Shown: piece after piece, positions 1-64,000 of the stretch
Position numbering within the stretch: the first letter of the stretch is position 1
Layout of the letters: each line of letters opens with the position of its first letter
From: Ancylomarina euxina
GTDB lineage: Bacteria > Bacteroidota > Bacteroidia > Bacteroidales > Marinifilaceae
Assembly: GCF_003863355.1 (NCBI RefSeq)
Contig: NZ_QQWG01000009.1
Location: 62,001-126,000 of the forward strand
Direction: 5' to 3'
DNA: 64,000 bases
The notes under the pieces: generated by a model
Told to the model about the DNA's origin: nothing
The model's database searches: none
The model's input: only the letters and a program-made list of their open reading frames with translations
Made by a program: the position numbers and the translations under genes

Positions 1-479
1 CTATCATTTTGCCATACAAAACTTATTGGAGGCTGCCATACCTGAGCACTAAAAACCAAGGATTCAGAATCCTGAACAGCTCTTGTGACATAAGCAGGAA
101 GACGTTGACCATGACCAGATTGCCAATGAACAGAGAACCGGTATAGGTCACCATGTTTAAGTGCAGAATCAACTAACTCCAGCTCCCAAACACCATTTTC
201 TTTCTGAGTGAATTCAAACTCAGTTGAATCTTGCCAATGGTTCAGTTCTCCTAGCAAATAGATTTGAGTCGCATTGGGTGCCCACTCTCGAAAAATCCAT
301 CCATGCTCAGTTCTTTGCAAACCAAAGTACAAATGACCATTTGAGAAAGACTCAAGAGAATCCAATCCTTGTAGGATTTCTGCTTCTTTTTTCTCTGCAG
401 CAAGTTTTCTTCCGTATATTTTTGATTGATAATTCTCTAAAAATGGGTCAGCATCTATAAGCTTCAAAGTCTGGATCAT
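1..479 (-). CDS. glgB: 1,4-alpha-glucan branching enzyme, N-terminal fragment (cut by window edge)
   Basis: Only the first 159 residues are inside the window; the gene runs off the left edge. The translation opens MIQTLKLIDADPFLENYQ and contains YFGLQRTEHGW followed by FREWAPNATQIYLLGELNHW. This is the signature start of the carbohydrate-binding module 48 (E-set) domain of GlgB, in the version close to eukaryotic branching enzymes that is common in Bacteroidota. The enzyme makes alpha-1,6 branches in glycogen in the cytoplasm. The catalytic GH13 barrel lies outside, so activity cannot be judged. The ATG at 477-479 is the first in-frame start and matches the family N-terminus. Confidence 0.85.
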   Translation of the reverse strand, partial: MIQTLKLIDADPFLENYQSKIYGRKLAAEKKEAEILQGLDSLESFSNGHLYFGLQRTEHGWIFREWAPNATQIYLLGELNHWQDSTEFEFTQKENGVWELELVDSALKHGDLYRFSVHWQSGHGQRLPAYVTRAVQDSESLVFSAQVWQPPISFVWQND

Positions 480-575
480 TGGACTGTTAGTTTTGAGTAT
501 TAGATTTTGGATAATATTACATCCCAAGTTACTAAAAATACAGTTAGACAACTAACATAAAACAAATGTTTAGAT

Positions 576-606
576 AAAAAAATAGCGACTCCTAATGGAA
601 TCGCTT
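576..606 (-). terminator. Rho-independent terminator of pepD
   Basis: Read on the minus strand, a 9-position stem (one mismatch) pairs 597-605 with 584-592 around a 4-nt loop. It is followed by a run of seven Ts (576-582). It lies 27 bp past the pepD stop. Confidence 0.8.
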
Positions 607-632
607 TTCGAAATTATTTTTAGAGATAAACT

Positions 633-2093
633 CTAGTTTGAAGGGACATTAACTAGAATATCCAGTATGTGTTTCCAGAACTTATCTACAGTTTCAATAT
701 TAATTCTCTCGTCAGGTGAGTGAACATCGCGTAGAGTTGGTCCGAAAGAGATCATGTCCATATTTGGATACTTCTCAAGGAATAAACCACACTCCAAACC
801 TGCATGAATTGAACGTGCAATTGGCTCTACATTAAACAAACGCTTGTATGAAGCAACTGCCACTTTCAAAATTGCTGAGCTAGGATTAGGAGCCCATCCT
901 GGGTAACCATCGGTATGCTCAATTTCAGCACCTGCCATCGTAAAGGCAACCCCTACATTCTGTGCAATATTGTATTTCTCGCTATCAACGTCGCTACGCT
1001 GCGAAGTGGTAATAAAGATCTTATCGCCATCGATAAATTTAACAGAAGCCAAGTTATTTGAAGTCTCAACCATTCCCGGCATACGCGAACTCATGGTAAA
1101 TACACCATGTGGACAAGCATAAAGGGCATCGAATAGATTATTTGAAGTCTGCTTATCACAAACGAAAGCTGGCATATCAGTAGACTCCAATTCAATCTTC
1201 AATTTAGGCTCAGCAATAGACCATACGTTTTCCATTTCAGCTGCATAAAGGTTCAAATCGATACGGATTTGCTCTTTAAATTTTGAAGGAATGACAACAA
1301 CTGCAGAAGCTTCGCGAGGAATAGCATTACGCAAGTTTCCACCAGCAAAATCAGCTAAACGAACATCGTATTTCTTATTGATTTCCCATAAGAAACGGTT
1401 CAGAATCTTATTGGAGTTACCTCGATTCTTATTGATTTCATCACCTGAGTGACCACCTTGCAAACCGCTTACATCTAAACGAACAGCGAAATAACCAGCA
1501 GGAATATCTTCCCTAGTATATGACATAGTCGCCAAAGTATCAATACCCCCTGCACAACCTAAGAAAATCTCACCCTCATCTTCGGAGTCAAGATTCAATA
1601 GAATATTACCACTAACAAAATCAGGTTGAAGAGCAAAAGCTCCTGACAAACCTGTCTCCTCATCAACAGTAAACAAACACTCAATCGGTCCATGCTCAAC
1701 ATCATTAGAAGTCAACAGAGCCATTTCAGCAGCAACACCAATACCATCGTCAGCACCCAGAGTTGTTCCTTTAGCTTTTACCCACTCACCATCAATCCAA
1801 GGAATAATAGGATCGGTATCGAAGTTGTGCTCTGTTGAAGAGTTCTTCTCACAAACCATATCCATATGCGACTGTAAAACGACAGTTTTAAGATTTTCAT
1901 AGCCTGGAGTTGCCGGCTTCTTAATTAAAACATTACCAATCTCGTCGCGCTTGGTTTCAAGATTGTGTTTCTTACCAAAGTCCATTAGGAATTCAATAAT
2001 TTTATCTTCTTTTTTTGAAGGACGAGGAACCTGACAAATGGCCTCGAAATGTTCCCAAATCACTTTAGGTTCTAATCCGCTTAGTACGCTCAT
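633..2093 (-). CDS. pepD: aminoacyl-histidine dipeptidase (cytosol non-specific dipeptidase) PepD
   Basis: A 486-residue M20-family metallopeptidase that hydrolyses Xaa-His and other dipeptides in the cytoplasm. The two-zinc site is visible: LQSHMDMVCEKN (H76, D78), TLGADDGIGVA (D115), VDEETGLSGAF (general base E145 and ligand E146), LNLDSEDEGEI (D169) and SIHAGLECGLF near the C-terminus supplying the last histidine. Length and motif order match PepD of enterobacteria and Bacteroides. It appears monocistronic: a hairpin terminator follows, and a possible -7 element (TACCTTTG, complement at 2175-2182) sits upstream. Most likely role: peptide recycling and nutrition. Confidence 0.95.
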   Translation of the reverse strand: MSVLSGLEPKVIWEHFEAICQVPRPSKKEDKIIEFLMDFGKKHNLETKRDEIGNVLIKKPATPGYENLKTVVLQSHMDMVCEKNSSTEHNFDTDPIIPWIDGEWVKAKGTTLGADDGIGVAAEMALLTSNDVEHGPIECLFTVDEETGLSGAFALQPDFVSGNILLNLDSEDEGEIFLGCAGGIDTLATMSYTREDIPAGYFAVRLDVSGLQGGHSGDEINKNRGNSNKILNRFLWEINKKYDVRLADFAGGNLRNAIPREASAVVVIPSKFKEQIRIDLNLYAAEMENVWSIAEPKLKIELESTDMPAFVCDKQTSNNLFDALYACPHGVFTMSSRMPGMVETSNNLASVKFIDGDKIFITTSQRSDVDSEKYNIAQNVGVAFTMAGAEIEHTDGYPGWAPNPSSAILKVAVASYKRLFNVEPIARSIHAGLECGLFLEKYPNMDMISFGPTLRDVHSPDERINIETVDKFWKHILDILVNVPSN

Positions 2094-2200
2094 TGTTTAT
2101 TTTTTAATTTGAGATAAAGAAGTGAATATTCATCCATCTCAATTAGTGTTAGTATTCTTTTTTTTTAACAAACCCAAAGGTAATAAAAGCTAGCATTAAA

Positions 2201-3859
2201 TTAATCTTCTATCTGCTTCCAATTAATGCGTTTGATATATCTAAAACTTAAGTATTGAAAAGCTAGCATAATAGGCAAGCCAAGCATAACACCATATTCA
2301 ATATATGTCAAGCCCCAATGCGTTAATCCAATCAAACCTGCCGATATCATCATTAAAATACCCTTTATGAAGTTATCTCCTGAATCTTGTGATAATCTCT
2401 CTTTTGAAAAAGGTAAGGCTTTGCTTTGCATCACGGTCACAAAGGAGGTTATAACAGTAATAGATACAAGAGCATAAAGAAGGTCTGGAAGAGCTTTATA
2501 CGACCAGAAATAGAGAATCGGGCCACCAATTATGACATAGAGAGGCCAAACGTATTTTGCAAGTAAGGCTTTAATTGTACCTGATAAAATATCTCCAGGT
2601 TTTGAAATAGGCATAGAACTATAAAACCAACTCGATTTGGGCTCATCGCTATATATGATATTCATACAAACTGCGAATGCAGCAAAAATGATAAAATAAA
2701 TAAATAGCAGATAGCGTTTCGATGCCAACAAACTTGCTATTTTATCCTCATTACCAAAATCTTTCACTACCATAAGGGCAATAAAAACAAATATATAACC
2801 AAAGGCAGGAAAGGCGGTTTGTTTAAATTTTCTTTCTCTCCCACTCATTTTCCATATCATTTTGAAACTTGTTCTTTCAACAGAGCTTTGAGTTAAGAGC
2901 TGAGCAAGTTTATCTGAATATCTTAATCGATGAGCTTTCTGAGTTTTTCTTTTCTCAGGTTTAGAAGCTACTGCATCCATCTGGCTCAATCGTTGACTAA
3001 ATTTTGGAGAAAGATATTTGATAATTAACCAGAGACTTACCAATGGAACAAATAAGGCCAACAAGACAAATAATATACTAGATAAACTATAAACAGAAGT
3101 TGTTAAAGCTGTTATCGAACCCGCAAACCAACATGAAGGAATAAGGTAAGTAAACCACTCCACTTTTATCTGAGAATTATAAAGATCATTCACTTCAATT
3201 AGGCGTGGCAAAAGCTGATAAGCTCCCATAAAAATAATAGCCATCCCAATCTGAAAATAGACCATGATGTCCTTCAACTTTTCACCATTCACAAATCGCA
3301 TCAAACCCAAATAAAATAAATTAGTCAAGAATAGCGTGAATAAAGTTGATAAGAAAACCATAAATAAAAATAGGAAGCCAGCGACGATACCATAATCAAT
3401 TACAGTAAAAAATAAAGAAGCTATGGATAATGACAGACTCAAATGCAGAAGATAAATAGCAATGTGCAAGAGCTTAGCCATGGTCATTGTTCTGCTGTTT
3501 ATAGGCCGAGAAAGTAAAATTGCATTATCTCTCGTATCAATTAGTACAACCGAAAATTCAGATATCATCAACATGGCAATCATTACCATGATCATTGAGA
3601 AAACCATCGTATAAGCCGTAAAAGTATGATCCATGGAATCAATCAATATCCCTATAAAAACCCCAATAATCGCATACACAAATGATTGTAACAAGAGTTG
3701 ATTACTCGAATCCGTCTTCTTTGTTGATGTCGAAAAACCGCGGCGATTATCCATCGTCAGTTTTACTCTAAGGATACATTCAAGTTGTTGGTAATCCACC
3801 CCCATCATTGTGAATAGCCCCTTAAAAAGACGGATGATTCTTATAATAAAATTAACCAT
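2201..3859 (-). CDS. ABC-2 type transporter permease subunit (substrate unknown)
   Basis: A 552-residue integral membrane protein with roughly 11-12 hydrophobic segments. They fall in two blocks (about residues 60-290 and 345-545), separated by a basic cytoplasmic stretch near 300-340 (SKPEKRKTQKAHR). It lies directly downstream of, and only 3 bp from, an ABC ATPase gene on the same strand, so the two almost certainly form one exporter. The arrangement resembles two-gene exporters for lipids, peptides or antibiotics, but nothing in the sequence identifies a substrate. No extracytoplasmic substrate-binding protein is nearby, which favours export over import. Confidence 0.8.
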   Translation of the reverse strand: MVNFIIRIIRLFKGLFTMMGVDYQQLECILRVKLTMDNRRGFSTSTKKTDSSNQLLLQSFVYAIIGVFIGILIDSMDHTFTAYTMVFSMIMVMIAMLMISEFSVVLIDTRDNAILLSRPINSRTMTMAKLLHIAIYLLHLSLSLSIASLFFTVIDYGIVAGFLFLFMVFLSTLFTLFLTNLFYLGLMRFVNGEKLKDIMVYFQIGMAIIFMGAYQLLPRLIEVNDLYNSQIKVEWFTYLIPSCWFAGSITALTTSVYSLSSILFVLLALFVPLVSLWLIIKYLSPKFSQRLSQMDAVASKPEKRKTQKAHRLRYSDKLAQLLTQSSVERTSFKMIWKMSGRERKFKQTAFPAFGYIFVFIALMVVKDFGNEDKIASLLASKRYLLFIYFIIFAAFAVCMNIIYSDEPKSSWFYSSMPISKPGDILSGTIKALLAKYVWPLYVIIGGPILYFWSYKALPDLLYALVSITVITSFVTVMQSKALPFSKERLSQDSGDNFIKGILMMISAGLIGLTHWGLTYIEYGVMLGLPIMLAFQYLSFRYIKRINWKQIED

Positions 3860-3862
3860 AGC

Positions 3863-4654
3863 TTAGTTCTCAAATACATTAATAATCTCATTAGCTGTTT
3901 CGCTATGGCCTGAATTACCGGTCAATTTGGTGAATAAAGTCTCTAATGACTCATTGTCTGCCTCCGAATTCAGTTCAGCATAACTACCATCAGCTAACAC
4001 AACGCCATTATCAATCAAAATAATTCGATCTGATATTTTCTCAACCACATCCATAATATGTGAACTATAAAAGATGGTTTTGCCTTCGCGTGCCAATTGC
4101 TGTAGGACACGTTTTACAATAATCACTGCATTGGCATCCAATCCAGATAAAGGCTCATCCATAAAAATGATATCTGGATTATGAATCAATCCCGAAATGA
4201 TAAGGATCTTCTGTTTCATTCCCTTCGAAAAACTGTTCATTCGTTCATCGGCATGCGATTTCATCTCAAAAAGATCCAACAGCCTCGCTGTTTTAGTCTG
4301 AATATCCCCTTCTTCCATCCCTTGGAGTTCGCCAACAAATTGCAGGTATTCACTTGGGGTTAATGTATCATACAAAGCAGCGTTCTCTGGAATATAACCA
4401 ATACGCTTTTTAATGTCGAGATCCTGTGTTCTCAAATCCATTCCCAAGACTTTGATATCACCTTCAAAATCGGTTAGTATACCACAAAGAATTTTCACAG
4501 TCGTAGACTTACCTGCGCCATTAGGACCAATATATCCAATAATTTGTCCTGATTTTATATCCAAATCAAGACCTTTTAAAACATGATTGACTGCTACTCC
4601 ATTTTTATAAGATTTATGCAGATTCTTTATTGATATGACTGTATTCGTTTCCAT
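3863..4654 (-). CDS. ABC transporter ATP-binding protein (exporter, ABC-2 type)
   Basis: A 263-residue cytoplasmic nucleotide-binding subunit. Walker A is GPNGAGKST (about 43-51), the signature region is SFSKGMKQK, in which the usual SGGQ is replaced by SKGM, and Walker B is DIIFMDEPLSGLD, followed by a switch histidine in YSSHIMD. The SKGM signature is common in the ABC-2 DRA/NatA-like exporter ATPases. The gene precedes the permease gene by 3 bp, so the pair is translated from one transcript. An acidic C-terminal extension after residue 235 has no recognisable domain. Confidence 0.9.
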   Translation of the reverse strand: METNTVISIKNLHKSYKNGVAVNHVLKGLDLDIKSGQIIGYIGPNGAGKSTTVKILCGILTDFEGDIKVLGMDLRTQDLDIKKRIGYIPENAALYDTLTPSEYLQFVGELQGMEEGDIQTKTARLLDLFEMKSHADERMNSFSKGMKQKILIISGLIHNPDIIFMDEPLSGLDANAVIIVKRVLQQLAREGKTIFYSSHIMDVVEKISDRIILIDNGVVLADGSYAELNSEADNESLETLFTKLTGNSGHSETANEIINVFEN

Positions 4655-5027
4655 TGATATTATTTTTTTGATAAATATGGCTTAAATCTACAATAAAAAC
4701 TTAGATCCATACAATGTTAAATGACACATTAGTTTTTATTAAGCAGATAATCCTTATCATTCTATTTATAGCAAGGGCTAAAGCCCTCGATTGGTCAGTC
4801 TCTTTTAAACCCAGGGTTAATACAGCCCTTAAAAAACGAGTGCAATCCGGACTTTAAACCAATAGTTTAGAAAATACAATATTAGCAACTTATATAAGTT
4901 GGGAGTCTTAATTTTAATTAGACAGCAATGACTTATTAGCTATAAACTAAAACACATCCTGTCATTTTCTCAAACAAGATGCTGCAAACTTTTCTGTTTT
5001 TATGTCGTTTTGTCAGCCTCCGAGTCG
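4655..5027. other. divergent intergenic region upstream of htpG with a GGGCT palindrome
   Basis: AT-rich spacer between the divergent ABC operon and htpG. It holds a perfect 6-bp inverted repeat, AGGGCT-aa-AGCCCT, at 4774-4787, and further CAGGGTT and CAGCCCTT fragments up to about 4835. This resembles degenerate REP-like intergenic sequence. Two similar motifs, CTGTCATTTTCTCA (about 4959-4972) and TGTCGTTTTGTCA (about 5003-5014), lie upstream of the htpG promoter and may be activator sites. No ORF or RNA gene is recognisable. Confidence 0.4.
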
Positions 5028-5043
5028 TGGCACAAGCTTTGAT
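5028..5043 (+). promoter_or_regulatory. sigma-54-like (-24/-12) promoter of htpG
   Basis: TGGCAC at 5028-5033 and TTTGA at 5038-5042 have the exact GG-to-G spacing (12 bp) of a -24/-12 promoter. The -12 GC is GA here. The predicted start site near 5054 gives a leader of about 35 nt before the htpG ATG at 5089. No TAnnTTTG vegetative element is evident at the same place. The match is to the pattern only. Confidence 0.4.
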
Positions 5044-5088
5044 TAATGCTCAATCGTAAATTTTCATATAAATTCTAAATTTAAAAAT

Positions 5089-7140
5089 ATGTCAACAGGA
5101 AAAATTGGTGTTACCAGTCAGGATCTGTTCCCGATTATTAAGAAATTCTTATACTCTGATCACGATATCTTTTTACGTGAAATCGTTTCGAATGCAATCG
5201 ATGCGACTCAAAAGCTAAAGACTTTAGCTGCAACAGGCGAATTCAAAGGCGATTTAGGAGAACTTAAGGTTTCGGTAAAACTTGATAAAGAAGCTAAAAC
5301 CTTAACTGTTTCTGATCGTGGTATTGGACTGACTAAAGAAGAAGTTGAGAAATACATCAACCAGATTGCTTTTTCAGGTGCTGAAGAGTTCATGGATAAA
5401 TATAAGGATCAAGCCAATGCTATTATTGGTCATTTCGGTTTGGGTTTCTATTCTTCATTCATGGTATCTGATAAAGTTGAAATCATTTCCCTTTCTCACA
5501 AAGAAGGTGCTGAGGCAGTGAAATGGAGTTGCGAAGGAAATCCTGAGTACACACTTGAAGCAGTTGAAAAGACAGAGCGTGGTACCGATATTGTGATGCA
5601 TATCTCAGAGGAAGAAAAGGGATTTTTGGAAGAAAGCCGTATTCAACAGCTTTTAGATAAGTATTGTAAATTCTTACCTGTAGAAATCACTTTTGGTAAC
5701 AAAAAAGAGTGGAAAGATGGTAAAAATGTTGAGACAGAGGAAGCGAATGTAATAAACGACATCAATCCTGCATGGACAAAGAAACCAGCTGACTTAACTG
5801 ACGAAAACTACAACGATTTCTACCGTCAGCTTTACCCAATGGGCGAAGATCCTTTGTTCCACATTCACCTTAATGTTGATTACCCATTCAATCTGACTGG
5901 TATTCTTTATTTCCCTAAGCTTAAAAACTCAGTTGAAATTCAGAAGAATAAGATTCAATTGTACTGCAACCAGGTATTTGTTACCGATTCGGTTGAAGGT
6001 ATTGTTCCTGAATTCCTAACCCTATTGCATGGTGTTATCGATTCACCGGATATTCCATTGAACGTATCTCGTTCGTACCTGCAAAGTGATGGTAACGTAA
6101 AGAAGATCTCAAACCATATCACCAAGAAAGTAGCGGATAGTTTATTCGATATCTTTAAAAAAGACCGTCAGGACTTTGAAGCGAAGTGGGATGACTTGAG
6201 GATTTTCGTTCAATATGGTATGCTTAGCGAAGAGAAGTTTTACGATCGCGCTAAGAAATTCATGCTTGTTAAAAACACCGATGGCAAGTACTTTACGACT
6301 GAAGAGTACGAAGCAATCGTAAAAGAAAATCAGACAGACAAGGAAGGTAATATGATTTGCCTTTACTCAACCAATGCAGATGAGCAATACACTTATATCG
6401 ATTTGGCTAAAGCCAAAGGGTATGATGTTTTGATTATGGATAGCCAGTTGGACAATCACCTGATTAACACTTTAGAGCAGAAGACAACAACGACTAAATA
6501 TGTACGTGTTGACTCTGATGTTATCGACAAGTTGATTCAGAAGGACGAGGCAAAAGCTTCTAATATAACTGAAGAGCAGAGAAACGATTTAATTCCTGTA
6601 TTCAACTCACAACTACCTAAGGAAAAAGTGAACTACATCGTAGCTTTCGAATCTTTGGGTGCCGAAGCACAGCCATTAATGATTACTCAGGCTGAGTTTA
6701 TGCGTCGTATGAAAGATATGGCTGCTATGAACCCGGGTATGGCAATGTTTGGCGAAATGCCAGATTCGTACAACTTGGTTGTGAATACCGATCATGCACT
6801 TATCGAAAAAATTATTGAAAGCAAGGATGCTGAACTAAGCGAAAAGATTGCTGAAGTGAAGGCTAAATTGACGCCAGTAGTTGCCGAGAGAGAAGCTCTT
6901 GAAGCCCTTAAAAAGGACAAAAAAGAAGACGAAGTTCCTCAGGAAGAAAAAGACAAAATGACTGAGGTTCAGAAGCAAATTACTGCAATTAACGCTGAGC
7001 GCGAAGCCATATTAACTGGTTTTGGTAAGGATAATCAAGTTGTAAAACAACTGGTTGACCTTGCTCTACTAGCAAACAATATGCTTAAAGGTGAAGAGTT
7101 GGCTAAGTTCGTAAAACGTAGCATCAAGCTAATCAAATAG
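5089..7140 (+). CDS. htpG: molecular chaperone HtpG (Hsp90)
   Basis: A 683-residue cytoplasmic Hsp90. The GHKL ATPase domain occupies the first 220 residues: FLREIVSNAIDA (E31, N35, D38), VSDRGIGL (D76, G78, G80) and IGHFGLGFYS. The middle domain follows, with the conserved arginine region LNVSRSYLQ. The C-terminal part has a highly charged Lys/Glu stretch around 590-640, within the dimerisation region, which is longer than in E. coli HtpG (about 624 residues) and usual for Bacteroidota. It is monocistronic, with a strong terminator right after the stop and a sigma-54-like promoter upstream instead of an obvious heat-shock sigma site. Confidence 0.97.
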   Translation: MSTGKIGVTSQDLFPIIKKFLYSDHDIFLREIVSNAIDATQKLKTLAATGEFKGDLGELKVSVKLDKEAKTLTVSDRGIGLTKEEVEKYINQIAFSGAEEFMDKYKDQANAIIGHFGLGFYSSFMVSDKVEIISLSHKEGAEAVKWSCEGNPEYTLEAVEKTERGTDIVMHISEEEKGFLEESRIQQLLDKYCKFLPVEITFGNKKEWKDGKNVETEEANVINDINPAWTKKPADLTDENYNDFYRQLYPMGEDPLFHIHLNVDYPFNLTGILYFPKLKNSVEIQKNKIQLYCNQVFVTDSVEGIVPEFLTLLHGVIDSPDIPLNVSRSYLQSDGNVKKISNHITKKVADSLFDIFKKDRQDFEAKWDDLRIFVQYGMLSEEKFYDRAKKFMLVKNTDGKYFTTEEYEAIVKENQTDKEGNMICLYSTNADEQYTYIDLAKAKGYDVLIMDSQLDNHLINTLEQKTTTTKYVRVDSDVIDKLIQKDEAKASNITEEQRNDLIPVFNSQLPKEKVNYIVAFESLGAEAQPLMITQAEFMRRMKDMAAMNPGMAMFGEMPDSYNLVVNTDHALIEKIIESKDAELSEKIAEVKAKLTPVVAEREALEALKKDKKEDEVPQEEKDKMTEVQKQITAINAEREAILTGFGKDNQVVKQLVDLALLANNMLKGEELAKFVKRSIKLIK

Positions 7141-7163
7141 TCTGTTCGAATCTAGTTCAAGAC

Positions 7164-7205
7164 AGAAAGCCACAACCTAAATGGAATGTGGCTTTCTTCT
7201 TTTTA
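7164..7205 (+). terminator. Rho-independent terminator of htpG
   Basis: An 11-bp perfect stem (7164-7174 with 7187-7197) with a 12-nt loop is followed by a T-rich tail. It begins 24 bp after the htpG stop codon. The ATG at 7186 lies in this hairpin, which argues against using it as the start of the next gene. Confidence 0.85.
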
Positions 7206-7214
7206 TTTTAAGCT

Positions 7215-7223
7215 TATCTTTGC
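7215..7223 (+). promoter_or_regulatory. Bacteroidetes -7 promoter element (TATCTTTGC)
   Basis: A perfect TAnnTTTGC match 26 bp upstream of the ATG at 7249 and just after the htpG terminator. A clear -33 TTTG is not visible, so this is a moderate call. Confidence 0.5.
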
Positions 7224-7248
7224 ATTACATTTAGATACAATTACACCT

Positions 7249-7704
7249 ATGGAAAGAACAGAATTCATTAATTATATATTCGATGCCCTTTACGCTCAAC
7301 CAGAAAATGAGTCATTAGATATTGCTTGTTGGGGAATGGAGCATCTTCATACTGAGGATGACAGCCCAATATACGAATCGATTATCGAAGAGTTCATATC
7401 GAACGAATGGGCCGTAGATCAAGGCTTAGGCTTCCTGGTTCTGACTAAGGAAGGTCGAGATATCATTAATGTATTTGGTTCTTATACGGCTTTCATAGAA
7501 ACCTACATGCAGCCTGCTCCTCAAATAAAATCACCCCTTTCCTTAAAGACAATCAGCTTGGTCATTAACCTTATTCTGGCATTATTTATAGCCATGTTGA
7601 TGATAACAAAAAATAATGATGATCAGATTATCTCCGATCAAAAGGCTAAAATTGAAGCACAACAGGCAACTATTAATTCTTTGCAAAAGGCTACAACGAA
7701 ATAA
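7249..7704 (+). CDS. small acidic protein with C-terminal membrane anchor, unknown function
   Basis: A 151-residue protein of no recognised family. I start it at the ATG at 7249 (MERTEFINYIFDALYAQ) and not at the in-frame ATG at 7186, because 7186 falls inside the htpG terminator hairpin and upstream of a good -7 element. Residues 1-95 form a soluble acidic domain (PENESLDIACWGMEHLH, LGFLVLTKEGRDII) that could be a winged-helix-like fold. Residues about 98-120 are a single membrane segment, and the tail (DQIISDQKAKIEAQQATI) is a short predicted coiled coil. This makes it a tail-anchored or bitopic protein. Confidence 0.6.
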   Translation: MERTEFINYIFDALYAQPENESLDIACWGMEHLHTEDDSPIYESIIEEFISNEWAVDQGLGFLVLTKEGRDIINVFGSYTAFIETYMQPAPQIKSPLSLKTISLVINLILALFIAMLMITKNNDDQIISDQKAKIEAQQATINSLQKATTK

Positions 7705-7733
7705 TAAACAGAATGATTTAATTGGGCTTTGGA

Positions 7734-7901
7734 TAAACCTCCAAGCCTCCACTAAGAGCTTTTTGCTGCCATGGGTAAACCTCCAAGCCTCCAACTAAGG
7801 CTATTTGGAGCTATGGTTAAACCTCCAAGCCTCCAACTAAGGCTAGTTGGAGCTATGGTTAAACCTCCGAGCCTTTACCTAAGGCTAGTTGGAGCTATGA
7901 T
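7734..7901. repeat. four exact-length 42-bp tandem repeats with internal palindrome
   Basis: Units start at 7734, 7776, 7818 and 7860 and all are 42 bp. Units 2 and 3 differ by one base (ATTTGG against AGTTGG), unit 4 has a handful of changes and unit 1 is the most diverged. Each begins TAAACCTCC. Units 2 and 3 contain the dyad CCAACTA-aggc-TAGTTGG (one mismatch in unit 2). The block lies in the gap between two plus-strand genes. ORFs crossing it on either strand are repeat artefacts. Confidence 0.9.
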
Positions 7902-8127
7902 TCCCCCCCTCTAAAACCTTTATCGGCGATTTATCCAGGTTTTGATTAAAATCCTCTAAGTCGTAATACCTTTAACCAACTCGTTTTAACAAAACATGCT
8001 TTAATTATTAGAATCATCAATGTTCTATCTTCCTATTAATAGTTGAGCATACGACATAAAATATGGCCTTAGTTGAAAAAGACTGAAATAAAATAATTTC
8101 TCACTCATCATAAAAAAAAATAGTATT

Positions 8128-8146
8128 TTAGTATAAAAGATACTAA
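8128..8146. promoter_or_regulatory. 7-bp perfect inverted repeat just before the ATPase-like gene
   Basis: TTAGTAT-aaaag-ATACTAA ends 2 bp before the ATG at 8149. It could be an operator or a hairpin over the translation start. The rest of the gap back to 7902 is AT-rich without another recognised signal. Confidence 0.35.
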
Positions 8147-8148
8147 GT

Positions 8149-11100
8149 ATGAAAGTTGAGAAAAATTTCAGCAATGATGAAATAAAACAGTTATGGGACA
8201 CGTTTGGATCAATTTCTCAAGAAGAAATGTTTCAATGCTTCAATGTTCACCTAAGCGAACTAAATGGAATCTCCGATACCTACAAGGAATTCTATGAGTC
8301 ACTTAGCAAATCAAAAAATGAGGACAAAAACAATTTTGCTTGCTTAAGTGAGTTTAATCAATCCATACTCAAACTCTTACTAGAGAGCCAAGAAAAGATG
8401 CTTGATAGGGATTTTAGTAAGATTACTCAAACTTATTTATCCAAACTCAGCTCTTTGAGTTTAAACAAAACCATTATTCGAAGAGAGAAATTCTCTCCAT
8501 ACGTCTTTTCTAAAAAGGATAAGCTATCTGTTTTCCTCAAGAAATTGAGTATAAACTCAAAATTCACAATCAAAGTTCAAAGAAGAAAATTCTTCAACAT
8601 ATTCCGAAGAATATTTAAGATGAATCTTTTAGGTCTTGATACTTTCCAAACCCGTAAGATTCCCTATAAATATATGGTAGACTATTATTTTGGTATTCAG
8701 CTACCCAAACAAATGGCCAATAGTTTACACGAAATCATGCAAATTAAAAGTATTGTTTTATTAGACTTATGGCGATTCGATAATGATTTTGATACTGAAA
8801 TACAAAACCAATTATTAGAAATCCAAACCGATCAAATAGAACTTATTTCAGATAAATATTCAATAAACGAAGTTATTGCCATACAAAAGCAACGACTTAA
8901 TGATTTAACAGATAAACTAAAAAATGATATTACTTTAATAAATTCGACCCTGTTTGATACGCTTGACCAAGCATTACTACGAGTAGACACACCTGAAATG
9001 CCCAGAAATAAATTCCAGCCCAATAACATAAAAGCTGAACAGAACCTGTTGTTTACTACTATTGATTTAGAGAATCAGAAATGGCATAATACACATCGGA
9101 CTTTATTAGATGACTGGTCATTGGATGTTGAAATCGTACGCCTTTATTTCACTGTCCTGAGTGATTACACAGATCTACATTCAAAAATAAGCAAATTTAT
9201 AGATGAACATTTAAGCCTGAACATTGAGCAATTACGTGAATTCATAAGTGCTTCAGTCAAGCGAATTCAGGACAATGCCACTACAGCTAAGGAACTAACT
9301 CAAGTTTTAAACGAGGAAAGATCTAAAGTCTCCAATGACTTTATTGATAAAATGCTTGCCCAAACAATTAAAAAATTATCAGGGAGCATTACTCAAGATA
9401 TAGAAAAGTTTAATTCCAGAATGATCAGCCTTATCAATAATGTTTCAGACAAGCGTAGCTTTATAAAAAGTAAAAATTACGAGCGAGGCATCCGAAGTTC
9501 AGAGATCAATTGGCTATCACCTAAAGAACTTTTAAACTTTGAAGCTCTTCCTCATTTTGAAGCATCGATAAAAGAAATTAAACAATTTATTGAAGCCAAT
9601 ATGAAAAAAGCAAGAGTTAAGCTTCTTGCTATGGGAACTGTAAGTGATTTTAGTCTCGAGTCAGCTCAAATCATGTTACAAAATAAAAAAGGGGCAATAA
9701 AATCTACCGCTCAAGTTGCGGAAGAAGGTCTTAATCGTGCCTTAAGCCATTTAGATGAAGTAACAGAGCTTATGGAGGGGATAAAACAAGAACCACAGGA
9801 ACAGCTTCATCAAACCATTACAACTTTTAATACAGAGATTCAGAAACTCAAGAATATCGATACCATCCTTGAGCTGAATTTACAGATTGTGAAAATTAAG
9901 GCTATTGAACGATCAAAAAAGCTAAGAAAAGATGCCATTACTTGGATTCTGACCATTGTTCCCAGAATAATCGATTTTGTGAAAAAACATATTTCTGGCA
10001 CTACGGGCTATATTGCTGAAATAAAAAAACATCTGGGTGTAAGGGATATAAAAAAAGTACAAATCTCTCACGAGCTTCCAGAATTTATTCGCCAAACAGA
10101 ACTGGCCCTAAAAAAACTACCCTTCGTTTACCAACGCCTTTACCAGTTAACACCTACCGATGAAGATCGTTTTTTTGTTAATCGTCAGGCAGAGTTGGAG
10201 AGCTTACAAAAAGCCTTTTCTGATTGGACAAAAGATCGTTTTGTCACTACAGCACTTATTTCAGAAAAAGGGAATGGAGCGACTTCATTATTAAAGATTT
10301 TTCTAAACAAAATTGAAACTGATATTCCTATTATTCATCAATCATCAGATAAAAAGATATACAATACTCAAGCTTATCTGACATTCTTTTCTGAAATATT
10401 TGAACAAGAAAAATTTGAATCGAACGAAGAAATTATTGATTATCTAAATAATCGAACCGATTATTTGATTCTTATTATTGAGAACCTCCATCACTTTTTT
10501 ATTAAAAAAGTAAATGGATTTGAATGCCAAAAAATGCTTTTCGAACTCATGTCCAGAACTTCTAAAAAAGTATTCTGGATTGCGAGTTATACCATACATT
10601 CTTGGGAGTATCTTAAAAAGACGGTACGTGTATCCGAACATTTTACCAAAGAGATTCAACTGCAAAAGTTTGATGGTGAAATGCTGGATGAGGTTATTTT
10701 CAAACGCAATAATCTTAGTGGTTACAAGATTGAATTTGAACCATCAAAAGAAAACCTTAGCTCCAAAACCTTTCAGAAAATGAATGACGATGATAGACAA
10801 TCCTATTTAAGGAAACATTTTTTCATTGAGCTAAATCAAATGTCTAATGGAAATGTTAGTTTAGCTCAGCTATACTGGCTTCGCTCTACATGCTCGGTAA
10901 GCGATGATACTATAAACATTAGTTCTCTACGTGAAATCGATGCCTCCTTTGTTAAAGATTTACCTGCAGAACATTTATTTGCCATGCATACCATACTGAT
11001 ACACGACGGTTTAAACCTCGAAGATTATGCACTATCCTTAAACATACCTGAAAGTAATTGCGGAAATGTATTAATCCCAATGCTAGAAAAAGGTTTACTT

Positions 11101-11187
11101 ATTCGTCCTAAAGAAAAATTCAATATTAATCCTATTATATTCAGACAGGTAGTCAGTTTATTAAGCTCACACAACTTTATCAACTAA
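8149..11187 (+). CDS. large coiled-coil protein with degenerate P-loop ATPase-like domain and C-terminal winged helix
   Basis: A 1012-residue protein not recognised as any named family. Residues 1-650 are charged, helix-rich and probably coiled coil, with no signal peptide and no convincing membrane span. Residues about 670-900 look like an AAA+/STAND-type NTPase module: FFVNRQAELESL is the usual lead-in, then ALISEKGNGATSLL (705-715) sits where a Walker A belongs and YLILIIENLHHFF (772-784) where Walker B belongs. Both are degenerate: the Walker A lysine is A711, the first glycine is S705, and the Walker B acid pair reads E778-N779. The last 80 residues (LNLEDYALSLNIPE, MLEKGLLI) look like a winged helix. 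The gene is followed 10 bp later by an MscS channel gene. ATP binding or hydrolysis is doubtful. Confidence 0.6.
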   Translation: MKVEKNFSNDEIKQLWDTFGSISQEEMFQCFNVHLSELNGISDTYKEFYESLSKSKNEDKNNFACLSEFNQSILKLLLESQEKMLDRDFSKITQTYLSKLSSLSLNKTIIRREKFSPYVFSKKDKLSVFLKKLSINSKFTIKVQRRKFFNIFRRIFKMNLLGLDTFQTRKIPYKYMVDYYFGIQLPKQMANSLHEIMQIKSIVLLDLWRFDNDFDTEIQNQLLEIQTDQIELISDKYSINEVIAIQKQRLNDLTDKLKNDITLINSTLFDTLDQALLRVDTPEMPRNKFQPNNIKAEQNLLFTTIDLENQKWHNTHRTLLDDWSLDVEIVRLYFTVLSDYTDLHSKISKFIDEHLSLNIEQLREFISASVKRIQDNATTAKELTQVLNEERSKVSNDFIDKMLAQTIKKLSGSITQDIEKFNSRMISLINNVSDKRSFIKSKNYERGIRSSEINWLSPKELLNFEALPHFEASIKEIKQFIEANMKKARVKLLAMGTVSDFSLESAQIMLQNKKGAIKSTAQVAEEGLNRALSHLDEVTELMEGIKQEPQEQLHQTITTFNTEIQKLKNIDTILELNLQIVKIKAIERSKKLRKDAITWILTIVPRIIDFVKKHISGTTGYIAEIKKHLGVRDIKKVQISHELPEFIRQTELALKKLPFVYQRLYQLTPTDEDRFFVNRQAELESLQKAFSDWTKDRFVTTALISEKGNGATSLLKIFLNKIETDIPIIHQSSDKKIYNTQAYLTFFSEIFEQEKFESNEEIIDYLNNRTDYLILIIENLHHFFIKKVNGFECQKMLFELMSRTSKKVFWIASYTIHSWEYLKKTVRVSEHFTKEIQLQKFDGEMLDEVIFKRNNLSGYKIEFEPSKENLSSKTFQKMNDDDRQSYLRKHFFIELNQMSNGNVSLAQLYWLRSTCSVSDDTINISSLREIDASFVKDLPAEHLFAMHTILIHDGLNLEDYALSLNIPESNCGNVLIPMLEKGLLIRPKEKFNINPIIFRQVVSLLSSHNFIN

Positions 11188-11197
11188 TTGTATCACA

Positions 11198-12316
11198 ATG
11201 AAACATTTTACCTTTTTCCTTTTATGTCTGTTGATAGGATACTTATATCCACAAACCGCCACAGCTCAAGATACAATCCTCTTTAAGTCTCTGACAAACT
11301 GGAATGATACTTCGGTAAATGCACTTAATTTGGAAAGAATAAAGTCTGAGCCCCTTATCAAGATCAAGACGCCTGCTATAAAAAAAGACAGCTCTACATC
11401 CACTCCTGATACCATTGAGCGTGTGCAAGATAAAGTGGCAAAAGATAAAATCAATTCACATGAGCAGGACACAAACCTATTTAGTGCAAAAAATCTATTC
11501 TCTAGTTTCGAACAAAAAGTACCAAATAAACCCAAGGATGTATTAGAAGTTATTTCCTTATCAAAAATTTTCTGGACTCTCATTCTTATAATAGTAGGCT
11601 ATTATTTTATTCAATTAGTCATTAAAATTCTCTATATCTTTTCTGAACGAAGTGCTCGATTTCGTATCACTATAAAAGGTATTATTCCCGTTTTTCGGAT
11701 TCTAACTTGGGCCATCATTATTTTTGCCATTATAAAAGGCATTTACGACCCACCCTTCGAAACGGTTATCGCTTTTACCGCATCAGTTGGTATTGCTATT
11801 GGTTTGGCAGCACAAGATTTACTCAAAAATGTATTTGGTGGCATGGCCTTGCTTCTGGACAGACCCTTTATGGTCGGGGACAAAATTGACAGCGGAAAAT
11901 ATTACGGGGAAGTGATTGAAATTGGACTAAGAGCCACCAGACTGGTTACTGCAGACGATTCGGTTGTTTCAGTGCCTAATGCTGAGCTTGTAAACTCATC
12001 AGTGTCCAACTCCAACTCGGGCGAACTCAATTGCCAGGTGGTTGCAGAAATATATCTGCCTATTGATATTGACACCTTCAAAGTAAGACAAATTGCGACC
12101 GAGAGTGCTCAAGTTTCTCGATACGTTTATCTCAACAAACCCATTACGGTTCTATTTTTTAATGAGGTAAAAGAAAGACGTTCTTATCTTAAAATGAGGA
12201 TAAAAGCCTATGTGATGGATATTCGCTACGAATTTCAATTTAAAAGCGATATGACAGAAATCGTTATACGCGAACTGCTAAAAGAAGGACTTATTTCAAA
12301 GGATGAATTATTTTAA
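11198..12316 (+). CDS. mechanosensitive ion channel family protein (MscS type)
   Basis: A 372-residue inner-membrane protein. It has a signal peptide (MKHFTFFLLCLLIGYLYP, cleavage near TATAQ), a periplasmic linker to about residue 105 and then three membrane segments. The last of these is the pore helix, running into GLAAQDLLKNVFGGMALLL and DRPFMVGDKID, the MscS hallmark. A beta domain (GEVIEIGLRATRLVTADDS, VPNAELVNSSVSN) and the C-terminal alpha/beta domain follow. It opens under membrane tension and lets small solutes out. It lies 10 bp behind the ATPase-like gene, so the two are probably co-transcribed, and a bidirectional terminator closes the unit. Confidence 0.9.
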   Translation: MKHFTFFLLCLLIGYLYPQTATAQDTILFKSLTNWNDTSVNALNLERIKSEPLIKIKTPAIKKDSSTSTPDTIERVQDKVAKDKINSHEQDTNLFSAKNLFSSFEQKVPNKPKDVLEVISLSKIFWTLILIIVGYYFIQLVIKILYIFSERSARFRITIKGIIPVFRILTWAIIIFAIIKGIYDPPFETVIAFTASVGIAIGLAAQDLLKNVFGGMALLLDRPFMVGDKIDSGKYYGEVIEIGLRATRLVTADDSVVSVPNAELVNSSVSNSNSGELNCQVVAEIYLPIDIDTFKVRQIATESAQVSRYVYLNKPITVLFFNEVKERRSYLKMRIKAYVMDIRYEFQFKSDMTEIVIRELLKEGLISKDELF

Positions 12317-12324
12317 ATACCAGT

Positions 12325-12363
12325 CAAAAAAAATACCGACCTCATCAAAAGTCGGTATTTTTT
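12325..12363. terminator. bidirectional terminator between mscS-like gene and ABC-F gene
   Basis: A 9-bp stem (12332-12340 with 12351-12359) is flanked by an A run on the left and a T run on the right. It can therefore terminate both the plus-strand channel gene and the minus-strand ABC-F gene that converge here. Confidence 0.85.
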
Positions 12364-12381
12364 ACTTTATATCGTAGTTCT

Positions 12382-14247
12382 TTAATTTCCAATTTCACTT
12401 AACTCTAACCAACGCATTTCTTTTTCGTCAATCAAATCCATGACTTCTTGTATACGAGCCGATTTGATCATTAAATCCTCATTAGATAAAGTTCCAGAGC
12501 TCATTGCTTTTTCGATAGCATCTTTTTCCACATTCAAGCTTTCCATATCCTTTTCTAATTGTTCAAACTCCCGCTTCTCATTGAAAGTCATCTTGGTTTT
12601 GGTGCTCTGCTTTGGTTTTTCCTTCTTTACTTTCACTGGTTTTTCAATCTGCTTCTGCTCCAACTCTTCTTCCTCAAGAGTATCTCTATAAATGGTATAG
12701 TTGCCTGGGAAATTTCTGATTTGCCCCTGCCCTTCAAACACAAACATATGCTCAACCACCTTATCCATAAAGTAACGGTCGTGAGATACAATAATTAAAC
12801 AGCCTTTAAAATTCATCAGATAATCCTCCAGAACATTCAGAGTCATAATATCCAAATCATTGGTAGGCTCATCCAAAATCAGGAAGTTTGGATTTTTCAT
12901 CAAAACCGTCATCAGATAAAGTCGGCGTTTTTCGCCCCCACTCAACTTCGATACCAGGTTATACTGTGTTTTGGTTGGGAAGAGAAAATACTCCAAAAAT
13001 TGAGAGGCAGACATCACTTTACCATTACCCAAGTCGATACTTTCAGCAATTTCTTTGATGACTTCAATTATTTTCTGATTCTCGTTGATGTTCATACCAT
13101 CCTGCTTATAGTAGCCGTAGACAACAGTCTCACCAATTTCGATATTTCCAGAGTCAGCCTCAATATTTTGAGTAATGATATTCAAGAATGTCGATTTTCC
13201 TGTTCCATTCTTTCCGATAATCCCAATCTTCTCACCTCTTTGGAATTTATAGGAGAAGTCCTTTAAGATCTTCAAATCACCAAAGCTCTTATTCAAATGT
13301 TCGAATTCGAGTATTTTGGTTCCCAATCGAGCAGATTTAATATCAAGATCCATTTTATCCTCACGATAACTATTACTCGCCTTTTCCTTTAATTCATAGA
13401 AGGCATCAATTCTCGACTTAGCCTTTGTAGCACGCGCCTGAGGCATGCGTCGCATCCACTCCTGCTCAGTTTTCAGTAAACTTTTAGCTTTACCAGCCTC
13501 AGCATTCTGATTATGAATTCTTTCTTCACGCTTTTCCAAATAGTAGGTGTAATTCCCCTTATATGAATGAATACTAGTAGCATCCATTTCAATAATCTCG
13601 TTACATACTCTATCAAGAAAATACCTATCGTGAGTCACCATTAAAAGAGTGCCTTTAGATTTCTTCAAGTATTCTTCTAACCATTCAATCATCTCTAGAT
13701 CCAAATGGTTAGTTGGCTCATCGAGCATTAGGAAGTCAGGATCAGTAATCAGCACCTTAGCCATACCAATACGCTTTTTCTGCCCACCAGAAAGCTGAGA
13801 AATTGGCTGATCGAAGTTGGTAATCTTCAGCTTAGAAAGAATCTGCTTTACCTTTACTTCATAATCCCAGGCTTTGTGCAAATCCATCTTTTCGAGAATC
13901 TCAGTCATACCCTCTTCCTGACCCGAGTCAATCATCCTTTCATAATCTCGAATGACAGATAATACAGGATCAGCTGAATTGAACAACTCATTGATAACTG
14001 TATTATTTTCATTCATTTCAGGAATCTGCTCCAAATAACCCAACTTAATATCTTTACGAAAAGACATCTCCCCACTATCTGGACTATCTTTTCCCGCAAT
14101 AATATTTAAGAGCGAGGTTTTTCCCGTTCCATTTTTAGCTATCAGAGCAATCTTTTGTCCCTGCCCAACACCAAAATTAATGTCGGTGAATAAAATCTTA
14201 TCACCGTAGCTTTTGCTAAAGTTTTCTATTTGTAAGTATGATATCAT
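12382..14247 (-). CDS. ABC-F family ATP-binding protein (Uup-like)
   Basis: A 621-residue soluble protein with two ABC ATPase domains and no membrane segments. Walker A motifs are AKNGTGKTS (about 36-44) and GKNGTGKST (about 346-354). The signatures are LSGGQKKR and LSGGEKRR, and the Walker B motifs are FLMLDEPTNHLD and FLILDEPTNDLD. The linker between domains and a Lys/Glu-rich coiled-coil tail (about 535-621) fit the Uup branch of ABC-F proteins, which act on ribosomes or branched DNA intermediates. A resistance-type ABC-F cannot be excluded, but the genomic setting is housekeeping. A perfect -7 element (complement at 14273-14281) lies 25 bp upstream. Confidence 0.9.
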   Translation of the reverse strand: MISYLQIENFSKSYGDKILFTDINFGVGQGQKIALIAKNGTGKTSLLNIIAGKDSPDSGEMSFRKDIKLGYLEQIPEMNENNTVINELFNSADPVLSVIRDYERMIDSGQEEGMTEILEKMDLHKAWDYEVKVKQILSKLKITNFDQPISQLSGGQKKRIGMAKVLITDPDFLMLDEPTNHLDLEMIEWLEEYLKKSKGTLLMVTHDRYFLDRVCNEIIEMDATSIHSYKGNYTYYLEKREERIHNQNAEAGKAKSLLKTEQEWMRRMPQARATKAKSRIDAFYELKEKASNSYREDKMDLDIKSARLGTKILEFEHLNKSFGDLKILKDFSYKFQRGEKIGIIGKNGTGKSTFLNIITQNIEADSGNIEIGETVVYGYYKQDGMNINENQKIIEVIKEIAESIDLGNGKVMSASQFLEYFLFPTKTQYNLVSKLSGGEKRRLYLMTVLMKNPNFLILDEPTNDLDIMTLNVLEDYLMNFKGCLIIVSHDRYFMDKVVEHMFVFEGQGQIRNFPGNYTIYRDTLEEEELEQKQIEKPVKVKKEKPKQSTKTKMTFNEKREFEQLEKDMESLNVEKDAIEKAMSSGTLSNEDLMIKSARIQEVMDLIDEKEMRWLELSEIGN

Positions 14248-14272
14248 GAATGGCTTTACTTTCGATTAGTTT

Positions 14273-14281
14273 GCAAATTTA
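14273..14281 (-). promoter_or_regulatory. Bacteroidetes -7 element for the ABC-F gene (TAAATTTGC)
   Basis: A perfect TAnnTTTGC on the minus strand, 25 bp before the start at 14247. No good -33 TTG was found at the expected distance. Confidence 0.5.
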
Positions 14282-14334
14282 CGAATTAGAAACGACACAC
14301 TATCTTATTATCTAATCCGAATTTTATAAACTAG

Positions 14335-14368
14335 AAAAATCCTGCTGACAATATGCAACAGGATTTTA
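14335..14368 (-). terminator. terminator of the papain-like protease gene
   Basis: On the minus strand an 8-bp stem (14337-14344 with 14359-14366) is followed by a short T run, 33 bp past the stop codon at 14401. Confidence 0.65.
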
Positions 14369-14400
14369 ACATTAACCTCAACCAACTAAAAATTGATAAT

Positions 14401-15252
14401 TTATAATTCGGTCACAACGTAAGCTTCTTGCCAAACTTTTGACATGATACTATATGAAATCCATCCAAAACCATCGGTTCCCCATGAAGTTCCCCAAGAA
14501 TTAATGACTTTAAAAGCATTCTTAGTATCATCATAACCCACAACACAATAACAATGTCCTCCTAAATTTCTACCTCTTGCAGAAGTTTGGATTTCACCAT
14601 AACCAAGATTCATAAATGTTTTATAAACAGAACCCCCAACTACAATTGGCTTACCAGCTGCTAACTGATCCTTAAAAGCATCAAGGGTTACAGATAAACG
14701 AGTGTAATTTGCAATCTTATAATTTGCAGCTAAAGCGGCCTGATTATTATCAGGATACAAATCACAAGAAACGTCAGTGTATGGCATATTAGCCCATAAA
14801 CAAACACCTTGATCTTGAATTAAATTCAAACCACTTGTTACATAGGAACCGCTGCCGCAGTCACCTACCTTAATTTGGTTGTAAATGAATTCTGGGCTAA
14901 AAATATTGTAATCTAAGCTATAAGCGCCTCCATTAAGGGATTGCCAGGAAATACTTCTTGCAGCATAACCTACTCCCCAAGAAACACATGAACCTTCACC
15001 TCCTTGATTTCTAACAGGGGGACAGTTAAGTGCTACTGAAGTTGGATAGGCTTTAGTTTTACTGATAGCTCCAGCTAAAGGGATTTTATTGTATTCTGCC
15101 TCAGGTAATGGTAAATAACCTGTATTTATACTTACTTCCTGAATGGCTTCTTCCTGAATTTCATTTTCAGAATTATCACAAGAAGGGAAAGAAAGAATTA
15201 GGGTAGCTGCTGAAAAAACCAACAATGTTGATCTTAAAAATAATTTTTTCAT
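14401..15252 (-). CDS. papain-like (C1A) cysteine peptidase, lipoprotein
   Basis: A 283-residue secreted protease. A type II signal peptide ends in the lipobox SFPSC (lipidated C25). The catalytic set of papain is complete: NQGGEGSCVSWGVGY gives C89, GGHCYCVVGYDD gives H233 and FKVINSWGTSWGTDG gives N251. The usual GSCWAF is SCVSWGVG here. The pro-region is very short (about 50 residues between lipid anchor and mature domain), so a classical inhibitory propeptide seems absent. No type IX secretion C-terminal domain is present; the anchor points to the outer membrane or cell surface. It looks monocistronic, with a terminator after it and a 490-bp AT-rich gap before it. Confidence 0.9.
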   Translation of the reverse strand: MKKLFLRSTLLVFSAATLILSFPSCDNSENEIQEEAIQEVSINTGYLPLPEAEYNKIPLAGAISKTKAYPTSVALNCPPVRNQGGEGSCVSWGVGYAARSISWQSLNGGAYSLDYNIFSPEFIYNQIKVGDCGSGSYVTSGLNLIQDQGVCLWANMPYTDVSCDLYPDNNQAALAANYKIANYTRLSVTLDAFKDQLAAGKPIVVGGSVYKTFMNLGYGEIQTSARGRNLGGHCYCVVGYDDTKNAFKVINSWGTSWGTDGFGWISYSIMSKVWQEAYVVTEL

Positions 15253-15741
15253 AATTTTTTACTTATTCGATTAATAATGGGGTTAGTTAGTCGGTCGAAA
15301 TTTCATAACATCACACATGCACTTTTCATTCTAAATAAGAATGTTGAATTCAAAACTTCATCTCAAATATAGAATAAAATACTGCACATAATCAACACTG
15401 TAACTAAAAATAAAACAAATGAGAAACATAATAAAATATCATTAAATTAGAATAAGGTACGATTAGTCAATTAAAAAACATCATTAGTCATATTTATCAA
15501 ATAACTATTTAGACTAAAAATAAATATAACACAAACCAAGCACATCTATAACCAGCCTACACACTAACCAATAATATGTATATAAAAGCAAGGTGTTTTA
15601 GTAAAAAAACATATATTTTATTTAGGACAACAAACATTACTAAGATCAAATAATGTTTATGCCTTTAAATATCTCTTTTTAGACAAGGAAGTCTTTTATT
15701 AAAATTTACTATTTTCGTAAGCCTAATCAGTAAGTAAATAC
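15253..15741. other. AT-rich intergenic region, no gene seen
   Basis: About 490 bp, very AT-rich, between the divergent protease and nth genes. Stops are frequent in all frames. A weak -7-like TACTATTTTCG (about 15706-15716) sits 26 bp before nth. Nothing else recognisable. Confidence 0.5.
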
Positions 15742-16392
15742 ATGCGAAAGAAAGAACGTTTTGAAAAAGTCATAGCTTGGTTTCAGGAGAATATGCCAAT
15801 TGCAGAAACTGAGCTCCATTATACCAACCCTTACGAACTACTCGTTGCTGTTATACTATCTGCGCAGTGCACCGACAAACGAGTAAACATGATGACTCCG
15901 GCTCTTTTTGAGAAGTATCCAACAGCATTTGATCTATCTCACGCCACTCAGGAGGATATTTTCAATTTTATTCGTTCATGCTCTTATCCCAACAATAAAG
16001 CCAAGCATCTTCTTGGAATGGCTAAGATGCTGGTTGAAAATTTCAAAGAAGAAGTTCCCGATGACATTAAAGAATTGCAGAAAATGCCAGGTGTGGGTCG
16101 GAAAACAGCTAATGTGATTGCCTCAGTGGTTTACGACAAACCAGCCATGGCAGTAGATACACATGTTTTTAGAGTTTCAGCCCGCATGGGTTTAACCACC
16201 AATGCAAAAACACCTCTAGAAACGGAAAAGCAACTCATTAAATATATTCCTGAAGAATTACTTCCAATAGCACATCACTGGTTAATTTTACATGGTCGCT
16301 ATGTATGCATTGCTCGAAAACCTAAATGTAAATCATGTGGCTTGAAAAACTTATGCAAATACTATATTAAAGAACAGAAGAAAGAACTATAA
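15742..16392 (+). CDS. nth: endonuclease III (DNA glycosylase/AP lyase)
   Basis: A 216-residue base-excision repair enzyme that removes oxidised pyrimidines and cuts the abasic site. The helix-hairpin-helix LQKMPGVGRKTANV supplies the catalytic lysine K121, and AVDTHVFRV supplies the catalytic aspartate D139. Both align with K120 and D138 of the E. coli enzyme. The 4Fe-4S cluster loop is intact, with C189, C196, C199 and C205 in C-X6-C-X2-C-X5-C spacing. The stop codon overlaps the ATG of the following Nudix gene by one base, so the two are translationally coupled. Confidence 0.97.
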   Translation: MRKKERFEKVIAWFQENMPIAETELHYTNPYELLVAVILSAQCTDKRVNMMTPALFEKYPTAFDLSHATQEDIFNFIRSCSYPNNKAKHLLGMAKMLVENFKEEVPDDIKELQKMPGVGRKTANVIASVVYDKPAMAVDTHVFRVSARMGLTTNAKTPLETEKQLIKYIPEELLPIAHHWLILHGRYVCIARKPKCKSCGLKNLCKYYIKEQKKEL

Positions 16393-16817
16393 TGTACAGC
16401 TACGAATATCCCCGCCCAGCACTAACGGTTGATTGTGCTGTTTTTTGTCAACACAAAAACATCGACTATATTTTACTCATTGAACGCGCACAGGAACCTT
16501 TCGCAAATTGCTGGGCTTTTCCTGGAGGTTTTGTTGATATGGATGAAGATCTGGATCAGGCAGCCTACCGCGAACTTAAAGAAGAAACCGGGTTTGAGAA
16601 TTGTGAACTTAAACAATTTAAAACCTACGGCGGTCTTAATCGTGATCCTAGAGGAAGAACTGTATCTGTGGTTTACAAAGGGGAACTCAATCTATCAGAA
16701 CTTCCTGCGGTAAAAGGAATGGATGATGCCAAGCAAGCAAAATGGTGGCCAATCGATGACTTGCCACAATTAGCTTTCGATCATGATTTGATAATGACAG
16801 AATTACTTGATAAGTAA
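16392..16817 (+). CDS. Nudix hydrolase
   Basis: A 141-residue hydrolase of nucleoside diphosphates linked to another group. The Nudix box is complete: G-FVDMD-E-DLDQAAY-RELKEETGF, starting about residue 48. The N-terminus (PRPALTVDCAVFC) and the loop GGLNRDPRGRTVSVVY resemble ADP-ribose pyrophosphatase-like or NrtR-type Nudix domains. No winged helix is attached, so a regulator is unlikely. The ATG overlaps the nth stop (TAATG). Coupling with nth fits nucleotide-pool cleaning or repair, but the substrate is unknown. Confidence 0.88.
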   Translation: MYSYEYPRPALTVDCAVFCQHKNIDYILLIERAQEPFANCWAFPGGFVDMDEDLDQAAYRELKEETGFENCELKQFKTYGGLNRDPRGRTVSVVYKGELNLSELPAVKGMDDAKQAKWWPIDDLPQLAFDHDLIMTELLDK

Positions 16818-16988
16818 ATGGGGTAATTTGATGATATGAGAATGTGGGGATTATAGAAACGATACGAAATCCCCCTTTAACTTTAAGTACTCAAGACACT
16901 CTAAGTACTTTAGATACCATAAACATTCCACCTTTACGGATTCCTAAAGTATGATTGCTCACTTTAACCTTTATCCTTGTTCTTACTT

Positions 16989-17627
16989 TTACCTTTTAAT
17001 ACTTTGTTCAAGATATATCAAACTGTCTGGTCCCATATTGAATAATAAATCCAGAATACTCAGGTTCTCAATGAAACCCTGTTTATCGCTAAAAACCTGA
17101 TAATACTCTTTTGAAACAAAGGTTGGATCAACAATAGATTTTAACGCTTTGGGATGAATGCCTTCTCTAAAATCGATAATCTGATTAACATCTTCAATAT
17201 AATCATCCGTTAATTTAATGTCATAATCCAAATCAATCAAAGAACAGATCTCTTCCTGAATTTGAAGATTCATATCCAATAGAAAATCCCATTTCCTATC
17301 AAAAAACTTCTTTAAATCATCGATATAGTATTCGTAAAAAGGTGATGATTGATAGGCTGATTCAATGCCCTTCCAATGCAGTTTTTGCCAATCGGTATCG
17401 TAAGAGATTCTCACGTCCTTTGTTATAATTTTCTTACTACTCGCTTTAACAACTGGTATTGTTAGAGCTAAAGCGCCATTGGCTCCAAAAATATTACATC
17501 GGTTTCTATATGATTGCTTCGAGTAATTCTCAAATTGCTCAATCAATACATTGGGGAATTGAACCAACTTGCTGTAATATTGAATTGGGGCAAAATATGC
17601 AGTAGATAATAGGACTGAGTTTTCCAT
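16989..17627 (-). CDS. WbqC-like family protein
   Basis: A 212-residue cytoplasmic protein matching the WbqC-like family. Key stretches are LLSTAYFAPIQYYSKLVQ at the N-terminus, the conserved YRNRCNIFGANGALALTIPV and DWQKLHWKGIESAYQSSPFYEYY. Family members occur near O-antigen and lipid genes, but the reaction is not established. It lies downstream of lepB and dapB on the same strand, an association common in Bacteroidota. A hairpin after lepB suggests it is partly or wholly transcribed on its own. Confidence 0.85.
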   Translation of the reverse strand: MENSVLLSTAYFAPIQYYSKLVQFPNVLIEQFENYSKQSYRNRCNIFGANGALALTIPVVKASSKKIITKDVRISYDTDWQKLHWKGIESAYQSSPFYEYYIDDLKKFFDRKWDFLLDMNLQIQEEICSLIDLDYDIKLTDDYIEDVNQIIDFREGIHPKALKSIVDPTFVSKEYYQVFSDKQGFIENLSILDLLFNMGPDSLIYLEQSIKR

Positions 17628-17668
17628 CTTCTTTTTCTTGATTTTGTGCGAAACTACAAAAATAATGA

Positions 17669-17704
17669 ATAAAAATTAAGGCTATCCCAATAGAGATAGC
17701 CTTT
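17669..17704 (-). terminator. terminator of lepB
   Basis: On the minus strand a 9-bp perfect stem (17695-17703 with 17678-17686) is followed by a T-rich stretch, 27 bp past the lepB stop. Confidence 0.8.
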
Positions 17705-17730
17705 AATATTCGATTTAAGAAATTCGAATA

Positions 17731-19122
17731 CTATTCAATTCCTTTAAAAATTCGATTCCATCTGATTTTACTCAAGAATGATTTGTCCTTATCAAGAGAT
17801 AACCATACAAATGAAGCTTTCCCTACAATATGATCTTCTGGCACATATCCCCAATAACGAGAGTCAGCAGACATATGTCTATTATCACCCATCATCCAAT
17901 AATAATTCATCTTGAATGTGTATGTCTCAGCTAACTTACCATTAATATATATACCATCTTCTTTCACTTCCAGCTTATTGCCTTCATAAGCCGTAATGGC
18001 TCTTTCGTATAACGGAAGCGTTTTTTTACTTAAAGTAACACTTGCTCCTTCTTTAGGTAAAACAAGAGGACCAAAATTATCACGGTTCCAATTATAATCT
18101 CTACTGAATGGAAAAACCTCTTCGTACATGCCAAGTGGATATAGCACTCGGGTTACCGATATCACATTATTCAGTTTCTTGAGCTCTTCAGCTTTAGCAT
18201 TTGACAATGGCAATTCATACTCAGAAGCACTTCTCCTACCTCTATCAGCAAGTGCAATATTAAGATCATCCAAGATTCTTGGATTAATAGTCGTTCCATT
18301 GGTTTTAACAATGTATTTGTATTGCATATCTTCGATAGCAGCTTGTGCTTTGCCATTTACAAACAGTTGACCATCTTTAGAAATCAACGTATCTCCTGGT
18401 AAACCCACACATCGCTTAATATAATTCTCACGTTTATCCACTGGTCGAGAACGAATATCGTAACGCTGTTTCATGAACTTACGAGCCATATTTTGGTAGG
18501 CATGATCAGACTGCAATAAGCGTCCTTTGCTCATATCATCAGCCTTAAATTGCTGACCATAACCACGAATAATAGAATGGTAATCAGGATTCTCATTCCC
18601 TACCCAGATGGTATCTCCTGCAGGAAAATTGAAAACAACAACATCATCACGCTCCACATCTCCAAAACCAGCCAAACGATGATAAGGCCATTGTATCAAT
18701 TCTGAATATGACTTTGTAGACTTTGTACCTGGCATGGTATGATGTGCAAATGGGAACGATAAGGGTGTATTTGGCACCTTAGGCCCATAAGCCATTTTAC
18801 TTACAAAAAGGTAATCACCTACCAACATCGATTTCTCCATTGAAGAAGTCGGAATGGTGTAGGCCTCTATAAAAAACATACGAATAAGTGTCGCTGCTAC
18901 AACTGCAAATATTAAAGCATCAATCCATTCTACAATAAAACCTTGCTTTTTAACGCCACGTTTCTTCCAAAATGCCCAATGCACTTTTTTACTGATATAA
19001 ACATCAAACAAAATTGGCAAACCTAACACTAACCAAAAGTTACCAATCCAAATCATCATCAACAGATAAATAATGGCTGCTAATGAAAACTTAAACCATT
19101 TATTCTTTAAAAATTCCTTCAT
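17731..19122 (-). CDS. lepB: signal peptidase I
   Basis: A 463-residue membrane protease that removes signal peptides from exported proteins. Two or three N-terminal hydrophobic segments (about 14-40 and 65-85) precede box B, IPTSSMEKSMLVGDYLFVSK, with catalytic S94. The box with the catalytic lysine is ENYIKRCVGLPGDTLI, and the C-terminal box is MMGDNRHMSADSRYWG. The protein is longer than E. coli LepB (324), with an insertion of about 100 residues between the lysine box and the GDNR box, as is usual for Bacteroidota. It is the second gene of the dapB-lepB group. Confidence 0.95.
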   Translation of the reverse strand: MKEFLKNKWFKFSLAAIIYLLMMIWIGNFWLVLGLPILFDVYISKKVHWAFWKKRGVKKQGFIVEWIDALIFAVVAATLIRMFFIEAYTIPTSSMEKSMLVGDYLFVSKMAYGPKVPNTPLSFPFAHHTMPGTKSTKSYSELIQWPYHRLAGFGDVERDDVVVFNFPAGDTIWVGNENPDYHSIIRGYGQQFKADDMSKGRLLQSDHAYQNMARKFMKQRYDIRSRPVDKRENYIKRCVGLPGDTLISKDGQLFVNGKAQAAIEDMQYKYIVKTNGTTINPRILDDLNIALADRGRRSASEYELPLSNAKAEELKKLNNVISVTRVLYPLGMYEEVFPFSRDYNWNRDNFGPLVLPKEGASVTLSKKTLPLYERAITAYEGNKLEVKEDGIYINGKLAETYTFKMNYYWMMGDNRHMSADSRYWGYVPEDHIVGKASFVWLSLDKDKSFLSKIRWNRIFKGIE

Positions 19123-19190
19123 AGAGTATTTAGTTTTATTTTGAAGTCTTGTTTCAAATTGATTTTGTGCGAATCTACGAAAATTATTGT

Positions 19191-19904
19191 TTACAATTTC
19201 AACAAATCTTTCATCCCGAAGTATCCAGATTTACCAGGCATAAATTCTGCGGCTAATACGGCACCAAAAGCAAAACCTTTTCGGTTATAAGCCTGATGCT
19301 GAATTTGAATTTCATCAACCTCAGAATGCCATGTGATATTGTGAGTTCCAGGAACAGCTCCATGACGCTTAGCCACAATGCTCATTTCAGAAGCTTTAGT
19401 ACTTAAACCTTCAATCCATGAATTCTTCACTGGGTGATTCTCAAGAACCCCTTCGGCTAAAGTTAATGCTGTTCCACTGGGCGAGTCTAATTTATGAATA
19501 TGATGAATCTCTTCCATATCCACATCGTACTGATCGAAACCAGACATCAGTTGAGCTAATTTCTTATTCAATTCGAAAAATAAATTAACACCTAAACTAA
19601 AGTTTGAAGCGTAAAAAAAACCTTTACCATCTTCACATCGAGACTTAACCCTATCCAATTGATCTAACCAACCTGTTGTACCTGAAACCACAGGCACGCC
19701 AGCGTCAAAGCAAGTCATATAATTCTGATATGCAGAATCAGGATTTGTAAACTCAATAACAACATCAATCCCTTTTAAATTGTCAACAGTTAAATCAGCT
19801 TGGTTATTCTGATCTATTATCAAAGCAATTTCGTGGCCACGATCGAGAGAAATACTTTCAATTTCCTTACCCATCTTACCGTAACCAATCAGTGCAATCT
19901 TCAT
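19191..19904 (-). CDS. dapB: 4-hydroxy-tetrahydrodipicolinate reductase
   Basis: A 237-residue cytoplasmic enzyme of the diaminopimelate/lysine pathway. The nucleotide-binding loop is IGYGKMGKEI (G7, G9, G12). The signature EEIHHIHKLDSPSGTALTLA carries H134, H135, K138 and the SGT loop at 143-145, which bind substrate. The short length compared with 273 residues in E. coli is typical of the Bacteroidetes form. The gene is followed 68 bp later by lepB. Diaminopimelate also feeds peptidoglycan synthesis. Confidence 0.95.
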   Translation of the reverse strand: MKIALIGYGKMGKEIESISLDRGHEIALIIDQNNQADLTVDNLKGIDVVIEFTNPDSAYQNYMTCFDAGVPVVSGTTGWLDQLDRVKSRCEDGKGFFYASNFSLGVNLFFELNKKLAQLMSGFDQYDVDMEEIHHIHKLDSPSGTALTLAEGVLENHPVKNSWIEGLSTKASEMSIVAKRHGAVPGTHNITWHSEVDEIQIQHQAYNRKGFAFGAVLAAEFMPGKSGYFGMKDLLKL

Positions 19905-20334
19905 GTTCCTTTAATTTTAACCCCATCCTTTGTTTCTGTGGTTTAGAATGAGAAATGGCTAATAGTTCTTCTTTTCTAGATTGTGAAAAAGCTTAGCTAA
20001 ATATGCAAATACCAACACAATTCTATATTTGTTTATCGAATTTCAAAAATAACAAATCAAAACAAGATTGCTGCATTTTGAAGGCTTAATAAAACTTAAG
20101 TCTCTAAATTTTTCGATAACCTTGATATATCGCACCATAAATGAAAGATTTAGCCATCAAAATATTTATACCTACTAAATTCAAATTTTGAACCAGAAGT
20201 CTTATATTCATAGGTTGAAAAATGACAATATATTTCATATTGAATCGTTAATCAATTCAATAAACAAACACAGAGGAGGCTACTAGCTACTAGTATAGAA
20301 AATAGCTCCAAAGATTTACATACAATATCAACAG
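19905..20334. other. divergent intergenic region between dapB and the glycosyltransferase operon
   Basis: 430 bp of AT-rich sequence without ORFs of note. It holds a perfect palindrome TACTAG-cta-CTAGTA at 20281-20295, 39 bp before the start at 20335, and a GAGGAGG just before it. Either could be an operator, but no family is suggested. Confidence 0.4.
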
Positions 20335-21789
20335 ATGAATTATACAATCAATTGCTTTCTACCTGTGGGAACTCAGGAAGAAACTCAATCTACTATAAAA
20401 GAATTACAAAGCTCAAACTTAGTTACCAAGATATTCCTAATTGGAGATTCTGATTTCGAATTGGATGGGGCAGAATTATTATCTTCAAAGTCTCTATTAT
20501 CAGGCCAAACAATACATGAGATTGGCGAAAAATCAATTTCTGATTTCACATTGATCTATACTAAAACGAGTGCTCTTAAACTAGGCCAATTTGCACTAAA
20601 TCGCTTCGTTAAAGTTGCTACAGATACACAAGCAAGTTTAACTTATTCAGATTCCAAAGTCATTAAAAAAGGTCAAGTTGAGAACCATCCAGTAATTGAC
20701 TATCAAGAAGGAAGTTTAAGAGACGATTTTGATTTTGGCTCATTGCTTTTCATCAATACAAAAGCTCTTAAAAAAGCATCTGTTGGGGTAGACAAGGCAG
20801 TTCAATATGCAGGACTCTATTCTCTTAGGCTAGCACTTTCTGAACAATCTGAATTGCTTCGAATTCCTGAATATTTATATACCGACGAAGAATTAGACAC
20901 GCGTAAATCTGGTGAAAAAATATTTGACTATGTCGATCCTAAAAATCGTGTCGTTCAAATCGAAATGGAAAAAGTATGCACTGAATATCTGAAACGAGCT
21001 GGTGGTTATCTTGAGCCTAAGTTTGCAGAACTTGATTTTAATTCAGAACAGTTTCATCTGGAAGCATCGGTTATCATCCCCGTTCTCAATCGTGTCAAAA
21101 CCCTTGAAGACGCTATCAAATCTGTGTTATGTCAAAAAAGTGATTTTGCTTTCAACCTAATCATTGTAGACAACCACTCGACAGATGGGACAACTGATCT
21201 TATTCAAAAATACGCTGAGCAAGATGACCGAATTATCCACCTTATTCCCAAACGCAAGGATTTAGGAATCGGTGGTTGCTGGAACGAAGCTGCACACCAT
21301 AAAAACTGTGGTCGATTTGCCATTCAACTCGACAGCGATGATTTGTATGCTGATGAAACAACCATACAACAAATCATTGAAAGCTTCCATAAAGAGAAGT
21401 GTGCGATGGTTGTGGGTAGCTATCAAATGGTGAATTTCAAACTGGAAGAAATCCCTCCAGGTTTAATTGATCACAAAGAATGGACTCCTGAAAATGGACG
21501 CAATAATGCTATACGAATAAATGGGCTTGGTGCTCCAAGGGCTTTCTATACGCCAATTCTAAGAGAAACACCTCTTCCAAACGTTAACTATGGTGAAGAT
21601 TATGCCTTAGGATTAGCTATTTCGAGAAAGCACCAAATTGGTCGTATCTACAATTCGCTGTACTTATGCCGCCGTTGGGACGAAAATTCAGATGCCTCAC
21701 TGAGCATTGAAAAAATGAATGCGCACAACAGCTATAAGGATAGAATTAGAACAATTGAACTAAAGGCTAGACGAATTCAAAATCTATAA
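20335..21789 (+). CDS. glycosyltransferase family 2 protein
   Basis: A 484-residue cytoplasmic GT-A fold enzyme. The catalytic domain begins at residue 244 (ASVIIPVLNRVKTLEDAI), has IIVDNHSTDGTTDLI, and the metal-binding motif LDSDD at 332-336. Residues 1-240 look like a second, degraded glycosyltransferase-like domain (FLPVGTQEETQSTIKEL). The C-terminus has NYGEDYALGLAISRK, the usual acceptor-loop ED motif. Only 2 bp separate it from the DUF1460 lipoprotein gene, so it heads the cell-wall operon here. The acceptor is unknown. Confidence 0.85.
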   Translation: MNYTINCFLPVGTQEETQSTIKELQSSNLVTKIFLIGDSDFELDGAELLSSKSLLSGQTIHEIGEKSISDFTLIYTKTSALKLGQFALNRFVKVATDTQASLTYSDSKVIKKGQVENHPVIDYQEGSLRDDFDFGSLLFINTKALKKASVGVDKAVQYAGLYSLRLALSEQSELLRIPEYLYTDEELDTRKSGEKIFDYVDPKNRVVQIEMEKVCTEYLKRAGGYLEPKFAELDFNSEQFHLEASVIIPVLNRVKTLEDAIKSVLCQKSDFAFNLIIVDNHSTDGTTDLIQKYAEQDDRIIHLIPKRKDLGIGGCWNEAAHHKNCGRFAIQLDSDDLYADETTIQQIIESFHKEKCAMVVGSYQMVNFKLEEIPPGLIDHKEWTPENGRNNAIRINGLGAPRAFYTPILRETPLPNVNYGEDYALGLAISRKHQIGRIYNSLYLCRRWDENSDASLSIEKMNAHNSYKDRIRTIELKARRIQNL

Positions 21790-21791
21790 AT

Positions 21792-22703
21792 ATGAAGTTC
21801 AAAGCAATATTCATTATTCTTGGATTAATACTGTTTTTAGCTTCGTGCCAAGCTAAAACGGATAAAAACAAGAGTGTTTTATCTCAGAATGAATCTCTGC
21901 AAATTAATTCAACTGATATAGAATTATTTAAATCCCTGATCCAGTTTATATCAGATCCATCGTTTAATTCACTTTCCAATGGAGGTCTGATTATTGAAAC
22001 AGGTAAACTATTTTTACAAACTCCATATGTGGGTGGAACACTTGATAATAATGAGATTGAAAAAATAAGGATCAATTTACATCAGCTTGATTGCACGACT
22101 TATCTTGAGAATGTTTTGGCTCTATCAATATTATCGAATAAAGCTTCAATTAGTATTGATAACTTCTCAAATCAGTTGAAGTATATTCGCTATCGTAATG
22201 GGAAGCTGAATGACTACACATCGCGATTACATTATTTTACGGATTGGATATTTAATAACGAAGAAAAAGGCTTGCTTCTTGATGTCACAAAAAAAATTGG
22301 TGGGCAACCATATGATAAAACCATCAACTTTATGAGTTTACATACAAGTTCATATCCAGCCTTGGTCAATGACTCATCACTAATTGAAACAATCATTCAA
22401 ACGGAAAAAACAATTAATGATCGAAAACATTATTATATTCCTGAAGACAAAATACAACAGTTAGAAAATCAAATTGAAGATGGCGACTTGATTGCAATAA
22501 CAACTAAGATTAACGGTCTGGATGTATCTCATACGGGGATTGCGATACATTTAAACAAGCGATTACACCTTATGCATGCATCTAGCAAGGCAAAAAAAGT
22601 CATTATCTCGGACATTCCTTTAGCTGACATGATTCTGAAAAATCATTTACAATCAGGAATAATCGTAGCGAGAGTGCAGCTAAAACAACAAATATCGAAT
22701 TAA
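21792..22703 (+). CDS. DUF1460 domain lipoprotein (N-acetylmuramoyl-L-alanine amidase-like)
   Basis: A 303-residue protein with a lipoprotein signal (ILFLASC, lipidated C19). It matches DUF1460, an NlpC/P60-like fold linked to cell-wall amidase activity. HQLDCTTYLENVLALS carries the presumed catalytic cysteine, DVSHTGIAIHL the histidine, and LHLMHASSKAKKVI completes the site. Expected place: periplasmic face of a membrane, cutting muropeptides. Its neighbours (SpoIID-like, AmpG-like) support a peptidoglycan-recycling role. It starts 2 bp after the glycosyltransferase stop. Confidence 0.82.
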   Translation: MKFKAIFIILGLILFLASCQAKTDKNKSVLSQNESLQINSTDIELFKSLIQFISDPSFNSLSNGGLIIETGKLFLQTPYVGGTLDNNEIEKIRINLHQLDCTTYLENVLALSILSNKASISIDNFSNQLKYIRYRNGKLNDYTSRLHYFTDWIFNNEEKGLLLDVTKKIGGQPYDKTINFMSLHTSSYPALVNDSSLIETIIQTEKTINDRKHYYIPEDKIQQLENQIEDGDLIAITTKINGLDVSHTGIAIHLNKRLHLMHASSKAKKVIISDIPLADMILKNHLQSGIIVARVQLKQQISN

Positions 22704-22747
22704 TTACTTTCTCTTAATGAGAATCAACTAGACTTAAAAGAGAACTA

Positions 22748-23710
22748 ATGCAAAAAATTAATAAAGAAAACTTACAAACGTTCATAACTGAACAAAAGGA
22801 GAATTGGGCGTTGGCTAAAACCAATTATAAAGGTTTAGAAAAGGTTGAAGAAAAGGAATTTCAATTCGAAGGCTTTAAAATCAAGGTTCAGTATAATCCT
22901 GAACGAATAACATCCACTGCAGCTAAAGTCGATAAAGAAGCTATTGAAAAAAGACCCTGCTTTTTGTGTGAAGAGAACAGGCCTGCAGAGCAAGGGAAAA
23001 TGGATTTGGATAATAATTATAGCCTTTTAGTTAACCCCTTCCCTATTCTCAAAGAACATTTCACCATTACTAAAAACGATCATACCGATCAGAACTTTGT
23101 TAATCACATTGCTGATCTGGTCAGTTTATCTGAAACCATGGAAGGCTATTCAGTATTCTATAACGGCCCTAAATCTGGAGCGTCTGCACCTGATCACATG
23201 CATTTTCAGGCTGGTGAAAACGACTTTTTGCCTATTGACACTGAATACGTAGATAGAAAAAAGAATTATGGCAAATTAGTCACTTGGAATGGTCGATTTG
23301 AAGTTTATCGTTTCAACCATTACCTGCGGAAAATGATTAGTGTAGAAGCTGATAGAGCACAAGATATTGTAAGTGCTAGTAAAATATTTTATCGTTATCT
23401 CGAAAAGCTACAATCAGACGAAAAAGAACCAATGTTGAATGCGATTTGTGTATTCAAAAATAATAAATATCGACTTCATATTTTCCCACGAAAAAAACAC
23501 CGTCCATCTCAGTTTTTTGCTGAAGGTAAAGAACAGTTACTAATTAGTCCTGGTGCGGTAGATATGGGTGGTGTGATTATTACACCTCGAAAAGAAGATT
23601 TCGATAAAATCACAAAAGAAGATATCGTAAGTATTTACAAACAGGTTAGTTTAGATGATTTAGTATTCGACAAACTGTGTCATGATTTCACAAAACTAGT
23701 CATGATTTAA
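22748..23710 (+). CDS. DUF4922 domain protein (HIT-like fold)
   Basis: A 320-residue cytoplasmic protein of the DUF4922 family, which looks related to HIT-superfamily nucleotidyl transferases and phosphorylases. Visible motifs are RPCFLCEENRPAEQGKMD, LLVNPFPILKEHFTI and SGASAPDHMHFQAG, where H-M-H-F corresponds to the HIT histidine region. A sugar-nucleotide phosphorylase-type reaction is plausible but unproven. The family is regularly found beside SpoIID-like genes in Bacteroidales, as here; the next gene begins 16 bp downstream. Confidence 0.75.
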   Translation: MQKINKENLQTFITEQKENWALAKTNYKGLEKVEEKEFQFEGFKIKVQYNPERITSTAAKVDKEAIEKRPCFLCEENRPAEQGKMDLDNNYSLLVNPFPILKEHFTITKNDHTDQNFVNHIADLVSLSETMEGYSVFYNGPKSGASAPDHMHFQAGENDFLPIDTEYVDRKKNYGKLVTWNGRFEVYRFNHYLRKMISVEADRAQDIVSASKIFYRYLEKLQSDEKEPMLNAICVFKNNKYRLHIFPRKKHRPSQFFAEGKEQLLISPGAVDMGGVIITPRKEDFDKITKEDIVSIYKQVSLDDLVFDKLCHDFTKLVMI

Positions 23711-23726
23711 ATTGCAAAGAACCCAT

Positions 23727-25040
23727 ATGCAAGAACCTAAAATACGTATAGGCATTATGTATGACAAGGAAATCACATTCAAATTGAATGGGATTTACTC
23801 GCTTCATAAAAACGGGAAAAACTATACGGATACGCAAGTTATAAAATACCTGAATGGCAAAATCGAATTTGATGGTTTAATAATTGAACCTGAAGAATTG
23901 ATTTTTAGTCCTGAGAATTACGAAAGCAACTCTTTCGATTTATTTGACGTGACTATTGGTATCAAGTTTCACTGGGAACGAAAAGAGAATCAATCCTTCA
24001 AAGGTAGCTTGCATTTTCTTTCTGAAGATGATAAACTAACTGCTATCAATGTCCTTAAACTTGAAGATTACCTGGCAAGCGTTATTTCTTCAGAGATGAA
24101 AGCGACTAGCAATATAGAGCTTTTAAAAGCGCATGCCGTTATCTCTCGCTCTTGGCTAATGGCACAAGTTTTAAAGGGAGAAGCCATACTGGCTTCAGAT
24201 CAAGCCTATCAATCTATAACTGAGAATTCTGAAGAATTGATCAAATGGTATGACAGAGAAGACCATCACAATTTCGATGTTTGTGCTGATGATCACTGCC
24301 AACGCTACCAAGGGATCACACGACAATCAAACAAAACGGTTTTAAAAGCCATTGAAGCAACCAAAGGCATTCTCCTAACTAGCGATGGTAAAATCTGTGA
24401 TGCTCGCTTTTCGAAGTGCTGTGGTGGTGTTTCAGAAACATTTGAAAATGTTTGGGAACCTAAAGCTCACAAATACCTCCAAGCTATTACTGACGGAGAA
24501 GAATCTGACTTAAAACTCGATTTAAGAAATGAAACGAATGCCGAAAGCTGGATTAAAAATTCTCCTGATGTTTTCTGCAACAGTAGTGATAAAGCCGTTC
24601 TCTCTCAGGTTTTAAATGATTACGATATGGAAACACCTGACTTTTTTCGTTGGGAAGCTAGGTATACACAAGATGAATTATCTGAACTAGTCAATAGAAA
24701 AACGGGGAAAGACTTTGGTCGCATATTAAATCTTATTCCAATAGAAAGAGGACTCTCTGGTCGAATCATTAAGCTAAGAATAATCGGTGAAAAATTGAGT
24801 TTTGTCATTGGCAAGGAATTAGAAATAAGAAAGACTCTTTCCGAATCACACCTGTACAGCTCAAATTTCATACTTGAAAGAGAAAATAAATCAACGGATT
24901 TTATATTGAAAGGTGCAGGTTGGGGACATGGTGTTGGGCTTTGTCAAATTGGCGCTGCCGTGATGGGAGCAAAAGGCTATTTCCACAAAGAAATTCTGTT
25001 ACACTATTTCAAAGGAGCCCAACTGGAAAAAAAATATTAG
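23727..25040 (+). CDS. SpoIID/LytB domain protein
   Basis: About 437 residues. I prefer the ATG at 23727 (MQEPKIRIGIMYDKEI) over the in-frame TTG at 23712, which lies only 1 bp past the previous stop. The SpoIID domain is clear: LKLEDYLASVISSEMKA (catalytic acid region), LKAHAVISRSWLM, SKCCGGVSETFENVWE and GAGWGHGVGLCQIGAAVMG. SpoIID proteins are lytic transglycosylases that cut denuded glycan strands. No signal peptide is seen at either start, which is odd for a wall enzyme and may point to action on imported muropeptides in the cytoplasm. Confidence 0.85.
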   Translation: MQEPKIRIGIMYDKEITFKLNGIYSLHKNGKNYTDTQVIKYLNGKIEFDGLIIEPEELIFSPENYESNSFDLFDVTIGIKFHWERKENQSFKGSLHFLSEDDKLTAINVLKLEDYLASVISSEMKATSNIELLKAHAVISRSWLMAQVLKGEAILASDQAYQSITENSEELIKWYDREDHHNFDVCADDHCQRYQGITRQSNKTVLKAIEATKGILLTSDGKICDARFSKCCGGVSETFENVWEPKAHKYLQAITDGEESDLKLDLRNETNAESWIKNSPDVFCNSSDKAVLSQVLNDYDMETPDFFRWEARYTQDELSELVNRKTGKDFGRILNLIPIERGLSGRIIKLRIIGEKLSFVIGKELEIRKTLSESHLYSSNFILERENKSTDFILKGAGWGHGVGLCQIGAAVMGAKGYFHKEILLHYFKGAQLEKKY

Positions 25041-25067
25041 AATAATATTTAAGCAATTGTATCGAAT

Positions 25068-26369
25068 ATGAGTAAACAAACGAGATCACCCTGGGCATGG
25101 ATTCCATCCCTTTACTTTGCAGAAGGCTTACCTTATGTCGTCGTAATGACAGTGGCGGTAATCATGTATAAGCGTTTGGACATTTCGAATACAGATATTG
25201 CATTATACACATCATGGTTATACTTGCCCTGGGTCATCAAACCCCTTTGGAGTCCCTTGGTTGATATTATTAAAAGTAAGCGTTGGTGGATAGTAACAAT
25301 GCAATTACTCATTGGTGCAGCATTAGCAGGTGTAGCTTTTACCATCCCCTCTACTAACTTTTTCAGAGCCTCGCTCGCTTTTTTTTGGTTATTAGCGTTT
25401 AGTTCCGCCACACACGACATTGCTACTGATGGCTTCTATATGTATGGACTCGATAAGCACAAACAATCCTATTTTATTGGGATTCGCAGCACCTTTTATC
25501 GACTGGCAATGATAACTGGACAAGGCCTTTTGATTATACTTGCAGGTTTTTTAGAAGAAATCAAACTCTTTGGGCAAAGTGCAAAAAGCATTCCATTAGC
25601 CTGGTCATTTACATTTGGAATCTTAACTATCAGTTTTCTGATTATTGCCTTATATCACAAATATTCTTTACCTAAACCACAAGACGATAATGAAAAAGAC
25701 GTAAAAAGCTTTACAGATGTATTTCATGATTTTGGAGAAACTTTCAGAACATTCTTTGGGAAGAAAAATATCTGGACAATTCTCGGAATGCTTCTTTTCT
25801 ATCGTCTGGGAGAATCTCAATTGGTAAAAATGGCATCTCCTTTTCTTTTAGATAGTAAAGAAATAGGAGGTTTAGCTTTACCAACCTCCGATGTAGGTTT
25901 AATTTATGGAACGATAGGAGTTATAGCACTAACCATTGGAGGCATATTAGGTGGTTATCTGGCTTCTCGAAATGGATTAAAATACTGGATGTGGTGGATG
26001 GTTTTAGCCATCAATCTTCCTAACCTCGTTTATGTCTACTTATCACAATCATTACCCGATTCATTCATCCTAATAAGTGTTTCAGTAGCTATCGAACAGT
26101 TTGGCTATGGCTTTGGATTTACGGCTTTTATGCTTTATCAAATCTATGTTTCAGAAGGGAAGCACAAAACAGCTCACTTTGCTTTTTGCACTGGCTTTAT
26201 GGCTTTAGGAATGATGCTGCCAGGAATGGTTTCTGGATGGATACAAGAAATGATTGGCTACCAACATTTCTTTATTTGGGTTATCTTATGCACTATACCA
26301 AGTTTTATCATGATTAAACTAATTGATATTGATCCTGAATTTGGAATCAGATCTAGTATCAAAAAATAA
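25068..26369 (+). CDS. MFS transporter, AmpG-like muropeptide permease
   Basis: A 433-residue membrane protein with about 12 hydrophobic segments. The N-terminal signature SLYFAEGLPYVVVM and LYLPWVIKPLWSPLVDI are characteristic of AmpG-family permeases, which import GlcNAc-anhydroMurNAc peptides for recycling. It sits 27 bp downstream of the SpoIID-like gene and in the same run as a DUF1460 amidase-like gene, so a turnover product released by those enzymes is the likely substrate. Confidence 0.82.
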   Translation: MSKQTRSPWAWIPSLYFAEGLPYVVVMTVAVIMYKRLDISNTDIALYTSWLYLPWVIKPLWSPLVDIIKSKRWWIVTMQLLIGAALAGVAFTIPSTNFFRASLAFFWLLAFSSATHDIATDGFYMYGLDKHKQSYFIGIRSTFYRLAMITGQGLLIILAGFLEEIKLFGQSAKSIPLAWSFTFGILTISFLIIALYHKYSLPKPQDDNEKDVKSFTDVFHDFGETFRTFFGKKNIWTILGMLLFYRLGESQLVKMASPFLLDSKEIGGLALPTSDVGLIYGTIGVIALTIGGILGGYLASRNGLKYWMWWMVLAINLPNLVYVYLSQSLPDSFILISVSVAIEQFGYGFGFTAFMLYQIYVSEGKHKTAHFAFCTGFMALGMMLPGMVSGWIQEMIGYQHFFIWVILCTIPSFIMIKLIDIDPEFGIRSSIKK

Positions 26370-26447
26370 TTTTTCAGAACAAAACTGTAAATAACAAAGA
26401 GCTAAGTAGTATCTTCAATACCAAACTAACAATTGAAGATCTACAAT

Positions 26448-27416
26448 ATGAATCCACTCTTTCAATACATTATTGGTGAAACAGTCAGACGTCAACTAAA
26501 AAAATCTCACAAAACAGATCCTAATGAAGAATTTGATAGCATCGTAATTAAAACAAAAATTGAATTTACTCACTTAATCCGCGAAAGTTTCTTCATCCTA
26601 ATTGGCATACTATCTGCTTGTTTCGGGCTAAAAGGTTTCCTTTTGCCTAATGCCTTTATTGACGGTGGTGTTACGGGAATCTCACTTATTATAAGCGAAC
26701 TAACAAATATACCCTTATCAATCTTACTGGTTGCTATCAACATTCCTTTCTTACTAATGGCTTTCTCAACCATCAATAAACAATTTGCGGTGAGAAGTAT
26801 TATTGCTATTTTTCTACTTGCCTTATCAGTTCACTTTATACCCGTTCCTATTATTACTCATGACAAATTATTAATTGCTGTCTTTGGTGGATTTTTCCTG
26901 GGCGCAGGAATTGGATTGGCAATACGCGGTGGCTCAGTTATCGACGGAACAGAAATTCTGGCCATATTCATTAGCAAAAGATCCTCGTTAACAATTGGAG
27001 ATGTCATCTTAGTGTTCAATGTATTTATTTTCTTAATTGCAGCCTATGTTTTCTCTATTGAGATTGCCATGTATGCCATGTTAACTTATTTAGCGGCATC
27101 AAAAACTATAGATTTTGTTGTATCCGGAATAGAAGAATATGTTGGTGTCACAATCATTTCAGACAAAAGTGAAGAAATCAGGGTGGCCATTGTTGAAAAA
27201 CTTGGACGAGGCTGTACCCTATATAATGGCAAAAAAGGATTTGCACCCAAGGGACAAAAATTAGAGCCTACTGAAATCGTATACACACTTGTAACAAGAT
27301 TAGAATTAGTGAAACTTCAAACAGAGATCGATAAAATTGATCGTGATGCATTTACTGTTATGCACAGCATTAAAGACGCTAAAGGGGGAATGATAAAAAA
27401 AAGACCCTTGCATTAA
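26448..27416 (+). CDS. YitT family membrane protein (DUF161 + DUF2179)
   Basis: About 322 residues, starting at the ATG at 26448 (MNPLFQYIIGETV). An in-frame TTG at 26433 is less likely. Residues about 45-230 contain five to six membrane segments, with the DUF161 hallmark LPNAFIDGGVTGISLIISEL. The C-terminal cytoplasmic DUF2179 domain has LGRGCTLYNGKKGF. Function of the family is unknown; a transporter or membrane sensor is often assumed. It is the sixth gene of the run, 78 bp after the AmpG-like gene. Confidence 0.85.
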   Translation: MNPLFQYIIGETVRRQLKKSHKTDPNEEFDSIVIKTKIEFTHLIRESFFILIGILSACFGLKGFLLPNAFIDGGVTGISLIISELTNIPLSILLVAINIPFLLMAFSTINKQFAVRSIIAIFLLALSVHFIPVPIITHDKLLIAVFGGFFLGAGIGLAIRGGSVIDGTEILAIFISKRSSLTIGDVILVFNVFIFLIAAYVFSIEIAMYAMLTYLAASKTIDFVVSGIEEYVGVTIISDKSEEIRVAIVEKLGRGCTLYNGKKGFAPKGQKLEPTEIVYTLVTRLELVKLQTEIDKIDRDAFTVMHSIKDAKGGMIKKRPLH

Positions 27417-27492
27417 TACGATTAGCCATTTTGCAATTTTATAGCTTCAACAAAGTTTAACTATCTTAGTTCTATTGAGAATTAGAACTACT

Positions 27493-28010
27493 ATGGATTC
27501 GAAGCTATCCTATAAAGAAAAGTGCGATTGTGCAAAAAGCAATTTTTGCAAATACATTAATCATGATGATAATTTTTCATCAAGCGAAAAACCTATCTCA
27601 CAAAGGTCATTCTGGATGATAAGATATCAGGAATCTTATATGTCAGTAGTGTTTTGGCAGCTTGGCCATTTATAGCTGGTTTAATCGACTCCATTCTTTT
27701 TCCGGGCATTGTCGTTTATGCTATTTTTCATGGCGTAGTCGATTATAAAGTCCTCACTCCCCCTATCCTCTTCCTCGGAGCTAATATCCTTGCAAAACTG
27801 ATTTATATATTAATCAGTCTGAAAGGGAAAGTTAAAGTCTACGATATTCTTATCTCTGTACTTCCTTATGCCGGATCGGCGTATTTACTCAGAAAGTTTC
27901 TTATCAAAGACCAACTTCTATCTCAAACTGTTTACGCCTTTCTTAAAATGAAAAAACTGGAAATCAAAGGTCAAATCATTGAATTTATCAAGAAGAAAAC
28001 CAAACTATAA
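27493..28010 (+). pseudogene. frameshifted gene for a small membrane protein (about 170 residues if repaired)
   Basis: Two frames each carry protein-like sequence. The first runs from ATG 27493 (MDSKLSYKEKCDCAKSN) to a stop at 27675. The second continues to 28010 (ISGILYVSSVLAAWPFIAGL, then a membrane domain of two to three segments and a basic tail). The second frame has no ATG or GTG start, only TTG codons. A -1 shift at the A5 run 27587-27591, inside GAA AAA CCT, joins them as SSSEKTYLTKVILDDKISG. This may be a real lesion, a sequencing error or recoding. The family is not recognised. A terminator follows. Confidence 0.65.
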
Positions 28011-28027
28011 GTCTAAATCTAAGGTAT

Positions 28028-28060
28028 AAAAAAAGGACTTGCTCATGAGCAAGTCCTTTT
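28028..28060. terminator. bidirectional terminator between the plus-strand run and rplT
   Basis: An almost perfect palindrome (28032-28060, AAAGGACTTGCTC and its complement) with A and T runs on its flanks. It serves both the gene ending at 28010 and the thrS-infC-rpmI-rplT operon ending at 28083. Confidence 0.88.
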
Positions 28061-28082
28061 CAAAGTAAAATAATCTATAATG

Positions 28083-28436
28083 CTATTTAGCTGCTTTAGC
28101 CTTTCCCACTACAGCTGTAAAAGCTTGTGGGTGATTCATTGCTAAATCAGCCAAAACCTTACGGTTGATCTCGATGTTAGCTTTATGCATTAATCCGATT
28201 AATTGAGAATATGAAAGACCTTCAAGTCTTGCTGCAGCGTTGATACGCTGAATCCACAATGCACGGAAATTTCCTTTTTTCTTTTTTCTATCACGGTAAG
28301 CATACTGCAAACCTTTTTCCCATGTATTCTTAGCTACTGTCCACACATTAGCTCTAGCACCAAAGTTACCTTTAGTTTCCTTAAGAATTCTTTTTCTTCT
28401 AGCTCTAGATGCTACAGAATTAACTGATCTTGGCAT
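28083..28436 (-). CDS. rplT: 50S ribosomal protein L20
   Basis: 117 residues. The basic N-terminus [18 protein letters not shown] and the RNA-binding globular part ([18 protein letters not shown]) are standard. It binds 23S rRNA early in large-subunit assembly. Last gene of thrS-infC-rpmI-rplT. The 94-bp gap to rpmI is longer than the others in the operon; in several bacteria L20 represses rpmI-rplT through such leader structures, but I see no obvious mimic here. Confidence 0.98.
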
Positions 28437-28530
28437 AATTTTAAAATTTAGAATGTTAGCGTTCCCATTGGGACTCTTTTGTGCTAAATCACTCGGTTAA
28501 TAAACTGAAAAAATCAAAAATTGATTTTTT

Positions 28531-28728
28531 TTACAACATGTTAAGCATTAACTTAACATTCTTCTGGTCAGCTTTGCTTACAGCACCAAAATAAGTAAGA
28601 TTTCTCTTTCTCTTTGTACTTTTCTTAGTCAAGATATGACTCTTAAAAGCGTGCTTTCTTTTGATCTTTCCAGATGCAGTCAAAGTAAATCTTTTCTTTG
28701 CGCTGCAGTTTGTTTTCATCTTAGGCAT
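28531..28728 (-). CDS. rpmI: 50S ribosomal protein L35
   Basis: 65 residues, [20 protein letters not shown] then [20 protein letters not shown], matching L35 along its length. It begins 28 bp after the infC stop, in the conserved infC-rpmI-rplT order. Confidence 0.98.
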
Positions 28729-28756
28729 TGTACAAACTTATTGATTATATACTAAA

Positions 28757-29311
28757 TTACTTTTTCTTTTTTGGCGCAATAAACATCGTCATACGCTTAC
28801 CTTCAAGTCTAGGTAATTGTTCAACTTTACCATGTTCTTCAAGATCCTGAGCAAATTTCAACAATAAGATCTCTCCTTTATCTTTAAAAAGAATAGAGCG
28901 ACCTTTAAAGAATACAAAAGCTTTCACTTTAGCACCTTCAGCAAGAAATTTACTAGCATGTTTCAATTTAAAATTGTAGTCATGTTCGTCGGTATTTGGA
29001 CCGAAACGAATCTCCTTAACAACAACTTTAACGGCTTTTGCTTTAATCTCTTTCTGCTTCTTTTTCTGCTGATAAAGAAACTTATTATAATCGATTATTT
29101 TACAAACTGGTGGATCGGCATTAGGTGAAATTTCCACCAAATCTAATTCCTTTTCCTGAGCAATTTTCAATGCTTCGGCAATAGAAAACACACCTGGTTC
29201 TACATCATCACCGACGATACGAACATTACGGGCTCTAATCAACTGATTTATCTTATGTTGAGCCTCACGAGGTGCAAAACCTCTTCTGTTTCTGTTTTGA
29301 AATCCAGCTAT
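28757..29311 (-). CDS. infC: translation initiation factor IF-3, probable AUA start codon
   Basis: About 184 residues; IF-3 prevents subunit rejoining and checks the start codon and initiator tRNA. The first ATG/GTG/TTG in frame (TTG at 29242) would cut off conserved sequence. The frame continues upstream with [20 protein letters not shown], the usual IF-3 N-terminus. The only sensible start is ATA at 29309-29311, placed 8 nt after AAAGGAGG (complement of 29320-29327). Non-AUG infC starts allow IF-3 to repress itself in other bacteria. The core [18 protein letters not shown] and C-domain [18 protein letters not shown] are typical. It follows thrS by 22 bp. Confidence 0.93.
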
Positions 29312-29319
29312 GGCTAGTT

Positions 29320-29327
29320 CCTCCTTT
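29320..29327 (-). promoter_or_regulatory. strong Shine-Dalgarno AAAGGAGG deciding the infC start
   Basis: A full anti-SD complement 8 nt before the ATA at 29311. Strong Shine-Dalgarno sequences are rare in Bacteroidota, and most genes in this window lack one. This one supports the upstream non-AUG start of infC. Confidence 0.8.
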
Positions 29328-29333
29328 AGTTAG

Positions 29334-31286
29334 TTAATAATTCTCAATAGAAGACATCTGTTCTCCTACTTCTTTCTTAATTAATTCAGCAAATTCATTA
29401 ATTTGCATAGTCCCCATATCACCCTCTCCTTGTCGACGAACAGAAATCGTATTTTCTAAGGCTTCTTTTTCACCAACAATTAGAAGATAAGGAATCTTTT
29501 TCAATTCATTATCACGTATTTTACGACCAATTTTCTCATTTCGGTCATCTAACACGGCGCGAATATCGGAATTATTTAACGAATTTAAAACTTTTTTCGC
29601 ATAATCATTGTATTTTTCACTGATTGGCATAATCACCGTTTGCTCAGGAGTTAACCACAATGGGAACTTACCGCCAGTATGTTCGATCAAAACAGCAACG
29701 AAACGCTCCATAGATCCGAATGGAGCACGATGAATCATAATAGGACGATGTTTTTGATTATCGCTTCCTACATATTCCAAATCGAAACGCTCAGGCAAAT
29801 TATAGTCTACCTGAATGGTACCCAATTGCCACTTACGTCCAATTGCGTCCTTAATCATAAAATCAAGTTTGGGTCCATAGAAAGCTGCCTCTCCATATTC
29901 CACAACAGTATTTAGACCTTTTTCTTCAGCTGCTTCGATAATTGCTTGTTCAGCTTTCTCCCAATTCTCGTCACTACCAATATATTTCGAGCTCTTTTCC
30001 TTATCTCGTAAAGAAACCTGAGCCGTATATTCAGTAAAGTTTAGTGCTTTAAAGATGATAAAAATAATATCTATTACTTTTTTAAACTCTTCTTTCAACT
30101 GATCTGGAGTACAGAAAAGGTGTGCATCATCCTGCGTAAAGCTTCTTACACGAGTTAAACCGTGAAGTTCTCCACTTTGCTCATAACGGTAAACGGTTCC
30201 AAATTCAGCAAAACGAACAGGAAGATCCTTATATGAACGTGGCTTAAATTTGTAAACTTCACAGTGATGAGGACAGTTCATCGGTTTTAATAAATATTCT
30301 TCTCCTTCTTGAGGCGTTTTTATTGACTGGAATGAATCCTCACCATATTTATCGTAGTGCCCAGAAGTTTTGTATAAATTGATGTTTCCAATATGAGGTG
30401 TAATGATCTGCTCATATCCAAACTGCTTCTGAACACGTTTCAAAAATGTCTCAAGACTTTCTCTTAACTGGGCTCCCTTTGGCAACCACAATGGCATTCC
30501 CTGACCAACATTTTGAGAAAAAGTGAAAAGTTCCATCTCTTTACCCAACTTACGATGGTCGCGTTTTTTCGCCTCTTCCATCATCACAACATACTCATCC
30601 AAATATTTCTTCTTTGGAAAAGTAATACCATAAACACGAGTCAACTGTTTTCTCGTTTCATCGCCTCTCCAGTATGCTCCAGCAATAGAATTTAATTTAA
30701 TTGCTTTAATATATGAAGTGTTTGGTAAGTGTGGTCCACGACAAAGATCAGTAAAGCTACCTTGCTGATAAAAGCTAATGGTACCATCATCTAAATCGTT
30801 AATCAACTCCACTTTATATCCCTCATCTTTCGAGTTGAAAAACTCAATAGCTTCAGCTTTCGTTACATCCTTACGCGTATACTCGCTTTGAGTTCGAGCT
30901 AATTCCAACATCTTCTGCTCAATTACTGGCAGATCTTTATCGGTTAGCATACGATCTTCACCTAAGTCAACATCATAGTAAAAACCCATATCGATGGCGG
31001 GTCCAATACCAAATTTAACTCCAGAATAAAGTGCCTCAAGAGCTTCAGCCATTAAGTGAGCCGATGAGTGCCAAAAAGCGTGCTTCCCTTCTTCATCATC
31101 CCACGTGTGAAGCTTAATGTTTGCATCTTCATTAATCGTACGTGTCAGATCATACAACTGTTCGTTCACCGTAATTGACAAAACTTCTTTTGCCAATCGA
31201 CTAGAAATGCTTTTTGCGATCTCAAGTCCTGAGATGCCAGCTTCAAATTCTTTTACTGTTCCATCCGGAAATGTAATTTTAATCAT
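29334..31286 (-). CDS. thrS: threonyl-tRNA synthetase
   Basis: 650 residues. An N-terminal TGS domain ([15 protein letters not shown]) is followed by the editing domain ([13 protein letters not shown] gives the HxxxH). The class II catalytic core has motif 2 ([20 protein letters not shown]), the zinc-binding cysteine in [15 protein letters not shown] and motif 3 in [11 protein letters not shown]. The anticodon-binding domain closes the protein. It heads the operon with infC, rpmI and rplT. A -7 element (TATCTTTG, complement at 31425-31432) predicts a leader of about 130 nt. Confidence 0.98.
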
Positions 31287-31626
31287 CCTATTGTGTTTAA
31301 TTTTTATTCACACCGCTACAAACCGGCATGATTATACTAGAATAGAAAACCTGAATTCCAGAAAAATCATTTGACTAAATTGGCTTATTTTCCATGAAAA
31401 CAAGCCAGTCCGAAATTCAATCCACAAAGATATAACATTCTGGATAAAATAGTCTCATTTAATAGCTCCAATTCACCAAGTGATAAAAACTGTACTTTAA
31501 TGACATAAATCCTTTTCTATTTTTTAAAAAAATGAAACCTTTGGGGCAACAATATAAAAACACGCTCATTTTATTAATGACAAATCAACTTAAGGACAAT
31601 CTAAAACAAAAATCAATTCATAAAGT
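31287..31626. other. divergent intergenic region between thrS and the DPP IV gene
   Basis: 340 bp of AT-rich sequence. It contains the -7-like TATCTTTG for thrS on the minus strand (31425-31432). No convincing plus-strand promoter, RNA or small ORF was seen, and no T-box features. Confidence 0.4.
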
Positions 31627-33837
31627 ATGAAAAATTTCAAGCATTTGCTTGCCATAGGCTTATTCCTTTGCCTTTCAATTTCACTATTTGCACAGCAAGG
31701 TGTGAAAAAAATCACCATGGAGGATATCATGCTCAACCACACTTTTGGGCAGAAATCAGTATACGGCTTACGTTCCATGAATGATGGCATACATTACACA
31801 ACACTCGAGGAAAATGGAACTAAAATTGTGAAATATGCTTATGCTACAGGTAAAGCTGTTGATACACTTCTTGATTTAAACAAGTTAAAATCGGAAGAAT
31901 TAACGAGCACCTTCGATTATGAATTTAATACTGACGAAAGTCGAATTCTATTAATGACTGATCGTGAGAATATCTATAGGCGTTCATTCACTGCAAACTA
32001 TTTCATTTTCAGCTTTAAGAATAAAGAGCTGAAGCCTCTTTCTAAAAATGGGAAGCAACGTTTAGCGACATTCTCTCCTGATGGAAGACGTATTGCATTT
32101 GTTCGTGACAACAACATTTTCATTCATAACATTGCTTTCGGCTCAGAAAGTAAAGTGACTAAAGACGGAGAATTCAATAAAATTCAGAATGGTACTCCTG
32201 ACTGGGTTTACGAAGAAGAATTTGAATTCAATAAAGCTTTTGACTGGTCTCCAGACAGTAAGGCTTTAGCTTATCTGAAGTTTGATGAAAGCGAAGTTCC
32301 AATGTTCAATATGAATAAATTTGAGGGCATGTACCCTCAAGTTAAAGGCAATGCTTTATATCCTGAAAACTACACTTACAAATACCCAAAAGCTGGCGAA
32401 AAGAATTCAATTGTTGAGGTTTACGTTTATGATGTAAACGACAGATTAACTAAAAAGATGGATGTTGGTGCTGAAACAGATCAGTATATCCCTCGTATTA
32501 AATGGACTGCTGATGCTAAAACCCTTAGTATTTGTCGCCTTAACCGTCACCAGAACAAACTAGACATCCTACTAGCAAACTCTAAGACGGGTAAAACTTC
32601 AATTTTATATTCTGAAGAAAACAAGTATTATATAGACAGTAATACTCTTGATGATTTAACCTTCTTGGATGACAACATGCATTTCATTTTCTCTAGCGAG
32701 AAAGATACCTTTCTTCACTTATACCTATTTGACATGAATGGGGACCAAGTTCAGCAAATTACTAAAGGTGATTGGGATGTTACTGAATTCCTTGGTTACG
32801 ATCAACAGAAAAAGGTATGTTATTACCAGTCGGCAGAAGTATCGCCTATGGATCGTAACATTTACTCAATTAAACTAAACGGGAGCTCAAAGAAAAACTT
32901 AACTCCTTCAAAGGGAACAAATGACGCGTCTTTCTCAAAAGGATTCAAATATTTCATCAACAGCTTATCTAGCGTTTCGCAACCAAGAACAGTTAGCCTT
33001 TATAATGCTAAAGCAAAACTGATTCGTACCCTTGAAGACAATAAAGAACTTGTTGAAAAGCTTAAAGATTATCAGTTCACGTCAAAAGAATTTATTCAAT
33101 TACCTGCTGCTGATGAGTTGACTCAATTGAATGCATGGATCATCAAACCTTTTGATTTTGATCCAGCAAAGAAATATCCTGTATTAATGACTCAGTATAG
33201 TGGTCCTAATTCACAACAGGTATTAAACCGTTGGGGAATTGACTGGTACAACTACTTGGCTCAGGAAGGTTATATCGTTGTTTGTGTTGACCCTAGAGGA
33301 ACGGGTGCCAGAGGTGAATTATTCCGCAAGTGCACTTATATGCAATTAGGCCGATTAGAGTCTGACGATCAAATTTCAGCAGCAAAAGCATTAGCTAAAA
33401 AAGATTTTATCGACGGAGATCGAATTGCGATATGGGGCTGGAGCTTCGGAGGTTTTATGTCTTCGCTATGTTTAGAAAAAGGAAGCGACGTATTTAAATC
33501 TGCTATTGCCATTGCTCCGGTAACTAACTGGCGCTATTATGACAGTGTTTACACAGAGCGTTTCATGAGAACACCTGCTGAAAATCCATCAGGATACGAT
33601 GACAATTCGCCTATCAATCATACCGATAAACTGAAAGGTAACTTATTGTTATGCCATGGTACATCTGATGATAACGTACATGTACAAAACGTATACGAAT
33701 TTGCTGAACGCTTAGTACAATCTAACAAGCAATTTGAAATGCAGATTTACACCAACCGTAACCATAGTATTTATGGTGGTGTGACTCGCTTACATCTTTA
33801 CAATAGATTCAACAAGTTCTTGAAAGACAACTTGTAG
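31627..33837 (+). CDS. dipeptidyl-peptidase IV (S9 family serine protease)
   Basis: 736 residues with a signal peptide (LLAIGLFLCLSISLFAQ). It cleaves N-terminal X-Pro dipeptides in the periplasm. The beta-propeller domain carries the substrate-positioning pair in PDWVYEEEFEF, and the C-terminal alpha/beta-hydrolase domain has the nucleophile in WGWSFGGF (S606), the acid in GTSDDNVHV (D681 or D682) and H713 in NRNHSIYGG. Length and order match DPP IV of Porphyromonas and other Bacteroidota. It is transcribed alone, with a bidirectional terminator after it. Likely role: peptide nutrition. Confidence 0.95.
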   Translation: MKNFKHLLAIGLFLCLSISLFAQQGVKKITMEDIMLNHTFGQKSVYGLRSMNDGIHYTTLEENGTKIVKYAYATGKAVDTLLDLNKLKSEELTSTFDYEFNTDESRILLMTDRENIYRRSFTANYFIFSFKNKELKPLSKNGKQRLATFSPDGRRIAFVRDNNIFIHNIAFGSESKVTKDGEFNKIQNGTPDWVYEEEFEFNKAFDWSPDSKALAYLKFDESEVPMFNMNKFEGMYPQVKGNALYPENYTYKYPKAGEKNSIVEVYVYDVNDRLTKKMDVGAETDQYIPRIKWTADAKTLSICRLNRHQNKLDILLANSKTGKTSILYSEENKYYIDSNTLDDLTFLDDNMHFIFSSEKDTFLHLYLFDMNGDQVQQITKGDWDVTEFLGYDQQKKVCYYQSAEVSPMDRNIYSIKLNGSSKKNLTPSKGTNDASFSKGFKYFINSLSSVSQPRTVSLYNAKAKLIRTLEDNKELVEKLKDYQFTSKEFIQLPAADELTQLNAWIIKPFDFDPAKKYPVLMTQYSGPNSQQVLNRWGIDWYNYLAQEGYIVVCVDPRGTGARGELFRKCTYMQLGRLESDDQISAAKALAKKDFIDGDRIAIWGWSFGGFMSSLCLEKGSDVFKSAIAIAPVTNWRYYDSVYTERFMRTPAENPSGYDDNSPINHTDKLKGNLLLCHGTSDDNVHVQNVYEFAERLVQSNKQFEMQIYTNRNHSIYGGVTRLHLYNRFNKFLKDNL

Positions 33838-33850
33838 AATTTTATAGCAT

Positions 33851-33891
33851 AAAAAAAAAGAGCTTATTCCAATCGGGATAGGCTCTTTTTC
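33851..33891. terminator. bidirectional terminator between two convergent S9 peptidase genes
   Basis: A long stem (AAAAGAGC/GCTCTTTT extended by G-U pairs, 33855-33870 with 33875-33890) has a nine-A run before it and a T run after it. Confidence 0.85.
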
Positions 33892-33909
33892 GTTTCAATA
33901 ATCTTCTAT

Positions 33910-34992
33910 CTAAAATCTGTATCCAGCTTTTTGCAATTGCTTCAAATTAGTAATGGGCTTATTTGGATTAAGTTCTTTACCCAAGAATTTATAGATCTTC
34001 ACACGAATCTCTTTTGCTTTCTTTGTATCCATTCTATCAAAAGAGTGTCCACCTGGTACATCCTGAAAAATTTCATACTCAAAGGTCTTTCCATCTGCTT
34101 TTAATGATTTAATCAAGTGTTCCACTTCAATTACATTCACATCATCATCATTTGTATTGGTGTGGATTAGCAAAGGCGTATTCTGAAACTTATGGGTATT
34201 CCATGCTGGCGAACGACGACGGTATTCTGCCAAATTATCATTAGCTGTTCTACCTATATGGTATTCTGCGGAATATAGATCCCGGTATTCCTGAGTCATA
34301 TATCCCATGCGAGCAACAAGGTCACTTACAGGTACACCTGCAAATCCAACTTTAAAATCATTGGGATGATCGAATAGGTTAAAAAGAGCTATCATACCTC
34401 CATGACTCCAACCCATAATACCTACTCTGTTCTTATCAACAAAGTCATAGTTCTCTATCATATAATTTCGGCTGGCATATACATCTTCAACTTCCAACCC
34501 ACCATAATCAATCTTCTCATAGTGCCCCTTACCATATCCTGTGCTACCTCTGTATTCCGCAGCAACCACAATATATTCCTGAGCAATTAACTCACGAACA
34601 ATATGTGTGTAATAGGTTGTAAAATCACCATGAACACCACCATGGGGCAAAACGATTAAAGGGTATTTCTTATCAGGGTTGATGCTTTTAGGAACAAAAG
34701 TATAAGTCCAGAACTTTACAGGATTTCCTGCACCTTTTGCAGTTGGATTCTTCTCTTTCCATTTTGGAGGTCCATAAATATAAAGCTTATCGATATGAGC
34801 CACATCGCCAACCCTCTCGAACCAAATCAGATCATCAACCATTTTTTGTAGGCGATCCATTCTATGATCCAAATTCGTATTGTATTTTTTAAGGTCTTTC
34901 AGCTCTTCCTTAATCGGATTCTGATTTTGTGCATTAAGGCCTACCGCTGAAATGAGTATAACCAGTAGGCTTAAGAAAATTCTTTTGTTCAT
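33910..34992 (-). CDS. secreted alpha/beta hydrolase, prolyl-oligopeptidase-like (S9 family)
   Basis: 360 residues with a signal peptide (FLSLLVILISAVGLNAQ). It holds only the hydrolase domain, without a beta-propeller. Oxyanion region LPHGGVHGD, nucleophile in MGWSHGGM (S196), acid in NTNDDDVNV and histidine in PGGHSFDR. It belongs to the peptidase S9 / acyl-peptide hydrolase group, but substrate choice cannot be predicted. It converges with the DPP IV gene, which may point to related peptide processing. Confidence 0.85.
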   Translation of the reverse strand: MNKRIFLSLLVILISAVGLNAQNQNPIKEELKDLKKYNTNLDHRMDRLQKMVDDLIWFERVGDVAHIDKLYIYGPPKWKEKNPTAKGAGNPVKFWTYTFVPKSINPDKKYPLIVLPHGGVHGDFTTYYTHIVRELIAQEYIVVAAEYRGSTGYGKGHYEKIDYGGLEVEDVYASRNYMIENYDFVDKNRVGIMGWSHGGMIALFNLFDHPNDFKVGFAGVPVSDLVARMGYMTQEYRDLYSAEYHIGRTANDNLAEYRRRSPAWNTHKFQNTPLLIHTNTNDDDVNVIEVEHLIKSLKADGKTFEYEIFQDVPGGHSFDRMDTKKAKEIRVKIYKFLGKELNPNKPITNLKQLQKAGYRF

Positions 34993-35050
34993 TGTTTGAG
35001 TTTTAGGTTAGCAATTAAATTGCATGCCCAATTTACACAAATCAATGGAA

Positions 35051-36379
35051 TTATCTCAAGACATTACTTACTTGATAAATCGAACGGGTCGCTTTTGTTA
35101 TTTTATAACGATCATCCATTCTGTGGCCAACCAGCCAAATAATATCATCACCAGAGACAAGCAACCATGCATCTTCTTTATCTGTCAATGAGAATTTATT
35201 ATCGATAAAATAATCGGAGATCTTCTTTCTACCTTTCATTCCAATAGGATGAAAAACATCACCTTCCTGCCATTTACGTAACTTCAGGGGGAAGCTTAAT
35301 TTATCAGCATCGAAACAGGCAACTTGAGGGTCTGTTGAGAATTTAAAGTCTGAGGAGAGTTCGAAAATACGGCATTCCAATTTCAATTCCTCTTCAATGG
35401 ATAGTCCGCTTTTATTGAGCTCATATTCACCAGCCACTTTTTCTTCTTTTTCTATCAGAATCAAGTATTCCCGGTCGCGTAAAAGCTGATAGTTTTCAGA
35501 ATAAAATAACTTTCCCGAAGTGGCATCCAAAGATTCAATAATATTAGCCACGTCACGAGAATGGAAACCATAGGGTTTCAATAATTCAAAGAGATGAGAC
35601 TTATTAGCTGGCAGGTTCTTGAGTTCAGAAACTGAAATCAACAATTTATCGTCTTTCTGATTGATGAAGTTCATTTTTTTATTGCTGATCTCATTATTGT
35701 AAATCAACTCGACATCTGAAAACCTAGCCACATTTTCATTCATAGTTTTCTGAATGCTAGGGTTTATTTCCCGCAGAACAGGAATAATTTGATGGCGAAT
35801 TTTATTCCTCACGAAATCGGTTTGAGCATTGGTATAATCCTCACGATAATTCAAAGTATTCTCTTCGGCATAAGCTTTTAACTCATCTCTCGAGAAAGGT
35901 AGTAAAGGTCGAATCAGACGGTCTTTTTTTGCTTTTATTCCTGTTAAACCATGAATACCAGTTCCACGAGCCAGATTGATTAAAACCGTTTCAATCACAT
36001 CATCAGCATGATGAGCAGTAAGTATATACAGACACTGGTTAGCCTGACGTATGCTTTCGAACCATTCGTATCGTAAATCGCGTGCAGCCATCTCAATGGA
36101 AATCGCTTTTTCTTTAGCATACGCAGTCGTGTCGAATGCTGTCGTACAAAACGGGAAACTATACTTTTCAGCCAACTCCCCAACAAAAATCTCATCACCA
36201 TCAGAGTCCCCAGCTCTCAATCTGAAATTACAGTGTGCAACAACGCAATTCATCTCCATTTTGTGTAGAAGATGAAGTAAAACCACAGAATCGAGTCCAC
36301 CACTAACAGCAACCAGAAGCTTTTCATTTCGATAAAACAAGTCTTCTTTTTCGATATGACGAACTAATTTTCTAAGCAT
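35051..36379 (-). CDS. tilS: tRNA(Ile)-lysidine synthase
   Basis: 442 residues. The PP-loop is VAVSGGLDSVVLL (SGGLDS at 26-31) and TAHHADDVIETVLINLARG is the second signature. The C-terminal TilS domain includes SFPLKLRKWQEGDVFHPIGM and KISDYFIDNKF. It converts C34 of tRNA-Ile(CAU) to lysidine with lysine and ATP, so that AUA is read as isoleucine. This is of note because AUA seems to be the start codon of infC in the same window. It follows pabB by 77 bp. Confidence 0.96.
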   Translation of the reverse strand: MLRKLVRHIEKEDLFYRNEKLLVAVSGGLDSVVLLHLLHKMEMNCVVAHCNFRLRAGDSDGDEIFVGELAEKYSFPFCTTAFDTTAYAKEKAISIEMAARDLRYEWFESIRQANQCLYILTAHHADDVIETVLINLARGTGIHGLTGIKAKKDRLIRPLLPFSRDELKAYAEENTLNYREDYTNAQTDFVRNKIRHQIIPVLREINPSIQKTMNENVARFSDVELIYNNEISNKKMNFINQKDDKLLISVSELKNLPANKSHLFELLKPYGFHSRDVANIIESLDATSGKLFYSENYQLLRDREYLILIEKEEKVAGEYELNKSGLSIEEELKLECRIFELSSDFKFSTDPQVACFDADKLSFPLKLRKWQEGDVFHPIGMKGRKKISDYFIDNKFSLTDKEDAWLLVSGDDIIWLVGHRMDDRYKITKATRSIYQVSNVLR

Positions 36380-36456
36380 TTCAGTTATCGGTTATCGGTT
36401 ATCCATTGCGACTATCGGAAGACCGACAACTAACAACAGACAACAATCGTTAAGTA

Positions 36457-37770
36457 CTAGTTATTTCCCAGAACCTGCTTAATCGCCTTAGCTTTCAACA
36501 GACATTCCTCATATTCCTTTTCTGGATCGGATTGCATGGTAATGGCACCACCAACCATAAATGAAAGATAATCATCTATGGCATTATATTGTATGCTACG
36601 AATCACAACATTGAAATCGAAATCGGCTTCAGGTGTGATATAACCCACGGCAGCAGAAAATAAACCCCGCTTAGTCATCTCATACTTCTCAATCAATTTC
36701 ATGGCCCGCACTTTGGGAGCTCCAGTCATCGAACCCATAGGAAAACTATGTTTTATACAGTCTACAAAATGAATATCTTCTCGCAATTCAGAAACCACTG
36801 TTGAAATCATTTGATGCACTTGAGGAAAGCTATATATCCCACAAAGCTCTTCTACCTTTACCGATCCTTTTGCAGCTGTTCTTGACAAATCGTTGCGAAC
36901 CAAATCCACAATCATAATATTCTCAGCTCTCTCTTTAGGATCACTATACAGAAATTCCTTGATTTGATAATCCTCTTCAGGTGTTTTTCCTCTTTTAGCA
37001 GTCCCTTTTATAGGTTGAGATATAATCTTTAACCCTTGTTTCTTGATATATCTCTCTGGTGATGCAGATAATAAAAACTTATTTCCCAAAGCATAATAAC
37101 ATGAATAAGGTGTTGGAGAAACTTTTCGTAAACTTCGATACGTTTCCAAAGGATCAATCTTTGTGCTTTCAGCATAAAACTCCTGACAGAAGTTGACTTC
37201 ATAAATATCTCCCAGACGGATATGATTTTTCAAGGCATTTACAGCCTCAAGATATTCTTCTTTGCTAATACGATGCTGAATACTTGGAACCAATGAGGCT
37301 TTTATTTGATCTACTTCTGTTAATAAAACTTGATTAACAAGCTCCTTAATATCTTCCTCTGAATTTTCGCTTTCGAAATAATGAATCACTAATAGATCTT
37401 CTTTCAAAGCTAAGACCCATCGAGGTTGAAAGAAGTGAAGGGCTGGCATTTTTACGCCATCAAAATTCTCAGAAGATAAATCTTCCAATTCATTCTTTAG
37501 ATCGTAAGTCATAAAGCCAAACCACCAATCCTGATTAGCATCGTAAGTTTGTTTCAAAGTATCAAAACAGTTCTCTTCAAGCTGAATCTCATTCAAAGCA
37601 TCTATCCCAGCAATCAATTCGTATGAATTGTATTCTTTTTTAGAATTCGCTTTCTGATTCACCTCATGACTATCGAGAATAGCAAGTCTGTTAAATTGCT
37701 TGCTCCAAAGCAATACTTGCTCCTTAAATTCGACCGGATCCGATATATGAAAACTTAAGATTTTTCGCAT
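36457..37770 (-). CDS. pabB: aminodeoxychorismate synthase component I
   Basis: 437 residues of the chorismate-binding family. Conserved stretches are SQPIKGTAKRGKTPEED, MIVDLVRNDLSRTA, SFPMGSMTGAPKVRAM and the end GGAITMQSDPEKEYEE. The PIKGT core, with lysine in the catalytic position, is typical of PabB, which makes 4-amino-4-deoxychorismate for folate. Anthranilate synthase TrpE is the alternative, but length and lack of trp neighbours favour PabB. No pabA or pabC is adjacent. A -7 element (37774-37782) lies only 3 bp before the ATG, so the mRNA may be leaderless. Confidence 0.9.
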   Translation of the reverse strand: MRKILSFHISDPVEFKEQVLLWSKQFNRLAILDSHEVNQKANSKKEYNSYELIAGIDALNEIQLEENCFDTLKQTYDANQDWWFGFMTYDLKNELEDLSSENFDGVKMPALHFFQPRWVLALKEDLLVIHYFESENSEEDIKELVNQVLLTEVDQIKASLVPSIQHRISKEEYLEAVNALKNHIRLGDIYEVNFCQEFYAESTKIDPLETYRSLRKVSPTPYSCYYALGNKFLLSASPERYIKKQGLKIISQPIKGTAKRGKTPEEDYQIKEFLYSDPKERAENIMIVDLVRNDLSRTAAKGSVKVEELCGIYSFPQVHQMISTVVSELREDIHFVDCIKHSFPMGSMTGAPKVRAMKLIEKYEMTKRGLFSAAVGYITPEADFDFNVVIRSIQYNAIDDYLSFMVGGAITMQSDPEKEYEECLLKAKAIKQVLGNN

Positions 37771-37773
37771 GGT

Positions 37774-37782
37774 GCAAATTTA
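37774..37782 (-). promoter_or_regulatory. -7 element almost touching the pabB start (TAAATTTGC)
   Basis: A perfect TAnnTTTGC on the minus strand ending 3 bp before the ATG. If used, transcription would begin at or within a few bases of the start codon. Confidence 0.45.
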
Positions 37783-37883
37783 GATAAAAGATGCATAGAA
37801 TTCCATACCCTAACATAAATAGCAACATTATTCTGATGGCATATAAGATGAAGTATTGATAACGATTCGTTTAATGATTCGTA

Positions 37884-40313
37884 TTAATCATTTTCAACTA
37901 ATTCTGAATGCAATTCCTTTTTATGACCAAAGTAACGTTCTATTAATATCATTAATTCTCTTTTATTAATTGGCTTAGATATATATCCGTTACACCCGGC
38001 TTCAATTGCTTTTTCTTTATCTCCTGCAAGACCAAATGCAGTCTGAGAAATGATAACTATATCTTTATTAAATTGACGTAATTTTTGGGTAGCTTCATAG
38101 CCATCCATTTGAGGCATTTTAACATCCATGAATACCATATCGACATCTGGATTATTATGGCAAAACTCAACAGCTTCGTATCCATTCTTTACGTACGAAA
38201 TTTTATCGCAATTTCTTTTCAAAAGAATACTTAAAAGCAAGGCTGATTCTTCATTGTCTTCTGCAACTAATATATTCAAGTTTCTAATTTGACTATCTAA
38301 TTCACCATCGGCAAGTTCAGTTGAAGCAATAGTTGTTTCTTTCAACTCTAACTCACAAGGAACCGTAAAGTAAAAAGTTGACCCCTTGTCTATTTCGCTT
38401 TCAACCCAAAATTTCCCACCAAGCATTTCAACATAAGCTTTGGAAATAGCCAGACCTAAACCAGCACCTTGACGTGCTTCTTTATCTGAAATATCAGCTT
38501 GCACAAATCGCTTAAAGATTGCCTGTTGTCTATCTTTCTCTATTCCAATCCCTGTATCTTTTACATAAAACTCCATGTGCTTACCCGTCTTTACATAACC
38601 AATATCGATAAAGCCTTTTTCACTATATTTAATCGCATTTTTAACCAAATTGGTTAAAACAGCAAATAATTTCTCCCGATCAGTTTTAATAATAGCTTCT
38701 TCTAAAGGCAAAGGAGTATTAAATGTAAACCGCATATTCTTAGCTTCAACTTCGGGTTTAAAAAAAGTATAGATATACTCTATTTGCTTGTTTATATTTG
38801 ACTCTTTGATATTCATTTCCATTAATCCTGATTCAATTTTCGAAATATCAATAATATCATTAATAATATTTAGCATCCGCACACCACTTTTTTCAATTAT
38901 CTGAATATATTTTTGCTGTTCCTCACTGTTTAATTGAGGTTCTTTTAATAGATCTGCAAAACCAAGTATGCCATTCATCGGAGTACGGATTTCATGGCTC
39001 ATATTGGCAAGAAAAGCTGATTTTAAAGCGTCACTTTTTTCAGCTTTTTCTTTAGCTTGGATTAACTCCACTTCATTTAATTTACGTTCAGTAACATCTT
39101 TTGCAATTGAGATAATAAGCTTTCTTCCATCCTCAAAACTTCCTAAAGGAGCAGAAATAAAATCCCAAACGACTTTCTCCCCCCAAGACGTAAACACCTT
39201 ATATTCACCCTCCTCCATCTTGCTATTAAATAGATACAACTCATCAATATGCCTCTTCCCATTAGGTCTTTCTTGTCTAAATGCTCTTTCTTTCCAATCT
39301 GAAAAAGTTGGTATATCCTCAAGAGAATAACCTGTTAATTCCGTCCATGTTTCATTTATTGATATCACTTCTCCATCTTCAGCATGTATCATAATTGGAA
39401 ATGGTGCTGCAATTAATGCCCGGCTCAATTTTTCTTCACTTTTTTTCACTTTTCTTGTGGCAACACTAATTTTAAAACGAAGTAAAACAATGAAAAGAAT
39501 CAATAATATCAACACAATAATCACAAGAACAGTTGTTTCTTTTAACCATGAAGGGGAAACTTGTATTGAGTCCACTTTTCCATGCGACCATTTTTGCCTT
39601 GAGGTATTAAAAACAGAAGTACTTTTATATTTCCAATCTTGAAGAGAATTATTTAAAAGCTCTAATAAATCAGGGTGTGTATTCTTCTTAACTGTGAAAA
39701 AAATATCAAAAGGATGAAATACAATTCCACTTGAGCGAAGCCCATATTCACGCGATTTTCCAGCACCAAAAGTGTTATTAACAACACCAGCATCAACCTT
39801 GGATGATGCAACCAAGTTAAACACTTGATCAAAATCATCTTCTTCCACAAACGTGCAATCAATTGAGAATTTGCGAATTAAGTCTTTTATACACCAAGCA
39901 TTAATATCCTCCTTCATTACAGCGATTCTTTTATCCTGTAAATCTTGAATACCATCAATATCAGAAGAATCATCAACATATACTTCACCCCAAACCGTTA
40001 GTAAAGGGGAAGAACAATAATCCATATAGGTAGCTCGTTCTTCAGTATAAGCCACACTAACCATGATATCAATCTCTTCATTTTTTATTCTTTCAAGACC
40101 TTCATTCCACGAACCAAAGACATAAATAAATTTAAGATTCTCTTTTAATTCTATTTCCCGTAGTGCATCAACATAAAATCCCTTTATCTCACCATCAACA
40201 TCTTTAAATATTGCAGGATAATGATTAAACGCCCCAATCCGAACCACCTCTTGTCCATCTACATAGTGAGTTGCTAATAAAACATAAATCAGTACAATAA
40301 GGAACCTTTTCAT
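37884..40313 (-). CDS. hybrid sensor histidine kinase with periplasmic solute-binding domain
   Basis: About 809 residues from the ATG at 40313 (MKRFLIVLIYVLLATHYVDG); the in-frame TTG at 40334 is less likely. In order: signal peptide; a family 3 solute-binding-like sensor (about 20-245, RIGAFNHYPAIFKDVDGEI, LTVWGEVYVDD); one membrane span (LVIIVLILLILFIVLL); a PAS domain; HisKA with phospho-accepting H440 in NMSHEIRTPMNG; HATPase (DTGIGIEKD, GAGLGLAISK); and a C-terminal receiver with D730 in FMDVKMPQMDG. The sensor probably binds a small molecule such as an amino acid. No DNA-binding response regulator is next to it. Confidence 0.93.
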   Translation of the reverse strand: MKRFLIVLIYVLLATHYVDGQEVVRIGAFNHYPAIFKDVDGEIKGFYVDALREIELKENLKFIYVFGSWNEGLERIKNEEIDIMVSVAYTEERATYMDYCSSPLLTVWGEVYVDDSSDIDGIQDLQDKRIAVMKEDINAWCIKDLIRKFSIDCTFVEEDDFDQVFNLVASSKVDAGVVNNTFGAGKSREYGLRSSGIVFHPFDIFFTVKKNTHPDLLELLNNSLQDWKYKSTSVFNTSRQKWSHGKVDSIQVSPSWLKETTVLVIIVLILLILFIVLLRFKISVATRKVKKSEEKLSRALIAAPFPIMIHAEDGEVISINETWTELTGYSLEDIPTFSDWKERAFRQERPNGKRHIDELYLFNSKMEEGEYKVFTSWGEKVVWDFISAPLGSFEDGRKLIISIAKDVTERKLNEVELIQAKEKAEKSDALKSAFLANMSHEIRTPMNGILGFADLLKEPQLNSEEQQKYIQIIEKSGVRMLNIINDIIDISKIESGLMEMNIKESNINKQIEYIYTFFKPEVEAKNMRFTFNTPLPLEEAIIKTDREKLFAVLTNLVKNAIKYSEKGFIDIGYVKTGKHMEFYVKDTGIGIEKDRQQAIFKRFVQADISDKEARQGAGLGLAISKAYVEMLGGKFWVESEIDKGSTFYFTVPCELELKETTIASTELADGELDSQIRNLNILVAEDNEESALLLSILLKRNCDKISYVKNGYEAVEFCHNNPDVDMVFMDVKMPQMDGYEATQKLRQFNKDIVIISQTAFGLAGDKEKAIEAGCNGYISKPINKRELMILIERYFGHKKELHSELVEND

Positions 40314-40513
40314 TAGACAATATTTAATCAACAATAAAATACGTTAGAAATATTTCTTTTGTCATTATTCATATTTTGATGACACGTCTAACCCTTAGAT
40401 TATATATTAAAAAATCTTCTTAGTAGAGATACTTTCATTAACCATACGCATAATAGCACTTACAATATCAATATAGACAATTGAATTACAGCATAATATA
40501 ATAAATGTTTATG

Positions 40514-40552
40514 AACAAAAAAAAAAAAAAGACAACCCTCAGGCTGCCTTTT
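40514..40552 (-). terminator. terminator of the quinone oxidoreductase gene
   Basis: On the minus strand a stem AAGGCAgCC/GGtTGTCTT around TGAG is followed by a run of about 16 Ts (40515-40530). It lies 22 bp beyond the stop at 40574. Confidence 0.75.
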
Positions 40553-40573
40553 AAAATCATCTATTATTTGATG

Positions 40574-41572
40574 CTATAATTTCACAATCACACGCCCTCT
40601 ACTTTTCTTGTCATTCATTTTATCAATATAAGCATCTAGTTCCTTAAGACTAGACTCTATCACAACTTTATCAAGTTCTTCACATTTCCATTCTTGACCC
40701 AACTTATCCCAAACCTTTTGGCGCAATCCCATCGGGCAGTTCTGAGAGTCGATACCAATTAAACTAATACCTTTTAAAATAAATGGATAAACCGTTCCTT
40801 CCAAATCACCTGATCCTATATTACCACAACAAGTCACATTTCCCATAGGCTGACAAGCCTTAAGGAGTGTTGAAAGAACATTCCCTCCTACCACATCAAT
40901 AGCACCTGCCCACTTTGGTTTTAACATCGGTCGACCAGACTGATCATCTGTTTCAGTCTTATCAATTCTACTTGAAGCTCCCAACTTCTTAAGAATTTCA
41001 TCACCATCATTCAAATCGCTTGTGGCAGCAATAACCTCGAAACCTAACTTATTAAGAATACACACAGCAACTGCACCTACTCCACCAAGAGCTCCTGTAA
41101 CAACAACAGGTCCCATTTCCGGAGTTTGACCAGCAGCCAATAAACGCTCAACTGATAATCCTGCTGTAAAACCTGCAGTTCCAAAAACCATAGCTTGCTT
41201 TAAACTTAAATTCGCAGGTTTACGCACGATCCAATCTGCAGGAACTCGAATGTACTCGCTAAAACCACCATCGGTATTCATTCCTAAGTCATAAGATGTA
41301 ACAACGACCTCATCACCTACTTTAAATCTAGAATCTGAAGATGCCTCAACAATGCCAGAAGCATCAATACCAGGTGTGTGCGGATAATTTCGAGTCACCC
41401 CTTTATTCCCAATGCAGGAAAGAGCGTCCTTAAAATTTAAGGATGAATATTTTACTCGAATAAGTACATCACCCTCTGGCAAATCGCTTAATTGACGTTC
41501 TTCAATTCTTCTGATGTATTTCCCATCCTCTTCATTTACACGCAAGGCCTTAAAAGTCTGTGTCGATTCCAT
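40574..41572 (-). CDS. YhdH/YhfP family quinone oxidoreductase (acryloyl-CoA reductase-like)
   Basis: About 332 residues in the zinc-independent medium-chain dehydrogenase group. I choose the ATG at 41572 (MESTQTFKALRVNEEDGKY); an in-frame ATG at 41590 adds six residues not expected from the family. Typical stretches: IRVKYSSLNFKDALSCIGNKG, PGIDASGIVEAS, the NADPH loop VVTGALGGVGAVAVCILNKLGF and SLIGIDSQNCPM. It probably reduces quinones or acrylyl-type electrophiles with NADPH. It is divergent from an HxlR regulator, which often controls such genes in response to electrophiles. A good -33/-7 promoter lies at 41616-41647. Confidence 0.9.
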   Translation of the reverse strand: MESTQTFKALRVNEEDGKYIRRIEERQLSDLPEGDVLIRVKYSSLNFKDALSCIGNKGVTRNYPHTPGIDASGIVEASSDSRFKVGDEVVVTSYDLGMNTDGGFSEYIRVPADWIVRKPANLSLKQAMVFGTAGFTAGLSVERLLAAGQTPEMGPVVVTGALGGVGAVAVCILNKLGFEVIAATSDLNDGDEILKKLGASSRIDKTETDDQSGRPMLKPKWAGAIDVVGGNVLSTLLKACQPMGNVTCCGNIGSGDLEGTVYPFILKGISLIGIDSQNCPMGLRQKVWDKLGQEWKCEELDKVVIESSLKELDAYIDKMNDKKSRGRVIVKL

Positions 41573-41615
41573 AATTAATCTCAATTCCATTTGTTCTAAA
41601 TTATCCTTATCTTGT

Positions 41616-41647
41616 GCAAAGTTACGAGGAGTTTAACTATCAATCAA
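41616..41647 (-). promoter_or_regulatory. Bacteroidetes-type promoter of the quinone oxidoreductase gene
   Basis: On the minus strand TTG (41645-41647), 20 bp spacer, TAACTTTGC (41616-41624), a full -33/-7 match. It points away from the HxlR gene and lies about 45-75 bp before the ATG at 41572. Confidence 0.6.
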
Positions 41648-41721
41648 GAGCTTACATTTAGGTTCGCCACTAACATTCCTTTCAGAAACATTGATTTTCA
41701 GACAACTAAATTTTTTAAATT

Positions 41722-42039
41722 TTGGAAAAAGGTTATTGTCCCATCGATACATTCATCAATTTCGTTAAAGGAAAACGAAAAGCGACCATCATCCTACACC
41801 TCAAACAAGGCACTAAACGTTATAAGGAATTAATTCAACTCCTTCCTGACATTAGCGACCGTATGCTCAGTAAAAATCTTAAGGAACTGGAAGAAGCCGG
41901 TATCATAAACAGAAAAGCCTATGCTGTCATTCCTCCTAAGGTAGAGTATAGCTTAACTGATCTGGGGGATGAAATCTCTCCTATCCTTAAATCTATGTTT
42001 AAAGGAGGTCGTTTGTTTGAAAAACAAATAGAAGAATAA
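41722..42039 (+). CDS. HxlR family winged-helix transcriptional regulator
   Basis: 105 residues, compact. The HxlR pattern is clear: YCPIDTFINFVKGKRKATII, then LKQGTKRYKELIQLLPDISD, RMLSKNLKELEEAGIINRK and VEYSLTDLGDEISPIL. There is no ATG in frame; a stop lies just upstream, so the TTG at 41722 is the best start. C6 sits in the CPI motif where redox-sensing HxlR/DUF24 regulators keep their reactive cysteine. It is divergent from a quinone oxidoreductase gene, so it probably senses quinone or electrophile stress and controls that gene. Confidence 0.85.
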   Translation: MEKGYCPIDTFINFVKGKRKATIILHLKQGTKRYKELIQLLPDISDRMLSKNLKELEEAGIINRKAYAVIPPKVEYSLTDLGDEISPILKSMFKGGRLFEKQIEE

Positions 42040-42047
42040 ATTTGGAG

Positions 42048-42560
42048 TTAAGAGTAGATCAAACGCATTAAATTTAAATACAATCGCTTAACTCGACAGT
42101 TCATCACAATATTTAGAACATACCAAACTACTGCAACTCCCGTCAATTCAGGCAAATAATCATTATTTGAAGGAAGCAGATCAAGACTTACTAGCAATAT
42201 TGATAACAGAATTAGATATAAAATATATTTATTCACCTTTACATATCGCATCAACACAGCTTCTTCAAGACTCAACTTCCAATTCATAATATCACTGTCA
42301 CCACCACCCAAATTTGCATACCATAAGCTCATTTTAAATTGTCTGATTAAACCCGGCTTTTTCTCTTGCTGACCATGTTTCATATAAGCTCGAGCAAACA
42401 TTCCTGCTAAAGCTTGCAGTTTATCAGGATCTAAATTTGATGAATCAAGCTGCAAATAAACCTCATCGAATTCAATAATATCTTCATACTGCTTACTTTC
42501 ATATAGACTTTCAATTTGCTGATACAATTCCGCAAACCTTAATTTATTAGGATCTAGCAT
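42048..42560 (-). CDS. hypothetical protein with two membrane segments
   Basis: 170 residues, no family recognised. The first 110 residues are soluble and helical, like short TPR-type helices (LRFAELYQQIESLYESKQYED, DKLQALAGMFARAYM). Residues about 115-135 (YILYLILLSILLVSLDLL) and 142-160 are membrane segments. It starts 30 bp after the stop of a 7TM sensor kinase on the same strand, so it is probably co-transcribed and could be an accessory of that kinase. Confidence 0.6.
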   Translation of the reverse strand: MLDPNKLRFAELYQQIESLYESKQYEDIIEFDEVYLQLDSSNLDPDKLQALAGMFARAYMKHGQQEKKPGLIRQFKMSLWYANLGGGDSDIMNWKLSLEEAVLMRYVKVNKYILYLILLSILLVSLDLLPSNNDYLPELTGVAVVWYVLNIVMNCRVKRLYLNLMRLIYS

Positions 42561-42590
42561 ATCATTTTAAGAATTTGAAATGAACTATTT

Positions 42591-44687
42591 TTAACAACCA
42601 GACACTGTTTCTAATTCTGAACGTGCAATATTTGTTGGTATCGTAAAATAGAAAGTACTACCTTTCCCTAATTCACTATCAAGCTGGATATTACCATCGT
42701 GCTTTTCCACAAACTCTTTGCAAAGCACTAATCCTAAGCCTGTACCAGTCTCATTCTCCGTTCCATTGGTAATAGAATTTTCTCCCAGTGAAAATAATTT
42801 TGATTGTGTTTCAAGTGAAATACCAATTCCATTATCCTTCACACTTATTTCTGTGAAGTTTAGCTCTCTTTCACTTGATAGTTTCTGGGCTTTTATAATA
42901 ATTTCCCCTCCCTTAGGAGTAAACTTAATCGCATTTGAAACTAAATTCCGAAGAACCGTTAAGAGCATATTTGAATCTGCATTTACGTATATATCTTCTT
43001 GAGTTTCATCTTTTATCTTTATTGATTTACCTGCAGCGACTTCCTTCAACAACTCTATCGTTTCAGCTGATAATAAATTCAATTTTAATTTTTCTGGTTT
43101 AAATTCAATGACTCCTTTTTGCGACAGGGACCACAAAAGTAAATTGTCAAGCAATTTGTGTGTATGCTTAACAGATTGATGAATATAACTTAAGTATTTC
43201 CTCTGTTCAGACACAGTAAAATCATCAAAATTATCATTTAGTAGTTTTGACAAGCCAAGCATTGCGCTGAGCGGGCTTTTCAGGTCGTGAGCTATTATAG
43301 AGAAGAATTTATCTTTTGTTTCATTACTTTCGTGCAATTCCAATTCTGATTTCTCTAACGCCGTCAAAGCGTTATTTTTTTCATCGATTTGTTGAGCTAA
43401 TTTAATGTTCGTCGTCTGTAACTCTCTGGTTAAATGAACAAGATCTTTTGTACGAAGCTGAACTTGAGTTTCCAGTTTATTATTCATTGATTTCTCTGTA
43501 GCCAGTAGTTGATTTTGATAAGTTATTTTTTCAACCTGAAGCAACTTTACCCTATATGCTAAAGCTAGAGAAAACACTAACAGTTCAATAAATGAACCCA
43601 TTAAAAATCCATATCTAGTAAATGTATTAAAAGGAATCAAGCCAATACTTACAGCAGCAATCATAAAAAGTCCCAATAAATACCCACTCATTGCGATTAC
43701 ATAAAAGCGTGTTAAAGGTGTCTTTTTTATCAGATAATAAACACCAGTAAACAAAAGAAAAAGCATCGAAGGCATAGCAAAAAGCAAGAGCCATTCATAA
43801 AAACAAATATCAATTACAAGCAGAAAAGATAGAACTACATAAATCCCAATAATGATATTTAACACTCTATTGATCCATTGATTTTTAGGCCTTAATATTT
43901 CTCGTGTAAAAAGGGTTAGAAACACACCCATTACAGCACTTGAAACATGTAGATCGTAGAATGTATTGACATCTGAGTTGAGATACAGTGAATATCCACT
44001 ATAAAGAAGATTGAAAACGATAATGCAGATTACATTAATCACATAATATAAATAAATCCTTTCTCGAATGTGGAATAGCAGGAATAAATTATATAACAGA
44101 ATAGCTAATGCTGCTCCAAAATAGCCCCAATATCCTATAATTCTGGTCTGTTCATCCAAAACGAATTCAGGGATTTCTTCAAGAAAAACACCAACAACTC
44201 CAGAAAATTTTGAATGTAGTTTAAGATAAATTGTCTTAGTTTCTCCTGCGCTAAGGGATATAAAAAACACAGGACATCGATTCTTAATTTCTCTAAGATT
44301 AATTGGCTGGGACAAACCATTCTTTTCATGATGCCAGCCTGCATCTGTCCGATAATAAAGATCGGCTGTTTCCATAAAGACTTCATCAAATCCAACAACT
44401 CGCCTTATAGTTTGTGATGTCGAATTTTTAATTCTAAAAGCAAACCAATAATTATTTTCAAGTGAGGTGATTGTGAATCGAGAGTTAAGCAATTCAACAT
44501 CTTTAATCTTGGAAATCTGATCAATATTCTCTTGGTCTGAGTCAACGATTAGTCCAACTGTAAAATCTTTAAGTTGACTATTTTCTTTCCCAATATCATA
44601 AATGGGAATTTCAGAAGCAAATGTAATATTTAGTAGACAAAAAACTGATATTATAGCTACAATAGCTCTCTTGATTACCTGACTCAT
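42591..44687 (-). CDS. 7TMR-DISM sensor histidine kinase
   Basis: 698 residues. Signal peptide, then an extracytoplasmic beta-sandwich of the 7TMR-DISMED2 type (YWFAFRIKNSTSQTIRR, TADLYYRTDAGWHHEKNGL), seven membrane helices (about 185-385), a coiled coil (about 390-450), HisKA with H467 in FFSIIAHDLKSPLSAM, and HATPase (NLVSNAIKFTPKGG, TGTGLGLVLCKEF). Such receptors are thought to bind carbohydrate-like ligands, but the ligand is unknown. No response regulator is adjacent, so the partner must be elsewhere. Confidence 0.92.
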   Translation of the reverse strand: MSQVIKRAIVAIISVFCLLNITFASEIPIYDIGKENSQLKDFTVGLIVDSDQENIDQISKIKDVELLNSRFTITSLENNYWFAFRIKNSTSQTIRRVVGFDEVFMETADLYYRTDAGWHHEKNGLSQPINLREIKNRCPVFFISLSAGETKTIYLKLHSKFSGVVGVFLEEIPEFVLDEQTRIIGYWGYFGAALAILLYNLFLLFHIRERIYLYYVINVICIIVFNLLYSGYSLYLNSDVNTFYDLHVSSAVMGVFLTLFTREILRPKNQWINRVLNIIIGIYVVLSFLLVIDICFYEWLLLFAMPSMLFLLFTGVYYLIKKTPLTRFYVIAMSGYLLGLFMIAAVSIGLIPFNTFTRYGFLMGSFIELLVFSLALAYRVKLLQVEKITYQNQLLATEKSMNNKLETQVQLRTKDLVHLTRELQTTNIKLAQQIDEKNNALTALEKSELELHESNETKDKFFSIIAHDLKSPLSAMLGLSKLLNDNFDDFTVSEQRKYLSYIHQSVKHTHKLLDNLLLWSLSQKGVIEFKPEKLKLNLLSAETIELLKEVAAGKSIKIKDETQEDIYVNADSNMLLTVLRNLVSNAIKFTPKGGEIIIKAQKLSSERELNFTEISVKDNGIGISLETQSKLFSLGENSITNGTENETGTGLGLVLCKEFVEKHDGNIQLDSELGKGSTFYFTIPTNIARSELETVSGC

Positions 44688-44783
44688 CTTTTCCTTTTTT
44701 GAGAATAATTAAGTTGTGCATTATTTATTTTCTAGTGTTTTTTATCATACCGATAGAAGGAATAGGCGAAGCTCACGGGGAAG

Positions 44784-44820
44784 CAAAAAAACGGCACACA
44801 AATCGTTACATGCCGTTTTT
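44784..44820 (-). terminator. terminator of pepT
   Basis: On the minus strand AAAAACGGCA (44811-44820) pairs with TGCCGTTTTT (44786-44795) around a 15-nt loop, giving a built-in T run, 19 bp past the pepT stop. Confidence 0.78.
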
Positions 44821-44838
44821 AAACTAAGATCATCAAGC

Positions 44839-46065
44839 TTATCGTTTCGAAATCAGTTCAACGACCTTTAGGATAACATCAACTGCTTTCTGCATTGAAT
44901 CAACTGGAACATATTCGAAGCGACCATGGAAATTATGCCCACCAGCAAAAATATTAGGACAAGGCAGTCCCATATACGATAAACGGCTACCATCGGTACC
45001 ACCACGGATTGGAACCACTATAGGTGTCACTCCCACATCTTTCATGGCTTGCTCAGCGATATCAACAATGAATTTTACAGGCTCTATCTTTTCACGCATA
45101 TTAAAATACTGATCCTTCATCTCAAGTATCACATTCTCCTTTCCATACTGAAGCTGTAATTCTTTACAAATTGTTTCGAATTTTTGTTTGCGTGCTTCGT
45201 AAGCTTTAATATCAAAATCACGAATGATATATTTCAATTTAGAATTCTCAACACTTCCTTCAATACCTAAAAGATGATAAAAACCTTCGTAATTTTCCGT
45301 TCTTTCCGGAACCTCGTCCTTAGGCAATTGAGATCTAAATTCCTGAACAATATTCATCGAATTTATCATTTTATCCTTAGCCATACCTGGATGCACGTTA
45401 CGCCCCTTAAAGGTAACTTCAGCATAAGCTGCATTGAAATTCTCGAACTGCAACTCCCCTAGCTCGCCACCATCAAGTGTATAAGCAAAATCAGCCCCAA
45501 ATTTCTTCACATTAAAAAAGTCAGCCCCCTGTCCAATCTCTTCATCAGGTGTAAAACCAATATGAACCGGACCGTGCTTAATCTCGGGATGATTAATGAG
45601 ATACTCAACAGCTGTCATAATTTCAGCAACACCTGCTTTATCATCTGCTCCAAGCAGAGTTGTTCCATTAGTTGTAATCAAGGTTTGTCCGATATACCTT
45701 TTCAAGTCAGGAAAATCGGACACTTTCATAATGATATTTTTCTCTGTATTCAGAACAATATCACCCCCATCGTAATTTTCAACAAATTGAGGCTTCACGT
45801 GCTTTCCTGTAAAATCAGGACTGGTATCCATATGAGATATAAAGCCTACTGTTGGAACTTCCTTATCGATATTCGAAGGCAATACGGCCATTACATATCC
45901 ATTCTCGTCAAGAGAAACCTGACTCATGCCCATCTCCTCTAGTTCTTTAACCAATTCCTGAGCCAAAACCATTTGTCCAGGTGTACTAGGAGTCATGCCT
46001 GTTTGAGTATCAGATTCTGTATCGAACTTAACGTATTTTATAAATTTATCTACAACTGCAGTCAT
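44839..46065 (-). CDS. pepT: peptidase T (tripeptide aminopeptidase)
   Basis: 408 residues, M20B metallopeptidase that removes the N-terminal residue of tripeptides. Zinc ligands and base: [12 protein letters not shown] (H78, D80), [12 protein letters not shown] (D141), [10 protein letters not shown] (E175, E176), [10 protein letters not shown] and a late histidine in [12 protein letters not shown]. Length and motifs match PepT well. Together with pepD and the two S9 peptidases, it gives this window a strong peptide-use theme. Confidence 0.96.
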
Positions 46066-46104
46066 TTTATATAGGTATCATATTATTATTTACTTCTGAA
46101 TTAT

Positions 46105-46788
46105 TTAAACATCGTCTGACTTGAACTGGAAGCCTAAACGTTTACCCGTTTTAATTCTTGAGCTTTGAATTTTCGCATCGATATCGGCCACTGCCAAAAT
46201 CTTAACATCATCGTAAGGTGGCACCAATAAGTCAAAATTCAATGAATAATTTATAGCCGTCTCTATTATTTTCCTCAAACTATCTTCATTACTTATCGAT
46301 TGAGACAAATCATTTTCTAATAGTCCCATTTGGCGTTTCCCCTCTACAATATAATGTTTCTCTTTATTGATAAAAACACGTGCAACCAAATAACCTAAGT
46401 CTTCTAATCGATTGTATTTAAAAGAATCTGACAAGAAGTTATAGATATTAATAACTCCTGAATAAGAATTATCAGGATTGTGCTTAACGTAATCTTTCTT
46501 CCAAACGGCATGCTCTCTATCAAACTGAAAAACATTTGAATACATACTAAAAATTAAAATATCCGAAGCGATACGAATTTGAACCTCAGATGCTCCTCTA
46601 TCTTTATAATCCAACTTTACTGCATCAGACTGATCATGAAGTTCAGCATTATACTCTTCAACTAAATTTTTAAGAACTTCTTTCAAATCGGCAAAAACTT
46701 CAGAAGTATTCTTATAAACCAATTGTTTTAAAATGGATTTTTCACGGATGGTTTGTAATATGGCTGATTTAGTGTTGAGTATATTCAT
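46105..46788 (-). CDS. conserved hypothetical protein, unknown function
   Basis: 227 residues, soluble, no signal peptide and no membrane segment. I do not recognise a family. Visible features are a helical N-terminus (SEVFADLKEVLKNLVEEYN), a mixed alpha/beta middle (GASEVQIRIASDILIFSMY, GVINIYNFLSDSFKYN, GYLVARVFINKEKHYIVEG) and a C-terminal KTGKRLGFQFKSDDV. Composition resembles its neighbours, so no sign of transfer. It lies between proS and pepT on the same strand. Confidence 0.6.
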   Translation of the reverse strand: MNILNTKSAILQTIREKSILKQLVYKNTSEVFADLKEVLKNLVEEYNAELHDQSDAVKLDYKDRGASEVQIRIASDILIFSMYSNVFQFDREHAVWKKDYVKHNPDNSYSGVINIYNFLSDSFKYNRLEDLGYLVARVFINKEKHYIVEGKRQMGLLENDLSQSISNEDSLRKIIETAINYSLNFDLLVPPYDDVKILAVADIDAKIQSSRIKTGKRLGFQFKSDDV

Positions 46789-46850
46789 TCTATTTGGGTT
46801 TGGTTAATTTTGAGCGAAGAATCATTCCTTTGATTCATCTGATAAAGGTA

Positions 46851-46885
46851 AAAAAAAACCGCCTCCGAAGAATCGGAAGCGGTTA
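46851..46885 (-). terminator. terminator of proS
   Basis: On the minus strand AACCGC-tt-CCGA pairs with TCGG-ag-GCGGTT (46857-46874 region), then a run of eight Ts (46850-46857). It lies about 45 bp past the proS stop. Confidence 0.75.
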
Positions 46886-46929
46886 TTTATAAGTTTAAAT
46901 TTCGTTAAACAGCGAAATTAATTTAGACT

Positions 46930-48405
46930 TTAATATGCTTTAGCAAATACAACACGTTGCTTCGATGGTTTACCAGTAACCATACAAACACCCTCTTCCT
47001 CCTCATTATCAAAAGGAATACAACGAATTGTTGCTTTAGTTTCATTCTTAATTCTTTCTTCAGTTTCAGCAGTACCATCCCAGTGCGCTAAGAAAAATCC
47101 AGTTTTCGTTTCCAATAAGTCTTTAAACTCATCGTAAGAATCAACTTTAGTTGTCTTTTCTGTTCTGAAATCAAGTGCCTTTTGGAAAATACTGTTTTGA
47201 ATTTCTTCAAGAAGATTTTCAATCAAATCCTCAACACCTTCAACAGCAACCGTCTCTTTTGATAAAGTATCACGACGAGCTAACTCAACCGTTCCATTCT
47301 CAAGGTCGCGAGCACCCATAGCCAAACGAACAGGAACGCCCTTCAACTCGTATTCAGCAAATTTCCATCCTGGTTTACGATTATCACTGTCGTCAAACTT
47401 AACAGAAATACCTTTAGCCTTAAGCTTAGCCACAATTGGATCAATCACCTCTGCAAGTTTAGCCAACTCTTCTTCCTTGCGATAAATTGGTACAATCACA
47501 ACCTGAATTGGAGCCAATTTTGGAGGTAGTACCAAACCCTGATCATCAGAGTGAGCCATAACTAAAGCCCCCATCAATCGAGTAGATACACCCCATGAAG
47601 TCGCCCAAACATAATCTTCCTTACCTTCTTTGTTTGTAAACTTAACATCGAAAGCTTTAGCAAAATTCTGTCCTAAAAAGTGAGATGTTCCAGCCTGAAG
47701 TGCCTTACCATCCTGCATTAATGCTTCAATACAATATGTGTCCAATGCACCTGCAAAACGTTCTGTTTCAGTCTTTGTTCCTTTTAAGACAGGAACGGCC
47801 ATCCAACCTTCAGCAAAATCACTATATATATTAATCATCTGCTCAGTTTCAACCAAAGCTTCTTCTTTAGTTGCATGAGCAGTATGACCTTCTTGCCATA
47901 GGAATTCAGCAGTACGTAGGAATAAACGCGTACGCATTTCCCAACGCATTACGTTTGCCCATTGATTAATCAAAATAGGCAAATCGCGGTATGATTGAAT
48001 CCAGTTTTTATAGGTATTCCAAATAATTGTTTCAGAAGTCGGACGAATAATCAATTCCTCTTCCAAACGTGCATCGGGGTCAACAATCACGCCTTTCCCA
48101 TTAGGGTCGTTCATTAAACGATAATGGGTTACAACTGCACATTCTTTTGCGAAACCTTCTACGTGATCAGCTTCCTTACTAAGAAATGACTTAGGAATTA
48201 AAAGTGGAAAATAAGCATTCTGATGTCCGGTTTCTTTAAACTTTCCATCAAGAACTGCTTGCATTTTTTCCCAAATAGCATAGCCATATGGTTTAATTAC
48301 CATACAACCTCGAACTGCAGAATTTTCTGCTAGATCGGCCTTAATTACTAAGTCGTTATACCATTGCGAGTAATTTTCGCTTCTACTGGTTAAAACTTTT
48401 GCCAT
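46930..48405 (-). CDS. proS: prolyl-tRNA synthetase (archaeal/eukaryotic type)
   Basis: 491 residues, class II synthetase without the editing insertion of the long bacterial form; this shorter eukaryote-like type is usual in Bacteroidota. Motif 1 region [16 protein letters not shown], motif 2 [20 protein letters not shown] with QEGHTAHAT, motif 3 [16 protein letters not shown], then the anticodon-binding domain and the C-terminal zinc-type domain ending in [11 protein letters not shown] -7-like TACTTTTG lies at about 48519-48526 on the minus strand, giving a leader of about 110 nt. Confidence 0.97.
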
Positions 48406-48685
48406 TTTATATTGTTTTGGTATAGTATTTGCTAACTAAATAATACTTAAAAGTTCTTAAAATTTGTTTTCATTGATATATTATCAGAGATCAGACTTTA
48501 GGCTTTTAAATTAGGCTACAAAAGTATAAAATATTATTAGATAATCATATTGAAGGCTAGACATGAAACTTAGGTGATTGAATAATTATTAAACACATTT
48601 TAGGCTCGATTTTTGTCCTTGTCTAAACAGGTTAATAATCCAATCAGATAAATTACATCAAAGCTAAACCTTAAATCATATCCAG

Positions 48686-50125
48686 ATGAAAGCTTACTTC
48701 AAATTACTAATCGTTCCCTTGCTTATAGCAACGGCTTGTTCTCCCTCATATGTGGGAACATCGGCATTTCAGGATGACATTTATTATGTTCCTGGAGAAG
48801 AAACATTAATCGATAAGGAAATGGCAGTCTATACGACTCATGCCGAGAAAAAAGAACCTATTATCGAACAAACTATAAAGACTGAGCCTACATCTAAGGC
48901 TACTTTTAGCGATGATAGAGAATTTCAACTGATTCAAGAGCAGTATCGTCAGATGCTTGCAAATGACTCTATCGAAAGCATTGACACAACCTACTACAAC
49001 GAAGAAGAAGGGTATTATATCAATGAATTTAAAGGTAGTGACTACGATCGCGAAGAGGCTGAAAGGCTAAGACAATGGTATCCACAAGGATTTGGCTACT
49101 ACGACAACAGTGGTTATAATATGGCTATGTGGCTAGCCGGTGATCCAGATTGGAATGTTTATGTTGATGGAGACAACGTATGGTGGACACCTACTTGGAC
49201 TAACTTTGGTTACTACAACTCATTCAATTTCTCGCCTGCACGTTATGGTCGAACTTTTGCTTATAACTATTCCCCTTACTGCGGCTCTAACTTCGGTTTT
49301 GGTTTAGGATTTGGTTTCTACGACGATTTCTACTGGTCATTAAATTTTGGATGGGGACACTCTTATTATAACAATTATCCATACTACGGAAATAGCTGTT
49401 ATCCATACTACGGACATAATTATCACCATGGTAATTACTACGGTTCAGGATATTCAAACAACTATTACGGACATAGATCTTCTATGGGATCAAAAGCTGG
49501 CACTAATAGAGCATACACGAATAGGCGTTCTGCAACAATAACAGATGGTACTGTAAGCAGAGTTAATCGCTCAGCTGGTTACACCAAATCAGGGACTACA
49601 ACTCGTCGCTCTGCTGCTACTGCTCAAGATGCAATTAGAAGAAGTACTGCAGCTCAGAAATATGGTACTAGAAACAATAGAAGTTCATATAGCAATCGTG
49701 TAGGAACAAGTACTAGACGTACCAATACAACGGGAACTGTTAAACGTTCAAACTATCAGGGTACTACAACTCGATATGGGACACAGAACCGTTCAACTTA
49801 TCAAGGAACAAAAAGCGGTACTACAACTAGAAGAAGAACAAGTAACTATACAAAGCCTCAAAGTAATTCACGTCCATCGTATAATAACTCTGGAACAAAA
49901 CGATCGACTAATATGAGAGGAACTAGTACTAGAACATCTAATTACAGTAAAGTTAAGAGCACTCCAAGCTATAACAGAAGTTCAACAAAAAGCTCTTCTA
50001 GCTCATATAGAGCTCCAAGTTCATCTTCGTCACGCTCTTCAGGAGCTGTTCGTTCATCAAGTTCATCTTCTCGTTCTTCAAATAGTGGAAACCGCTCAAG
50101 TGGAAGCACAACTAGAAGAAGATAA
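48686..50125 (+). CDS. lipoprotein with Tyr/Gly-rich middle and Arg/Ser/Thr-rich low-complexity tail
   Basis: 479 residues. Lipoprotein signal LLIATAC gives lipidated C18. Residues about 20-110 are acidic. Residues about 135-270 are rich in Y, G, N, F and W (FGFGLGFGFYDDFYW, NNYPYYGNSCYPYYGHN). From about 275 to the end the protein is almost only S, T, R, G, N, Y and K, with many TTRR and RSS repeats and a final STTRRR, so it is very basic and surely disordered. No family recognised. The next gene, 62 bp on, encodes a FadL-like outer membrane protein, which suggests a cell-envelope or surface role. Confidence 0.7.
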   Translation: MKAYFKLLIVPLLIATACSPSYVGTSAFQDDIYYVPGEETLIDKEMAVYTTHAEKKEPIIEQTIKTEPTSKATFSDDREFQLIQEQYRQMLANDSIESIDTTYYNEEEGYYINEFKGSDYDREEAERLRQWYPQGFGYYDNSGYNMAMWLAGDPDWNVYVDGDNVWWTPTWTNFGYYNSFNFSPARYGRTFAYNYSPYCGSNFGFGLGFGFYDDFYWSLNFGWGHSYYNNYPYYGNSCYPYYGHNYHHGNYYGSGYSNNYYGHRSSMGSKAGTNRAYTNRRSATITDGTVSRVNRSAGYTKSGTTTRRSAATAQDAIRRSTAAQKYGTRNNRSSYSNRVGTSTRRTNTTGTVKRSNYQGTTTRYGTQNRSTYQGTKSGTTTRRRTSNYTKPQSNSRPSYNNSGTKRSTNMRGTSTRTSNYSKVKSTPSYNRSSTKSSSSSYRAPSSSSSRSSGAVRSSSSSSRSSNSGNRSSGSTTRRR

Positions 50126-50187
50126 ACCGCTACTTGAATCTGGATATTGATTAACTAAATTTTTCTTAACCTGCTATTTAAATACAC

Positions 50188-51687
50188 ATGACTATGAAAA
50201 GATATATCACTTTATTATTCCTTACAGTCTTTTCAGGAATATTATACGCACAAACTGCAGATGATGCTCTGCGATATTCTCAGCAGTTCTACACAGGAAC
50301 AGCACGATCAACAGCCATGGGTGGCGCCTTTGGAGCTCTAGGAGGAGATTTCTCTAGTATTGGTATAAACCCAGCTGGCCTTGGAGTCTACCAAAGCTCT
50401 GAGTTCACCTTCACGCCTACCATGGAAATGAGAAAGAGTACAAGCGGCAACCTTAGTGATGACAAATTCACTTTTGGAATCAGCAATATTGGTTACGTCG
50501 CCACTATGAAGCCAAGAATAACTTCTGAAGATGGCTGGCAGAATTTCAATTTTGGGATTGGCTACAATCGGATCAATAACTTTAGAAAATCTTCAATCTC
50601 TCAAATCCTAAATTCTGAATCAAGCATGCTGGATGTGTTTGAAACAAATGCAGATGGTTTATCAGCAAATCAGTTAAATTCAATGACTGAAAATTTAGCG
50701 TATGAAACTTACTTATTGAATCCACAAGATGAAAACCCCCTAGATTATGATCTACCTATTTTTCCTGGAGAAAAAATGAATCAAAGAAAAACGGTAGAAG
50801 AAAGAGGTCATTTGGGTGAATTTAATATTGCTTTTGGAGCCAACTATGCTCATAAATTATACATAGGAGCTTCACTTGGTATTCAAAGTATTAATTACAA
50901 ATCAACAGCTCGTTTTACTGAAAGTACACTAACAAACAGTGCTTCGGATTTGAATAATTATTATTTTGAAGAATATGTAAAAACAACAGGTGTCGGTGCT
51001 AATCTTAAGATTGGTATGATTTACAAGCCAAATCAAAATATCAGATTAGGCGCTTCATTACATACACCAACATTCTTCTCAATGGAAGATGAATTCCAAA
51101 ACAGAATGGCTTCACATTTTAAAACTGAAGATGATGATGGGTATTCAAATTATGCAGACAAAACTAGATTATCAAGCTACACCTATGACTATAGAACACC
51201 TATGAAATTCACATTAAGTGGTGCCGTAGTTCTTTCTAAAAAAGCAATTCTTAGTCTTGATTACGAATTTGTAGATTACTCAAATGCCAAATTTTCTGAT
51301 GGACAAGATGATTTTGATTTCAATGGAACCACAGAAGCTCCTGAGGCGAATGATATCATTAAATCATCCTATGAAAGTGTTGGGAACCTAAGAGCTGGTT
51401 TAGAATATCGAGTTTCATCCGCTTTAAGCTTACGAGGTGGGTTTGCAAATTATGGAGACCCATATAAAGCTAGCTCAATAGATGAGTCATACAATATTTA
51501 CTCTGCTGGTTTCGGTATTCGTCAAGGCAATTTCTTCTTCGATGCGGCTTATAGCTATTCAGATAAGGATGAATCATACATATACTATAGTACTCCCACT
51601 GCTGATGGCGATTTAATTTCATCAGGAAAAGTTGACCTTCAAGATAAAAATCATCAAGTTCGATTAACTTTTGGCTTCAAATTTTAA
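50188..51687 (+). CDS. outer membrane protein, OmpP1/FadL/TodX-like
   Basis: 499 residues with a signal peptide (ITLLFLTVFSGILYAQ). The start of the mature protein, STAMGGAFGALGGDFSSIG then INPAGLGVYQSSEFTF, is the hallmark of Bacteroidetes FadL-like proteins. The rest alternates in short amphipathic strands as a beta-barrel does, and it ends in phenylalanine (VRLTFGFKF), a barrel-insertion signal. Expected role: uptake of hydrophobic molecules through the outer membrane. It probably shares a transcript with the Arg/Ser-rich lipoprotein gene. The start could be the ATG at 50188 or the next at 50194. Confidence 0.85.
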   Translation: MTMKRYITLLFLTVFSGILYAQTADDALRYSQQFYTGTARSTAMGGAFGALGGDFSSIGINPAGLGVYQSSEFTFTPTMEMRKSTSGNLSDDKFTFGISNIGYVATMKPRITSEDGWQNFNFGIGYNRINNFRKSSISQILNSESSMLDVFETNADGLSANQLNSMTENLAYETYLLNPQDENPLDYDLPIFPGEKMNQRKTVEERGHLGEFNIAFGANYAHKLYIGASLGIQSINYKSTARFTESTLTNSASDLNNYYFEEYVKTTGVGANLKIGMIYKPNQNIRLGASLHTPTFFSMEDEFQNRMASHFKTEDDDGYSNYADKTRLSSYTYDYRTPMKFTLSGAVVLSKKAILSLDYEFVDYSNAKFSDGQDDFDFNGTTEAPEANDIIKSSYESVGNLRAGLEYRVSSALSLRGGFANYGDPYKASSIDESYNIYSAGFGIRQGNFFFDAAYSYSDKDESYIYYSTPTADGDLISSGKVDLQDKNHQVRLTFGFKF

Positions 51688-51990
51688 CTTCATTGAAAAA
51701 TGTTTGCTTTAAACATTTTTACTGCGACACAAGATGCTCTACTAAACAAATATTTAAATCGTTTTGAGCTTCGAAAAAAATGCCATAAAAAGCTATAGTT
51801 ATCGGCACAAAAAAAACATAGTGTAGTTTTGGTCAAAACATAAGCATGTTTTCACAGCCCCTATATAAATACTGATTATTAACATGTTGAGCACACTAAA
51901 AAAAAACCTAATTTCATGCCTAAAACAATGTAGCTATCTAAGAAAACATCGTAGGATATTTCAATTTAAACGACATTTAATGCGACAAAA
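51688..51990. other. intergenic region between the FadL-like gene and cysN
   Basis: AT-rich spacer. It holds a weak hairpin right after the FadL-like gene (listed separately) and, at its right end, the strong terminator serving cysN. Nothing else recognisable between about 51721 and 51985. Confidence 0.4.
51696..51720 (+). terminator. possible AT-rich terminator of the FadL-like gene
   Basis: AAAAATGTTT (51696-51705) pairs perfectly with AAACATTTTT (51711-51720) around GCTTT. The stem is AT-rich and therefore weak. Confidence 0.5.
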
Positions 51991-52018
51991 AAAAAGCTCC
52001 CGATGGGAGCTTTTTTTA
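51986..52018. terminator. bidirectional terminator, main terminator of the cys operon
   Basis: An 11-bp perfect stem (51991-52001 with 52005-52015) with a 3-nt loop is flanked by A and T runs. It lies 20 bp past the cysN stop on the minus strand. Confidence 0.88.
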
Positions 52019-52037
52019 TTCTATATCTAAACCAGAT

Positions 52038-53309
52038 TTATCTAATCATACCTGCAGCAACAGTTTCGTTAGTTGCTTCATCAATTAAAATAAAACTACC
52101 TGTATTGCGATTTTTATTATACGAATCGAAAAACAAAGGTTTAGCCGTTTTAAGCTTCAATGAAGCGATATCATTTAATCCAATAGTTTTATCATCCGTC
52201 ATTTCTTCCAAAGTATTAATATCAACTTTGAAGTTTACATTACGCACCATACAACGTGTTTCGTTTGAAGTATGCTTAATGGTATATTTACCTCCCTGTA
52301 TCATAGGACGTTCATTCATCCAACAAACCATAGCATCGAACTCTTGCTCCATTCTTGGAACATTGTCAGCGGCTACAATCATATCTCCTCGTGATGTATC
52401 AATTTCATCATTCAATCTTAAAGTTACAGATTGAGGCGTAAAAGCGATATCCAACTCACCATTTAGAGTATCAATTGCTTTAATTGTTGTTTCCCTGCCA
52501 GAAGGCAACACCTTAACCTTATCACCTGGTTTGAATATGCCACTAGCTACACGACCAGCGAATCCACGGTAATCGTGAAACTCATCACTCTGAGGGCGAA
52601 TTACATATTGAACTGGGAAACGAGCATCTTTATGATTTCTATCGTCAAGTATTTCAATCGTCTCCAATAAAGTCAATAAGGTCTCACCCTTATACCAATC
52701 CATATTTTCAGAAGCATCAACCACATTATCTCCAAATTTGGCTGAAATAGGAATAAAGCGAACATCTTTAATATTCAATTTATCAGCAACTTTTTGATAT
52801 TCGTTCTTAATGTTTTCATAGGTCTCCTCAGAATACCCCATCAAGTCCATCTTATTGATACATACAATAAGGTGAGGAATTTGCAATAAATTAGCAATAT
52901 ATGAATGACGAAGAGTTTGCTCAATAACACCATGACGAGCATCAACCAAAATAAGAGCACAGTTGGCTGTAGAAGCTCCTGTTACCATATTTCGTGTGTA
53001 CTGAATATGACCTGGCGTATCAGCTATAATAAATTTACGCTTTGGAGTCGCGAAGTAACGGTAAGCCACATCAATGGTGATGCCCTGCTCACGCTCGGCT
53101 CTTAAACCATCGGTAAGTAAAGCAAGATCAACCTCGGTGTCGCCACGCTTTTTGCTAGAAATCTCGATAGCTTCCATTTGATCTTCAAAAATGGCTTTAC
53201 TATCGTATAACAAACGACCAATTAGGGTACTTTTACCATCATCCACACTACCAGCAGTGGTGAAACGTAAAAGCTCCATATCTAAATATCCTGATGTTTT
53301 ATCTGACAT
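52038..53309 (-). CDS. cysN: sulfate adenylyltransferase subunit 1 (GTPase)
   Basis: 423 residues, EF-Tu-like GTPase that drives ATP sulfurylase. G1 GSVDDGKST (20-28), G2 in REQGITIDVAYR, G3 DTPGH and G4 NKMD are all present, followed by two beta-barrel domains. It works with CysD to make adenylylsulfate. It is a separate subunit and not a CysN-CysC fusion; cysC is its own gene upstream. The order cysC-cysD-cysN on one strand suggests a single transcript. Confidence 0.96.
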   Translation of the reverse strand: MSDKTSGYLDMELLRFTTAGSVDDGKSTLIGRLLYDSKAIFEDQMEAIEISSKKRGDTEVDLALLTDGLRAEREQGITIDVAYRYFATPKRKFIIADTPGHIQYTRNMVTGASTANCALILVDARHGVIEQTLRHSYIANLLQIPHLIVCINKMDLMGYSEETYENIKNEYQKVADKLNIKDVRFIPISAKFGDNVVDASENMDWYKGETLLTLLETIEILDDRNHKDARFPVQYVIRPQSDEFHDYRGFAGRVASGIFKPGDKVKVLPSGRETTIKAIDTLNGELDIAFTPQSVTLRLNDEIDTSRGDMIVAADNVPRMEQEFDAMVCWMNERPMIQGGKYTIKHTSNETRCMVRNVNFKVDINTLEEMTDDKTIGLNDIASLKLKTAKPLFFDSYNKNRNTGSFILIDEATNETVAAGMIR

Positions 53310-53417
53310 ATTTATTTCTTTTTATTCTAGATTCATAAACGAGAAATTAATCTCTAATCTATTTCTTGATTCAAATACATTCAGTACTTGAAATAATATT
53401 TAAAGCTTTGAAGTGGC

Positions 53418-54323
53418 TTAAAAATACCCTTCTTTTTTACGATCTTCCATGGCAGCTTCAGAACGCTTATCATCATGACGTGTACCACGTTCTGTCGTTC
53501 TTGTAGCAGCTACTTCTTCAATAATATCTTCAAGAGTATTTGCTTCTGACTCAACAGCTCCAGTACAAGTTGCATCACCAATCGTTCTAAAGCGAACGAT
53601 TCTTTTCTCTACTTTTTCAGAATCACGCATTGGAATACAATCAGAAACTGATAATAAATTACCATGACGCACAAAAACTTCACGCTCATGAGAGAAATAG
53701 ATATTAGGGATATCAATATTTTCTAAATAGATATATTGCCACACATCCATCTCAGTCCAATTTGAAATTGGGAAAACCCTAAAGTGCTCCCCCATATTCT
53801 TTTTACCATTGAAAAGGTTCCAAAGCTCAGGCCTTTGATTTTTTGGATCCCATTGTCCAAACTCATCACGGTGAGAGAAAAAACGTTCTTTTGCTCTAGC
53901 TTTCTCTTCGTCACGACGACCTCCACCCATAGCACAATCTACTTGCAACTCCTCAAGTCCATCAAGTAGAGTTACAGTTTGTAGCTTGTTTCTACTTGCA
54001 TCAAAACCTGTTTCCTCGATAGCTTTTCCTTGATCTATAGAATCCTGAACGTAACGTACAATCAAACGAGTACCTGTCTCTTCCATCAATCTATCACGAA
54101 ATTCAATTGTCTCTGGGAAATTGTGGCCTGTATCAACATGCATTAATGCAAAAGGTACTTTTGCAGGTGCAAAAGCTTTTCTTGCTAAATGAAACATGAT
54201 AATAGAATCCTTTCCTCCCGAAAATAACATTACGGGATTCTCGAATTGAGCTGCAACTTCACGAATCACATAAATCGATTCAGCTTCCAGTTCTCTTAAG
54301 TGATTTATATTGTATTCATTCAT
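53418..54323 (-). CDS. cysD: sulfate adenylyltransferase subunit 2
   Basis: 301 residues, ATP-pyrophosphatase of the PP-loop type (SGGKDS at 35-40 in VMLFSGGKDSIIMFHL). Further marks are HVDTGHNFPETIEFRD, the arginine-rich loop MGGGRRDEEKARAKER and the C-terminal RHDDKRSEAAMEDRKKEGYF. It makes APS from ATP and sulfate together with CysN. It starts 75 bp after cysC and ends 108 bp before cysN. Confidence 0.97.
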   Translation of the reverse strand: MNEYNINHLRELEAESIYVIREVAAQFENPVMLFSGGKDSIIMFHLARKAFAPAKVPFALMHVDTGHNFPETIEFRDRLMEETGTRLIVRYVQDSIDQGKAIEETGFDASRNKLQTVTLLDGLEELQVDCAMGGGRRDEEKARAKERFFSHRDEFGQWDPKNQRPELWNLFNGKKNMGEHFRVFPISNWTEMDVWQYIYLENIDIPNIYFSHEREVFVRHGNLLSVSDCIPMRDSEKVEKRIVRFRTIGDATCTGAVESEANTLEDIIEEVAATRTTERGTRHDDKRSEAAMEDRKKEGYF

Positions 54324-54398
54324 TCGAAAAAATTTTATTTACTTTTCTGTGATCAAACCCGATCACTAGTATCTTGTATTTTATATTCTCTAATTTAA

Positions 54399-55007
54399 CT
54401 ATGCCTGCTTTATATCAGATAGAATAGCATCAACCAAACATTTTACAGATTCTTCAATTGATATATCTGCCGTTTTAATTTCCAAGAAAGCATTTTCGGG
54501 GGCTTCAAAAGGTGCGTCCAAACCTGTAAAGTTTTTAATCTCACCATTGCGAGCTTTTTTATATAAGCCTTTTACATCCCTCTTCTCACACTCTTCGTAC
54601 GATGCATTAACGTAGATCTCTCTAAAATCATCATCACCTATAATCTCTTTAGCCTGTTCTCTTATCGCAAGAGTAGGGCTAACAAAGCAATTTATTGTAA
54701 TGATTCCACAATTAACAAACAGCTTTGAAACTTCGGCAATACGACGAATATTCTCTGTTCTATCCTCTTCAGAAAAACCTAGATTTTTATTAATACCTGT
54801 TCTAATGTTATCCCCATCCAGAATTTGAGTTAAAAACCCTCTTTTCTGAAGTGCCTTTTCTAATCCAATTGCGATAGTTGTTTTTCCAGATCCAGAGAGT
54901 CCTGTCATCCAAATAACACGAGCTTTTTGATTTAAAATTTGTTCCTTCTCTTCTCGACCAACAATTCGATCGAAAACTGGATGTATATTAGTTGCTTTAC
55001 TGATCAT
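54399..55007 (-). CDS. cysC: adenylylsulfate kinase
   Basis: 202 residues. P-loop GLSGSGKT (36-43), then the APS-binding region ILDGDNIRTGINKNLGFSEE, DRTENIRRIAEVSKLF and the lid YVNASYEECEKRDVKGLYKK. It phosphorylates APS to PAPS. It is the first gene of cysC-cysD-cysN. No PAPS or sulfite reductase and no sulfate transporter is present in the window, so the PAPS could serve assimilation elsewhere or sulfotransferases. A -7-like TACATTTG lies about 180 bp upstream (55184-55191). Confidence 0.96.
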   Translation of the reverse strand: MISKATNIHPVFDRIVGREEKEQILNQKARVIWMTGLSGSGKTTIAIGLEKALQKRGFLTQILDGDNIRTGINKNLGFSEEDRTENIRRIAEVSKLFVNCGIITINCFVSPTLAIREQAKEIIGDDDFREIYVNASYEECEKRDVKGLYKKARNGEIKNFTGLDAPFEAPENAFLEIKTADISIEESVKCLVDAILSDIKQA

Positions 55008-55319
55008 TAATCTGTTTTATATGAATCGAATCAGCTATTATTAAACTTTTTGCCATGATAGAATCGAACTAACTATACGATTTCAATCACCCATTCAGCA
55101 GTAGCTGATGAAGAGTTCCCAATTTCTTAATTTATGAAAGATTTTAATCAATTTTAGATTGAGTCCTTCCGAAAAATCAGACACAAATGTACAATTTCTA
55201 AGATGATTATAAAAATTTTAGACTAGGAATACACAAGCAAGATTCTACAGTAAAAAAAGAAGCATGTATCCTTTATTTAAAATAAAGTAATATAGGCTCA
55301 AAGACTTGAATAATAAGTA
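55008..55319. other. intergenic region upstream of cysC
   Basis: About 310 bp of AT-rich sequence between cysC and the fabI terminator. It holds a candidate -7 element on the minus strand (55184-55191). No riboswitch-like structure or ORF was recognised. Confidence 0.4.
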
Positions 55320-55352
55320 TAAAAAAAGCCCCCTACAAAGGGAGCTTTTAAA
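55320..55352 (-). terminator. terminator of fabI
   Basis: On the minus strand AAAAGCTCCCT pairs with AGGGGGCTTTTT (bulge of one or two bases) and runs into Ts, 22 bp past the fabI stop. Confidence 0.72.
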
Positions 55353-55373
55353 ATTATTAGCTAGATGATTTGA

Positions 55374-56213
55374 CTATTTACAGTCACATTTCTCATCAAA
55401 ACTCTTATTATACTGTTGCATAGCTCTGTAACTCATTCCCATATTTGAAAATCCACCATCATGGAATAAATTCTGCATGGTTACTTTTCGAGTTAGATCT
55501 GAAAATAGAGTGATACAATAATTTGCACATTCCTGAGCAGAGGCATTTCCCAGTGGGGACATACGCTCAGAGAAATCAATCAGCTTATCAAAACCTTTTA
55601 CACCACTACCAGCAGTCGTCATCGTAGGTGATTGTGAGATCGTATTCACTCGAACGCTTTTCTCACGACCATAGATGTAACCAAAACTACGTGCAATAGA
55701 TTCCAACATGGCTTTTGCATCGGCCATATCATTGTATTCGTACATCGTTCTTTGAGCTGCTGCATAAGATAAGGCAACAATTGATCCGTATTCGGCAACG
55801 ACATCCATTTCTTTAGCTTTCTGAATCACTTTGTGGAAAGAGATAGCCGAAACATCAAGTGTTTTCTTTAAGTATTCATAGTTCAATTCATCGTATGAAT
55901 TTCCTTTACGAACATTTGGTGACATCCCAATAGAGTGTAGAATGAAATCAACAGGACCTCCTAAAAGCTCCATAGATTCCTTATACAAATTCTCCAAATC
56001 CTCAGGATTAGTTGCATCAGCAGCAATAACATGTGCATTACATTTTTTTGCTAGCTCATCAATAGTTCCCATACGAATGGAAACGGGTGTATTTGTTAAG
56101 ACGATCTCAGCACCTTCTTCAACAGCCAATTCAGCAACTTTCCATGCGATTGACATTTCGTTTAAGGCACCAAAGATGATTCCTTTTTTTCCTTTTAATA
56201 AGTTATAAGACAT
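55374..56213 (-). CDS. fabI: enoyl-[acyl-carrier-protein] reductase (NADH)
   Basis: 279 residues of the FabI branch of short-chain reductases; it carries out the last step of fatty-acid elongation. The nucleotide-binding start GIIFGALNEMSIAWKVAE replaces the usual GVAS-NRSIA. SIGMSPN follows, and the catalytic set Y150, Y160 and K167 in YAAAQRTMYEYNDMADAK lines up with Y146, Y156 and K163 of E. coli FabI. The C-terminal QSPTMTTAGSGVKGFD is the substrate loop. The tail ends in an unusual DEKCDCK. A -7 element (complement at 56241-56249) lies 28 bp before the start. Confidence 0.93.
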   Translation of the reverse strand: MSYNLLKGKKGIIFGALNEMSIAWKVAELAVEEGAEIVLTNTPVSIRMGTIDELAKKCNAHVIAADATNPEDLENLYKESMELLGGPVDFILHSIGMSPNVRKGNSYDELNYEYLKKTLDVSAISFHKVIQKAKEMDVVAEYGSIVALSYAAAQRTMYEYNDMADAKAMLESIARSFGYIYGREKSVRVNTISQSPTMTTAGSGVKGFDKLIDFSERMSPLGNASAQECANYCITLFSDLTRKVTMQNLFHDGGFSNMGMSYRAMQQYNKSFDEKCDCK

Positions 56214-56240
56214 AATTTGAAATTTTCAATTTTATCAGCT

Positions 56241-56249
56241 ACAAATTTA
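56241..56249 (-). promoter_or_regulatory. -7 promoter element of fabI (TAAATTTGT)
   Basis: TAnnTTTG on the minus strand 28 bp before the ATG. A TTTG lies 22 bp further upstream, slightly wider than the usual -33 spacing. Confidence 0.45.
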
Positions 56250-56331
56250 ACCAATATTATTTAGAATAAATCAAAAAAAGATCATTTATTAAGACTGAAT
56301 AAATTCGTTAATCAAACACCTTCCCACTGAT

Positions 56332-57987
56332 CTATCTATATAGCAAGACTTTAGCATTTTCCATAGCAGCTTGAGTCATGTCAGCTCCACTAAGCATCTT
56401 GGCTAACTCTTCAATACGGCTTTCACTATCCAAAAGGACTATATTTGAGTAAGTTTCCAACTCATCATCAGCCTTATAAACTTTATAATGATAATTTCCT
56501 TTACTTGCAATCTGTGGTAAATGAGTAATACTGATTACCTGAATATTTTCAGCCATATCACGCATAACGACTCCCATTTTATCTGCAATCTCTCCAGAAA
56601 CACCAGTGTCAATTTCATCAAAGACAATAGATGGCAAGGCTGTAGAAGCTGAGATTAAATATTTAATACTCAACATTAATCGCGACATTTCTCCACCTGA
56701 AGCAACTTTTGAAATTTCTTCAAGCTGTCCATTCTTATTTGCAGAGAATAAAATTCGTATTAAATCCTTCCCTAAATACTGAAATTCTTCAGCAATACTT
56801 TGTTCGAAGTTAATTTTAGCATGAGGCATCCCCAACTGAATCAGTTGAGATTCCAAAGCTTTTTCAATATCTGGAATCACAGACCTCCTACTCTTACTGA
56901 GCTTTTCAGATACCTTCACAAGATTTAATTCCTGCTTCTGCAATTGCTCCTTTAATTCTTCAATCAAATCATCACTGGATGAAATATCCTGAACTTTCTG
57001 ATCCAAGTCTTCACGTATCTTAATTAATTCCTCAACAGACTCTACGCGGTGTTTTTGCTGAAAACTATAAATAGTATCTAGTCTTTCATTGAGAAAAGAA
57101 ATCCTAGATGGATCGAACTCCATCGATTCATAACTCCTTTCAAGTTCAGAGGCCAAGTCTTGCAATTCAATACATGAGCTTTCAAAACGCTCGTAAAAAT
57201 TCTCCCCATCAGAAAAAACATTCTGCACTTGACCAATGGCTGAACGAGCCTCTTTCAATAAAGAAATAATTGCTACTTCGCCCTCACTTAACAGGTTTGA
57301 TGCCTTAAATAAATTCGTTTTTATCTCTTCGGCATGGTTTAGAGTTTCAAGTTCTGATTCCATTTCAACTTGTTCTCCATCTACCAAATTTGCATCAAGC
57401 AATTGCTCCAATTGAAATTGATAGTAATCCAAATCAGATTTTTCTTTTAGAGCAATTTGTTCTTTACGATACAATTCTCTTTTGATATGCTGATAATTTT
57501 CAAACTGAACTTGATAATCATTCAACAATGAAGCATGTTGTGCATAAGTATCTACAATTCCCATTTGATACTCAGAGTCACCTAAAGATAAATTTTGGTT
57601 CTGAGAATGAATATCGATTAGCCTAAGCCCCAACTCTTTTAAAAGCTTGACACTAACAGGTGAATCGTTTACGAAAGCACGAGTTTTACCATTAGGTAAA
57701 ATTTCACGTCGTAAAATTGTTTCTTCCTCATATTCCATTTCAGCATCAGCAAAGAACTTTTGCAGGTGATACTTTGAAATATTAAAATGAGCCTCTACAA
57801 CACATTTAAGGTCTTTATCTTTAAGGATATTCGTTTCTGGTCGTTGACCTAAAACCAAGCCCAAAGCACCTAGTAAAATAGATTTACCAGATCCTGTCTC
57901 ACCTGTTATAATCGAAAATCCGTTATTGAAATCAATCTCAATCTGATTGATTAGAGTATAGTTTCGTATAGCTAAGGATTGAAGCAT
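56332..57987 (-). CDS. recN: DNA repair protein RecN
   Basis: 551 residues, SMC-like ATPase for double-strand break repair. Walker A GETGSGKS (29-36), a central coiled coil (about 155-370), then the signature VASGGEMSRLMLSIKYL and Walker B SIVFDEIDTGVSGEIAD, followed by ISITHLPQIASKGNYHYKV. Length matches the family. It belongs to the conserved Bacteroidetes order bamD, omega, coaBC, DUF4835 gene, recN, and starts 53 bp after the DUF4835 stop. Confidence 0.97.
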   Translation of the reverse strand: MLQSLAIRNYTLINQIEIDFNNGFSIITGETGSGKSILLGALGLVLGQRPETNILKDKDLKCVVEAHFNISKYHLQKFFADAEMEYEEETILRREILPNGKTRAFVNDSPVSVKLLKELGLRLIDIHSQNQNLSLGDSEYQMGIVDTYAQHASLLNDYQVQFENYQHIKRELYRKEQIALKEKSDLDYYQFQLEQLLDANLVDGEQVEMESELETLNHAEEIKTNLFKASNLLSEGEVAIISLLKEARSAIGQVQNVFSDGENFYERFESSCIELQDLASELERSYESMEFDPSRISFLNERLDTIYSFQQKHRVESVEELIKIREDLDQKVQDISSSDDLIEELKEQLQKQELNLVKVSEKLSKSRRSVIPDIEKALESQLIQLGMPHAKINFEQSIAEEFQYLGKDLIRILFSANKNGQLEEISKVASGGEMSRLMLSIKYLISASTALPSIVFDEIDTGVSGEIADKMGVVMRDMAENIQVISITHLPQIASKGNYHYKVYKADDELETYSNIVLLDSESRIEELAKMLSGADMTQAAMENAKVLLYR

Positions 57988-58040
57988 ATTATATTTAAAA
58001 TATAAGTTTTAAAGCAATAATTGAAAAAAGATCTCTCCGC

Positions 58041-58934
58041 TTACTCAAGGATCTTCTTATACTTATTCAGGTTTGCAGGGTCGATGTCGCTTAAAATATT
58101 GTAAGCACGCTTTTTCTCATCATTAAACGATTCAGTAAATATTTTAACCAATTCATCTGCTTTTGCATCGAAAAATATCTGAAGAATAAAAGAACCTGGT
58201 TTAGCACGATGAGCTTTCTGCAATAAGCGCAAAGACTCAGCAATCTCAGAACGCCCATCAGTCAACTTATCTGACATTTTATCTAATCCCAAACGATGAT
58301 AACGATAAATACATTCTCGAACAGGACGATAGGAATTATTCAATATATTTTCGATCAACCAATATCTATTACTCTTACTCTCAAAGGATTTCCAACCTGG
58401 ATATTTTGCATTTTGCATCTTATTGACGATAGCCTCTGCTTTAGTAAAATAGGGTGTTCCCCCCTCTAAGGCAAACGAATCGTAATCGAGTCCAACAATA
58501 ATATTGGCATAAAAAGCTAAAAGTGCAGTTAAACTAGTAGGAGTATTAGACTCGTTATAATCCAAAGCCTGATACTCTGCATATTTAAAGTGAATATCGT
58601 TGTCCTTAAAATTTAGAAGAACGGTATTAAATGATGAGTTAAAAACAGGACGACGAGCCTGAATTTGCATTGTTCCCTTAAATTCATCCGAAGAAATCTG
58701 ATCTGTGAGATTAATTAGAATATTGCACTCTATTTTCTCATCCTGATCGTAAACATGATCTGTCCAACTCCTATTATTAATAAACTCATACACTGCTGTC
58801 TGCATGGTTCTAAAAACCTGCTTATTAGTCCCCTGTATTTGCTGACTCACAACCTGTATATTACATTGTAATTCTTGTGATTTCACATTTGCAACAGAGA
58901 GTATAACGAGAATTAGAAAAAGTAGTTTACGCAT
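58041..58934 (-). CDS. DUF4835 family protein (PorD-like)
   Basis: About 297 residues from the ATG at 58934 (MRKLLFLILVILSVANV, signal peptide ending KSQ). An in-frame TTG at 58949 would spoil the signal peptide. It matches the Bacteroidetes DUF4835 family (ELQCNIQVVSQQIQGTNKQV, FINNRSWTDHVYDQDEKIEC, GLDYDSFALEGGTPYF), which some databases name PorD and connect with type IX secretion. No other type IX gene is in the window. It sits between coaB and recN, as in many Bacteroidota. Confidence 0.85.
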   Translation of the reverse strand: MRKLLFLILVILSVANVKSQELQCNIQVVSQQIQGTNKQVFRTMQTAVYEFINNRSWTDHVYDQDEKIECNILINLTDQISSDEFKGTMQIQARRPVFNSSFNTVLLNFKDNDIHFKYAEYQALDYNESNTPTSLTALLAFYANIIVGLDYDSFALEGGTPYFTKAEAIVNKMQNAKYPGWKSFESKSNRYWLIENILNNSYRPVRECIYRYHRLGLDKMSDKLTDGRSEIAESLRLLQKAHRAKPGSFILQIFFDAKADELVKIFTESFNDEKKRAYNILSDIDPANLNKYKKILE

Positions 58935-59051
58935 ATCCGAATTTTTCAAAATTAAGACTAAAGTTAATCAAAACAAATGAGCAGTCAAGCTTAATAAACC
59001 TAACTAAAAAAACATTCAATTATTGTTTAGACATAACACATCAAATGAGTT

Positions 59052-59684
59052 CTAGAAGTTCTGATTCCGAATTAACTCATCAACAATATCTTTTGCAACC
59101 TGAGACTTTGGTTTCAACTCAAACTTTTTCACTTCACCATTCCGAGAAAAAATTGTGATTTTATTAGTATCGTGCTGAAAACCGGCACCAGAATCATTTA
59201 ATGAGTTCAGCACAATTAAGTCCAGATTCTTTTTCTCAAGCTTTATTTGTGCATTTTGCTCCTCATTATTAGTTTCAAGTGCGAAGCCTACTAAAAATTG
59301 TTTTTCAGATTTAATCTGTCCTAGCGATGCAGCAATATCTTGTGTCGGCGTTAACTCAATCGTGTAGTTTTCCTTCTCACGTTTTACTTTAGCATCAACA
59401 GGATTAAGAGGCGTAAAATCAGCAACAGCTGCTGTCATGATAGCTCCATCACAATGCGGAAAATGCTCAACAGAAGCATCATACATTTCCTGTGCTGAGA
59501 TAACATCGATTCTATGAATGTTGGGATGATTAGTTTGGCATACAGAAGGCCCAGAGATGAGAGTAACTAGAGCACCTTCTTCTGCTAGTTTTTCAGCAAT
59601 TGAAAAACCCATTTTGCCTGAGGAGAAATTACCAATAAAACGAACAGGGTCGATCTTTTCGTAAGTCGGCCCTGTTGTTATCAT
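59052..59684 (-). CDS. coaB: phosphopantothenate--cysteine ligase domain (CoaB), separated from CoaC by a frameshift
   Basis: 210 residues equal to the C-terminal half of the bifunctional CoaBC protein. It opens [19 protein letters not shown], the CTP/phosphopantothenate-binding start, with [27 protein letters not shown] and KVKREKEN following. It joins cysteine to 4'-phosphopantothenate. The usual protein is fused to CoaC; here the two lie in different frames. If the A10 tract at 59705-59714 had 11 As, the reading would run on as [19 protein letters not shown]. The ATG at 59684 might still give an active ligase missing only a few residues. Confidence 0.88.
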
Positions 59685-59698
59685 GACCTTTTTATTAA

Positions 59699-60256
59699 TT
59701 AGTCTTTTTTTTTTGAAGCAAAGAATTCCTTGAGCTTCTCAACAATTATTTCAGGTTCTTCCATTCGACCTTTGCCATATAAACCACTAGCAAGCTCACC
59801 GCTTGAAGGCTCAATAAAGCTATCGCCATATGATTTTAAGATATCCATATTACGAAGTGTCGCAGGATGCTTAAACATATCCAAGTCCATAGCTGGGGAG
59901 TGAATCACAGGGCATTTAGCCGACAAATAGGTTGTCAACAAAAGGTTATCACAAATACCATGAGCCATTTTAGCCATAGTATTGGCTGTAGTTGGTGCAA
60001 CTAAAAGAACATCTGCCCACAAACCCAAATCAACATGGCTATTCCATTCACCATCATCGTGCTTAAAAAAGTCACTTAATACCGTATTTTTCGAAAGTGT
60101 AGCCATTGTTACCGGAGAAATAAACTCCTTGGCATATGGTGTCATTAACACCTTTACTTCAGCGCCTTCTTTTACAAGTAAGCGCACCAAAGTTGCAGCC
60201 TTGTATGCAGCGATACTTGCTGTAACTCCAAGTATAATCTTCTTATCTTTTAACAT
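59699..60256 (-). CDS. coaC: phosphopantothenoylcysteine decarboxylase domain (CoaC)
   Basis: 185 residues equal to the flavin-binding N-terminal half of CoaBC (IILGVTASIAAYKAATLVR, ADVLLVAPTTANTMAKMAHG). The active-site histidine is H74 in NSHVDLG. Two other residues known to matter in E. coli differ: the PAMN asparagine is D123 in SPAMDLDMFKHP, and the cysteine of the flexible flap is S156 in GELASGLYGKGRM. It stops right after an A10 run (FFASKKKD), 15 bp before the CoaB start. It decarboxylates phosphopantothenoylcysteine in coenzyme A synthesis. Confidence 0.88.
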   Translation of the reverse strand: MLKDKKIILGVTASIAAYKAATLVRLLVKEGAEVKVLMTPYAKEFISPVTMATLSKNTVLSDFFKHDDGEWNSHVDLGLWADVLLVAPTTANTMAKMAHGICDNLLLTTYLSAKCPVIHSPAMDLDMFKHPATLRNMDILKSYGDSFIEPSSGELASGLYGKGRMEEPEIIVEKLKEFFASKKKD

Positions 60257-60269
60257 AAGCCGTAAAACT

Positions 60270-60298
60270 AAAAAAGTTCCCTGTTTCGAGGGAACTTA
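60270..60298 (-). terminator. terminator between rpoZ and coaC
   Basis: On the minus strand a 9-bp perfect stem (60289-60297 with 60274-60282) is followed by six Ts. It separates omega from coaC, so coaC transcription may depend on read-through or its own promoter. Confidence 0.78.
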
Positions 60299-60315
60299 AA
60301 TATTAAAGCAAAATT

Positions 60316-60651
60316 TTACTTATCCGTATTGTTTTCTTTAGCAGGATTTCTGTAATAAACGTCACCATTAATGAATTCTTCAACCGCTATTAAAGTCGGT
60401 TTTGGTAAGCGCTCATAATATTTCGAAATCTCGATCTGCTCGCGATTTTCGAAAACTTCCTCTAAATTATCAGTAAAAGATGCGAATTCTTGAAGTTTCT
60501 TATTCAGTTCTGTTTTAAGCTCTACAGCAATCTGATTGGAACGCTTTGCCATAATCATCACTGATTCGTAAGCATTTCCTACTTCCCTGCTCAACTCTGT
60601 AACGTTACGTGTAATAGTTGAACCTGCTGCATTCGTTTTTTTGTAATCCAT
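60316..60651 (-). CDS. rpoZ: DNA-directed RNA polymerase omega subunit, Bacteroidetes type
   Basis: 111 residues. Conserved omega/Rpb6-like core: GNAYESVMIMAKRSNQIAVE, then KYYERLPKPTLIAVEEFING. The N-terminal TRNVTELSREVGN is typical of the Bacteroidetes form. Omega helps assemble and stabilise RNA polymerase. It lies 86 bp after bamD with its own -7 element (complement at 60697-60705) in that gap, and is followed by a terminator. Confidence 0.85.
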   Translation of the reverse strand: MDYKKTNAAGSTITRNVTELSREVGNAYESVMIMAKRSNQIAVELKTELNKKLQEFASFTDNLEEVFENREQIEISKYYERLPKPTLIAVEEFINGDVYYRNPAKENNTDK

Positions 60652-60696
60652 ACTGTCAAAGAATTATTATCTATTGGTTTATTTTTAGTTCAGCTT

Positions 60697-60705
60697 GCAA
60701 AAATA
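60697..60705 (-). promoter_or_regulatory. -7 element before rpoZ (TATTTTTGC)
   Basis: A perfect TAnnTTTGC on the minus strand 46 bp upstream of the omega gene and downstream of bamD. The -33 is not clear. Confidence 0.45.
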
Positions 60706-60737
60706 CAATTTTTTAAGAGTTTTCCTCTAATTTATAA

Positions 60738-61550
60738 CTAATTATCTTCTTTTGCAGATTTATCTTTTCCAAAATAGGCTTCAATCTCCTTGATCATACG
60801 CTCAGTATCCTTCTGAAACTTACTTTTTGGAAACTCATCGACAAAAGCAAAGTATTCTTCTTTAGCCAAATTGAAACGCTCATTTTGCTTTTCGTCAATC
60901 GACTTTATTGCATATTGGTAGCGAGAATCTAAAAGCATAAACATGAGTTCCTCACGATAAGAAGAACCTGGATAATCTTTAATTGCATTTTCTAACGCGA
61001 TTATAGCTGAAGGATAGTGCTCTCTATCGAAATAGTTACGAGCACTTAAATATGATTTATAAACCAATTTATCTTGTAATTCATCAATCAATTTATTCCC
61101 TTCCTCAATTCGAGTTGAGTTTGGATAACGATTAATATACAATTGCAAGGCATCGATAGCATCTTTTGTTGAAGTTTGATCCAATCGAGGTTTTGGTGAT
61201 TCTTTATAATAACAATAAGCACTCATATACAAACACTCTTCAGCATATGGACTATCCGGGAAACTCTTAATGAAATTACGGAAATAGTATCCTCCAGTGA
61301 TAAAGTCACTCATTCCATAGTTACAGTAAGCCATATAGTAACTCACGGTTTCCGCTTTACTTGTGCCCCTAAATACAGGTATCAACTCTTCGAAAAGCGT
61401 AGCTGCTTTTACATATTGTTCTTCATTATAATATATAATGGCTTTCTTGTATTTAAGAGTAGTATCATTACTCTTTAGAAGTTTTTGATATTCGCTACAT
61501 CCAGCTAAAAGCGTAGAAAGAAGCACAATCAACAAAAGGATTTTTCTCAT
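60738..61550 (-). CDS. bamD: outer membrane protein assembly factor BamD
   Basis: About 270 residues from the ATG at 61550 (MRKILLLIVLLSTLLAGC, lipidated C18). An upstream in-frame ATG at 61613 would bury the lipoprotein signal and overlap the -7 element. TPR repeats follow: KYKKAIIYYNEEQYVKAATL, TVSYYMAYCNYG, FIKSFPDSPYAEE and ALQLYINRYPNSTRIEEG. It is the essential lipoprotein of the Bam complex that folds beta-barrels into the outer membrane. First gene of the conserved bamD-rpoZ-coaBC order. Confidence 0.93.
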   Translation of the reverse strand: MRKILLLIVLLSTLLAGCSEYQKLLKSNDTTLKYKKAIIYYNEEQYVKAATLFEELIPVFRGTSKAETVSYYMAYCNYGMSDFITGGYYFRNFIKSFPDSPYAEECLYMSAYCYYKESPKPRLDQTSTKDAIDALQLYINRYPNSTRIEEGNKLIDELQDKLVYKSYLSARNYFDREHYPSAIIALENAIKDYPGSSYREELMFMLLDSRYQYAIKSIDEKQNERFNLAKEEYFAFVDEFPKSKFQKDTERMIKEIEAYFGKDKSAKEDN

Positions 61551-61580
61551 AGGTATATGGACTCTACTATTTTGTATCAT

Positions 61581-61589
61581 GCAAAGATA
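61581..61589 (-). promoter_or_regulatory. -7 promoter element of bamD (TATCTTTGC)
   Basis: A perfect TAnnTTTGC on the minus strand 30 bp before the chosen bamD start. It lies inside the longer ORF reading, which supports the shorter start. Confidence 0.6.
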
Positions 61590-61806
61590 GAATTTTCCGC
61601 CAATTTTGAACATTTCACACTATCATATTGTTGCAATTATATTTTTTTAACAAGGTTATCAAGCAGATAGATACCTACAATATTTTTTCAATGGTTTAAA
61701 CCAATACTTGTTCTGTAACACAATAAGTAAAGAAGGCTATAAACATAGTGTTCTCAGCGTCATATCATTTATTATTAAATAGAGAGTAAAATCTACTGTA
61801 TCTATC

Positions 61807-61837
61807 GCTTGATATATTTTTATAAAATGTTACTTTT
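61807..61837 (+). promoter_or_regulatory. Bacteroidetes -33/-7 promoter of the alpha-oxoamine synthase gene
   Basis: TTG at 61807-61809, a 19-bp spacer, then TACTTTTGC at 61829-61837: a full match to the phylum's vegetative promoter. Predicted leader about 80 nt. Confidence 0.7.
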
Positions 61838-61926
61838 GCACAGTTATGAATCCATTTCGAGAAATTTTCCGTTCTGAATTCCATAACTCCATTCAGAATA
61901 TTTGAAAACTCAAAAAAACATATAAC

Positions 61927-63177
61927 GTGGATATTTTTGACAAAGTTAACAACCAAAAAGGGAATATTGGACAATACGCAAAGCAAGCTCATGGCTACTT
62001 CGCATTCCCAAAACTAGAAGGCGAAATTAACTCTAGAATGACATTTAGAGGGAAAGAAGTTTTAACATGGAGTTTGAATAACTACATTGGACTAGCAAAT
62101 CACCCAGAAGTAAGAAAAGCCGATGCTGAATCAGCTGAAAAATGGGGACTAGCCTATCCAATGGGAGCTCGTATGATGTCTGGGCAAACTAGTCGTCACG
62201 AAGAATTAGAAGCTCAGCTTGCTGATTTTGTTGGTAAACCAGATGCTTTCCTTTTGAACTTTGGTTACCAAGGTATGCTTTCAATCATCGACGCTTTAGT
62301 TAATCGTCATGATGTTATCGTTTATGACTCAGAGTCACATGCATGTATCATGGATGGTTTAAGACTTCACCAAGGGAAACGTTTCGTTTACCCTCATAAC
62401 GATATGGAAAACCTTCACAAGCAGCTTGAGCGTGCTACTAAGTGGGCTGAAAACACAGGTGGTGGTATCTTAGTTATCACTGAAGGTGTGTTCGGTATGG
62501 CTGGCGATCTAGGTAAATTGGACGAGATTGTTGCAATGAAGGAAGAATTCAACTTCCGTTTATTAGTTGACGATGCTCATGGTTTCGGTGTAATGGGTCC
62601 TACAGGTGCTGGTGCTCCTGAGCATTTCGGTGTTCAAGATGGTGTCGATGTTCTTTTCGGTACTTTCGCTAAAGCTATGGCTGGAATTGGTGCATTCGTT
62701 GCTTGTGATGAAGATGTTTGTGGCTACTTACGCTACAACATGCGTTCACAAACTTTTGCGAAGTCACTTCCTATGCCAATCGTTGAAGGATCTATCAAAC
62801 GTTTAGAGTTACTTAGAACTAAACCAGAGCTTCGTGAGCAACTGTTCACCATTTCAAATGCTCTTCAAAAAGGTTTAACTGAAGCTGGTTTGGAAATTGG
62901 ATGTACTCAATCTCCAGTTACTCCAGTTTATCTTTCTGGTAGCGTTGCTGAAGGTACTCAGGTAACTATGGATCTTAGAGAAAATTATAATATTTTCTGT
63001 TCTATCGTTGTGTATCCTGTAATTCCTAAAGGACAATTACTACTTCGTTTGATCCCGACAGCAACTCATACTCTTGAAGATGTTGAGTACACTGTTAACG
63101 CATTTAAAGATGTCGCTACAAAATTGAAAGAAGGAAAATATAGCAACGAAAAATTTGCTGATATCTTCAAGCAATAA
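61927..63177 (+). CDS. PLP-dependent alpha-oxoamine synthase family enzyme (serine palmitoyltransferase/KBL-like)
   Basis: 416 residues, fold type I aminotransferase of the acyl-CoA + amino acid condensing group. Family marks: LTWSLNNYIGLANHPEVRKA, YPMGARMMSGQTSRHEELE, VIVYDSESHACIMDG, LLVDDAHGFGVMG (the PLP-binding aspartate and histidine) and FGTFAKAMAGIGAF with the Schiff-base lysine. Substrates cannot be told from sequence alone: serine palmitoyltransferase, 2-amino-3-ketobutyrate CoA ligase and cysteate acyltransferase are options. It starts at GTG 61927 (MDIFDKVNNQKGN); no ATG fits. Good promoter upstream and terminator after it, so monocistronic. Confidence 0.85.
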   Translation: MDIFDKVNNQKGNIGQYAKQAHGYFAFPKLEGEINSRMTFRGKEVLTWSLNNYIGLANHPEVRKADAESAEKWGLAYPMGARMMSGQTSRHEELEAQLADFVGKPDAFLLNFGYQGMLSIIDALVNRHDVIVYDSESHACIMDGLRLHQGKRFVYPHNDMENLHKQLERATKWAENTGGGILVITEGVFGMAGDLGKLDEIVAMKEEFNFRLLVDDAHGFGVMGPTGAGAPEHFGVQDGVDVLFGTFAKAMAGIGAFVACDEDVCGYLRYNMRSQTFAKSLPMPIVEGSIKRLELLRTKPELREQLFTISNALQKGLTEAGLEIGCTQSPVTPVYLSGSVAEGTQVTMDLRENYNIFCSIVVYPVIPKGQLLLRLIPTATHTLEDVEYTVNAFKDVATKLKEGKYSNEKFADIFKQ

Positions 63178-63196
63178 GCACACCATTGATATAAGT

Positions 63197-63230
63197 AAAA
63201 GCGATACCATCAGGTATCGCTTTTTTTTGT
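63197..63230 (+). terminator. terminator of the alpha-oxoamine synthase gene
   Basis: A 12-bp perfect stem (63197-63208 with 63213-63224), a 4-nt loop and a run of eight Ts, 20 bp past the stop. Confidence 0.9.
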
Positions 63231-63334
63231 TTAAAACTCATCTTCCTATAAAATTTAGGCAAAAAAAATAGGATCAATTCCGAAGAAACAATCCTAATAT
63301 TTTTATACGCATTAAATTCTAAATGAATTTTCTG

Positions 63335-63407
63335 AGCGAGAAACGAGACTCGAACTCGCGACCCCAACCTTGGCAAGGTTGTGCTCTACCAACTGAGCTA
63401 TTCTCGC
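63335..63407 (-). tRNA. tRNA-Gly (anticodon GCC), copy 4 in transcription order
   Basis: 73 nt cloverleaf on the minus strand: acceptor GCGAGAA/TTCTCGC, anticodon stem CAACC/GGTTG around loop TTGCCAA (anticodon GCC), T loop GTTCGAGTC, discriminator T. The CCA end is not encoded. Last of the four copies from the shared promoter. Confidence 0.97.
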
Positions 63408-63448
63408 AATTTCTTTTTTTTATTTAATCAGAAAAGAAAAACTGACCG

Positions 63449-63521
63449 AGCGAGAAACGAGACTCGAACTCGCGACCCCAACCTTGGCAAGGTTGTGCTC
63501 TACCAACTGAGCTATTCTCGC
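63449..63521 (-). tRNA. tRNA-Gly (anticodon GCC), copy 3 in transcription order
   Basis: Same 73-nt sequence as its neighbours: anticodon loop TTGCCAA, acceptor GCGAGAA/TTCTCGC. Only flanking bases differ (CCG before the tRNA end, where other copies have TTG or CTG). Confidence 0.97.
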
Positions 63522-63563
63522 ATTTCTTTTTTTTAATTTAATCAGAAAAGAAAAACTGATTTG

Positions 63564-63636
63564 AGCGAGAAACGAGACTCGAACTCGCGACCCCAACCTT
63601 GGCAAGGTTGTGCTCTACCAACTGAGCTATTCTCGC
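63564..63636 (-). tRNA. tRNA-Gly (anticodon GCC), copy 2 in transcription order
   Basis: Same 73-nt sequence as the other three copies, with anticodon GCC. It sits 115 bp from the copy starting at 63449. Confidence 0.97.
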
Positions 63637-63679
63637 ATTTCTTTTTTTTTAATTTAATCAGAAAAGAAAAACTGATTTG

Positions 63680-63752
63680 AGCGAGAAACGAGACTCGAAC
63701 TCGCGACCCCAACCTTGGCAAGGTTGTGCTCTACCAACTGAGCTATTCTCGC
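63680..63752 (-). tRNA. tRNA-Gly (anticodon GCC), copy 1 in transcription order
   Basis: Same 73-nt cloverleaf as the other copies. It is nearest the promoter at 63833-63863, so it is transcribed first. The leader contains an inverted repeat TTCTCAAT/ATTGAGAA at about 63766-63785. Confidence 0.97.
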
Positions 63753-63832
63753 ATTTTATGCTTTATTCTCAATTGTTATTGAGAAACTTGAATCAAGAAT
63801 AATCTTAGAGTCTTATCCTTGTCAATTGCGAT

Positions 63833-63863
63833 GCAAATATAGGCATTCTCAGCGTTTCAGCAA
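63833..63863 (-). promoter_or_regulatory. Bacteroidetes -33/-7 promoter of the tRNA-Gly array
   Basis: On the minus strand TTG (63861-63863), a 19-bp spacer, then TATATTTGC (63833-63841): a full consensus match about 80 bp upstream of the first tRNA. Confidence 0.75.
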
Positions 63864-63885
63864 GTTTTTAAATCGAAAAATGACA

Positions 63886-63921
63886 ATAAAAAAACACCTC
63901 TGAAATTCAGAGGTGTTTTTG
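63886..63921 (-). terminator. terminator of the gene entering from the right edge
   Basis: On the minus strand a 12-bp perfect stem (63906-63917 with 63893-63904) and a run of Ts, about 30 bp past the stop at 63951. Confidence 0.85.
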
Positions 63922-63950
63922 AATATATCTATCAAAATGTAGAACAAGTC

Positions 63951-64000
63951 TTACATTAAGAAACTCAATAAGATACCTGCAGCTACGGCTGAACCAATTA
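63951..64000 (-). CDS. C-terminal end of a probable Na+-translocating decarboxylase beta subunit (cut by window edge)
   Basis: Only 15 or 16 residues are visible: IGSAVAAGILLSFLM then stop. This closely resembles the last helix of the OadB/MmdB family (VIGSAVAAGVLL), a membrane subunit that couples decarboxylation to sodium export. With so little sequence this is a tentative call. A strong terminator follows. Confidence 0.5.
   Translation of the reverse strand, partial: IGSAVAAGILLSFLM

Follow-up and report, generated by a model that had tools for sequence, protein, structure and literature searches.

A predicted AAA+-like protein encoded beside an MscS-type channel gene in Ancylomarina euxina, with a possible role in osmotic and ionic homeostasis

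The genes for a large soluble protein and an MscS-type channel lie next to each other in the window (the whole 64,000-nucleotide stretch that was analysed, from Ancylomarina euxina, a species of a marine genus), and this pairing proved near-obligate throughout the family of the large protein. We read the large protein as a dedicated AAA+ regulator (in the window a pseudo-AAA+ one) of ion channels and transporters, acting in osmotic or ionic homeostasis. Our results show the pairing and the predicted fold, the family with its neighbourhood, and the links of relatives to transporters, while binding and gating are inferred; we set the probability of the reading at roughly 0.6. The sequence-only reading had described a conserved pair without a name and had offered a cytoplasmic gate, scaffold or stress sensor as its possible role. 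The two open reading frames, their lengths and their 10-bp spacing were confirmed by the ORF coordinates, and the conserved unnamed pair was supported; the proposed roles remain possible, with physical contact and gating inferred only. The features are collected in Table 1.

Table 1. Features of the two-gene unit in the window
Feature	Coordinates	Strand	Basis
Large soluble regulator protein, 1012 aa	8149..11187	+	ORF; no membrane helix by hydropathy
N-terminal long-helix/coiled-coil region, residues 1-640	8149..10068	+	AlphaFold2 model, N-terminal profile
AAA+ domain, ORC/Cdc6/TnsC-like fold, residues 655-930	10111..10938	+	Structure comparison
Degenerate Walker A, residues 705-713, SEKGNGATS	10261..10287	+	Alignments of relatives
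Degenerate Walker B, residues 773-779, LILIIEN	10465..10485	+	Alignment
Winged-helix domain, C-terminal, residues 933-1012	10945..11184	+	Model secondary structure; profile matches
MscS-type channel, 372 aa, intact pore-helix signature	11198..12316	+	PF00924; model; solved MscS-family sequences
Signal-peptide-like N-terminus, channel residues 1-23	11198..11266	+	Sequence, by eye
Pore helix TM3, residues 187-221, Ala/Gly-rich stretch and Gln206-Asp207	11756..11860	+	Model
Terminator-like hairpin, possibly bidirectional	12328..12363	+	13-bp stem, RNA folding

Fold and nucleotide motifs of the large protein

In the AlphaFold2 model of the 1012-aa protein (mean pLDDT 87.0, pTM 0.67), residues 10-615 are mostly taken up by long helices (10-57, 173-224, 291-375, 458-512, 517-568 and 570-615). 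These are followed by an AAA+ core, spanning roughly residues 655-930, and by a winged helix from about 933 to 1012. The predicted core with its lid aligned with 7jgr_G at a VIA-align Z of 16.3 (rmsd 3.2, 246 residues aligned), and Foldseek gave a match to 7tji_I with an E value of 3.6e-07. The closest folds of the AAA+ domain in the structure search were DNA-binding initiators and TnsC, and the profile search matched the winged-helix region to MarR/SlyA-type and other winged-helix regulators (best E value 2.1e-4). The long coiled-coil N-terminus and winged-helix-like C-terminus claimed earlier thus held by structure prediction, which specified the NTPase-like module as an ORC/Cdc6-like AAA+ domain. 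The fold-search list was filled by this domain, and we do not claim that the N-terminal helices have no known fold.

For the large window protein, Pfam, NCBIfam and PADLOC gave only matches below the curated cut-offs, so that the assignment to a known unrelated family which would have spoken against the unit was not obtained; several relatives pass the Pfam AAA_22 or AAA cut-off, unlike the window copy. As the family models were sub-threshold for the window copy, the relatives were collected by whole-genome search. Neither an SLC12 match nor any transporter part was found in the window protein by Pfam and hydropathy. The dN/dS of the protein was 0.081-0.099 against three congeners, showing purifying selection, with dS being saturated.

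In the Walker A motif of the window copy, glycine is replaced by serine at position 705 and lysine by alanine at 711; in Walker B, E778 takes the place of the first aspartate and N779 that of the second acid. The Walker A lysine was lost in 70 of the 106 stand-alone (type I) members, the window copy among them, and was retained in the remaining 36, in all 31 members of type II, all 6 of type III, none of the 12 of type IV and 3 of the 5 of type V. The degradation of both motifs noted earlier therefore applies to the window copy and many relatives, and not to the whole family. The AAA+ domain of the Ancylomarina lineage is inferred from its sequence to lack the residues for normal ATP binding and hydrolysis. 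It also becomes testable what maintains the AAA fold under selection in the many members that have lost the ATP site.

The MscS-type channel and conservation of the pair

The 372-aa protein matched PF00924 with 65.1 bits (cut-off 20.2, E value 6.1e-18) and solved MscS-family sequences at about 1e-14, confirming the MscS identity given by the sequence-only reading. The model predicted membrane helices at residues 121-149, 153-183 and 187-221 together with beta and alpha/beta domains, and its comparison gave a Z of 14.8 with MscK (rmsd 7.1) and 14.6 with MscS (rmsd 3.6 over 181 residues). The signal peptide also claimed for the channel rests on inspection by eye and is followed by a low-confidence stretch; most of the type I partner channels inspected share such starts, likewise judged by eye. 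The small gene is thus predicted by the model to encode an MscS-fold channel with a normal-looking pore, and its opening by tension is inferred. Gln206 and Asp207 were present in 102 of the 102 type I partners scored, and the pore-helix signature was retained in the partners of types I and IV and lost in those where a transporter is attached to the regulator. The pore helix has an Ala/Gly/Ser fraction of 0.28-0.61 in type I and of 0.11-0.39 in type II, two overlapping ranges; the sharper mark is the Gln after the helix, a column that depends on aligning very divergent type II helices.

Downstream of the channel gene, the hairpin had a folding energy of -14.4 kcal/mol (z -6.76), and none of 200 shuffles was equally stable. 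It had been missed by the pattern scanner because its loop is 10 nt long and the scanner takes 3-8. The proposal of one terminator for the two genes held as a structure, although the convergent gene at 12382-14247 ends there as well, so that the hairpin may serve both. The promoter scan was uninformative (19 matches against 21.4 in shuffles), and there was no transporter beside the window locus. A single-ORF fusion of the large protein with MscS was absent in 101 loci, with no ORF matching both models.

The large-protein family comprised 160 distinct members, the window included, of which 150 had an MscS gene as a same-strand neighbour, with a gap of at most 75 bp in 144 of the paired loci and an overlap in 58. 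Homologues found mostly without an MscS neighbour would have refuted the pair as a unit; given 150 of 160, this was not the case, and the neighbourhood search showed the pair to be conserved. The MscS gene lay downstream in 138 loci and upstream in 12, and 137 and 13 are the truer numbers after correction of L145, which had been labelled type I with MscS downstream because an over-long ORF covers its MscS gene and which really has the reversed, type IV order. No MscS neighbour was found despite sufficient room at five loci, of which L045, L064 and L067 are SLC12-fused, L046 falls in the type II clade but has no transporter part, and L213 is stand-alone.

The matching MscS subfamily occurred in 10 of 295 genomes of the order, in all ten beside the large gene, scoring 443.8-492.1 bits, with the next listed match at 120.7 bits. 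For this count, seven first-look candidates were scored per genome and matches were taken to E<=1e-30, leaving weaker relatives uncounted. The own genome contains six MscS places at E<=0.001, from which a chance adjacency well below 1% per locus was estimated, without a control. Chance adjacency was rejected by the 150 of 160 pairings and the 10 of 10 co-occurrences of the subfamily.

The partner channels formed two clades (56 leaves with support 0.877, and 35 leaves with 0.899), neither containing any of 20 other MscS proteins. The distances of the large protein and MscS were correlated (r 0.73, 91 pairs, 0 of 999 shuffles). Co-occurrence and correlated distances are also expected from operon inheritance alone. 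The gene order around the pair was similar in several, not all, of the Ancylomarina, Fulvivirga and Balneolia loci, as judged from gene lengths only.

The samples behind these counts were defined as follows. Regions were taken for 39 of the 46 non-window matches, 51 of the 87 of a further set and 9 of the 9 new ones. L155 (a fragment) and L068 (overlapping L034) were excluded from both the 160-member set and the 178-locus set used below; the former also excludes proteins shorter than 330 aa and merges 19 repeated loci, which the latter counts twice. L046 (no SLC12 part, AAA domain in the type II clade), L052 (cut by a contig end) and L056 (split) were set to type II by hand, as was L141 to type III (11 hydrophobic segments, TrkH adjacent, no antiporter match).

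Transporters fused to or beside the relatives

An SLC12-type cotransporter was fused to the regulator in 29 of 178 loci and a Na+/H+-exchanger-type (antiporter) domain in 5 of 178. In the type II relatives the SLC12-type transporter stands N-terminal to the regulator, and TrkH/TrkA genes adjoin the type III loci. These identities were assigned by Pfam; the K-Cl cotransporter model TIGR00930 was matched at 9e-123, yet below its own cut-off. The osmotic link, which the sequence-only reading had called speculation, is now supported by these fusions and operons in the relatives.

Transporter models matched 24 of 580 same-strand genes at most three places away, compared with 0 of 553 farther genes. 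As the models were built from members of the same loci (six SLC12, six antiporter, three TrkH and one TrkA), part of the near count results from the way they were made. The count includes one repeat (L033 is the same as L179) and the other half of the split type II gene (L056), and ignores opposite-strand neighbours within three places.

In 5 of 6 type III proteins the N-terminal profile aligned to the segment that separates the membrane part from the AAA domain; among the 31 type II proteins only 2 gave a match at E<1e-5, and coiled-coil matches may be spurious. In the MscS tree, the type III partners fell together with those of types II and V (0.899). In the AAA tree, which we chose to root on type V, the type III AAA domains joined those of types I and IV (0.777), and the I-plus-IV split there had a support of only 0.38. 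The two trees thus disagree on the placement of type III, which goes against a neat picture.

Proposed role, rival explanations and known systems

In the reading that we prefer, both genes would form a dedicated ion-channel module for osmotic or ionic homeostasis. The large protein would be its cytoplasmic regulator or scaffold, made of a long-helix arm, the ORC/Cdc6-like AAA+ domain and the winged helix; in the wider family the regulator would be fused to or stand beside K+/Na+/Cl- transporters, with an MscS-fold partner. It is inferred to bind the MscS assembly from the cytoplasm, perhaps forming a ring beneath the cage of the channel. It may then set when the channel opens in response to ionic strength, to crowding or to some other cue from the cytoplasm, and in Ancylomarina euxina this would proceed without ATP hydrolysis. 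Against this reading stand the five loci that lack an MscS neighbour, the type I members keeping the Walker lysine (36/106), the absence of an adjacent transporter in the window and the possibility that the winged helix binds DNA.

A bolder version, which we hold to fall short of an even chance when taken as one joint claim, sees client-swapping AAA+/MscS regulatory cores in two forms. In the transporter form the ATP site would usually be kept and the MscS pore helix lost, MscS serving as a scaffold; in the channel form the core would serve MscS itself, with the pore kept and the ATP site often lost, and the window would be a channel form with a dead ATPase. It is untrue that one part is always broken: the lysine and the pore are both retained in 36 members of type I.

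Among the rivals, an assembly or quality-control factor that aids folding, assembly or clustering of the channel or transporter without gating remains possible. The near-obligate partner, the long helical scaffold and the ATP-dead AAA core agree with it, as do chaperone-like AAA proteins low in the match lists (BCS1 at E 0.057 in the profile list, CbbX at rank 44 in the structure list). On the other hand, the ATP site is lost in most type I members (70/106), and the permanent transporter fusions of relatives are more in keeping with a standing regulatory domain than with a transient chaperone.

A transcriptional co-regulator, in which a DNA-binding winged helix and an ORC-like AAA switch would act on osmotic genes with MscS merely co-transcribed, is unlikely. 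The nearest folds and the MarR/SlyA-type profile matches speak for it. The module is covalently joined to a membrane transporter in types II and III, a fact that lowers the likelihood of a DNA role without excluding it, and winged helices of AAA+ proteins can be protein contacts.

The link to defence had also been called speculation, and a STAND-like sensor with an MscS effector that would leak ions and arrest the infected cell is improbable: some relatives have sub-threshold nSTAND or NACHT matches and channels can act as effectors, but PADLOC (of 2023) matched neither window protein (one copy each), 0 of 72,556 plasmids and 0 of 50,697 phages carried the module, gene order is similar around several loci, and transporter fusions are hard to square with defence. 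A plasmid- or phage-borne module was thereby rejected for the collections searched.

The salt-transporter fusions of the relatives point to a possibly undescribed control of cell salt and water balance. If the preferred reading is true, bacteria would possess a link, under the control of a protein, from the uptake of salt to emergency release; if the bolder version also held, the two would be joined by a kind of osmotic control machine that has not been described so far.

Each part comes from a known superfamily, and no named system for the pair was found in the family databases or in the open-access PubMed Central literature searched (subscription papers and bioRxiv being outside the scope). 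With MscS, MscK and YnaI of E. coli, the window channel shares three TM helices, an Ala/Gly-rich pore helix and the beta and alpha/beta domains; it differs from that family in its signal-peptide-like start, its separate partner clade and the adjoining large regulator. The general view is that membrane tension by itself opens MscS channels. With ORC/Cdc6 and TnsC-type AAA+ proteins, the large protein shares the fold of its AAA+ core (Z about 14-16) and the order of AAA followed by winged helix, whereas the window copy lacks the Walker A lysine and second Walker B acid, has long N-terminal helices, and the genetic partner here is a membrane channel or transporter. An SLC12-type transporter, as in NKCC/KCC, is carried only by the type II relatives and not by the window protein; to our knowledge, an AAA+ tail has not been reported for any SLC12 protein. 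In the KefC/KefF and Ktr/Trk systems, too, an ion pathway has its own soluble regulator; the window unit differs from them in having an AAA+-like regulator in place of one of the TrkA/RCK type, and an MscS-type channel.

The unit and its predicted fold

The unit in the window consists of a gene for a large protein and an MscS gene, closed by a hairpin whose stability was equalled by none of 200 shuffled sequences. The 372-aa product was identified as an MscS channel by its match to PF00924 (6.1e-18), and it matched MscS, MscK and YnaI structures both by sequence and by predicted structure. Comparison with three congeners showed 40-46% identity in the fast-evolving residues 1-110 of the channel and 92-94% in residues 111-372.

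Features of the unit and of its surroundings, in window coordinates
Feature	Position	Strand	Description
Tandem array 5' of the large gene	7722-7899		42-bp unit, 4.3 copies, 87% matches
Large-protein ORF	8149-11187	+	1012 aa
MscS ORF	11198-12316	+	372 aa; 10 bp after the large-protein ORF
Channel residues 1-110	11198-11527
Hairpin closing the unit	12328-12363		13-bp stem and T run; -14.4 kcal/mol
Papain-like cysteine peptidase near the unit	14401-15252		PF00112, 2.3e-13; lipoprotein-like start by eye
tRNA-Gly(GCC)	63334-63752		four genes in tandem

The large protein of the window passed the cut-off of no Pfam, NCBIfam or PADLOC family; the Pfam cut-off for AAA_22 or AAA was passed by several relatives (loci L031, L033, L041, L050 and L150). 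Structure prediction with AlphaFold2 on an alignment of 70 proteins gave a model with a mean pLDDT of 87.0. In this model, the N-terminal 640 residues form mainly long helices, and residues 655-930 form a predicted AAA+ domain closest to ORC/Cdc6 and TnsC (Z 16.3, rmsd 3.2 over 246 residues against 7jgr_G), followed by a winged helix. The earlier description of the P-loop as dead-looking held for the window copy, whose Walker A and Walker B sequences are SEKGNGATS and LILIIEN. The dead domain nevertheless remains under purifying selection within the genus, as two of three comparisons gave dN/dS values of 0.042 and 0.054; dS was saturated in all three, and in the third was beyond measure.

Near-obligate pairing with MscS

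Relatives of the large protein were found in 44 of 295 genomes of the order (E<=1e-3), 83 of 395 of the phylum (E<=1e-5) and 14 of 58 nearest relatives, the own genome being counted in each, and a scan of named genomes kept 80 of 111 confirmed loci. The regions examined covered part of the matches (39/46 for the order, 51/87 for the phylum and 9/9 new ones for the nearest relatives), and merging of repeats left 160 distinct proteins, including that of the window. A same-strand MscS gene lay within 600 bp of the regulator in 150 of them, scored as downstream in 138 and upstream in 12, although L145, among the 138, is truly upstream. Three of the ten others stop at a contig edge (L005, L043 and L175), in two the MscS place is taken by a gene of 185-187 aa whose product has three hydrophobic segments (L153 and L154), and the remaining five are genuine exceptions (L045, L046, L064, L067 and L213). 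The named set alone gave 77 of 80, with two of the three misses at contig edges.

In the reverse search, 10 of the 295 genomes from the order contained the partner MscS subfamily, at 443.8-492.1 bits; the match listed after these had 120.7 bits, and all ten genes adjoin the large gene. A stand-alone large gene also occurs in an eleventh genome of that set, G110, whose contig ends inside the MscS gene. The pairing is near-obligate among the genomes searched, and a finding that would have refuted the sequence-only reading, homologues mostly without an MscS neighbour, was not made in the neighbourhood search.

The large gene was present in four of five Ancylomarina genomes, own included. Among the named genera that carry it are Marinifilum, Labilibaculum, Natronoflexus, Alkalitalea, Fulvivirga, Polaribacter, Fodinibius and Gracilimonas, and it also occurs in MAGs assigned to Ignavibacteriaceae, Calditrichaeota and Nitrospirota. 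The named genera live for the most part in marine, saline or soda-lake habitats, an observation made without a background comparison. No tblastn match was obtained in 72,556 plasmids or 50,697 phages. By eye, an MscL-like gene (8411-8875) lies two genes downstream in L213, the sole stand-alone locus with room for an MscS neighbour yet lacking one.

Architectures, transporters and loss of the ATP site

Architectures of the regulator loci
Type	Architecture	Proteins
I (window)	stand-alone regulator, mostly ~1000 aa, then MscS	106
II	~1700 aa with N-terminal SLC12-type transporter, followed by a short protein of MscS fold (median 243 aa)	31
III	~1500 aa, membrane part in front	6
IV	reversed gene order, MscS first	12
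V	749-812 aa; short gene next; then separate antiporter gene in 5/5	5

An SLC12 match was obtained for 29 of the 31 type II proteins. Five of the six type III proteins matched a Na+/H+-exchanger domain, and the same five had TrkH and TrkA downstream; in the sixth, L141, the membrane part was unidentified, and TrkH and TrkA lay upstream. As the N-terminal region of the window type aligned over much of its length in 5/6 type III proteins, between membrane part and AAA domain, a type III protein seems to be a complete type I protein to which a transporter has been joined. A 414-aa membrane protein is encoded directly 5' of the type III fusion gene in L040 (3243-4487), with same-length genes in L128, L132, L139 and L140; the L040 copy, the only one scanned, had no Pfam match. 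The short gene of type V was MscS-like in 3/5. The own genome carries such a locus as a second system (L150, 5225-9645 of G000:C47), encoding an 812-aa AAA protein with an intact Walker lysine, a 237-aa MscS-like protein and a Na+/H+-exchanger-type antiporter. Some type I loci (L179, L180 and L191) immediately follow antiporter or TrkA-TrkH-antiporter genes. Of 580 same-strand genes no more than three places from the regulator, 24 matched a transporter model, versus none of 553 farther genes, a count to be read with the derivation of the models from these very loci in mind.

The Walker A lysine was retained in 36/106 type I, 31/31 type II, 6/6 type III, 0/12 type IV and 3/5 type V proteins. 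The Gln that follows the Ala/Gly-rich stretch of the pore was retained in all scored partners of types I (102/102) and IV (12/12), but only in 1/26, 0/6 and 0/3 of types II, III and V. In systems with an attached transporter this Gln is nearly always lost, so their MscS part is probably no longer a normal channel, an inference from sequence alone. A good-looking MscS channel, in turn, goes with frequent loss of the ATP site. No scored pair had lost both marks; the two type V members in which Arg replaces Lys had no scored partner and fall outside this count.

Proposed mechanism and relation to known systems

No description of an AAA-type MscS partner or SLC12-AAA fusion was found in the open-access literature searched (titles and abstract openings). 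The parts belong to known superfamilies and, within this limit, the whole system is apparently unnamed; since its novelty rests on the lack of a name or description, it would fall if literature elsewhere describes the system.

The analysis shows the unit itself, its predicted fold, the family, the pairing and the links between relatives and transporters; the binding, gating and platform roles that follow are inferred, with no binding or gating data. The regulator would bind the cytoplasmic face of the MscS-fold oligomer, which it would gate in types I and IV, and which would serve in types II, III and V as its platform for transporter control. ATP hydrolysis of the usual type is unlikely to be the cue in the window system, for which ionic strength, crowding or a bound ligand would be candidates. 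MscS is a heptamer, and one TnsC entry among the structural matches (7ufi) is also a heptamer, so that a regulator ring matching MscS is conceivable, albeit as a guess.
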